A stretch of DNA of 28,118 nucleotides from a virus. The DNA lies in the IMG/VR virus record IMGVR_UViG_3300010401_000073, positions 1 to 28,118 of that record. One strand, 5' to 3'. A model generated the notes under the pieces. That model saw only the letters and a list, made by a program, of their open reading frames with translations, searched no databases and was not told the origin of the DNA. Positions 1 to 28,118 of this stretch are shown here, piece after piece; the stretch's first letter is position 1; each line of letters starts with the position of its first letter. Made by a program: the position numbers and the translations under genes.

Positions 1-340
1 CAAATTCAGATTCTAAAATCGTCTTGCGAATGATAGCATCAATTTTTGAGTCCGATAATTTTACTCGATTTATGTTAAATTCTTCGCGTTGTATCATGGT
101 CGTATCGGGCCTGTCAATCAAGCATTCTGTTGGTATCATTACGGTTCCAAGTAATGCATCATTTGGATTTCCAGCTACTTCTACAGTATTGTTTCCACGT
201 TTAGAAACCACATACAAATGACCGTCACCTCGTTGTATCATTTGATGTAGTATTTTTCCGGTCTGCTTCCATAGCGCACTCGCCATGTATTTTTTGAACT
301 CGACCGGATTTGGTTTATAATACTGTCCTGCTTCAATCAT
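1..340 (-). CDS. Unknown protein, truncated at window edge (gp21-site-like motif)
   Basis: An open minus-strand frame starts at ATG 338-340 (MIEAGQYYKPNPVEFKKYMA) and runs off the left edge, giving about 113 visible codons. It is the next leftward gene after the 342-residue protein, 15 bp downstream, so it belongs to the same transcription unit. I do not recognise a family. The last visible residues, IDAIIRKTILESEF, resemble the 'LI..RI..LLLE' and 'VGKILNE' segments of neighbouring head-region proteins and contain an I-L-E site that fits the (I/L)-X-E cleavage rule of T4-type prohead proteases. A scaffold or internal-head role is inference from that motif and the location. Confidence 0.7.
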   Translation of the reverse strand, partial: MIEAGQYYKPNPVEFKKYMASALWKQTGKILHQMIQRGDGHLYVVSKRGNNTVEVAGNPNDALLGTVMIPTECLIDRPDTTMIQREEFNINRVKLSDSKIDAIIRKTILESEF

Positions 341-355
341 ATTTTATTGAACTGG

Positions 356-1384
356 TTAGCTTTGAATATGTTGTTGAAGAAGTGTAATCACTTGTTCAAT
401 TAATTCGTCAGACTCAACACCAAATTCTCCAGCCGCTTTAATTACACCAGAAGCAAGTCTAATTGAAGTGGAATAGGTAGCATATTCTTTTTCAGAACCG
501 CTCATAGCTGCTCTTTCTTCTGGACTTTTATGAAATGGAAAAGAATTGTGTCCATCGAAATATCCTTCTTCAGTAAACTCTAACAACAGTGTCTTTATTC
601 TATCTTGAACCAAAGCGTTCACTTGGGATTCCGTCAATTGTTTCATTTTTGGCTTATTCGTTTCATGCATCATATCATTTTCTGGTTCAACATTGTTTTG
701 CTGTTCTTCAAAAGCTCTTTGAGCAGCTTCTTTTGCTCTAATATTTGCTATTTGAATTGCCTCTTCTTTATCATCGGTCACTTCATCTTCCATCCATTCA
801 ATCTGGTCCCCATATTTTACACCCGGAACAAACTGACCATTAACCCACCATTCACTTTGAGCTAAAGAATCATCTTGAGCATAATGACCACCGATTTCTT
901 TTACGACAGCTTCGTAATGATAACCAGTCCAATCATCCGCAGACCATTTACCATAACTATTAAAATCTTCTGCACCACCTACGTTGAACTGCATAATTCC
1001 TTCAGCCCCTAATCGTTCTATTGATTCTTGAACTGTCTTCTTTCCATACTTTTTGTGAAAAGATGAATAGGACATTTTCTTCAATCCTTTGTTCTCTGCA
1101 TACGCAGCCTTGTTTGATTTTTTGCCGCTAAATTTTCCGCCTTCACGATGTTGCTTGATGACTTTTGGGTTCCAATCTCCAACCACAAGAACGTGAGCCT
1201 TTGCTTTGCTCGTGTGTTCGACCTTGTCTTTATCGAGCGCATCCTTGAAGTCAGATTTTGTTCCAAATTTTTTGTCTGGCTTACCAGTCATTTCGAAATT
1301 GACCTTATCTGATTCGGAAATAAACGAATCGGCTGCATTCAATAGTGAATCAAGTTGTTCTTCAACAGAGGATATTTTTGACAT
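356..1384 (-). CDS. Unknown head-region protein with internal protease-site motif
   Basis: A 342-residue protein starting MSKISSVEEQLDSLL, 5 bp after the stop of the 219-residue gene. The N-terminal third is lysine-rich (KAHVLVVGDWNPKVIKQH) and the middle is acidic and tryptophan-rich. Around residues 245-275 lies LTESQVNALVQDRIKTLLLE, a close relative of the N-terminal segments of the 123- and 56-residue proteins upstream; it ends in L-L-E, a plausible prohead-protease site. About 70 residues would remain after a cut there. I recognise no enzymatic family. A scaffold, core or packaged internal protein processed during head maturation is the best guess from position and motif. Being a real gene is clear from length and operon packing; function is uncertain. 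Confidence 0.8.
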   Translation of the reverse strand: MSKISSVEEQLDSLLNAADSFISESDKVNFEMTGKPDKKFGTKSDFKDALDKDKVEHTSKAKAHVLVVGDWNPKVIKQHREGGKFSGKKSNKAAYAENKGLKKMSYSSFHKKYGKKTVQESIERLGAEGIMQFNVGGAEDFNSYGKWSADDWTGYHYEAVVKEIGGHYAQDDSLAQSEWWVNGQFVPGVKYGDQIEWMEDEVTDDKEEAIQIANIRAKEAAQRAFEEQQNNVEPENDMMHETNKPKMKQLTESQVNALVQDRIKTLLLEFTEEGYFDGHNSFPFHKSPEERAAMSGSEKEYATYSTSIRLASGVIKAAGEFGVESDELIEQVITLLQQHIQS

Positions 1385-1389
1385 TGTTT

Positions 1390-2049
1390 TTATTTTCCTT
1401 GATGCTTGAAATATTCGATAGCTCCCAATCTTTCGGTTGCTTCTTTTTTACTGGAAGGCTTGCTCAATCGCTTTCCTTTATGACTAAATACAGCATATTT
1501 TCCATCACCAACACTTTGTACAACTTCATTCAAAATTTTACCGACTCTACTTTCAATTAATGCTTCAACCGATTCATGCATTTGGCTATAATTGAACACT
1601 TCTTTCCCACCATAAAATATGTTATAGTCAAAGCCGGTTTTGCTAAGCTCCCTTGCATCATTTATAAAATGTCTGGCCTGTTCCGGAGTCTTAAATGTAT
1701 ATGTACTTACAACTTTCCCGATGTTATCAATCTGAAATTTGTGATATATTGCTCCGTGATTTTTCGCAAAATTATCCATATCTTTTTTTGCATCATAACT
1801 GCCTTCCGACGAATGGGAGTAATGATAGACCACAACTTCATTTCCGCCAGCATTATTTACGACATTTTCGATTTCTGGCGTTTCCGGATTCACGTAATTA
1901 GAAGAAGGATTTAAACCACCAAATGTTAATGCTCCACCAAGAAGACCCATAGCTAAAGCCTTTCCAAATTGCCCCTCATTTAGAATTCTTTCAACTGATT
2001 CAACAATCAATTGGTCCAACATCTCATTTGTTACTACAATCGTACTCAT
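1390..2049 (-). CDS. Unknown head-region protein with two ILNE processing motifs
   Basis: A 219-residue protein whose ATG overlaps the stop of the protease gene (ATGA). Residues 1-26 end in LIVESVERILNE, followed by a glycine/alanine hydrophobic stretch (ALAMGLLGGALTFGG) that may be membrane-interacting. A second copy, ALIESRVGKILNE, lies near residue 170. Both end in L-N-E, matching the (I/L)-X-E rule of gp21-type proteases. The C-terminal ~45 residues (YAVFSHKGKRLSKPSSKKEA...YFKHQGK) resemble a short basic motif I recall from C-termini of other large-phage proteins; that recollection is unverified. A protease substrate packaged in the prohead is likely, but the biochemical role is unknown. 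Confidence 0.8.
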   Translation of the reverse strand: MSTIVVTNEMLDQLIVESVERILNEGQFGKALAMGLLGGALTFGGLNPSSNYVNPETPEIENVVNNAGGNEVVVYHYSHSSEGSYDAKKDMDNFAKNHGAIYHKFQIDNIGKVVSTYTFKTPEQARHFINDARELSKTGFDYNIFYGGKEVFNYSQMHESVEALIESRVGKILNEVVQSVGDGKYAVFSHKGKRLSKPSSKKEATERLGAIEYFKHQGK

Positions 2050-2795
2050 GCTAATATTACCCCTCTGTTTTTCCAGTCCATTTCAATAAGCATCTTTATT
2101 TTGCTTTCAAGCACTTCCTTTGTTGGATTGTTTTTTCCTTCTTGTTGAAGTATCATTCCGGCAGAATTTTGCATATAACGATGATATGCATATTCATTCT
2201 TGTATAAGTCTTTTGCTTCTGGTAAATACGATTCTTTCACAATCAAATTGGCATCGTGTGTACTCGGTTGTGTTACCAAATCAAACGCAATCATGACGAG
2301 ATTTGGTTGAACAACATCGGCATCCATATCTCTATCTCGTTCTGTTGTTCCAACTCCTCTGCTTGAAATAGAAATACGCCCACCCTCTTCAATAAGACAT
2401 TGTGTGTCTTTTCCAAGACGATTATTTGAAATAAGAATATCGCCCCACCATTCCCAATGTCCTTCAGGAGAAACTGTATTCCATTGTTTTATTATACGAC
2501 CACAAACACTCTTATATGATACTACTGCAGCATCTGGATGGTCCAATTCACAATAAGCAGAATTTGTATCCACAAGCTTTTGATATGCCTGAAATTCTCG
2601 TTCCAAAATATGACGAGGATATATTCGACCCATCTGATTCTTTTTGTTTGCCCTCTGCAAACAAGAAGTCATAACAAGATATCCGTTGTGAGCTTTACGA
2701 TTGCTGGCTATTTCTTCTAAAGAAGATTGGTGCCAGTAATTCGCCTCACAAATAAGCTTTGGATGAATGATGTTGTTTTGGGACTCTGTTATCAT
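2046..2795 (-). CDS. Prohead core protein protease (gp21-like)
   Basis: A 249-residue protein matching the T4 gp21 prohead protease family (serine protease, herpes-assemblin-like fold), which cuts scaffold, capsid and internal proteins after (I/L)-X-E during head maturation. Visible hallmarks are YCELDHPDA around residue 86 (catalytic histidine region) and GGRISISSRGVGT around 138-150 (catalytic serine, S144 or S145), followed by AFDLVTQPS. The N-terminus MITESQNNIIHPKLICEANYW shares the TESQ start of neighbouring small proteins and offers an I-C-E site for self-processing. Its start overlaps the 56-residue gene by one base (TAATG) and its stop overlaps the next start (ATGA), implying translational coupling. 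The family call is strong. Confidence 0.88.
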   Translation of the reverse strand: MITESQNNIIHPKLICEANYWHQSSLEEIASNRKAHNGYLVMTSCLQRANKKNQMGRIYPRHILEREFQAYQKLVDTNSAYCELDHPDAAVVSYKSVCGRIIKQWNTVSPEGHWEWWGDILISNNRLGKDTQCLIEEGGRISISSRGVGTTERDRDMDADVVQPNLVMIAFDLVTQPSTHDANLIVKESYLPEAKDLYKNEYAYHRYMQNSAGMILQQEGKNNPTKEVLESKIKMLIEMDWKNRGVILA

Positions 2796-2965
2796 TATAT
2801 GTTTCTTCCAGATGTAATGTTAGTAGTCTCTTCTGAATCTGGTTTTGAATTGTTTTTAACTGAAGGTCTCAACGCCAATTTAGAAGACGTTTCCTTTAGT
2901 ATTCTTCGAACTGAAACCTCAATTAATTTTTCGACTTGTGATTCTGTAATCATGTTATTTTTCAT
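2795..2965 (-). CDS. Small 56-residue processing-tag protein
   Basis: A short minus-strand gene between the 123-residue gene and the protease: ATG at 2963-2965 overlaps the upstream stop (ATGA), and its TAA at 2795-2797 overlaps the protease start (TAATG). The protein begins MKNNMITESQVEKLIEVSVR and continues RILKE, almost the same as the N-terminus of its 123-residue neighbour. The remaining ~30 residues are polar and serine-rich. I-L-K-E / L-K-E fits the gp21 cleavage rule. The conserved motif and two-sided overlap argue strongly that it is real. A scaffold or core peptide, comparable in placement to the small T4 prohead core proteins gp67/gp68, is inference. Confidence 0.8.
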   Translation of the reverse strand: MKNNMITESQVEKLIEVSVRRILKETSSKLALRPSVKNNSKPDSEETTNITSGRNI

Positions 2966-3333
2966 CTGTATCCAAATACATCGTTTAATCCACCAGCTAT
3001 TGCATCTTGATTTGAAGGACCGCCACCCGCCCTATAAAACGGATTTTTTGTATCCGTATCTTGATTGGATGTGTGTCGTCCTTGATGATTATAAGTATCT
3101 CCCACTGAATTCGTCTCAGACTCTGACAAGTGAAGCTTCGTGAACAAGTCTCCTATGACTTGTCTTTCGGAATTTGTCACGTTGCGAAAGCCTGACAATG
3201 CAGCCAATCCTCTTAAAAGAATCGAAACTTCCATTACAGTCAAAGTTCCAATATTCTTTTCTTCATTCAATAATCTTTGAACTGAAGCCTCAATCAATTT
3301 TTCGACTTGTGATTCTGTAAGTACGTATTTCAT
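2962..3333 (-). CDS. Small head-region protein with N-terminal LLNE tag
   Basis: A 123-residue protein beginning MKYVLTESQVEKLIEASVQR, then LLNEE. This is the clearest form of the tag shared with the 56-residue neighbour, and its L-L-N-E end fits a T4-type prohead protease site. After the tag come a short hydrophobic helix (GTLTVMEVSILLRGLAALSG) and a polar C-terminus (NHQGRHTSNQDTDTKNPF). It starts 6 bp after the 435-residue gene and is coupled to the next gene by ATGA. Likely a prohead core or packaged protein trimmed by the protease encoded two genes downstream; no enzymatic family recognised. Confidence 0.8.
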   Translation of the reverse strand: MKYVLTESQVEKLIEASVQRLLNEEKNIGTLTVMEVSILLRGLAALSGFRNVTNSERQVIGDLFTKLHLSESETNSVGDTYNHQGRHTSNQDTDTKNPFYRAGGGPSNQDAIAGGLNDVFGYR

Positions 3334-3339
3334 TTTACA

Positions 3340-4647
3340 TTAAAAGGAGCCGTCATTCAAATCTGGTTGTGGATATTTCGGAGTTGACACAAATTCATCT
3401 TCACCATCAGATACCAATTGTTTTGCATTGTTTGACAAAGCTGAAAGTTGTTGGTCAAAATGATTCCACTCTGCAGCTTCTCTTCCTCCATTAGTAGTGT
3501 TGCTCATTCTTGAACAATATCTTGCAAGACCATCTAATACATTCACAAATCCGCGTTCTTTGCACATCCTTTCAATTTGATTGTCAAAAGAATCCAATTG
3601 AAAATCTTCTTTCAAGATGTCCTTGTAAGCTTCTTTCTTTTCTCCCTTGTTTTTGAATGCCTTCAAATTTATAGCTCTCAAATGTCCGTCAGTCGTATAC
3701 CACATTTCTGCAACGATGTACGCTTTACGGTCCCCATCATTCAAATTGAATCCTGTGACAACGGCTAACTTATTTTCCTTTATGACAGCACTAATGTTTG
3801 ATTTCCCTTTGTTTGTCAATACATCGTGTAAATCTTCAATAGCCTCCTGACTTATTGAACTCTTCAAAAACCCACGTTCCTTCAACAAAAAGACAATACT
3901 CTGCGCACTCTTTTTCCATGCAAGCTCTTGAAGAAATCGTTGGGCAGCATTTCTGTAAATGTTGTTGGGACTTGACGCAAACTCTTGTATTTCTTCAAAT
4001 CCAATCGTCATATCCTCAAACGAATTGAAATTTCCAACATTGTACGCGTTATTGTTGTGTACGCTTTCAAGCAATGCTTCTCTGACTGTCTTGCTAACAC
4101 CAAGTCTCGAAAGAGCGGATTTAACTTCTTTTTTAGGTGTTTTATGGTCTACTGAATTTTCATCATATCCCCATTCTTTCTCACCAAGTTTTGTCAATGT
4201 ATCTCCGGGATTTTTTAATGCTGTTGATACATCTTTGCCGACTTGTTTTACTTTTTCCCATACTTTGCCTTCCTTAACGTTTTGAACAGGGTCAACAAAA
4301 TTGTCTTCTGTCAAATCGGAAGGATTTTGATTCACATTGGCAGCAGCATTATTGTATGTCGGGTTTGGTTGAGCGACAGGAGAAACTGGTGTTGGCGTTC
4401 CGGTTGATGTGGTTGTTTGTGAAGGTTGTGTAGGCGAAGCAGTTTGACCGCCATTTGCTCGTGTAATTTTATCGGCAAGTGATGGGTCGGTCTTAATATG
4501 GTCTGCAGTAATCGGAGTGACCATAGACACATTTCCGTTTTTATCCATAGCAGGAACGAGTGCCTGACCCGGAACATTTTCATTCAATATTCGTTTTGCG
4601 ATTTTACGAATCGTTTCTTCTATCTTCTTATCGTTGATTGTATTCAT
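3340..4647 (-). CDS. Putative packaged or scaffold protein with N-terminal ILNE tag
   Basis: A 435-residue protein with N-terminus KKIEETIRKIAKRILNE, another member of the tag series ending in an (I/L)-X-E site. Residues ~60-115 form a low-complexity linker rich in proline, threonine, serine, glutamine and asparagine. The remainder is a globular, mixed-charge region (for example AYIVAEMWYTTDGHLRAINL near residue 300) and an acidic tail. Tag, flexible linker and folded domain together resemble a cargo protein carried into the prohead. I do not recognise the folded domain. Its position between portal-side genes and the protease is where T4 carries core proteins. Confidence 0.8.
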   Translation of the reverse strand: MNTINDKKIEETIRKIAKRILNENVPGQALVPAMDKNGNVSMVTPITADHIKTDPSLADKITRANGGQTASPTQPSQTTTSTGTPTPVSPVAQPNPTYNNAAANVNQNPSDLTEDNFVDPVQNVKEGKVWEKVKQVGKDVSTALKNPGDTLTKLGEKEWGYDENSVDHKTPKKEVKSALSRLGVSKTVREALLESVHNNNAYNVGNFNSFEDMTIGFEEIQEFASSPNNIYRNAAQRFLQELAWKKSAQSIVFLLKERGFLKSSISQEAIEDLHDVLTNKGKSNISAVIKENKLAVVTGFNLNDGDRKAYIVAEMWYTTDGHLRAINLKAFKNKGEKKEAYKDILKEDFQLDSFDNQIERMCKERGFVNVLDGLARYCSRMSNTTNGGREAAEWNHFDQQLSALSNNAKQLVSDGEDEFVSTPKYPQPDLNDGSF

Positions 4648-4653
4648 TTCTGT

Positions 4654-5037
4654 TTAGAATATTGATATGAGCCACTTCTCGATTGCGGTCCAATTAACTA
4701 TTAGTGTCAAGCTTATTGGTATGACGATAAAAAAGAATGCCATGATTTTTCCAAGGGCACTCTCTTTGAAATAATCAATTCCTTCTACAAAACTTTTGGA
4801 TATTTTCTTTCGATGACTAATACCCTGAAGTAGTTCTTTGTGGTCGTTGACCGTATCTTTTATTTCCGTCAAATCGTTTTTTACTGTACGAAGGTCTTTT
4901 GACATATCGAGTAATGCTTCCGGGAATGTTTTATCGACCGGAAATTCTTGGCCATTGTATACTTGAGTCTTGAAAGAATTCAAGGCTATATGAAATGCGT
5001 CAACCAATTCGTCTTGTCGTTCCTGTAGCATGTTCAT
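4654..5037 (-). CDS. Coiled-coil protein with C-terminal membrane segment
   Basis: A 127-residue protein. I chose ATG 5037 (MNMLQERQDEL), which overlaps the stop of the 290-residue gene by ATGA like most junctions here; an upstream start at 5085 would overlap it by 52 bp. Residues ~1-90 are charged and heptad-like (MSKDLRTVKNDLTEIKDTVN). The C-terminus has one strong hydrophobic segment (GKIMAFFFIVIPISLTLIV) followed by a short tail. This suggests an inner-membrane or membrane-associated phage protein. Prohead assembly at the membrane is one possibility, but nothing in the sequence fixes the role. Family unknown. Confidence 0.72.
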   Translation of the reverse strand: MNMLQERQDELVDAFHIALNSFKTQVYNGQEFPVDKTFPEALLDMSKDLRTVKNDLTEIKDTVNDHKELLQGISHRKKISKSFVEGIDYFKESALGKIMAFFFIVIPISLTLIVNWTAIEKWLISIF

Positions 5038-5906
5038 TTTGAATTGTAATTTTGTAATTCCTCTACCACTTCTACAAAATCGCAAACTGTCAACATGATG
5101 TCGTTAATATTATCTGTGCTTTTGGATGAAGAAACTTCATCATAATACTCGTTTAATTTTTTCAACAATGGAGAAATTTGTTGAAGGTCTGTTGTCTTTT
5201 CAATCTCCTCCAATTTTGTTGATACTTTTCTAAGACGGCCCAATAAAGATGTTTTGAATCTATCTAAGCTTCGGTAGTTCAAGAAATCCTGTATGATTTC
5301 CTTCTTCGTTTCAGATAGCTGACTATATTTGTCGTTAAATCTCTTAACCGCTTGTTCCAGTACCTTTGAAGCATAAGGAATCTCTTGTTGTTTTTCTGCC
5401 TCTTGTATCTGATTGGTTGTAAGATAATCGAGAATGGCTTCAAACGCTTTGTAATAGTTTCTTGACTCTACTATTGTTGGCGATTTTTTGCGAACATGTG
5501 CAAACACCTCGTTTGTCAAATGATATATTTTTGCGTTTTGAAACTCGCTCTCATTTATGGTTTCTGAAATTCCTTCATTCAAAATCTCATAACTGCTTTT
5601 CAACTTGGACAACTCTTCTTGAATCTTGGCAAATGGAGACTTCTTTGCTATTTTCAGAATTTCTTCCAAAAACGCCTTTGCCACAAATCGGTCGGAGAAC
5701 CTATTAGAAGAAACTTCTGTGTACAGGTTCAACTCCTCACGCAATATCGGATTATTAATGATGTTGGTATAGATAACAGATTTCAACCGTTTGATTTGCG
5801 GCTTGTTGTTTTCCACCATTGACACCGATATTTTCTTGACAAGAAGGTCAAAGAAATGCCCAATATTGGCATCGCCGTTGTAGCTTGTCCTTGTGTTATC
5901 TGTCAT
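5034..5906 (-). CDS. Unknown helical protein downstream of the portal
   Basis: A 290-residue, almost entirely helical, charged protein (for example LEEIEKTTDLQQISPLLKKL) starting 56 bp after the portal stop and coupled to the membrane-anchored protein by ATGA. Long stretches are compatible with coiled coil. A lone ILNE (YEILNEGISETI near residue 110) is present but not N-terminal. No catalytic motif or zinc cluster is visible and I recognise no family. Conserved placement between portal and core genes suggests a head-assembly accessory; this is inference from neighbours only. Confidence 0.75.
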   Translation of the reverse strand: MTDNTRTSYNGDANIGHFFDLLVKKISVSMVENNKPQIKRLKSVIYTNIINNPILREELNLYTEVSSNRFSDRFVAKAFLEEILKIAKKSPFAKIQEELSKLKSSYEILNEGISETINESEFQNAKIYHLTNEVFAHVRKKSPTIVESRNYYKAFEAILDYLTTNQIQEAEKQQEIPYASKVLEQAVKRFNDKYSQLSETKKEIIQDFLNYRSLDRFKTSLLGRLRKVSTKLEEIEKTTDLQQISPLLKKLNEYYDEVSSSKSTDNINDIMLTVCDFVEVVEELQNYNSK

Positions 5907-5962
5907 TGAGTGTGCTTATTAAAAAATTGTTCTAACATAATTACTAAGAATGAATAGCGAAA

Positions 5963-7948
5963 TCACTTGCCCCTCAAACGTTTAACGTCACGCAATATCT
6001 TGTCGATATACATGGAGTTTAATCGTACTCGGTCATCCAGTTTATTTTCTACACTACCAACTTCATAAGACTCTCTTGTTTCGTTTTTTGTGCTTTTCTT
6101 TACCAGTTTGTCTCCAACGATTCTAAGTGGGTCCATCTCTGCGGTTTCTGTACCACCTTTATTTGTTTCAGGCGTTTCCGTACCGCTTGGAGGCAATGCT
6201 ACCGGTTCTCCAGTGTTAGGAGCTTCTGGTGTAGTTCCTAATTCTGCATTAGCTTCTGCTCCAAAACCTCCTAAGTCTGGAGCGCCTTCCATTCCTCCTC
6301 CAGATTCAAGACCTCCTCCACTTCCCATATCAGACAAACCACTTCCAAAATCTCCACCACCGCCGCCTCCACCAAGACTCGTGGAAAATGCCTTGGAGTC
6401 TTCTCCACCACCAGCAGCCGCCGCCATTTCTTCTGGTGACATAACTCTTCCGTTCGTTTCCAATTGAGCAAGCATCCAGCGACGTTTTGCTTCAACCTCT
6501 TCTTCCGTCTCCATTTTTGCAACCTCATCATTCGTAAATTGATGAATCTCTTGACGGACATAACGCATCGTTCCAGTCTTCGAATTAAGAATGTCAGACG
6601 CGATAGAATTACGAATCTGAAGAATCTCCAATCGGTCCTTTTCCTCTTGTGTGGAAGGATTCGTCAACTTCAACTCGAAATTGTTAATACGGTCATCTGG
6701 ATATCCTTTTGCAAGCAAATGGATAACAGCAAGCTTGTAAAGCTCCTGAACCATAACATTTTGTAGTGATTTGATATTAGATGCAAATCGCTGGTCTTCC
6801 ATCGCAAGACCACGAGCCGTTGCTAATTGCTCGTCATATTCAATAAATGCTTTCGGCACTTTGAGTGCCATTCGAAGTTTGCTTTTGAAATATTCAACGT
6901 CGGCAATCGCATCTGTGTTTTGACCTCCCGGCAATGTATCAATGCTCGAACCAACGCCCATTCTTTGAGGAAATACATAATCCTCCAAAATGGACATGAC
7001 ATTATACTGCATGTTTAAATCACCAGTTGTTGGGTCCACAATTGGTGTGCGCTTGACTTCCTGCATCGCTTGTTGAAGATAGGTGCGCAATTGGTCATTT
7101 GGAAGACCACCAACTTCAATCTTGAATACCTTGCGCTCTGGACTTCGAACAACTCTATAAATCAACATTGCATCTTCCATCAAACGCAATTGTTGCCATG
7201 GAAACCGCGCTTGTTCGTAAATACTTTTGCCGAATGGCTCGAAAACAGGGTCTCCCTTTACGGAAAAATGCAACACTTCTGTTTCTTCGAAAACTTGTTC
7301 TTTGTCGTATTTGCCAGCACTTTTTCCTTTTGCTCGTGTTGCGCCCTTTAAAAAATCAGAAGTGCTTCCAACATTGTTTCCGCCCCAACGGTATACTTTT
7401 TTTAAACCGTGTTCCGTTTCCTCCCAATCAATTGTGACAGTGTGAAATGGCATTGGAGCAACTCCAATGACACCCTTTTTGCCAGTTTCATCAATTCCAA
7501 TCGCCCATCCCCAATCTCCATATTTTGCTGTACATCGTGTTGTAGACCACGCATCACTATCCCATTGTACTGTGATGTAAAACAATTCTTCAAGGTCATC
7601 TTTTAATTCGCTGTCCGGACTATCAATGATAAGTCTGTGACCGGTCATAACATCTGGCAATACAGCATTGGAAGCATACGCATCAAGAGCGTTGACGCAC
7701 ATTGGTTCTGTTACGTCCATTACTTCGTATTGCTTGTATCGCATCATGCGATTTTCTAAAGAACCTTGAGCATAGTTCATTCCAAATTGACTGCTCACTT
7801 TTCCAATACGACCCATCATCGCATCTTCACCCAAGGGAGAATTTGGATTGGTAAATAGATTTTCAAAATTGCTGACGCGCTTATGTCTGGACAGTCCTCG
7901 ACCAAGACGCTCCCAAAATGTTCTATTTGTTTTTTTACTTAAACTCAC
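5963..7948 (-). CDS. Portal vertex protein (gp20-like)
   Basis: A 661-residue protein resembling T4 gp20, which forms the dodecameric portal through which DNA is packaged and to which the tail joins. Typical features: an N-terminus leading into NYAQGSLENRMMRYKQYEVMD; a middle region with RVVRSPERKVFKIEVGGLP; TPIVDPTTGDLN; and LPGGQNTDAIADVEYFKSKL followed by ALKVPKAFIEYDE, all characteristic of gp20-type portals. It starts at GTG, overlapping the terminase stop (GTGA). The C-terminal ~120 residues are an extra glycine/proline-rich region (for example a GGGGGGG run), so the protein is longer than T4 gp20 (about 520 residues). Family call strong; the role of the tail extension is unknown. Confidence 0.9.
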   Translation of the reverse strand: MSLSKKTNRTFWERLGRGLSRHKRVSNFENLFTNPNSPLGEDAMMGRIGKVSSQFGMNYAQGSLENRMMRYKQYEVMDVTEPMCVNALDAYASNAVLPDVMTGHRLIIDSPDSELKDDLEELFYITVQWDSDAWSTTRCTAKYGDWGWAIGIDETGKKGVIGVAPMPFHTVTIDWEETEHGLKKVYRWGGNNVGSTSDFLKGATRAKGKSAGKYDKEQVFEETEVLHFSVKGDPVFEPFGKSIYEQARFPWQQLRLMEDAMLIYRVVRSPERKVFKIEVGGLPNDQLRTYLQQAMQEVKRTPIVDPTTGDLNMQYNVMSILEDYVFPQRMGVGSSIDTLPGGQNTDAIADVEYFKSKLRMALKVPKAFIEYDEQLATARGLAMEDQRFASNIKSLQNVMVQELYKLAVIHLLAKGYPDDRINNFELKLTNPSTQEEKDRLEILQIRNSIASDILNSKTGTMRYVRQEIHQFTNDEVAKMETEEEVEAKRRWMLAQLETNGRVMSPEEMAAAAGGGEDSKAFSTSLGGGGGGGDFGSGLSDMGSGGGLESGGGMEGAPDLGGFGAEANAELGTTPEAPNTGEPVALPPSGTETPETNKGGTETAEMDPLRIVGDKLVKKSTKNETRESYEVGSVENKLDDRVRLNSMYIDKILRDVKRLRGK

Positions 7949-9855
7949 GATTTTTTATTCATTGATATGATAGTTGGCGTCAACATTGCCAGTAGAGCCA
8001 AATCATCTGGTGTTGAACCGTCAATAGGAAAATCGAATATGCCTTTTTGAATGTGACTGTTTTCACGCTCAATCTGCTCTGGAGATTTGCCAGTTCGAAC
8101 AAAGTCTGCAAAATTTTCTCCAGTTGTTCTATCCGTAAATAGCATTGCTGGATTCATAATTTGCTGGCCACTCAAATTGCTAACGGAGATGGAAGGCAAA
8201 CCAGATTTGCTAGCACGACCTCTGTTTCTTCCATGCGAATTTCTTAATCCATCTAAAGCCAAATCCGCAAGCGTCGTATCCCTATGTGATAAATACTGAC
8301 TGATAACGTAAAGACAGATACAGGAAGACATAACAATATCATCATGATTGCTCTTTGTTGCTTCGTATCTATCTTTCTTTGGATTGTATTCGAATGTTTT
8401 TACTTCGTTGTGTAATCGCTTACTGTAATAAATAAATTCTTCCGTTGTAATGGCTTCACTGAATTTGTCAGTATAAGCATTGCGGGTTCTTTTGGTAGTT
8501 GCAATTCCAGCTTTGTTATTTACATCGTAAATGTTGAACCCTTTTTTATCTGGACTCTTGGGTTCGCGATATACATTGTAATACTGTTTTTCTAAAAACC
8601 TGTTTTCTGTAGTCTGGGACCATCCAGCATTATTTTCCCAGACCACCAACGCATTATTATAAGCAATACCAAAGTTGAGAAGAATATCTGCAAACTTTGT
8701 TGTAGTCATCTTTCCGCAATATTCTGCAACCTGTTCAACACATGGAATTTTTCTTCCAGTCTTTTCATCGTTATCATCATACTCATCTCGTTCTCCATCC
8801 AAATCAAACACTACACATGCATTGAAGTCTGTTTTTGATTTGTCTGAACCTTCACCTTGAGAAATATCATCGTTACCACTTGCAAAGTCAGCAGCAATTA
8901 CATAATTGTGACCAACTACTGGCGGTTTCCAATACCAAATACCAAACTCATCTCCGCTTCCTTTGTAAGTTGGTTCTCTAATCCATTTCGCGTCAATATA
9001 GGCAATCCATTTTGCACTAATGAGTGTGTCACCGGAACCAAGAAATTGACAAGCGAACTCTTGAGCGAAATATTTTTCTCCATGCGCTCTAATTTGTTCC
9101 AACGCCCATTGGTCATTACGTGATGGATGTTGCTCCCATCCCAAACAAATAGCATTGAATTCGTTTAGTCCGCCTTCTGCATCCGTGTAAAGTTTATGAT
9201 AGTAATTCCCCTGACCTGCCGGAGTCGATAGAACAATGGACCGACCACCTACAATTAATGTTGGAAATATGGACTTCCACGTTTCTTCGAAATCAGGAAT
9301 AAACGCTGCTTCATCGACTATTAAGAGAGAAAGTGTGTAACCTCGAAACGCATCATCTGTAGTCGAGCTTGCAACAACGGTGCTTTTGTTTTTTAATACA
9401 ATCGAAAGGTCATTGCGTTTTTGAAATTCGTCAACGTCAAGCGCATACTTCATCCAATCTGGTAAATAGTCAATGACATCCTTGACTTTTTGCAGCATGT
9501 TCTGGGCTGCAATTTGTTTGTTGGCAAGAATTCCTATTTCTTTGGAATCGTAAAAAATGGCATACCATGCTGCAAATGCAGCAGAAAGCCACGAGATACC
9601 CATCTGACGAGATTTAAGAACAATGTTGAAACGATTCTCTACAAAATCATCGACCGTCTTTTCTTGAAATGGATAAAGCTCAAACGGAATCATACCGCCG
9701 ACCGAAGACTTTGTCTTGACGTAATTGTTTATCCAATACTTGATGTCGGCTTTACATTTTGTAAGCTCTTTGACAATATCCTGAATGTGCTCACCAGTTG
9801 ATGGATTGATAGCATTCTCAAATATTTTCTGAAGTTCTTTGTTTCGAAGTAGCAT
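7945..9855 (-). CDS. Terminase large subunit (gp17-like packaging ATPase/nuclease)
   Basis: A 636-residue motor subunit of the T4 gp17 type that powers DNA translocation and cuts the concatemer. The N-terminal ATPase shows a Walker A-like KSRQMGIS (residues 81-88), Walker B SLLIVDEAAF (about 176-185, D181/E182) and the coupling motif LSTPAGQGN (209-217). The C-terminal RNase H-like nuclease shows NYVIAADFASG (D323), NALVVWENNAGW (E407) and SNHDDIVMS (D505/D506), the expected three acidic residues. It is first in the leftward operon and coupled to the portal by GTGA. Upstream (about 9870-9885, minus strand) there is a TATGAATA sequence resembling a T4-type late promoter TATAAATA; this is a weak observation. 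Small subunit not seen in the window. Confidence 0.95.
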   Translation of the reverse strand: MLLRNKELQKIFENAINPSTGEHIQDIVKELTKCKADIKYWINNYVKTKSSVGGMIPFELYPFQEKTVDDFVENRFNIVLKSRQMGISWLSAAFAAWYAIFYDSKEIGILANKQIAAQNMLQKVKDVIDYLPDWMKYALDVDEFQKRNDLSIVLKNKSTVVASSTTDDAFRGYTLSLLIVDEAAFIPDFEETWKSIFPTLIVGGRSIVLSTPAGQGNYYHKLYTDAEGGLNEFNAICLGWEQHPSRNDQWALEQIRAHGEKYFAQEFACQFLGSGDTLISAKWIAYIDAKWIREPTYKGSGDEFGIWYWKPPVVGHNYVIAADFASGNDDISQGEGSDKSKTDFNACVVFDLDGERDEYDDNDEKTGRKIPCVEQVAEYCGKMTTTKFADILLNFGIAYNNALVVWENNAGWSQTTENRFLEKQYYNVYREPKSPDKKGFNIYDVNNKAGIATTKRTRNAYTDKFSEAITTEEFIYYSKRLHNEVKTFEYNPKKDRYEATKSNHDDIVMSSCICLYVISQYLSHRDTTLADLALDGLRNSHGRNRGRASKSGLPSISVSNLSGQQIMNPAMLFTDRTTGENFADFVRTGKSPEQIERENSHIQKGIFDFPIDGSTPDDLALLAMLTPTIISMNKKS

Positions 9856-9908
9856 ATTTTTGTCGTCTATTCATAATTAGACTTCAAAAATTGCTTGAAT
9901 GCGTGTTT

Positions 9909-9941
9909 TTGAACTTTCGACCTTGAAGTTAGCGTTGTATT
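9909..9941 (+). promoter_or_regulatory. Recurrent phage promoter, copy 1 (TTGAAC-N20-TTGTATT)
   Basis: TTGAAC at 9909-9914 and TTGTATT at 9935-9941, spaced 20 bp, preceded by a T run. One of eight copies in the window, all on the plus strand and all just before a rightward gene or RNA. It lies in the divergent gap between terminase and the rightward array and would drive the hairpin RNA at 9946-10037. Promoter identity is inferred from recurrence and placement. Confidence 0.65.
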
Positions 9942-9945
9942 TGTA

Positions 9946-10037
9946 GATTGGATATGAATGCATGAGGTGGTGAATGTAGTTGTGCTCCTTGTCAGACTGT
10001 CAAGTTGAGCCGACGCGCAGTAACCACCTCATTTTTC
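9946..10037 (+). ncRNA. Possible small RNA ending in a hairpin and U-tract
   Basis: Between two promoter copies lies about 90 bp with no convincing reading frame. ATGAGGTGGT (9962-9971) pairs perfectly with ACCACCTCAT (10023-10032), and the right arm runs into a T run (10032-10036). Thus a transcript from the 9909 promoter could end here as a short RNA closed by a 10-bp stem around a 51-nt apical region. It is not an ordinary tRNA, since no TTCRA T-loop is visible. A long-range terminator or a regulatory leader are alternatives. Confidence 0.4.
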
Positions 10038-10061
10038 TATTCTAATAGAAACATCTGGATT

Positions 10062-10093
10062 TTGAACTTTGACCTTCTTATTGAGGTTGTATT
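10062..10093 (+). promoter_or_regulatory. Recurrent phage promoter, copy 2
   Basis: TTGAAC at 10062-10067 and TTGTATT at 10087-10093, spaced 19 bp, 32 bp before the ATG at 10125. It supports placing the first rightward start at 10125 rather than at 10005, because a 10005 start would put the promoter inside the gene. Confidence 0.65.
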
Positions 10094-10124
10094 GAGTGAT
10101 AGAACTTTCAACGTTAAAACTTAT

Positions 10125-10334
10125 ATGAAAAGACAGGAAATTAAAGACTTATTGACTTGCGACACTCTTGGGAAAAACAAGAACGGGAATTACGTTGCAA
10201 AGTGGTCCTATTTCTATCGACATGGTGAGTCGCCAGAAAAATACGCGGCATCTGTTTTGAAAGCAATTCCGAATGCTGTTATTGTCGGTCAAGGAGACCA
10301 TTATGTTGATGGTGGTCGGACTTTTTTGGTCTGA
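10125..10334 (+). CDS. Small unknown protein, first gene of rightward array
   Basis: A 69-residue protein beginning MKRQEIKDLLTCDTLGKNKN. The frame is open further upstream, but that part contains promoter copy 2 and reads as non-coding, so ATG 10125 is preferred. The C-terminal half (SPEKYAASVLKAIPNAVIVG, then DHYVDGGRTFLV) looks like a compact alpha/beta fold with no recognisable active site. Function unknown. It leads the rightward array and is probably expressed early. Confidence 0.65.
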   Translation: MKRQEIKDLLTCDTLGKNKNGNYVAKWSYFYRHGESPEKYAASVLKAIPNAVIVGQGDHYVDGGRTFLV

Positions 10335-10349
10335 ATGGGTTAACAGACA

Positions 10350-10556
10350 ATGGTCAAAAGTGAAATGAAAGAAAAAGAACTATCTACTGACATTTGTGAT
10401 AATTGTGGTAAAGTTCGAGGGGACCATAAAGCATCTACTTATCACTGTCCAAAAGGAAAGAAACACAGAACGTTTGGACATCCATACTATGATTCTGTCT
10501 TGACATTTAAGTTCAAGAAACGAGGAAAACCGGGAAAGACATCATTGTCATTATGA
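10350..10556 (+). CDS. Mini zinc-binding protein
   Basis: A 68-residue basic protein with CDNCGKVRGDH near the N-terminus and YHCPKGKKH further on: a CxxC plus H/C set that could hold one zinc ion. ATG 10350 and 10365 (MKEKELSTD) are both possible starts. Its stop overlaps the next start (ATGA). I recognise no specific family; nucleic-acid or protein binding is inference from the metal-ligand pattern and basic tail. Confidence 0.65.
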   Translation: MVKSEMKEKELSTDICDNCGKVRGDHKASTYHCPKGKKHRTFGHPYYDSVLTFKFKKRGKPGKTSLSL

Positions 10557-10786
10557 TTAAACTAATCAGAGAGCCGAAGTGTTTACCGCCCCCGTATGAA
10601 CATTGTTGTTTCTGTGACAGACCTACACCGTTTTGGTGTGATGAACCGAATGTGGCAATTTGTACTCCTTGCGGCAAAAAACATAACATAGAAGACGTTC
10701 CCACAAAAAAGGAATGGATTGACAAACAAGAATACTATGAAAAAGACAATAGCGGTATCGAAGAAGACAGCCAAAGTGTTGCGTGA
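10553..10786 (+). CDS. Mini zinc-ribbon protein
   Basis: A 77-residue protein with two paired cysteine motifs, CCFCDRPTPFWC and CTPCGKKH, forming a plausible four-cysteine zinc ribbon in residues ~18-44, followed by an acidic, glutamate-rich tail. Coupled upstream by ATGA and overlapping the 37-residue gene downstream. One of at least five tiny zinc-ribbon-like proteins in this array. Family not identified. Confidence 0.65.
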   Translation: MIKLIREPKCLPPPYEHCCFCDRPTPFWCDEPNVAICTPCGKKHNIEDVPTKKEWIDKQEYYEKDNSGIEEDSQSVA

Positions 10787-10850
10787 AGCGGTCGCAGCAT
10801 TAGAGAACCATCCGTCCAAATTTAATATGGGTAACTGGTTCATTGTCTGA
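10737..10850 (+). CDS. 37-residue mini-protein
   Basis: ATG 10737 opens a 37-residue frame, MKKTIAVSKKTAKVLREAVA, then ALENHPSKFNMGNWFIV, overlapping the end of the zinc-ribbon gene by 50 bp and the start of the next gene by 8 bp. The amphipathic, alanine-rich helix and terminal NMGNWFIV look protein-like rather than random, and without it there is a 56-bp gap unlike other junctions. Too short for family assignment; it could also serve mainly to couple translation. Confidence 0.45.
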   Translation: MKKTIAVSKKTAKVLREAVAALENHPSKFNMGNWFIV

Positions 10851-11028
10851 ACCAGCCATCATTGCAATGGTTATTGCGGGATTAACACTTGACGAACAGG
10901 AGGCGCTTTTTCATGATGAAGAATGGCCTTGTGAATTTCGTGTTGGTTATAGAAAAGCAAAAACACCATCTCAAAAAGTTAAAGTGTTGAAAGGTCGAGT
11001 GGAACACTTTATTATGACAGGAGAATGA
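10843..11028 (+). CDS. Small unknown protein
   Basis: A 61-residue protein if the TTG at 10843 is used (MSEPAIIAMVIAGLTLDEQE). An in-frame ATG at 10867 would give MVIAGLTLDEQEAL. It has a hydrophobic start, an acidic middle (LFHDEEWPCEF) and a basic C-terminus. The stop overlaps the next start as ATGA, with GGAG just upstream. No family recognised. Confidence 0.55.
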   Translation: MSEPAIIAMVIAGLTLDEQEALFHDEEWPCEFRVGYRKAKTPSQKVKVLKGRVEHFIMTGE

Positions 11029-11240
11029 AACGTTATCATCGTTTCACTGCACCAATTATACAAGGTTCTGGATATGTTCTGCTATTGATTGCAATGCGAG
11101 CAATGAGGCAACCAGTATTGAATATTTACCTCGATATGTTTGTAACATGGTGTTGTTTAAGCGCAGCATTTTTATTTTCAGCAGCAAAAGAAGCAGACAA
11201 AAACCAGAAGAACACAAATGAATCCACAACAACAAGCTGA
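11025..11240 (+). CDS. Small membrane protein with two hydrophobic segments
   Basis: A 71-residue protein with a good ribosome site (GGAGA directly before ATG). Hydrophobic stretches around residues 10-26 (IIQGSGYVLLLIAMRAM) and 35-54 (YLDMFVTWCCLSAAFLFSAA) suggest two membrane passes, followed by a polar tail. It overlaps the CoaB-like gene by 23 bp. Role unknown; small membrane proteins are common in phage early regions. Confidence 0.6.
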   Translation: MKRYHRFTAPIIQGSGYVLLLIAMRAMRQPVLNIYLDMFVTWCCLSAAFLFSAAKEADKNQKNTNESTTTS

Positions 11241-12084
11241 TTTGCGTGACGCAATTGAAAAGTCATATAGAGCCAACATACCAAAAAAGGTTATCGTAAT
11301 AGGTGGAGGCACGTTCTCTCTCGTGCGCAATCACATGGCTCTTTCTGCACCAGCATTTGGAACAACAGCCAGAGCCTTAGCAACATTCAGTTATCATCGT
11401 TTTCACGAAATGAAAACTGAGTTGATTCTAACGAAAATGGCGGACCATAATTCTGAACTGTTTACGAATGCGCACATAAAAGACCTTATTGAAAAACTCA
11501 AAGAGACCTATTCAACAAAGGTTGTCTTTTTCAATGTCGCCCTTTGTGATTACGATGGGAAAATCGGTGATGTTGTTAGTGGTAAATATGCTGAACGATT
11601 GGAGACAAAAAATGGGCCGCAAACAATGATTCTGACACCTGCAGAAAAGATTGTTTCGACCATTCGTGAAGGACGCAAAGATATTTTTCTGGTGTCATTT
11701 AAGACAACTTGCAATGCGTCCGAACAAGAGATGTTTGAAAAAGGATTGGCGTTGCTTAAAAATTCAAGCTCCAATCTCGTGCTGGTAAACGATACCAAAA
11801 CACGAATGAACATGATTGTGACTCCGGAAGAAGCTACGTATTCTGTTACAAAAGATAGAAACGCCGCTCTCGAACAACTGGTCGATATTGCATGGTATCG
11901 CAGTCATCTTACGTTCACACAATCTACTGTTGTCGAAGGAACGCCAGTGTCTTGGGATTCTCCAGAAGTTCCAGAAAGCTTGCGCACTATCGTCAATCAC
12001 TGCATCAGTCAAAATGCTTACAAGGTGTTTAACGGAGCAACTGTCGGTCACTTTGCTTGTAAGATAAGTGATACTGAATTTTGA
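11218..12084 (+). CDS. CoaB/DFP-like protein, C-terminus entering an aldolase-like domain
   Basis: A 288-residue protein. Residues ~22-225 resemble the phosphopantothenoylcysteine synthetase (CoaB, DFP) fold: a glycine-rich start KKVIVIGGGTFSLVRNH, the strand VVFFNVALCDYDGKIGD corresponding to the family's 'aaavaDyrp' element, LTPAEKIVSTIREGRKD, FLVSFKTTC, and LVLVNDTKTRMNMIV matching the conserved asparagine-aspartate region. CoaB joins cysteine to phosphopantothenate in CoA synthesis. The last ~40 residues (PESLRTIVNHCISQNAYKVF, GATVGHFACKISDTEF) look like the beginning of a class II aldolase/adducin domain that continues in the next frame. Whether it is catalytically competent is unknown. 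Confidence 0.6.
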   Translation: MNPQQQADLRDAIEKSYRANIPKKVIVIGGGTFSLVRNHMALSAPAFGTTARALATFSYHRFHEMKTELILTKMADHNSELFTNAHIKDLIEKLKETYSTKVVFFNVALCDYDGKIGDVVSGKYAERLETKNGPQTMILTPAEKIVSTIREGRKDIFLVSFKTTCNASEQEMFEKGLALLKNSSSNLVLVNDTKTRMNMIVTPEEATYSVTKDRNAALEQLVDIAWYRSHLTFTQSTVVEGTPVSWDSPEVPESLRTIVNHCISQNAYKVFNGATVGHFACKISDTEF

Positions 12085-12563
12085 CATCCATTAGAAAAAG
12101 CAATTTCAACAATCTTGCAACAACCGGATTGGTTCGTGTCAAGACTGATGGTCCAGATACCGTTCTTGCTTATGGTGCCAAACCATCTGTTGGAGGACAA
12201 TCACAACGAACAATATTTCGTGACCACGAAGGGTTTGATTGTATCGTGCATTTTCATTGTCCGTTAAAAACAAATGGAGAACTCATTCATACAATCTATA
12301 GAGGAGAAGATGTAACGTTTAACAGAAGCCCAATTGGAGAAGTTATTGCTATTGTCTCTCAACGCGAAGTTGAATGCGGTTCTCATCAGTGTGGAAAAAA
12401 CACCTCAAATAATTTGACAGATTATGGAGACTTCAAAGTCGTTATGCTCGATAACCATGGTCCCAATATTGTGTTCAAACGAAGCATTGACCCTCAAATC
12501 ATAATCGAATTCATCGAACGCAATTTTGATTTAGGAAAGAAAACAGGAGGTTACAATTTATGA
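12081..12563 (+). CDS. Class II aldolase/adducin-like protein (major part)
   Basis: A 160-residue protein reading from TTG 12081, which overlaps the upstream stop (TTGA). Zinc-ligand-like signatures of the class II aldolase fold are visible: IVHFHCPLK (HxH) near residue 55, and VVMLDNHGPNIVF, matching the family's 'vLLaNHG'. The expected catalytic glutamate region reads SVGGQSQRT and appears changed, so activity is doubtful. The first strands of this fold are encoded at the end of the previous frame, so the two may be one protein joined by a -1 shift at TTTTGA, a decayed fusion, or two coupled subunits. Confidence 0.55.
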   Translation: MTSIRKSNFNNLATTGLVRVKTDGPDTVLAYGAKPSVGGQSQRTIFRDHEGFDCIVHFHCPLKTNGELIHTIYRGEDVTFNRSPIGEVIAIVSQREVECGSHQCGKNTSNNLTDYGDFKVVMLDNHGPNIVFKRSIDPQIIIEFIERNFDLGKKTGGYNL

Positions 12564-12775
12564 TATTTGGAGAAAAACTTCCTGTCAATATGACCATCAT
12601 AGATTTTGTTTGCAATGATGACCAACTTCGAAAATTATCAAATGATGACTTGATATTTGGTGCTTGTTTTAAAGATGCTTTGTTGGATATGAACGCTACT
12701 CCAGAAAGCTTTCTCAAAAAAGCTGTCATTTATCAATCTGCTGCAATCGAATTGTTAAAAAATTGCTTGACATGA
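12560..12775 (+). CDS. Small unknown protein with strong ribosome site
   Basis: A 71-residue protein starting at ATG 12560 (ATGA overlap), with AGGAGG nine bases upstream, the best Shine-Dalgarno match in the window. The sequence (MTIIDFVCNDDQLRKLSNDD, then ATPESFLKKAVIYQSAAIEL) suggests an all-helical protein. No family recognised. The strong site implies this product may be made in larger amounts than its neighbours. Confidence 0.65.
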   Translation: MIFGEKLPVNMTIIDFVCNDDQLRKLSNDDLIFGACFKDALLDMNATPESFLKKAVIYQSAAIELLKNCLT

Positions 12776-13053
12776 AGCATCCAGCGGAAATAATATTGAA
12801 CGCCCTTCTCCTTGGTCAAGAAGTAACTATGGGCAAATACATCTTCGCACTGTCAGATGATGGTGATTTGTGTATTGTTGCAGAAAGTCATGACACATCG
12901 ACAGAAGAACGAAAACAGATTCTGTTGAAATCTGGTCTTGAATTTGGAGCATTTATAAAAATGTGCAACGAACTCTCGTTTGATGAAGTGTTTTTGATAG
13001 GAGCCAATGGAACATTGCAAAGATTAAATCAAGAAAAAAAGAACCAATCATGA
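12772..13053 (+). CDS. Small unknown alpha/beta protein
   Basis: A 93-residue protein from ATG 12772 (ATGA overlap), preferred over a TTG nine bases upstream. The alternating pattern EVTMGKYIFALSDDGDLCIV, then ESHDTSTEERKQILL, suggests a small alpha/beta domain. It is coupled to the zinc-ribbon gene downstream by ATGA. Function unknown. Confidence 0.62.
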   Translation: MKHPAEIILNALLLGQEVTMGKYIFALSDDGDLCIVAESHDTSTEERKQILLKSGLEFGAFIKMCNELSFDEVFLIGANGTLQRLNQEKKNQS

Positions 13054-13364
13054 CCGTTTTAGAGCCAGCAAAACCTTGGACCGGGAAAGTTACATGCGCT
13101 AACTGTAGCGCAGTCCTTCTTCTAAATGAAGAAGATGTCCGCGCAATAATTGTGAACAATTTGTATTATGCGATGGAGTCGGACTGTCCTGAATGTAAGA
13201 ACAAATTTAATGTTCGCGTATCAGATGTCCCAATTCCATTGTATCATCGACGCATTGAGGTCTATGAAAATTCATTACCAAAACGCCTATCGTTCATTGA
13301 ACGCTTGAAGGTGTTCTTTGGTTTTAATCCTTTATGTCAATGTTCTGAATGTAATGGCGAATAA
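13050..13364 (+). CDS. Zinc-ribbon protein
   Basis: A 104-residue protein with CANCSAVLLL at residues ~16-19 and CPECKNKF at ~46-49, a standard two-knuckle zinc ribbon, plus a C-terminal CQCSEC. The segment between has a basic stretch (LPKRLSFIERLKVFFGF) similar in character to RIQIWFRNLFGLKP in the protein encoded at 13992. Coupled upstream by ATGA, with an 11-bp overlap downstream. Binding partner unknown. Confidence 0.68.
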   Translation: MTVLEPAKPWTGKVTCANCSAVLLLNEEDVRAIIVNNLYYAMESDCPECKNKFNVRVSDVPIPLYHRRIEVYENSLPKRLSFIERLKVFFGFNPLCQCSECNGE

Positions 13365-13713
13365 TAGAGAAATAGAATTTCGAACTCTTTTGAAAGAGTG
13401 GCACCAGAATATTGGATTTTGGTCCTTTTGGAACGATAGCATAGAAGCGCGTCCAGAATTTCCACTGCTTCTTGCATACAAAGAAGAAGGAATTCCTTAT
13501 CTTCTCCGAGTTATTGCCGAAGGTCACTGCTCTGTATTCTTTCAACATCTTCTGTTTCTTCTTTGTGGAGAATATCCAGAGATACCGAAAGAAATGCGAG
13601 GAAGTGTATGGAACGCTGCAATTGCTTGGGTTGAGTGGGGAAAGAAAAAAGGATACATTGATGTTTCTGTTACAATTGCTACAGAGCAACATTTTGATGA
13701 AGACTTGGTGTGA
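13354..13713 (+). CDS. Unknown tryptophan-rich protein
   Basis: A 119-residue protein from ATG 13354 (MANNREIEFRTLLKEWHQNI), chosen because it gives the usual short overlap with the upstream gene. Rich in aromatic residues (GFWSFWNDSIEARPEFPLLL and NAAIAWVEWGKKKGY). No catalytic motif is visible. The antisense frame here is also open and basic, but it ignores the operon structure and is taken as a shadow. Confidence 0.65.
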   Translation: MANNREIEFRTLLKEWHQNIGFWSFWNDSIEARPEFPLLLAYKEEGIPYLLRVIAEGHCSVFFQHLLFLLCGEYPEIPKEMRGSVWNAAIAWVEWGKKKGYIDVSVTIATEQHFDEDLV

Positions 13714-13953
13714 GTGAAATTAAACCATATCAAATACTTGAGCGAGGTACTTTTACGTGTAAGCGCAAGATATGACGACTTGCTTTCTATTCTCAACGAG
13801 AAGATTCGCAAAAACACTGTAACAAGAAAAGTTCTTACCATTATTCAAAATAATATTCGTTTCATCAAGACTATTCAAAAATCATCTTTGGATGATGCAA
13901 CATTCAAGTATATTCTGGGTTTACATTATGATTCCGTCAAAAAAAAGAATTGA
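13714..13953 (+). CDS. Small helical protein
   Basis: A 79-residue basic, helical protein starting at GTG 13714 immediately after the preceding TGA (MKLNHIKYLSEVLLRVSARY). The lysine-rich C-terminus is YDSVKKKN. No family recognised. It is contiguous with both neighbours, which supports expression. Confidence 0.58.
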   Translation: MKLNHIKYLSEVLLRVSARYDDLLSILNEKIRKNTVTRKVLTIIQNNIRFIKTIQKSSLDDATFKYILGLHYDSVKKKN

Positions 13954-14059
13954 TGATGAAGACCTGCCGGTGAAAAGCTATCTGAGAAATATTGTTGCAG
14001 CAGATTATAGAAGAGCACTTTACGAAAGAAACAGATACGAAAAAACTCAGAAAATATAG
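13928..14059 (+). CDS. Possible 43-residue basic peptide
   Basis: ATG 13928 opens MIPSKKRIDDEDLPVKSYLR, then NIVAADYRRALYERNRYEKT, ending at TAG 14057-14059. It overlaps the 79-residue gene by 26 bp and the 13992 frame by 68 bp. The residue composition is protein-like and it has the only ATG start in this gap. It competes with the 13992 frame, and at most one is likely the main product; a frameshift joining the two is also possible. Confidence 0.35.
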   Translation: MIPSKKRIDDEDLPVKSYLRNIVAADYRRALYERNRYEKTQKI

Positions 14060-14213
14060 AAACTTTGTACAGTTGCCTTTATCCACAAGAATTCAAATTT
14101 GGTTTAGAAATTTATTTGGATTAAAACCAAAGATACCAAAGACTTCAATATCTCGAAAAACAATATATGCTAAAACAAAGAAACTTAAACAACATTGGAC
14201 TTCCGAGCTATGA
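13992..14213 (+). CDS. Small basic protein, start uncertain
   Basis: A 73-residue frame with only TTG starts (13992/13995): EEHFTKETDTKKLRKYRNFV, then QLPLSTRIQIWFRNLFGLKP, and a lysine-rich end. The segment RIQIWFRNLFGLKPK is similar in character to the C-terminal helix of the zinc-ribbon protein at 13050. Its beginning overlaps the 43-residue frame, so it may be read by frameshift from it. Function unknown. Confidence 0.45.
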   Translation: MLQQIIEEHFTKETDTKKLRKYRNFVQLPLSTRIQIWFRNLFGLKPKIPKTSISRKTIYAKTKKLKQHWTSEL

Positions 14214-14232
14214 AAACACGATACGCTGAAAT

Positions 14233-14622
14233 TTGGAATGGTACGCAAAACCGGGAAGACAATGGGTTAGTAGAGGTCGTATCTTAACAGAAACAAAAGA
14301 TACGAATTCTCTCTTCGGAAAGGTTGAGGGTTTGATTAACAACGATGGAGAACTTACCTATGGAATCGAGGTTGATACTCTAACGCTCTATCTTTCAAAA
14401 ATCCAGAAAGAGAAAGATGAATACTATGAGGAGGAAGCTCGTATTGAGGCTGAACTCGAAGCTACCTCTTTCCGAATCGCCAATGAAGAAGCAGCCCTAG
14501 AAGAGGCAAACAAGACCGTCAAGATGTTAGGGCCGGGACGCTATTCTATTCAACGAAACGATGGAGGCGTTCACTATATCCAAATCAAAGACGGAAAAAT
14601 TATCACCATTGAATTAGATTAA
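14233..14622 (+). CDS. Unknown protein with central coiled coil
   Basis: A 129-residue protein. The only start near the beginning of the conserved-looking region is TTG 14233 (EWYAKPGRQWVSRGRILTET). Residues ~50-100 form a strongly charged coiled coil (EKDEYYEEEARIEAELEATS), flanked by beta-rich ends (GPGRYSIQRNDGGVHYIQIK). It may be a small oligomeric protein. It ends 3 bp before the next gene. Confidence 0.6.
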   Translation: MEWYAKPGRQWVSRGRILTETKDTNSLFGKVEGLINNDGELTYGIEVDTLTLYLSKIQKEKDEYYEEEARIEAELEATSFRIANEEAALEEANKTVKMLGPGRYSIQRNDGGVHYIQIKDGKIITIELD

Positions 14623-14625
14623 GGT

Positions 14626-15048
14626 ATGAGCACACACGCTGTTTTTATATTTAAGGATGAAACCCATGATGGCAGAGAACGAGAGTTCTATGTTTACAAA
14701 CAATCCGATTGCTATCCAAGCGGAGAGAGTGGGGCAATCGCAAGTATTCTGAAAGCATTTAAATATGCTTGGGAGCTTCCTCGTTTTGAACCCGGAGAGT
14801 TTGCGGCAGCTTTTGTTGCTGTCAATAAAAATACAGATGGGGAAGTTTATTTGTCGGAAGGTCCAAAATATCATGGCGGTCTTGATTATTGCTATGAGAT
14901 TGAACAGGTGCTTGGAACGCTTCGTATTCGAGTAATTCCAAAAAAACTTGGCGGAACTACATTCTATGGAACGCTTGAGGAAGCAATTGAAAAGTTTGTT
15001 CCCAAAGATGCGATTTTGAACTTTCAGTTCAAACCTTTGGTTGTATAA
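14626..15048 (+). CDS. Unknown conserved-looking phage protein
   Basis: A 140-residue protein beginning MSTHAVFIFKDETHDGRERE, with SDCYPSGESGAIASIL, LPRFEPGEFAAAFVAVNKNT and YHGGLDYCYEIEQV. The mix of a beta-sheet start, a 'YPSG' turn and 'GLDYCYEI' resembles an uncharacterised family I recall from several phages; this is memory only. The last codons overlap promoter copy 3, which drives the tRNA-like cluster. No enzymatic motif seen. Confidence 0.68.
   Translation: MSTHAVFIFKDETHDGREREFYVYKQSDCYPSGESGAIASILKAFKYAWELPRFEPGEFAAAFVAVNKNTDGEVYLSEGPKYHGGLDYCYEIEQVLGTLRIRVIPKKLGGTTFYGTLEEAIEKFVPKDAILNFQFKPLVV
15016..15047 (+). promoter_or_regulatory. Recurrent phage promoter, copy 3 (drives tRNA-like cluster)
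   Basis: TTGAAC at 15016-15021 and TTGTAT at 15041-15046, 19 bp apart, inside the last 11 codons of the preceding gene. The only downstream features for 600 bp are the hairpins and tRNA-like sequences, so this copy appears dedicated to the RNA cluster. Confidence 0.6.
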
Positions 15049-15059
15049 ATATCGGTGGT

Positions 15060-15085
15060 TCTGACACCACGAGTGTAATGTCAGA
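15060..15085 (+). ncRNA. Pre-tRNA leader hairpin 1
   Basis: TCTGAC (15060-15065) pairs with GTCAGA (15080-15085) around a 14-nt loop ACCACGAGTGTAAT. It ends 3 nt before the first tRNA-like gene. The same loop and a co-varied stem recur before the second tRNA-like gene, supporting a selected RNA structure. It may be a processing signal for the tRNA 5' ends. Confidence 0.5.
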
Positions 15086-15088
15086 GTT

Positions 15089-15164
15089 CTGTGTATAGCA
15101 AGCTGGAAAATGCAGCCGCCTCTTGTATAGGCGGAAGAGTGTTGGTTCAAGTCCTTCTGCACAG
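15089..15164 (+). tRNA. tRNA-Thr-like (anticodon TGT), degenerate
   Basis: Acceptor CTGTGTA (15089-15095) pairs over all seven positions with TGCACAG (15158-15164), with one G-T. The D region TAGCAAGCTGGAAAATGC is canonical in style. Anticodon stem CGCCT/AGGCG (15117-15121/15129-15133) encloses loop CTTGTAT, anticodon TGT (threonine, ACA codons). The T arm GTTGG-TTCAAGT-CCTTC pairs at only 3 of 5 positions, and two extra bases sit before the anticodon stem, so it may be divergent or decaying. Lies 3 nt after leader hairpin 1. Confidence 0.55.
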
Positions 15165-15173
15165 TCTAAGTGG

Positions 15174-15201
15174 TTCTGGTACCACAAGAGTAATACCAGA
15201 A
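15174..15201 (+). ncRNA. Pre-tRNA leader hairpin 2
   Basis: TTCTGGT (15174-15180) pairs with ACCAGAA (15195-15201) around loop ACCACAAGAGTAAT, directly abutting the second tRNA-like gene. Compared with hairpin 1 the loop is nearly identical, while the stem changed on both strands (CTGAC/GTCAG to CTGGT/ACCAG), a compensatory change. Confidence 0.5.
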
Positions 15202-15323
15202 GATGTGAAGGCCGAGTGGAATCGGTCTAAGGTCATGCTGATGAAGCAGCGCCGAAGCACAAATAAAATTTTGGGTTTGAATCCCAAAAGTGCGGCATTA
15301 TGGGTTCAAATCCCATCACATCT
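15201..15323 (+). tRNA. tRNA-like, long variable arm, isotype unresolved
   Basis: Acceptor AGATGTG (15201-15207) pairs perfectly with CACATCT (15317-15323); the T arm ATGGG-TTCAAAT-CCCAT (15300-15316) is perfect. D stem GGCC (15210-15213) pairs with GGTC (15231-15234) around a loop containing GAGTGG and TCTAA, in the style of Leu/Ser tRNAs. The anticodon arm is unclear: TGCTG/CAGCG gives a 6-nt loop ATGAAG (GAA if real). A 48-nt insert follows (15252-15299), folding as GCAC...GTGC around TTTTGGG-TTTGAAT-CCCAAAA, itself T-arm-like. At 123 nt it is too long for a normal tRNA. Confidence 0.5.
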
Positions 15324-15342
15324 CCTAACACAAAAGTGTGAT

Positions 15343-15368
15343 GCCGTTTTCACATTCGTAATAACGGC
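15343..15368 (+). ncRNA. Possible leader hairpin 3
   Basis: GCCGTT (15343-15348) pairs with AACGGC (15363-15368) around a 14-nt loop TTCACATTCGTAAT. Loop length and the terminal GTAAT match leader hairpins 1 and 2, but the stem is unrelated and no clear tRNA follows directly. Weaker than the first two. Confidence 0.35.
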
Positions 15369-15433
15369 TAAAGCCATCGCGATTGCGACTTGACACCAGA
15401 AAGCGCGAAAAACTGGATAAAACAGTGGCGCAG

Positions 15434-15517
15434 TCCATGGCCTTGATTTTACATAGAGAACACTTTAAATTATACGGCATCTGGAAGTGTGTAACGGGTT
15501 CGATGCCCGACCATGTG
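15434..15517 (+). tRNA. tRNA-like remnant (3' half only convincing)
   Basis: ACGGG-TTCGATG-CCCGA (15494-15510) is a T-arm-like hairpin with 4 paired positions, followed by CCATGTG, which can pair 6 of 7 with TCCATGG at 15434-15440. No acceptable D arm or 7-nt anticodon loop is found between; instead CACTT (15461-15465) and AAGTG (15485-15489) pair across a 19-nt loop. It may be a decayed tRNA, an unusual one, or a tRNA mimic. Confidence 0.3.
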
Positions 15518-15558
15518 ATTAATTTTGCGTGAGTAAGCCTTATCTTTATGTATCTATA

Positions 15559-15577
15559 TTTGAATTGGTAAATACAA
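15559..15577 (+). repeat. Motif B, isolated copy
   Basis: ATTTGAATTGGTAAATACAA differs from the 21-23 kb consensus by one inserted T. It follows the tRNA-like cluster and lies about 85 bp before the Zn-finger gene at 15660. Function unknown; see the motif B entries at 21291 and beyond. Confidence 0.5.
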
Positions 15578-15659
15578 AAAACACGAACCTGTTCACTTAA
15601 CTGTAAGAAGTTAATCAGTGCCTTCCAGCGCACTCTGAGAGCCGTTTAATAGTTATGGT

Positions 15660-16160
15660 ATGAACGGCAAACAACCTTATAAGGACGCTAAAACCAATCC
15701 TAATTTCAGAAAGAAACGAGTAGACAATAAGGACGCTACATCCATTGTCTGTACTCGTTGCTCTATTGAGAAGCCTGTCTCTGAATTTCATTGGAGAAAA
15801 GATAACCAAAACTATCGTACCACATGCAAATCCTGCTGGAGAATACTTTGCGGCCCTCGCGTTGACCAGACCAGAGAACAAAAAAGAATCACCCATATCA
15901 AAAATCGTATCAAGCGACTAAAAGAAAAAGGGCTATCGAACGAACGAATCGAGGTAGAAGAAACCCTGATGAAGGCTCAAGAACTTGTGACTGTTGAAGG
16001 CACCATCGTTCGAATTTCAAATATCAATCTTTCGGTCGAAGAACAAGGCATGTTTCTCAAATATCCAAACGGCACGATGATTCGCATTTGTGGGCCTAAT
16101 GCCGGTCCAGAAGAAGTCAATGAATGGTTCAAAGTTCGAGGCATGAAAAAACCTACGTAA
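15660..16160 (+). CDS. Zn-finger protein of HNH/endonuclease-VII-like appearance
   Basis: A 166-residue basic protein. Residues ~31-60 contain CTRCSIEKPVSEFHWRKDNQ followed by CKSC, two cysteine knuckles spaced as in the zinc-binding part of phage HNH or endonuclease VII-like proteins; no full HNH catalytic signature is visible. A charged helix follows (KRITHIKNRIKRLKEKGL), then a small beta-rich C-terminus. The start codon lies at the edge of a GCCGTT...AACGGC hairpin (15641-15668), which could influence translation. DNA binding is likely; nuclease activity is speculative. Confidence 0.65.
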   Translation: MNGKQPYKDAKTNPNFRKKRVDNKDATSIVCTRCSIEKPVSEFHWRKDNQNYRTTCKSCWRILCGPRVDQTREQKRITHIKNRIKRLKEKGLSNERIEVEETLMKAQELVTVEGTIVRISNINLSVEEQGMFLKYPNGTMIRICGPNAGPEEVNEWFKVRGMKKPT

Positions 16161-16164
16161 GGTT

Positions 16165-16196
16165 TTGAACTTCTGGTTGGAATCCTCGGTTGTATT
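16165..16196 (+). promoter_or_regulatory. Recurrent phage promoter, copy 4
   Basis: TTGAAC at 16165-16170 and TTGTATT at 16190-16196, 19 bp apart, five bases after the preceding stop. It heads a 235-bp structured, apparently non-coding leader and then the gene at 16432. Confidence 0.65.
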
Positions 16197-16431
16197 CTAT
16201 GTCACTTAGATGATTAACAATCTAACGCATGATTGACGGACACGAAGGCTAATGCGAATGCCTTGTTGGAAGTGTTCTATTGTCGGTGGCACTAAGATTT
16301 GTAGCGATAACAACTTCATGTACAGAAGTAATGCGCTTCCCATTAGGAAGAAATATTGGTGAGCCGCTCTGAGGTCGCAACTCAGTCGCCTATAAACGGG
16401 CAAGGCCAATCGAATCTTGAATTTTTTAGGG
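16197..16431 (+). other. Non-coding, hairpin-rich leader region
   Basis: No convincing reading frame. Clear hairpins include TTAGAT/ATCTAA (16206-16225), ACTTC/GAAGT with a 7-nt loop ATGTACA (16313-16329), CTTCC/GGAAG (16336-16350) and CTGAG/CTCAG with a 7-nt loop GTCGCAA (16369-16385). Two of these have 5-bp stems and 7-nt loops with T in the second position, like anticodon arms, but no T arms or acceptor stems accompany them. It may be a regulatory leader or decayed tRNA genes. Confidence 0.4.
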
Positions 16432-16653
16432 ATGAAAAGTAAAAAATACGAATTTCCAGACTGGAATTCAATAAAGGACGAATTTCTTCATCAGGCAAAA
16501 GCTTTGCAAAATGATGCGTTGCTTCAAAAGGTCATGAGATTGTCTGGTGGTGATGATTATTATGAAAGAGGTTTTACCCTATTAGGAGAATTGGAATATA
16601 AGGTGTACTATGAAGAGCTTCGCAGTCGTTTGAAAGATTGGTTACTTCAATGA
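16432..16653 (+). CDS. Small unknown protein
   Basis: A 73-residue protein from ATG 16432 (MKSKKYEFPDWNSIKDEFLH); a TTG at 16417 in frame is possible. Mostly helical, with a central SGGDDYYERGFTLLGELEYK and a charged end. First gene after promoter copy 4; coupled downstream by ATGA. Family unknown. Confidence 0.6.
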   Translation: MKSKKYEFPDWNSIKDEFLHQAKALQNDALLQKVMRLSGGDDYYERGFTLLGELEYKVYYEELRSRLKDWLLQ

Positions 16654-16886
16654 AAAAGCACGACGAGATAAATGAAGACTCCGAAATGTGGCGCGAACAC
16701 CACAAGGAGCAACAAGAAATTCGAACATCGAATCGAGAGAACGGACCCAAACTTCTATTGGATTTTTGGGCTTCAAGAACAGCAATGCTCGACATTATTG
16801 TTCTATTGGAACAGAATGGACTTCCCGATTGTAAGCTTGTAAAAGTAAAAATCATACCGGAAATTTATCTACCTGTCGATTTGTAA
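16650..16886 (+). CDS. Small charged protein
   Basis: A 78-residue protein from ATG 16650 (MKKHDEINEDSEMWREHHKE), overlapping the upstream stop by ATGA. A highly charged N-terminal half is followed by a hydrophobic segment (FWASRTAMLDIIVLLEQNGL) and a short beta end. No recognised family. Confidence 0.58.
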   Translation: MKKHDEINEDSEMWREHHKEQQEIRTSNRENGPKLLLDFWASRTAMLDIIVLLEQNGLPDCKLVKVKIIPEIYLPVDL

Positions 16887-16888
16887 AC

Positions 16889-17155
16889 ATGAAACAAGAA
16901 TTGAAACCAGAGGACATTAAAGTCGGACATTGTTATGAAGCCAAAAAGCCAGCACCTGTTGGACTTTATGGCCTCATAAACGATAGACAGATAATTTATA
17001 TTGGTTCTCAATCGGTGCAATATGATTCACCAAGCGTTAGGAATGGAGGACATTATCCTAGCATAAGCATGGAGAAGTTTTTAAAATGGGCAGGACGTGA
17101 TGTGACAGAACTCATGCCGAAAGATGATTGGCGAATTTATGAACGGAAGTCATGA
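16889..17155 (+). CDS. Small unknown protein
   Basis: An 88-residue protein (MKQELKPEDIKVGHCYEAKK). The opening 'KPEDIKVGHCYEAKKPAPVG' and 'RQIIYIGSQSVQYDSPSV' suggest a small beta-barrel such as those seen in phage hypothetical proteins; 'KFLKWAGRDVTE' adds a helix. It is 2 bp after the preceding stop and coupled downstream by ATGA. Function unknown. Confidence 0.62.
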   Translation: MKQELKPEDIKVGHCYEAKKPAPVGLYGLINDRQIIYIGSQSVQYDSPSVRNGGHYPSISMEKFLKWAGRDVTELMPKDDWRIYERKS

Positions 17156-17307
17156 TAAACACAAGCGAACAATCAACATTACTAGCAAAAATTCATTCTC
17201 TTAACAAAGAGATAGAAGAACTGAAAAAAGAGCGAGATGCCAGTATCGAAAAAGGAAAAGGTCTTGCCTATGGATGTCCAAGTCGATTACGTTCAACCGA
17301 ATCTTAA
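17152..17307 (+). CDS. 51-residue coiled-coil mini-protein
   Basis: ATG 17152 overlaps the upstream stop (ATGA) and encodes MINTSEQSTLLAKIHSLNKE, then IEELKKERDASIEKG, a clear short coiled coil with leucine/isoleucine heptads. The end overlaps the next gene by 38 bp in another frame. Overlap and heptad pattern make it probable; role unknown. Confidence 0.55.
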   Translation: MINTSEQSTLLAKIHSLNKEIEELKKERDASIEKGKGLAYGCPSRLRSTES

Positions 17308-17497
17308 ACGAAGTGAACGCAATCGTGATGCAGTTGCAAAATGGGGTCCAGAAAAAACAAATAAACTGGAACGCTTGGCATTCTATGATGGTGAGATACA
17401 CGCCTACTCTCACATCGAAGATTTTTTGTCTTGGCGCATTCCTGATAAAAACGAAAGCTCGGTTTATGAGAATCGGTTTATGAGAATCGGTTTATGA
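17270..17497 (+). CDS. Small unknown protein ending in a tandem repeat
   Basis: A 75-residue protein from ATG 17270 (MDVQVDYVQPNLKRSERNRD), with an AGGAAAAGG ribosome-site-like run upstream; ATG 17237 is an alternative. Its last residues (ENRFMRIGL) and stop are encoded by the 14-bp tandem repeat starting at 17460. Because 14 is not a multiple of three, repeat gain or loss would change the C-terminus. Family unknown. Confidence 0.58.
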   Translation: MDVQVDYVQPNLKRSERNRDAVAKWGPEKTNKLERLAFYDGEIHAYSHIEDFLSWRIPDKNESSVYENRFMRIGL

Positions 17498-17529
17498 GAA
17501 TCGGTTTATGAGAATCGGTTTATGAGAAA
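17460..17529 (+). repeat. Five tandem copies of a 14-bp unit
   Basis: The unit CGGTTTATGAGAAT begins at 17460, 17474, 17488, 17502 and 17516; the fifth ends AAAA instead of AT plus the next unit. It spans the end of one gene and the leader of the zinc-finger gene at 17536. A replication-slippage array is the simplest explanation. Confidence 0.9.
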
Positions 17530-17535
17530 AAAGAT

Positions 17536-17748
17536 ATGAACACAAACTGTGAATCATGTGGAGCAAAGCCTCCGATAATAACGAGCGGTCCTTTTAGTGG
17601 TCAACATGGCCTAAATCCAACATGCGAAAATTGTGGTAAGAACTTGTGTGTTAAATGTTTAATGGAAGGGCGATGCTTCGATTCGCCAGATAAACGTCAT
17701 TTAAACACCGAAGAAGAATTTGCAAACAGTCATGAGATACATCAGTGA
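17536..17748 (+). CDS. Cysteine-rich zinc-finger mini-protein
   Basis: A 70-residue protein with CESCGAKPP, CENCGKNLCVKC and a further cysteine and histidine (GRCFDSPDKRH): up to seven cysteines, enough for two zinc sites, in a B-box- or ribbon-like arrangement. The start follows the 14-bp repeats. Protein or nucleic-acid binding is inference. Confidence 0.65.
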   Translation: MNTNCESCGAKPPIITSGPFSGQHGLNPTCENCGKNLCVKCLMEGRCFDSPDKRHLNTEEEFANSHEIHQ

Positions 17749-17983
17749 ACCAATGGGATACGAACTTACCTTAGAGAATTATTATCGAGTCAGAAAGACT
17801 GGTGAATATCCATGGCCCTGTAAAGATGATGAAAATAGAACCATCCTGCTTCACGAAGATTCCGTTTTAACAAAACACGCAGATGGAACTTTCACCAAAC
17901 GAGGCCCGTACTTCACTAACATCATACTCAAACCCCATCAAATACGTCGAGTCAAAGAACGAGTGACACTTCTCATACAATGA
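17732..17983 (+). CDS. Small unknown protein
   Basis: An 83-residue protein from ATG 17732 (MRYISEPMGYELTLENYYRV), overlapping the zinc-finger gene by 17 bp; a TTG at 17720 is an alternative. It contains YPWPCKDDENRTILLHEDSV and a basic end. The stop is coupled to the next start by ATGA. Family unknown. Confidence 0.6.
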   Translation: MRYISEPMGYELTLENYYRVRKTGEYPWPCKDDENRTILLHEDSVLTKHADGTFTKRGPYFTNIILKPHQIRRVKERVTLLIQ

Positions 17984-18291
17984 AAAGGAATAAGGACTTT
18001 AGACGTAAACGAATTAAACTGGAATCGTATCCAGTCACTATAAGATGGGAAGCCACTCTTGAATGTGGTCATACAGATACAGGAACTATGACTGCAAAAA
18101 AATGGCTCGAAGGAGAACGACCTCCTGAAACTATTACCTGTTGGAAATGCGAAAGAGCTACTCAACCAAAACTCAATATTAAACAATGTACCAATTGTAG
18201 TAACGGTAGTAACGGTAAGATTTGGTCTGTAGGAGCCGGTTGGATAACATGTGAAACCTGTGGAGGAACTGGAACACTACCAGCAAATTAA
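17980..18291 (+). CDS. Zinc-finger protein with DnaJ-like CxxCxGxG end
   Basis: A 103-residue protein with ECGHTDTG, CWKCERAT, then CTNCSNGSNGK and CETCGGTGT. The last two resemble one repeat of the DnaJ cysteine-rich zinc domain. The N-terminus is strongly basic (MKRNKDFRRKRIKLES). Its final codons and stop lie in the bidirectional terminator at 18283-18325. A small binding protein is likely; no J domain is present. Confidence 0.65.
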   Translation: MKRNKDFRRKRIKLESYPVTIRWEATLECGHTDTGTMTAKKWLEGERPPETITCWKCERATQPKLNIKQCTNCSNGSNGKIWSVGAGWITCETCGGTGTLPAN

Positions 18292-18325
18292 CGGCAACAA
18301 AATCATTCTATTGCCGTTAATTTGC
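18283..18325. terminator. Bidirectional terminator between convergent genes
   Basis: GCAAATTAACGGCAA (18283-18297) is perfectly complementary to TTGCCGTTAATTTGC (18311-18325), a 15-bp stem with a 13-nt loop. The arms carry the stop of the rightward gene (TAA) and the final codons of the leftward GNAT-like segment. Placement between convergent genes fits a shared terminator, although neither side has a long T run. Confidence 0.7.
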
Positions 18326-18596
18326 CAAAACTTCGAACCAAAGAATCTCCGCTTTTACTGTATGGTCCTCTAACTTTCTGTATGCCACATTCGAATGCTT
18401 TCTGAAATAGCTTGTGACCGATTCCTTGCCCTCTGTAAGCCTTGAGAACTCCAATGTCCGTTATCGTATCAGGATTGTGTGCGAGGAACGCTACGGCCTT
18501 CCCAGACCAATCTCTGTAAAAAATAATGCCACTTCCATCAATCCTAGTCTCAAACTCAAAAGGCCCAACCTTCTTATCTACTTTACTGTTAGAAAG
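18303..18596 (-). CDS. GNAT acetyltransferase-like segment, in frame behind a TAG
   Basis: Directly after the TAG of the 488-residue gene, the same frame stays open for 97 codons to TGA 18303-18305. It encodes a compact GNAT-like domain: FETRIDGSGIIFYRDWSGKA, VAFLAHNPDTITDIGVLKAY, then RGQGIGHKLFQKAF, which carries the R-x-x-G-x-G acetyl-CoA loop. No ATG, GTG or TTG lies before the domain, so it should only be made by TAG read-through, from a non-standard start, or not at all. GNAT proteins acetylate amines using acetyl-CoA; the substrate here is unknown. Confidence 0.55.
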   Translation of the reverse strand, partial: LSNSKVDKKVGPFEFETRIDGSGIIFYRDWSGKAVAFLAHNPDTITDIGVLKAYRGQGIGHKLFQKAFECGIQKVRGPYSKSGDSLVRSFGKLTAIE

Positions 18597-20063
18597 CTAA
18601 GCATTTACGTAGGATTCTGAGTCTCCAGTCGGTTCTGTAAAATCCTCCACAACTAATCCTTCATTGCGTTGAATCATTCGACTGATAGTGTTGTCATTGA
18701 CACCTGACCTTTCTGTTTCAAATACAATTTTCTGATTTGAGTTTATAAATTTCATGTGCTGGAAAAATCGCAATAATTCTTCACCTTTCACAGTTTTTAT
18801 TGGAGTTATACCAATATGAGAATAGTAATCTCCCGGCTCTGCGGTTATCGGATAATTTCCATCATCTTCATCATCTGGGCGTTGTCTAAAATACTTTTTA
18901 TCTAACACCACAACCAAACCATATTGTTTAAGCTCTTGAATAGTAACCTTGCGAAAGTCCTTATGAAGTTTTTTTGCAATGTGAAAAACAATAGCTGTCA
19001 ATACAGAATGTAAATGGTTGTAGTCAGCGGCAAACACGAGTTCAGATAAATCATCAACGTCCACATCATTCCCGTATGCGTCACGAATAAATTCACCAAC
19101 ACTCGGCTCAAGACCTGTCGCCAAAATACTTGATTCCTTGTCTATGGTTGAACCGTGGTATAAAAGTTCTTCGTCAACATCATTTCCCGTATTCAATTCT
19201 TCATACAATGTGTCTCCTAAACTTTCATCATAAGAATATGTTTTCTTGTTAACAGTTGCATGTTTCACCCAAGACAAATCATGAATGGAAATCTTATCAA
19301 ACACTAAAACGGAATCCCAGAAAGAACCTTCTAATACACGTTTGCATTTATGCTCCGATAACATTTTATTTAATGGCATGGCAACAACAACGCCATTATC
19401 GCCTCCTCCTGAAAAATATACAGCATATCCCAAATTCGGTGTAAACCAAACAGCCGGTTCTTCTTCATCATGTATTATGTCTTTTCTTGGATACAAATAT
19501 CCTTCTTCTTTTATGCGATTCCAATTCTCTATCCTGATTCCTCGATATACAAGTTTTTGATTGTTTGGCTCGAATCCTTCCGTCATCCTCTGAATCATTC
19601 GGCTAATGGTATTATCATTGACACCATACTGCTTTGCCATTTTGATAATTGGAGTACCAGCTTTATACCTCGATACGATTCTTGATACTTCATTTGGTTT
19701 GAATACTCTCTTCTTTGTTGATTCGTCACTCATTTTGTAATTGACACCGCCACTCTGTTCATTGTATCCGTAAGGATAAACCGTATTGAACTTCTTGACC
19801 ATCTCTTCTTCCTTCTTGTACATCTCTTTCTCAGAAGGAGCAGTAGCTACTAAATTTATTTTGAACTTCTCCGGACCCTCTTCTCTCATCGCTTTGTACA
19901 ATGGAGAATTCCTGATACCAGAATTGTAAACGTGATGTTGCATTCTACGCTCAATCTCTTCTCTCGTAACACCAATATACCTCTTTCCATCTACTGTGTT
20001 CGTAATACAATAGATGTTATATCGAGGAGATGTTCTTTCAAGAAGAGCTTTAAATTTCATCAT
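18597..20063 (-). CDS. Multidomain tagged protein: GIY-YIG, HTH and two ART-like regions
   Basis: A 488-residue protein, ATG coupled to the upstream stop (ATGA). Residues 1-10, MMKFKALLER, are a short tag ending in L-L-E. Residues ~14-105 are GIY-YIG-like (YNIYCITNTVDGKRYIGVT, RRM..H, E near 85). Residues ~121-160 form a helix-turn-helix (KMAKQYGVNDNTISRMIQR). Residues ~168-275 (KLVYRGIRIENWNRIKEEGY, AVWFTPNLGYAVYFSGG) and ~300-440 (LLYHGSTIDKESSILATGLE) resemble two ADP-ribosyltransferase-like regions. Residues 453-467 repeat GVNDNTISRMIQR. A head-packaged effector is inference by analogy with T4 Alt. Confidence 0.6.
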   Translation of the reverse strand: MMKFKALLERTSPRYNIYCITNTVDGKRYIGVTREEIERRMQHHVYNSGIRNSPLYKAMREEGPEKFKINLVATAPSEKEMYKKEEEMVKKFNTVYPYGYNEQSGGVNYKMSDESTKKRVFKPNEVSRIVSRYKAGTPIIKMAKQYGVNDNTISRMIQRMTEGFEPNNQKLVYRGIRIENWNRIKEEGYLYPRKDIIHDEEEPAVWFTPNLGYAVYFSGGGDNGVVVAMPLNKMLSEHKCKRVLEGSFWDSVLVFDKISIHDLSWVKHATVNKKTYSYDESLGDTLYEELNTGNDVDEELLYHGSTIDKESSILATGLEPSVGEFIRDAYGNDVDVDDLSELVFAADYNHLHSVLTAIVFHIAKKLHKDFRKVTIQELKQYGLVVVLDKKYFRQRPDDEDDGNYPITAEPGDYYSHIGITPIKTVKGEELLRFFQHMKFINSNQKIVFETERSGVNDNTISRMIQRNEGLVVEDFTEPTGDSESYVNA

Positions 20064-20593
20064 CTTACAATTTTCCTTGGCATTGTGTTAAGTTTATCGA
20101 CATTGTAAATACAAAGCCACAACCCTTGATAAAATGGCGGGTCATCTTTTCCCAATATAAATCCAACATATCCCAGAAGAGGAATTCCCAAGGCCCACAA
20201 ATCTAAATTGAAATGTGCCGTTCCTCTTTTCACATAACTTTCAATATCCTTATCGGATAAACTAGAAAGCTTTCCGTATTCTCTTGCATCCTTTTCAATC
20301 TCCGGAATAGTCAACAGTTTCTTGTCCATTGCAATGTAACTCTTCTCTGTGCGAAGATTGGCTATTTTCAATCCACTCATTTCCATCTCAATAAGAACGG
20401 TTGACTTGTTGAATGTATGAGGAGGATTCGCAAACCATATTCCTTTTCCGTAAAGTCTGTAACTGCCTTCCGATATCTCTGTGTCAAGAGAAAATCCATT
20501 GGACATTATATGCTTCGCATTCTTCATGGAAGTAGCATGATACCAAACATTTGGTTTTATAGATTCTTCCAATAGGTCTTTAAACTTCATCAT
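20060..20593 (-). CDS. Tagged ADP-ribosyltransferase-like protein
   Basis: A 177-residue protein from ATG 20593 (MMKFKDLLEESIKPNVWYHA), chosen because it matches the tag of the next gene and follows AAGGAAAGAG; an upstream start at 20644 would overlap the previous gene. After the tag, NVWYHATSMKNAKHIMSNGF and LYGKGIWFANPPHTF resemble the 'YHgTs..a..I...GF' and 'G.GIyfa' elements of ART-fold enzymes; catalytic competence cannot be judged. The L-L-E in the tag fits prohead-protease cleavage. Coupled downstream by ATGA. A head-packaged, injected host modifier is inference. Confidence 0.58.
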   Translation of the reverse strand: MMKFKDLLEESIKPNVWYHATSMKNAKHIMSNGFSLDTEISEGSYRLYGKGIWFANPPHTFNKSTVLIEMEMSGLKIANLRTEKSYIAMDKKLLTIPEIEKDAREYGKLSSLSDKDIESYVKRGTAHFNLDLWALGIPLLGYVGFILGKDDPPFYQGLWLCIYNVDKLNTMPRKIVR

Positions 20594-20613
20594 CCTAACT
20601 CTTTCCTTGAACT

Positions 20614-21024
20614 TCAATACGCTTGAATGATTTTCGTTTCCCATTGTGGATGTTCTTTAGAGAGTCGTTCTATTTCTGACAATGCCTCTTCCTCTGTCAT
20701 GTGTTTGGCGTATTGCTTTTTGTGTGCTAAAACGTCTCCACCAAATTTGTGAAGCAATTGAAACCTTGATAGTTTGTTGGTCTTGATAGCTATCAATTTG
20801 TTTCTGGATGGTCCATCGAACACTCCTTCCTTCAACAAGTCTTTGAACTTCATTATCAAACATTCCTCAATAGGCTTGTCAGGTATTCGGAATCGAAGGA
20901 GCGGCTTTCCATTTATCGTGAAATCACCTTTCTCATTCTTACCAATAGTCTTCACGACCACTTTCATGTTCTTGAATCTACCGCCTAGTATCGTATCTCC
21001 AATTTTGATGGGAATCTTTATCAT
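20614..21024 (-). CDS. Protein with internal MKFKDLLKE tag
   Basis: A 136-residue protein in two parts. Residues 1-56 (MIKIPIKIGDTILGGRFKNM, VVVKTIGKNEKGDFTINGK) resemble a short beta-barrel-like phage protein I recall as 'GDxILxGRFKNK'; that is memory. Residues 57-66 are MKFKDLLKEG, the same tag that starts the next two genes, here internal but beginning with methionine, so a second internal start is possible. The rest (SRFQLLHKFGGDVLAHKKQY, TEEEALSEIERLSKEH) is helical. First gene of the leftward cassette. Confidence 0.6.
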   Translation of the reverse strand: MIKIPIKIGDTILGGRFKNMKVVVKTIGKNEKGDFTINGKPLLRFRIPDKPIEECLIMKFKDLLKEGVFDGPSRNKLIAIKTNKLSRFQLLHKFGGDVLAHKKQYAKHMTEEEALSEIERLSKEHPQWETKIIQAY

Positions 21025-21095
21025 ATCATAATTACTGTCAAAAATACCGGAACTTTCAATGAATGAAGATGTTATAGAATTCTGGAATTCAAAGT

Positions 21096-21157
21096 GGTTA
21101 TGCCATGTCGTAGGATGACGGTATCTACTTTTGATGTTACATGGCTAAGCATAATCC
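21096..21157. other. Long stem-loop in divergent intergenic region
   Basis: GGTTATG-CCATGT (21096-21108) pairs with ACATGG (21139-21144) and, after a 5-nt bulge, with CATAA-T-CC (21150-21157): 13 pairs around a 30-nt apical region. The surrounding 21025-21290 stretch has no convincing gene; it holds this structure and a weak promoter-like CGGAAC (21048-21053) with TATAGA 19 bp on. It could be a leader, a small RNA or an operator. Confidence 0.4.
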
Positions 21158-21290
21158 TGCCCGTTAAATTATCGGATAATCTTCCGAGGCAAAGGTTGTA
21201 AGTCTTGGTTTGTAGAAGCTGAATACGGGGGAAGTCATGACCTACCGATTTGGCCTATCATAGTATTAAAGATACCATTGAATTCCTTGA

Positions 21291-21439
21291 TTTTGAATGG
21301 TAAATACAGGCAAACCCAAGGTGTTTTAATGGCAATACAGGAAAAGTTAGGACGGTTTTGGAATGGTAAACACAAGACATGGGTATGGTCTGTGTATACT
21401 CCGCGTTGATACAACACACAATTTGAATGGTAAACACAT
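21291..21439 (+). repeat. Motif B cluster, four copies
   Basis: Copies at 21291-21310 (TTTTGAATGGTAAATACAGG), 21324-21341 (diverged, TTTTAATGGCAATACAGG), 21356-21375 (with GGTAAACACAAG) and 21421-21439, the last running straight into the ATG at 21438. The consensus is TTTTGAATGGTAAAYACARG. Always plus strand and between genes or at gene ends. It could be a promoter class, a translation signal or a recombination module. Confidence 0.8.
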
Positions 21440-21641
21440 GGACATGACGACGAATCTCTACGGAAGTGATGACATATTCATTTCAAATCCTAACGAATTG
21501 ATGATTTCAGAAGAGTCATCATCGGACCCGAATTATATAAAACACGTTAATTGTGACGGAGCAAGATTTCACGTGGTTAGCTGGTCAACAAATGGAACCC
21601 ATTGTTCTGAACCACGTTGTATCCTAAACAAAAGAGATTGA
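21438..21641 (+). CDS. Small unknown protein directly behind motif B
   Basis: A 67-residue protein from ATG 21438 (MDMTTNLYGSDDIFISNPNE); an in-frame start at 21363 would translate motif B and is less likely. Acidic and serine-rich middle, then VNCDGARFHVVSWSTNGTHC and two more cysteines. Its stop TGA is part of the next motif B copy (TTGAACGGTAATACAAGG). Family unknown. Confidence 0.5.
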   Translation: MDMTTNLYGSDDIFISNPNELMISEESSSDPNYIKHVNCDGARFHVVSWSTNGTHCSEPRCILNKRD

Positions 21642-21655
21642 ACGGTAATACAAGG
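21638..21655 (+). repeat. Motif B copy at gene end
   Basis: TTGAACGGTAATACAAGG, with the TGA of the motif serving as the stop codon of the preceding gene. About 75 bp before promoter copy 5. Confidence 0.65.
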
Positions 21656-21728
21656 TAGAAACGCAACAAACAAGAATTGGGGACGTTTTACTTGGAGATG
21701 GCCCCTATCCTAAAAAGATAAGGACAAT

Positions 21729-21760
21729 TTGAACTTCCTTTTAGAATTCTCAGTTGTATT
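21729..21760 (+). promoter_or_regulatory. Recurrent phage promoter, copy 5
   Basis: TTGAAC at 21729-21734 and TTGTATT at 21754-21760, 19 bp apart. Its -10 element lies inside the left arm of a 15-bp inverted repeat, and the next gene starts at 21792. Confidence 0.65.
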
Positions 21761-21785
21761 AGATGAATGATAATACAACTGAGAA
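21747..21785. promoter_or_regulatory. 15-bp perfect inverted repeat over the promoter -10 (operator-like)
   Basis: TTCTCAGTTGTATTA (21747-21761) and TAATACAACTGAGAA (21771-21785) are exact reverse complements around a 9-nt spacer. The left arm contains the TTGTATT element of promoter copy 5, and the right arm ends 6 bp before the ATG at 21792. It could be a repressor operator, or in read-through RNA a hairpin that hides the start region. Confidence 0.65.
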
Positions 21786-21791
21786 TCAGCG

Positions 21792-21995
21792 ATGAAAAGC
21801 AACTGGATGGACATCAATATTGACCTACTAAAACGAGCGTCGGGAGATGAATCGTTATCCATTTATGGACAAAATGGGGTGTTTGCAGTCGTTCAAAATA
21901 GAGACAACACGCACTTCGCCCTGTCAAGTTACATGTCTAAAAAATCTTTACATGTATGGATTAGCGGTTTTATTGAAGGGTTAAAATACAAGTGA
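21792..21995 (+). CDS. Small unknown protein under operator-like repeat
   Basis: A 67-residue protein (MKSNWMDINIDLLKRASGDE) with a central beta region (SIYGQNGVFAVVQNRDNTHF) and a helical end (SKKSLHVWISGFIEGLKYK). No Shine-Dalgarno is visible; the start is 6 bp after the inverted repeat. It is the only gene between promoter copies 5 and 6. Family unknown. Confidence 0.55.
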   Translation: MKSNWMDINIDLLKRASGDESLSIYGQNGVFAVVQNRDNTHFALSSYMSKKSLHVWISGFIEGLKYK

Positions 21996-22009
21996 GAACG
22001 TGTGATGAT

Positions 22010-22041
22010 TTGAACTTTCATTCCTGAACCTTGGTTGTATT
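22010..22041 (+). promoter_or_regulatory. Recurrent phage promoter, copy 6 (drives ncRNA)
   Basis: TTGAAC at 22010-22015 and TTGTATT at 22035-22041, 19 bp apart. Downstream there is no gene before the terminator at 22255, only the structured RNA. Confidence 0.65.
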
Positions 22042-22055
22042 AGATGATAACAAGA

Positions 22056-22092
22056 GAGTGGTAATACACACAATTTGAATGGTAAATACAGG
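22056..22092 (+). repeat. Two motif B copies in ncRNA 5' region
   Basis: GAGTGGTAATACAC (22056-22069, partial) and ATTTGAATGGTAAATACAGG (22073-22092). The first can pair with the TGTATTA of the promoter just upstream. The second ends at the closing stem of the structured RNA. Confidence 0.65.
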
Positions 22093-22254
22093 AAGCATCC
22101 GCTCTACTAACACACAACGACAGATTTTAAGAGTTTCGCTCCGCGAAAGTAGCAGTATGTAGCTGCGAGCTTATGTGCCCGGATGCTTCATTGCAGTCTT
22201 CGATTTCGGTCGAACTAACATGCCGAAGCAAATGAACGGCAAATTACCATTCGA

Positions 22255-22279
22255 GGGCTGGCAACACCAGCCCTTTTTT
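22255..22279 (+). terminator. Rho-independent terminator
   Basis: GGGCTGG (22255-22261), loop CAACA, CCAGCCC (22267-22273), then six T. A textbook intrinsic terminator closing the ncRNA unit and lying just before promoter copy 7. Confidence 0.9.
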
Positions 22280-22290
22280 ATTGCCCCTTT

Positions 22291-22322
22291 TTGAACTTCG
22301 AAAGAACTATCCCTGTTGATAA
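22291..22322 (+). promoter_or_regulatory. Recurrent phage promoter, copy 7
   Basis: TTGAAC at 22291-22296 and TTGATAA at 22316-22322, 19 bp apart; the -10 element is the most diverged of the eight. It drives the paired small genes at 22399 and 22613 and possibly the TnpB-like gene. Confidence 0.55.
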
Positions 22323-22325
22323 TAA

Positions 22326-22376
22326 GGGAATGGGTAAAAACAAGACCACTGAACTATTGCTAAATGGTAATACAGG
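22326..22376 (+). repeat. Two motif B copies before the first paralogue
   Basis: GGGAATGGGTAAAAACAAG (22326-22344) and TAAATGGTAATACAGG (22361-22376). The frame is open through them, but as motif B is untranslated elsewhere they probably form the leader of the gene starting at 22399. Confidence 0.6.
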
Positions 22377-22398
22377 TGCAAGTAGTTATGTAATAAAA

Positions 22399-22569
22399 AT
22401 GGTACACATTGACTTGAAAGTTCATAAGGAAGGACTTGTCGAAAGGTCCGGACTTGTTAGTACAAAAGTGATTGATGATAACGGAACCGGAACATACGTT
22501 GAAGATATGTTTCGAGGACTTGAGGGCAAGCGGGTTCGAGTCATCATCGAAGTAATTTCGGAAGAGTGA
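22399..22569 (+). CDS. Small paralogous protein A
   Basis: A 56-residue protein from ATG 22399 (MVHIDLKVHKEGLVERSGLV). In-frame starts at 22330 and 22291 would translate motif B copies and promoter DNA. The end TYVEDMFRGLEGKRVRVIIE matches EIVEDWFDGLDYGQHVRITI in the next gene, so the two are paralogues. TGA is followed directly by a motif B copy. A small beta-rich protein, function unknown. Confidence 0.58.
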   Translation: MVHIDLKVHKEGLVERSGLVSTKVIDDNGTGTYVEDMFRGLEGKRVRVIIEVISEE

Positions 22570-22588
22570 TTTTGAATGGTAATACAAG
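22570..22588 (+). repeat. Motif B copy between paralogues
   Basis: TTTTGAATGGTAATACAAG directly after the stop of paralogue A and 25 bp before the start of paralogue B. Confidence 0.75.
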
Positions 22589-22612
22589 AACTTAGAACAT
22601 CGACAAGTTTGA

Positions 22613-22873
22613 ATGACACAAATTGACCTGACGATAACGCATGCCCCGGTTCCATCTTTATTAATCACTTTGGTACCAACAAATCCGGACCTTTCAAGAG
22701 TAATTGAAGGAGATGTTTATGACTATGAAATACAAATAACGGATGGTCCTTATCGAAAAATCACAGAAATCGTGGAAGATTGGTTCGATGGACTCGATTA
22801 CGGACAACACGTTCGAATCACTATTGAACCTATTGGTTCAATAAGTTTGAATGGTAAACACAAGAAAGTCTGA
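22613..22873 (+). CDS. Small paralogous protein B
   Basis: An 86-residue protein (MTQIDLTITHAPVPSLLITL), with VEDWFDGLDYGQHVRITIEP matching paralogue A. The expected stop before motif B is missing, so the frame reads through the copy as SLNGKHKKV before ending. This supports a tandem duplication of a gene-plus-motif unit. Function unknown; it precedes the TnpB-like gene by 47 bp. Confidence 0.58.
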   Translation: MTQIDLTITHAPVPSLLITLVPTNPDLSRVIEGDVYDYEIQITDGPYRKITEIVEDWFDGLDYGQHVRITIEPIGSISLNGKHKKV

Positions 22874-22902
22874 GACCGACCTTACAGAATGGTAAACACA
22901 AG
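22846..22902 (+). repeat. Two motif B copies before the TnpB-like gene
   Basis: GTTTGAATGGTAAACACAAG-like copy at 22846-22864, inside the 3' end of paralogue B, and CAGAATGGTAAACACAAG at about 22885-22902, 18 bp before the TnpB-like start. Confidence 0.75.
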
Positions 22903-22920
22903 AACCCGCAACCTTGAGAT

Positions 22921-24348
22921 ATGAAACACAGTAAAGTAGCAAAGAACAATCGAGTCTATCGTTATCGTCTTTATCCGACGAAGGAGCAGGAGCACATTTT
23001 CGCTCAATACTTTGGTGTTACTCGATGGGTTTGGAATTGGGCTTTGGCAGAACGTGAGCGAGTCTATGAGGAAAAGAAGGCTTGGACCAAGGAACAGAAA
23101 GAGGCCCGTCAGCTTCAATACGATATCAACAAGGCTTTACAGAAGGAACTGAAAGCCTTAAAGGATAAGGAAAAGGAGTTGACACCGGAACAGCAGGAAG
23201 CTCACAGTCTTCAACATGAGGAAGAGTGTAAGCTTATCAAAGAAAAACTGGTGTACTTCGATGATGACCTCAGTGCATTTAGCCAGACGGTCAATTTCAC
23301 TCACATAAAGAACACAGAAGAGTTTCAATGGTTGAAAGACATTGATTCTCATGTTCCGGCCTTTGTTATCAATCATCTTGATGAGGCTTTTAAGCACGCT
23401 TACAGGCGTTTTAAGGAAGGAAAACGAGGAAGGGCTATTGGTTGGCCTAGGTTCAAAAAGAAAACGGTTTTTGGCATCAAGTCCTTTACGACCAGAGGTA
23501 TTGCGTTGCTTCCTGATACCAAGAAGATAATCTCAGGGACAGCAACTGTAACATGTCGAGCTTTACGTATTCCAAGAATTGGCAAGGTCTGGATTAATCT
23601 AGACCGGGAACCAATTGGAACGTTAGCTCGTGTAACAATCAAGAAGGAGAAGTCTGGAAAGTACACAGCTATCATTCTTGCTACAACACCTATTGAAGAT
23701 TCACCTGAAAAGGAACCAAAGTCTATTGACCCTGAAAAGGTTGTAGGATTAAATTGCGGATTAAGACGACTTGCGACATTACACAATGGAGAATTCATTC
23801 CTAATCCGGAATACTATGGAAAAGAAATCAAGCGCCTTCGTTTCCTTCAGCGTAAAGTAAGTCGATTGGAACGGTATCGAGCACACGACAAAAATGGCAA
23901 GCCAATTGAAAAGCCTTCTAAGGCTCTTATCAAGGCACAACTGAGATACAACAAAGCCATGGAAAAGGTCGTGGATAAGAGAGAACGCTATGCTCATAGT
24001 ATCTCTAAGAGAATCGTCAATGATTTTGATGTTATCGCACTGGAAACGTGGAGTCCAGCAAAACTCATTCGACATAATACAAAAGCATTATCGTTTAGAA
24101 TTGCTGATGCAGGATGGGGTAAGCTTAGACAACAATTGGAATACAAAGCTAAACGCATGGGAAAGATTGTTATTAAGCTCGATGAGTTTGAACCTCTTAC
24201 AAAGGTCCATCACAAATGCGGCAAATCATTGAAAGTCAATTATTCATCATCGTCAGTAAAATGTCACTTCTGTAACGAGATGGTCGATATTGACATCAAT
24301 GCAGCTATCAATGGAAGAACACGAGCACTGGAAACTCTATCCAACTAA
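22921..24348 (+). CDS. TnpB-family protein with altered RuvC-I residue
   Basis: A 475-residue IS605-type TnpB/OrfB homologue. The N-terminus YRYRLYPTKEQEHIFAQYFG, with RWVWNWALA, and WPRFKKKTVFGIKSF are family hallmarks. TnpB is an RNA-guided RuvC nuclease and ancestor of Cas12. RuvC-I reads VVGLNCGLRRLATL, with N278 (codon AAT 23752-23754) where family members carry aspartate. RuvC-II glutamate E375 (VIALETWS) and the RuvC-III aspartates (VDIDINAAING, D456/D458) remain. Zinc knuckles are HHKC (first cysteine replaced) and CHFC. Residues ~55-110 are an extra charged helical insertion. No TnpA lies nearby, and the next gene starts 6 bp after the stop. A nuclease-impaired, TldR-like regulator is inference. 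Confidence 0.88.
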   Translation: MKHSKVAKNNRVYRYRLYPTKEQEHIFAQYFGVTRWVWNWALAERERVYEEKKAWTKEQKEARQLQYDINKALQKELKALKDKEKELTPEQQEAHSLQHEEECKLIKEKLVYFDDDLSAFSQTVNFTHIKNTEEFQWLKDIDSHVPAFVINHLDEAFKHAYRRFKEGKRGRAIGWPRFKKKTVFGIKSFTTRGIALLPDTKKIISGTATVTCRALRIPRIGKVWINLDREPIGTLARVTIKKEKSGKYTAIILATTPIEDSPEKEPKSIDPEKVVGLNCGLRRLATLHNGEFIPNPEYYGKEIKRLRFLQRKVSRLERYRAHDKNGKPIEKPSKALIKAQLRYNKAMEKVVDKRERYAHSISKRIVNDFDVIALETWSPAKLIRHNTKALSFRIADAGWGKLRQQLEYKAKRMGKIVIKLDEFEPLTKVHHKCGKSLKVNYSSSSVKCHFCNEMVDIDINAAINGRTRALETLSN

Positions 24349-24353
24349 AATAC

Positions 24354-24647
24354 ATGGCACAAGGAATCACACCAAAGGAATTCAAACCGTTTGATGCTTA
24401 CTTGAGAACAAATGATTCGTTCGGGTTCATTTTAACGAGGGTTGAAGACTTAAGAATGAATACTGGACTTAGCATTCATTCTGTGATGCTCAGTTACGAC
24501 AACCAGTGGCATTTTTGCAATGAAATATACCCACTTACTAATGGGAAGAACAAGGAGATAATTGAAACTATCCTCAAGCTTCAAGGCGAATTAATCAGCT
24601 ATCAACCTTCAATCAAAAGCGTCACTTACGAGTTTGAGAATATTTGA
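24354..24647 (+). CDS. Small unknown protein after TnpB-like gene
   Basis: A 97-residue protein (MAQGITPKEFKPFDAYLRTN) starting 6 bp after the TnpB-like stop. It has beta-rich SIHSVMLSYDNQWHFCNEIY, then a helical KNKEIIETILKLQGEL. Its tight placement argues that the TnpB-like gene sits in an operon rather than in a discrete transposon. Stop overlaps the next start (TGATG). Function unknown. Confidence 0.65.
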   Translation: MAQGITPKEFKPFDAYLRTNDSFGFILTRVEDLRMNTGLSIHSVMLSYDNQWHFCNEIYPLTNGKNKEIIETILKLQGELISYQPSIKSVTYEFENI

Positions 24648-24820
24648 TGGAAACAGGTATGACATTCAAAAGGAATTTTGATAGCATGAAAGAAATCATC
24701 ATCGAGATTGAAGGATTGCGAGATTCCATTGATGACCACATAACAACTACTGACATTCATCAGGCGCTCAACGATTTGGTTCAAAAACTTCGTGATGATG
24801 AAAAGATACAAATGGGTTAA
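24647..24820 (+). CDS. 57-residue helical mini-protein
   Basis: ATG 24647 (TGATG overlap) encodes METGMTFKRNFDSMKEIIIE, then IEGLRDSIDDHITTTDIHQA and LNDLVQKLRDDEKIQMG, a small two-helix, coiled-coil-like protein. It fills the otherwise empty stretch between its neighbours. Family unknown. Confidence 0.6.
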   Translation: METGMTFKRNFDSMKEIIIEIEGLRDSIDDHITTTDIHQALNDLVQKLRDDEKIQMG

Positions 24821-24824
24821 ATCA

Positions 24825-25034
24825 ATGACTTCAACAGAAAGAAAATCGGAAGCAATTGCTAGACAGTTAGTAAAAGTCCTCAAGAAAATTGAAAGCTTCG
24901 ATGGTGATGCAGACATGATTTTCACTGATGCTTTAGTTTTTGCTCATGATGAAAAAGAGCTTAAGAGGTTTATCAATCACGTTTTGAAGTATTATGACAT
25001 CGACCCTTATGAAAAGAATGTGGATAGTAATTGA
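24825..25034 (+). CDS. Small helical protein
   Basis: A 69-residue protein from ATG 24825 (MTSTERKSEAIARQLVKVLK), 4 bp after the preceding stop; an in-frame GTG/ATG run at 24792 is possible but overlaps. Two or three helices with an acidic middle (FDGDADMIFTDALVFAHDEK). No family recognised. Confidence 0.58.
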   Translation: MTSTERKSEAIARQLVKVLKKIESFDGDADMIFTDALVFAHDEKELKRFINHVLKYYDIDPYEKNVDSN

Positions 25035-25104
25035 AACGTGTTTGGCGATTTTTGGAGCTTGGGCATTCGTCAATGACATCATCAATCTTTATGGCACACT
25101 TTGA
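25018..25104 (+). CDS. Possible 28-residue membrane peptide
   Basis: ATG 25018 opens MWIVIETCLAIFGAWAFVND, then IINLYGTL and TGA, a single hydrophobic helix typical of phage membrane peptides. It overlaps the preceding gene by 17 bp and the following gene by up to 32 bp. It could instead be a coupling frame. Confidence 0.35.
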   Translation: MWIVIETCLAIFGAWAFVNDIINLYGTL

Positions 25105-25444
25105 AAAAACCAAGGTTGTAGAAACAGTCTTCATTATTCGGAAAAACGGAGAGAATCGAAGCTTTCTTTTTTCTGAATTACCCAAGTGGCTACTCGATTC
25201 TGACCAGATACTTATCGAATCAAATCCCGATTATTGCTTTACTGAACTTTCCATCATCCGTGAACGACCTGAAACAGATGAAGAACTTCTAATACGAACG
25301 GAAACGATTCAGAAGAACATAATGAAGTCACAGTTAAAGGATTACGAGCGATATCTAGAATTGAAGAAGAGGTATGAATCTGATGATTGGAAAGACTTCA
25401 ATTTGGGTGAAGACCTGCTCAGGAAAATGGACCCTGCAATTTGA
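25073..25444 (+). CDS. Unknown protein ending in motif B
   Basis: A 123-residue protein if ATG 25073 is used (MTSSIFMAHFEKTKVVETVF); ATG 25091 (MAHFEKTK) and TTG 25031 are alternatives, and no clear ribosome site decides. Beta-rich start (VVETVFIIRKNGENRSFLFS), then a charged helical C-terminal half (KDYERYLELKKRYESDDWKD). Its TGA is the TGA of the motif B copy at 25439. Function unknown. Confidence 0.6.
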   Translation: MTSSIFMAHFEKTKVVETVFIIRKNGENRSFLFSELPKWLLDSDQILIESNPDYCFTELSIIRERPETDEELLIRTETIQKNIMKSQLKDYERYLELKKRYESDDWKDFNLGEDLLRKMDPAI

Positions 25445-25457
25445 ATGGTAAACACAA
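25439..25457 (+). repeat. Motif B copy, rightmost
   Basis: AATTTGAATGGTAAACACAA, providing the stop codon of the preceding gene and lying 58 bp before the start at 25515. The only strong copy to the right of the TnpB-like gene. Confidence 0.75.
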
Positions 25458-25514
25458 TATGAACGAGACTGGGATTCAAAACTAGTCATCATCAATAATC
25501 CTTATAAAAGCACC

Positions 25515-25862
25515 ATGAGTTCAACTGAAATGATGGCCGAATTTGTTCAAGCAGCCTGTGAACGATATTTAGCTGCCAGAGAACAACGCATTGCCAAAGA
25601 ATCTGAGGAAGCTATTGGAACCATTCTTAAACAGAAGACCATCTTTGGAAAGCTAAAATACAAAACACGAGAAGAAGCTGCCAAAGAATTCTATCGAGGT
25701 GTTTGGGTCGATTGGATAGTAAGTTCTGGCCACTCCGTTACAAAAAAGATTGATAACCTTCTATTGCTTTGCAAGCTGTCTACGACTGGAATAGTAAACA
25801 TAGGTTCAGATGATGTCGCTCTTATAGATAAATGGAGTAGAGATGCAAACAACAATCCCTGA
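25515..25862 (+). CDS. Unknown helical protein
   Basis: A 115-residue protein (MSSTEMMAEFVQAACERYLA), mostly helical, with KTREEAAKEFYRGVWVDWIV and a C-terminal IDNLLLLCKLSTTGIVNIGS. It overlaps the next gene by 20 bp. No motif allows a functional call. Confidence 0.62.
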   Translation: MSSTEMMAEFVQAACERYLAAREQRIAKESEEAIGTILKQKTIFGKLKYKTREEAAKEFYRGVWVDWIVSSGHSVTKKIDNLLLLCKLSTTGIVNIGSDDVALIDKWSRDANNNP

Positions 25863-26172
25863 ACTCCGTAAAGCAATTGTCCGCTTCAAAAACTCTGTTC
25901 GTGCATTAGAAGCCATGAACGGCAGTGAAAAGAAAAAAGACCTCGTAAAGGCAAAAGAAGAATATAGAACATCTAAAGACGCTCTGAGTCTTGTGGTCCT
26001 CGATTGCAATGGTCTCCTTAAAGCCCTGAAAATAGAACCATATCAGTCAGAGTTTGAACCTGATTCAATACTTTGGGAACCTCATGGCAAATACGACACA
26101 ACATCAACATCTTGCCCGTGTTGTAATTCTACTGTTCGTGCTGACCGAATTAAAGTTCCAAAATCCTTGTAA
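25843..26172 (+). CDS. Unknown helical protein with CxxC end
   Basis: A 109-residue protein (MQTTIPELRKAIVRFKNSVR). Residues ~1-65 form a long charged helix pair; the C-terminus has TSCPCCNSTVRADRIKVP, a cysteine knuckle lacking a visible partner, so zinc might be shared between subunits. Last gene before promoter copy 8. Confidence 0.62.
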   Translation: MQTTIPELRKAIVRFKNSVRALEAMNGSEKKKDLVKAKEEYRTSKDALSLVVLDCNGLLKALKIEPYQSEFEPDSILWEPHGKYDTTSTSCPCCNSTVRADRIKVPKSL

Positions 26173-26208
26173 ATTACAGCACAGTTTCTTTTAGAAATAG
26201 TACGTGAA

Positions 26209-26241
26209 TTGAACTTTGGTTGTACCGGTTAGTGTTGTATT
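26209..26241 (+). promoter_or_regulatory. Recurrent phage promoter, copy 8
   Basis: TTGAAC at 26209-26214 and TTGTATT at 26235-26241, 20 bp apart. It starts the last rightward unit (26264-27365), which ends in an intrinsic terminator. Confidence 0.65.
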
Positions 26242-26263
26242 CATGTAAGTAATTGAATAACCT

Positions 26264-26548
26264 ATGATGACCATTTCAACAGCATATCTTCGTTTTAAGC
26301 AGAAGGGCTTTACAATACTCGATTCCAGAACCTTTAGGAGTCCTGACAACAAGTTTGAAGCTCACTTAATATGCAAACTTACCAATAGCATAAATGGTAG
26401 TGGACGTATCGAGGTGAAAGTTCGCGCAGTTGAGGATATTGAAGCAGGTCTAATTCGTCCTGAAAATGTGCTTCACTTTCGTGGTGTAAATCCTGCTATC
26501 CTCTACATGCTCGGTAAGACCATTAAGGCTTCTTCCATAGTCTATTAA
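26264..26548 (+). CDS. Small paralogue C1
   Basis: A 94-residue protein (MMTISTAYLRFKQKGFTILD), with SPDNKFEAHLICKL and KVRAVEDIEAG. It shares 'STAxxxFxxxGFT...SPDxKFxxxL...VRxxEDI' with the next gene, so the pair arose by tandem duplication. A small alpha/beta domain; function unknown. Confidence 0.65.
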   Translation: MMTISTAYLRFKQKGFTILDSRTFRSPDNKFEAHLICKLTNSINGSGRIEVKVRAVEDIEAGLIRPENVLHFRGVNPAILYMLGKTIKASSIVY

Positions 26549-26557
26549 AATACTGCC

Positions 26558-26821
26558 ATGCTTCTTTCAACAGCAGAACGCAAATTTCACGATGAGGGCT
26601 TTACACGCGAGTTAATTTTTAGTGGTGGTATCATCTTCGTAAGCCCTGACAAGAAGTTCCAAGTTAACCTTTATACAAGATTGGACAAAAATGAAGCAGA
26701 AAAAATCTCAAAAATAATCGTTCGTTCAACCGAAGACATCAAAGGTGAACATATTGATTTTCGCAGTGTGAAATCTGCCATTCGTTTTTGTTTCAAAGGA
26801 TTTATTCAACTATCTGTTTGA
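26558..26821 (+). CDS. Small paralogue C2
   Basis: An 87-residue protein (MLLSTAERKFHDEGFTRELI), with SPDKKFQVNLYTRL and IIVRSTEDIKGEHID, clearly related to C1 but well diverged, indicating an old duplication. It ends 5 bp before the next start. Function unknown. Confidence 0.65.
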   Translation: MLLSTAERKFHDEGFTRELIFSGGIIFVSPDKKFQVNLYTRLDKNEAEKISKIIVRSTEDIKGEHIDFRSVKSAIRFCFKGFIQLSV

Positions 26822-26826
26822 ATCGT

Positions 26827-27039
26827 ATGACTAATCCAACAGTACACCAAGCACTCAATTTACACTCCTTGCATGTAACAATGAAAGGTTTTGACATTGC
26901 CTTTATTGAAGGTGTAGTTCCAGTATCTCTTAAGGGATGCTTTCTTCCTCTCCAAAATGGGCAGAGAATAAATGCGCCTTATGCTTTTACTGTCGATGGC
27001 ACTCGATTTTTTGGCTATCATTGTAGCAATCTGGCCTAA
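26827..27039 (+). CDS. Small unknown protein
   Basis: A 70-residue protein from ATG 26827 (MTNPTVHQALNLHSLHVTMK). An upstream in-frame ATG at 26788 would overlap C2. Beta-rich (GFDIAFIEGVVPVSLKGCFL), ending in FFGYHCSNLA. No family recognised. Confidence 0.58.
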   Translation: MTNPTVHQALNLHSLHVTMKGFDIAFIEGVVPVSLKGCFLPLQNGQRINAPYAFTVDGTRFFGYHCSNLA

Positions 27040-27044
27040 GACCT

Positions 27045-27365
27045 ATGACACGCACTCAAAAATTCAACGGCAGGGAATTCTGGAAAGCATCATCCGTAAG
27101 AACCGGTGGAAAGGCATACTTCTATGGATTGTTTATCCAGACAGTCGATTTCCACTACTTAGGGAAAGTTCGAATATACTGGTCTCGTGAAAAGCTTCAA
27201 TGGTGTTCAGAAACAGAGATTCAGAGTATTGAGCGTATTGAGCGTCCTTTTGTGACCACTACAACGGTTCATGGATATGCTTCTACACCTGCAAAAGCTG
27301 CACGACTTATCCAGTTTGACCCATCTCTTCTCTATGAGGTAGAAACAACATACCCTACAAACTAA
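27045..27365 (+). CDS. Unknown basic protein, last gene of rightward unit
   Basis: A 106-residue protein (MTRTQKFNGREFWKASSVRT) with aromatic-rich YFYGLFIQTVDFHYLGKVRI and a C-terminal AKAARLIQFDPSLLYEVETT. Its stop is 22 bp before the terminator at 27388. Function unknown. Confidence 0.62.
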   Translation: MTRTQKFNGREFWKASSVRTGGKAYFYGLFIQTVDFHYLGKVRIYWSREKLQWCSETEIQSIERIERPFVTTTTVHGYASTPAKAARLIQFDPSLLYEVETTYPTN

Positions 27366-27387
27366 GTCTCCGAATCCTTTTTCCTTG

Positions 27388-27416
27388 AAGGTCTGGTTAT
27401 TAGCCAGACCTTTTCT
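27388..27416 (+). terminator. Rho-independent terminator
   Basis: AAGGTCTGG (27388-27396), loop TTATTAG, CCAGACCTT (27404-27412), followed by TTCTTT. It ends the rightward unit from promoter copy 8. Confidence 0.85.
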
Positions 27417-27464
27417 TTGCTCGTGAATCTTCGGGGGGACCAATGAGAAAACCGTATCGACTTT

Positions 27465-27542
27465 ATCGAGAGAGTCTAAACTAAAGCTTTAGCTATACAT
27501 CAGGGTCTCACAAATAAAGCTAAAGCTTTACATTCTCTCGAT
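27465..27542. repeat. Large two-part inverted repeat
   Basis: The outer arms ATCGAGAGA (27465-27473) and TCTCTCGAT (27534-27542), and the inner arms TAAAGCTTTAGCT (27482-27494) and AGCTAAAGCTTTA (27518-27530), are exact complements around a 23-nt centre. Each inner arm also contains the palindrome TAAAGCTTTA. The right arm covers the stop of the leftward zinc-ribbon gene. There is no T run on either side, so a simple terminator is not the obvious reading. Confidence 0.75.
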
Positions 27543-27753
27543 TGAAAGCAGAGCAAGCATAACAATCCCATCGTCGTCTTACATGATTGTTTGCGTAAAT
27601 CGAGTCACATGCCTCACAAAAATAAAGAACATCGTGGACCAAGTAACCCGAAGTCTTTCCTTCATGCCATTCCTTGACACTTTCACGAATTTCTCGTATT
27701 GCCTCTAAAAGTTCCTCAAAAGATACATTAGGTGTCGGCGCATTTACTCTCAT
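27520..27753 (-). CDS. Leftward zinc-ribbon mini-protein
   Basis: A 77-residue protein from ATG 27753 (MRVNAPTPNVSFEELLEAIR); a TTG at 27762 is an alternative. The N-terminal helix is charged; YFCEACDSIYANNHVRRRWD followed by CYAC gives two cysteine knuckles, a zinc ribbon at residues ~50-70. It ends in TAG, rare in this window, inside the large inverted repeat. DNA or RNA binding is inferred from the ribbon only. Confidence 0.65.
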   Translation of the reverse strand: MRVNAPTPNVSFEELLEAIREIRESVKEWHEGKTSGYLVHDVLYFCEACDSIYANNHVRRRWDCYACSAFNRENVKL

Positions 27754-27836
27754 AAGTTCCAATTAATTCTAAACAAGAAATCTATTTATGGGAACATTTA
27801 CAACATTATTTGTAACTGCTATGTGTCAAACAATCA

Positions 27837-27871
27837 AAATTGATTGAAAGTTCCTTGAAATTGATTGAAAG
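27837..27871 (+). repeat. Short direct repeat before a possible start
   Basis: AAATTGATTGAAAG occurs at 27837-27850 and again at 27858-27871, 7 bp apart, just before a GGAG ribosome-site-like sequence. The rest of 27754-27836 shows nothing recognisable. Confidence 0.7.
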
Positions 27872-27880
27872 GAGTTAAGA

Positions 27881-28072
27881 ATGCTTGGCGCGGTTATCCT
27901 TTTAAACCCTTCTCATCTCTCCAACTTCATCACTTCTCTCTTACCTACGACCTTTAACCCTCTTTCAATCATTTTCTTTTATTCTCGACAGGTCCACACA
28001 ATACAGTGGCACTCGTTCACGTTCGTTAAAGTTATGCACAACATACTCACAAAACACAATAAGTGTACCTAA
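27881..28072 (+). CDS. Doubtful 63-residue frame at right end
   Basis: ATG 27881 has GGAG six bases upstream and opens MLGAVILLNPSHLSNFITSL, but the sequence is rich in serine, threonine, phenylalanine and histidine and reads like non-coding pyrimidine-rich DNA. It has no neighbours for support. Listed only for its good ribosome site; 27881-28118 may simply be non-coding. Confidence 0.25.
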   Translation: MLGAVILLNPSHLSNFITSLLPTTFNPLSIIFFYSRQVHTIQWHSFTFVKVMHNILTKHNKCT

Positions 28073-28118
28073 GTTTATCTGCTTATTTGGGCCTATGGTC
28101 ACGATTGAATTCGTTGTG

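What the first reader, a model, noticed from the sequence alone, without database searches (positions are those of the whole stretch)
22921..24348. Phage TnpB homologue with RuvC-I Asp replaced by Asn: possible TldR-like RNA-guided regulator
The sequence shows a full-length TnpB-type protein in which the first RuvC catalytic aspartate is asparagine (N278, GLNCGL) while E375 and D456/D458 remain; one zinc cysteine is also histidine. Loss of RuvC residues is the hallmark of the established TldR class (nuclease-dead TnpB repressors). There is no TnpA gene, the next gene begins 6 bp after the stop, and repeated motif-B elements precede it. Domestication is therefore more likely than an active insertion sequence. 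A relocated active site or a nicking or otherwise altered activity is an alternative.
Basis: partly seen in the sequence, partly recalled or inferred. Interest (0 to 1): 0.85.

Follow-up and report, generated by a model that had tools for sequence, protein, structure and literature searches.

The report
Phage TnpB with a broken nuclease
A T4-like phage carries a full-length relative of the RNA-guided DNA cutter TnpB whose cutting site has lost an otherwise universal residue and whose usual guide RNA cannot be seen, so it has probably stopped cutting DNA; whether it became an RNA-guided switch or is a fading relic is open, because no close relative exists in the databases searched.

Summary
ORF 22921-24348 (475 aa, +) is a TnpB (NF040570, 221 bits; AF2 pLDDT 89; ISDra2 TnpB Z 31.6). 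N278 sits exactly in the RuvC-I Asp column; E375, D456 and D458 remain; one zinc Cys is His430. The changes are strong outliers: Asp in 88/88 other phage TnpBs; an Asn-version search of all IMG/VR finds no TnpB, the Asp control 113. The window protein changes 10 of 31 near-invariant columns (others: median 0, maximum 5), 8 in the nuclease lobe, whose identity, given an ordinary recognition lobe, is the lowest of 147. So 'nuclease-dead TnpB' is well supported (inferred; no assay).

'TldR-like regulator' is only partly supported. The canonical guide-RNA site is unstructured, the weakest of 59 loci. A TAM-contact Gln is also changed. Surprise: the most structured RNA of the 28 kb lies inside tnpB's 5' half. 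No orthologue exists to test selection. Best guess: a dead, phage-embedded TnpB kept as a nucleic-acid binder; a decaying relic is a serious rival.

The parts
22921..24348 (+). TnpB-family ORF, 475 aa, RuvC-I Asp replaced by Asn (N278)
23752..23754 (+). Codon for N278, at the RuvC-I catalytic Asp position (ISDra2 D191)
24043..24045 (+). Codon for E375, RuvC-II Glu retained (ISDra2 E278)
24286..24294 (+). Codons D456-I457-D458: RuvC-III Asp retained (D458 = ISDra2 D361); the otherwise invariant Arg is Ile
24208..24273 (+). TNB zinc finger H430-C433...C448-C451 (one Cys to His)
23080..23274 (+). REC-domain insertion (residues about 54-118; helices 57-86 and 89-109), absent from ISDra2 and most relatives
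23101..23250 (+). Most strongly folded RNA of the contig, two hairpins inside the coding insertion; excess survives codon-preserving shuffles
22846..22903 (+). Two copies of the repeated phage gene-start element (TTTGAATGGTAAACACAAGA) just upstream of tnpB
22253..22275 (+). Strong terminator-like hairpin that closes the upstream unit; tnpB lies in the next + strand cluster
24354..24647 (+). Next ORF (97 aa, no family, weak coding signal), start 5 nt after the tnpB stop, where a right end and guide RNA would normally lie

Best explanation
A captured TnpB that has lost RuvC catalysis and was kept as a gene of a T4-like phage. Most likely it folds as TnpB, binds an RNA through its WED and RuvC surfaces and binds nucleic acid without cutting it, i.e. 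it works like a TldR or dead Cas12 (a roadblock to transcription or a competitor of other RNA-guided enzymes). Shown: TnpB homology, confident TnpB fold model, loss of the RuvC-I Asp and of neighbouring near-invariant residues, retention of several guide-scaffold contact residues, position among phage genes with phage expression elements. Inferred: no cleavage; binding; any regulatory role. Not found: a guide RNA at the canonical 3' position, so if a guide exists it is unstructured by this test, encoded elsewhere, or supplied in trans.
For: Asp at RuvC-I in 88/88 relatives, Asn only here; Asn-type consensus in all IMG/VR: 34 stretches, 0 TnpB, against 113 TnpB of 120 for the Asp type, capped. 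10/31 near-invariant columns changed, 8 in RuvC/TNB; the two in WED/REC are conservative. Nuclease-lobe identity lowest of 147 given an ordinary recognition-lobe identity, z -4.3. Yet E375, D456, D458, C433, C448, C451 and the fold remain. Scaffold contacts kept: R229, R311, R315, H359; heteroduplex contact Y408 kept (contacts from PMC10097598). The open 475-codon frame is unlikely under long neutral drift (P of no stop 0.02 at 36% change). Base composition near that of the phage (GC 41% against 39%) and phage gene-start elements in front. Precedents: TldR (PMC13418256) and Cas12 subtypes with inactivated RuvC that act by binding (PMC12669027).
Against: No structured RNA at the 3' end. Two scaffold contacts (R232 to L316, K263 to S360), the TAM-reading Gln (A147) and the Trp that stacks on the first base pair (R412) are changed. 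Long terminal branch in both lobes. A single sequence: no orthologue, so no dN/dS, no conserved guide, no partner gene. 28 of 29 related T4-like records searched lack any TnpB match, so it is not a core gene.
Confidence: 0.42

Rival explanations
1. Decaying relic: a tnpB that landed in the phage, lost catalysis and its guide RNA, and is drifting towards loss; it has no function.
For: Longest branch of the set in both lobes; losses in catalysis, TAM reading and scaffold contacts together; no guide-RNA signal; absent from nearly all related records; 4 of 63 viral TnpB matches show in-frame stops or a frameshift, so decay is common.
Against: Frame intact over 475 codons; under neutral change of 36% of the nuclease lobe only 2% of simulations keep it open, 24% at 10% change; changes concentrated in the nuclease lobe; E375, D456, D458 and three zinc Cys kept.
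Confidence: 0.33
2. Repurposed without an RNA guide: the TnpB fold now binds DNA or its own mRNA directly (for example autoregulation through the folded RNA in its 5' half).
For: No 3' guide scaffold; strong, codon-independent RNA structure in the 5' half of its own gene, a pattern opposite to most other viral tnpB genes.
Against: Several guide-scaffold contacts are retained; coding-region structure can have other causes; no covariation data.
Confidence: 0.12
3. Still an active nuclease or nickase despite Asn, or with a relocated catalytic carboxylate.
For: E375 and D458 are retained; a subset of related viral TnpBs lacks the RuvC-II Glu in the aligned column yet keeps Asp at I and III (14 of 147), so rearranged sites may occur in the superfamily.
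Against: The Asp is invariant in every relative examined; Asn at this position inactivates RNase-H-fold nucleases such as RuvC and RNase H (established knowledge, not tested here); the DRD Arg and other nuclease-lobe residues are lost as well.
Confidence: 0.08
4. Sequencing or assembly error makes an ordinary TnpB look dead.
For: A single metagenomic contig; reads not available.
Against: At least ten independent near-invariant positions differ in an intact frame.
Confidence: 0.03

Closest known systems
TldR (TnpB-like nuclease-dead repressors)
   Same: TnpB fold, RuvC catalytic residue lost, no TnpA beside it, phage-borne as in FliC-associated TldR prophages (PMC13418256).
   Different: No guide-RNA scaffold found downstream; no flagellin, oppF or csrA neighbour recognised; T4-like phage rather than a prophage; no clade of relatives.
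ISDra2 TnpB (PDB 8exa, 8h1j, 8bf8)
   Same: Same fold over the whole length (Z 31.6, 2.4 A over 338 residues, 29% identity); RuvC-II Glu, RuvC-III Asp and some guide-RNA contacts.
   Different: D191 to N278, R360 to I457, C331 to H430, Q80 to A147, W313 to R412; extra REC insertion of about 60 residues; no right end or wRNA signature.
RuvC-inactivated Cas12 (V-C, V-M and others)
   Same: Independent loss of RuvC catalysis with a binding-only mode as the likely outcome (PMC12669027).
   Different: No CRISPR array seen near the gene; TnpB-sized protein.
Cas12u4 / Cas12n group (RdCas12n, 9j09)
   Same: PADLOC Cas12u4 profile matches well (E 1.5e-57); RdCas12n also has a long REC insertion at about the same place (alignment).
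   Different: RdCas12n keeps the RuvC-I Asp and is CRISPR-linked.

Membership tests
TnpB superfamily | HTH/REC, WED, RuvC and TNB domains of the IS605 OrfB type | tested here: met
Active TnpB nuclease | Complete RuvC triad D-E-D | tested here: not met
   N278 in place of Asp; E375 and D458 present
Active TnpB nuclease | wRNA scaffold over the 3' end of tnpB and the right end | tested here: not met
   no fold signal, min z -0.6 against a median of -3.05 in 58 controls (also 74). The fold test is indirect: 12 of 58 controls also do not pass z < -2
TldR | RuvC nuclease inactivated by substitution | tested here: met
TldR | Conserved guide RNA encoded next to the gene | tested here: inconclusive
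   no fold signal and no Rfam match, but Rfam also finds none in 20 control loci and there are no relatives for covariation
TldR | Stable association with a non-transposon partner gene across relatives | not testable with these tools
   no orthologue in IMG/VR, INPHARED or the GTDB contigs
TldR | RNA-guided DNA binding and transcriptional repression without cleavage | not testable with these tools
   needs experiment
Mobile IS200/IS605 element | TnpA (PF01797) in the element | tested here: not met
   0 in the record; weak evidence, since 31/40 control contigs also lack it
Type V CRISPR effector | CRISPR array next to the gene | tested here: not met
   repeats in 20.9-25.6 kb are irregularly spaced gene-start elements, not an array; the rest of the contig was not scanned for arrays

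The most novel reading that the evidence does not exclude
A nuclease-dead TnpB domesticated by a T4-like phage whose guide or scaffold RNA has moved from the 3' end into the 5' half of its own gene (the folded REC-insertion segment, 23101-23250), giving a self-contained RNA-guided or self-binding regulator.
Probability: 0.04. Interest if true: 0.85.

Novelty: new variant of a known kind. Interest (0 to 1): 0.42.

Why it matters
TldRs described so far come from prophage and chromosomal settings with partner genes. A RuvC-dead TnpB kept by a T4-like phage would extend RNA-guided, non-cutting control to this phage type, and its missing canonical guide RNA would ask what RNA, if any, such a protein uses. 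If it proves a relic, it is a snapshot of how captured TnpBs die, with the nuclease lobe changing first.

Tried and rejected
Absence of TnpA as evidence for domestication: rejected by control (31/40 contigs with intact TnpB lack it). Short distance to the next gene as evidence: 6/58 controls have an ORF start within 10 nt of the stop. Motif B as transposon ends, a CRISPR-like array or a feature of tnpB: rejected, it precedes several small + strand genes; an exact search of IMG/VR gives only five single matches in contigs without further similarity. Rfam search for a guide RNA: nothing found, but no power, since 20 control TnpB loci give only tRNAs. Close relatives: protein scans in IMG/VR and GTDB contigs, 'DIDxNAA' pattern, Asn-type RuvC-I pattern, phage DNA, terminase, and TnpB inside 29 related T4-like records (only a different TnpB in LR756508). 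Genome groups around the host could not be drawn for a virus record. The main TldR and TnpB-classification papers were not held. 'The recognition lobe is unaffected' was considered and toned down: its mean identity is ordinary, but its terminal branch is also the longest and Q80 is changed.

Full report
What is there. The window is a complete IMG/VR record of 28,118 bases, a fragment of what is probably a larger phage genome, with T4-like terminase and portal genes on the - strand. The terminase is at most about 35-38% identical to those of Flavobacterium phage immuto, Microcystis phage Mel-JY01 and many IMG/VR contigs. ORF 22921-24348 (+) encodes a 475-aa TnpB. An AlphaFold2 model built on 60 window and IMG/VR sequences has mean pLDDT 89.4 and matches ISDra2 TnpB over its whole length (Z 31.6, 338 residues, 2.4 A).

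The catalytic site. In alignments with eight phage TnpBs, 88 viral and phage TnpBs and ISDra2, N278 falls on the RuvC-I Asp, E375 on the RuvC-II Glu and D458 on the RuvC-III Asp; H430 replaces a zinc Cys. I457 replaces the Arg of 'DRD', which is invariant in the 68 non-redundant relatives. To ask whether Asn is a hidden common form, I scanned all of IMG/VR for a back-translated G-x-N-x-G-x-K-x-[LF]-[AV] core: 34 stretches, none of them a TnpB. The pattern is stricter than the window's own motif (GLNCGLRR), so it samples the form rather than covering it fully.

Where the protein has changed. In a leave-one-out test on 69 sequences the window protein departs at 10 of 31 columns that are at least 95% conserved; other sequences have a median of 0 and a maximum of 5. 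Eight of the ten lie in RuvC or the zinc domain; the two in WED/REC are conservative. Across 147 non-redundant viral TnpBs its recognition-lobe identity is ordinary (34th percentile), while its nuclease-lobe identity, given that, is the lowest (z -4.3). Two cautions: the terminal branch is the longest in both lobes (1.35 against a maximum of 1.21 in the N part, 1.51 against 0.90 in the C part), and part of the comparison set was chosen by its RuvC-I motif.

Functional contacts. Using the contacts reported for ISDra2 (PMC10097598), guide-scaffold contacts R229, R311, R315 and H359 and heteroduplex contact Y408 are kept; R232 to L316, K263 to S360, W313 to R412 and the TAM-reading Q80 to A147 are changed. 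Y52 and S56, which read the TAM in ISDra2, lie where a REC insertion of about 60 residues sits here. RNA binding is thus plausible, while TAM reading is altered or weakened.

Guide RNA. TnpB guide RNAs come from the 3' end of tnpB and the right end (PMC10097598). Fold z-scores around the stop codon were computed for the window and 58 control loci: control median of the best z -3.05, 79% below -2; the window has -0.6, the weakest of all. Rfam has no power here (0 of 20 control loci). In contrast, the most folded RNA of the whole contig on either strand is 23101-23240 (+), z -7.2, inside the REC-insertion coding segment. The excess survives codon-preserving shuffles (0 of 300), and tnpB has 5 of 22 windows below -3 against 3 of 190 in other phage genes. 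Other viral tnpB genes more often carry the structure in the 3' half. Without relatives there is no covariation test, and the meaning of this structure is unknown.

Setting. tnpB follows a strong terminator-like hairpin at 22253-22275 and two copies of an element (TTTGAATGGTAAACACAAGA) that also precedes other small + strand genes; 14 copies in all, none on the - strand. The next ORF starts 5 nt after the stop. The coding signal of tnpB is weakly positive and its GC is close to that of the phage. So the gene appears wired into phage expression.

Function or relic. A simulation of unselected change in the nuclease lobe keeps the frame open in 24% of runs at 10% residue change and 2% at 36%; the observed loss at near-invariant nuclease-lobe columns (8 of 22) corresponds to the latter if all of it were neutral, ignoring indels. 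This favours retained function but is not proof, because part of the divergence may predate inactivation. Decay is common among viral TnpBs: 4 of 63 matches have stops or a frameshift. No orthologue was found in IMG/VR, GTDB contigs, INPHARED or 29 related T4-like records, so selection cannot be measured.

Verdict. Nuclease-dead TnpB: well supported by sequence, inferred as to chemistry. Works like a TldR: plausible (about 0.4). Is a TldR: not established; one defining feature is met, the guide RNA was not found, the others are untestable here.

Noticed in passing
window 23101-23250 (+) and 23521-23690: Strong, codon-independent RNA structure inside the 5' half of tnpB; the first is the strongest fold of the contig on either strand.
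   Followed up: partly
window 22441-22500 and 22636-22695: 60-nt inverted repeat, 82% complementary, spanning two small + strand genes whose products look paralogous (MVHIDL... and MTQIDL...).
   Followed up: no
window 21295-25802 (+): 14 copies of a GAATGGTAA(A)YACA element, two length variants, often 5-40 nt upstream of small gene starts; probably a phage expression signal, type unknown.
   Followed up: partly
window 18597-20063 (-) and 20060-20644 (-): GIY-YIG plus HTH homing-type protein with a possible ADP-ribosyltransferase-like part (weak PARP hits) and a second copy of 'GVNDNTISRMIQR' near its C end; the adjacent gene has a weak PARP hit too.
   Followed up: no
window 11218-12084 and 12081-12563 (+): Overlapping genes with CoaB-like (DFP) and class II aldolase domains, an unusual metabolic pair for a phage.
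   Followed up: no
loci L220, L237, L242, L246, L261, L268, L272, L275, L278, L288, L294, L297, L306, L323: 14 of 147 viral TnpBs have Gly in the aligned RuvC-II Glu column (motif like VVGNVSP) with Asp at RuvC-I and III; probably a class with a rearranged active site.
   Followed up: no
window 21746-21786: Perfect 16-nt inverted repeat around a 9-nt loop that overlaps a variant of the gene-start element; strongly folded on both strands.
   Followed up: no
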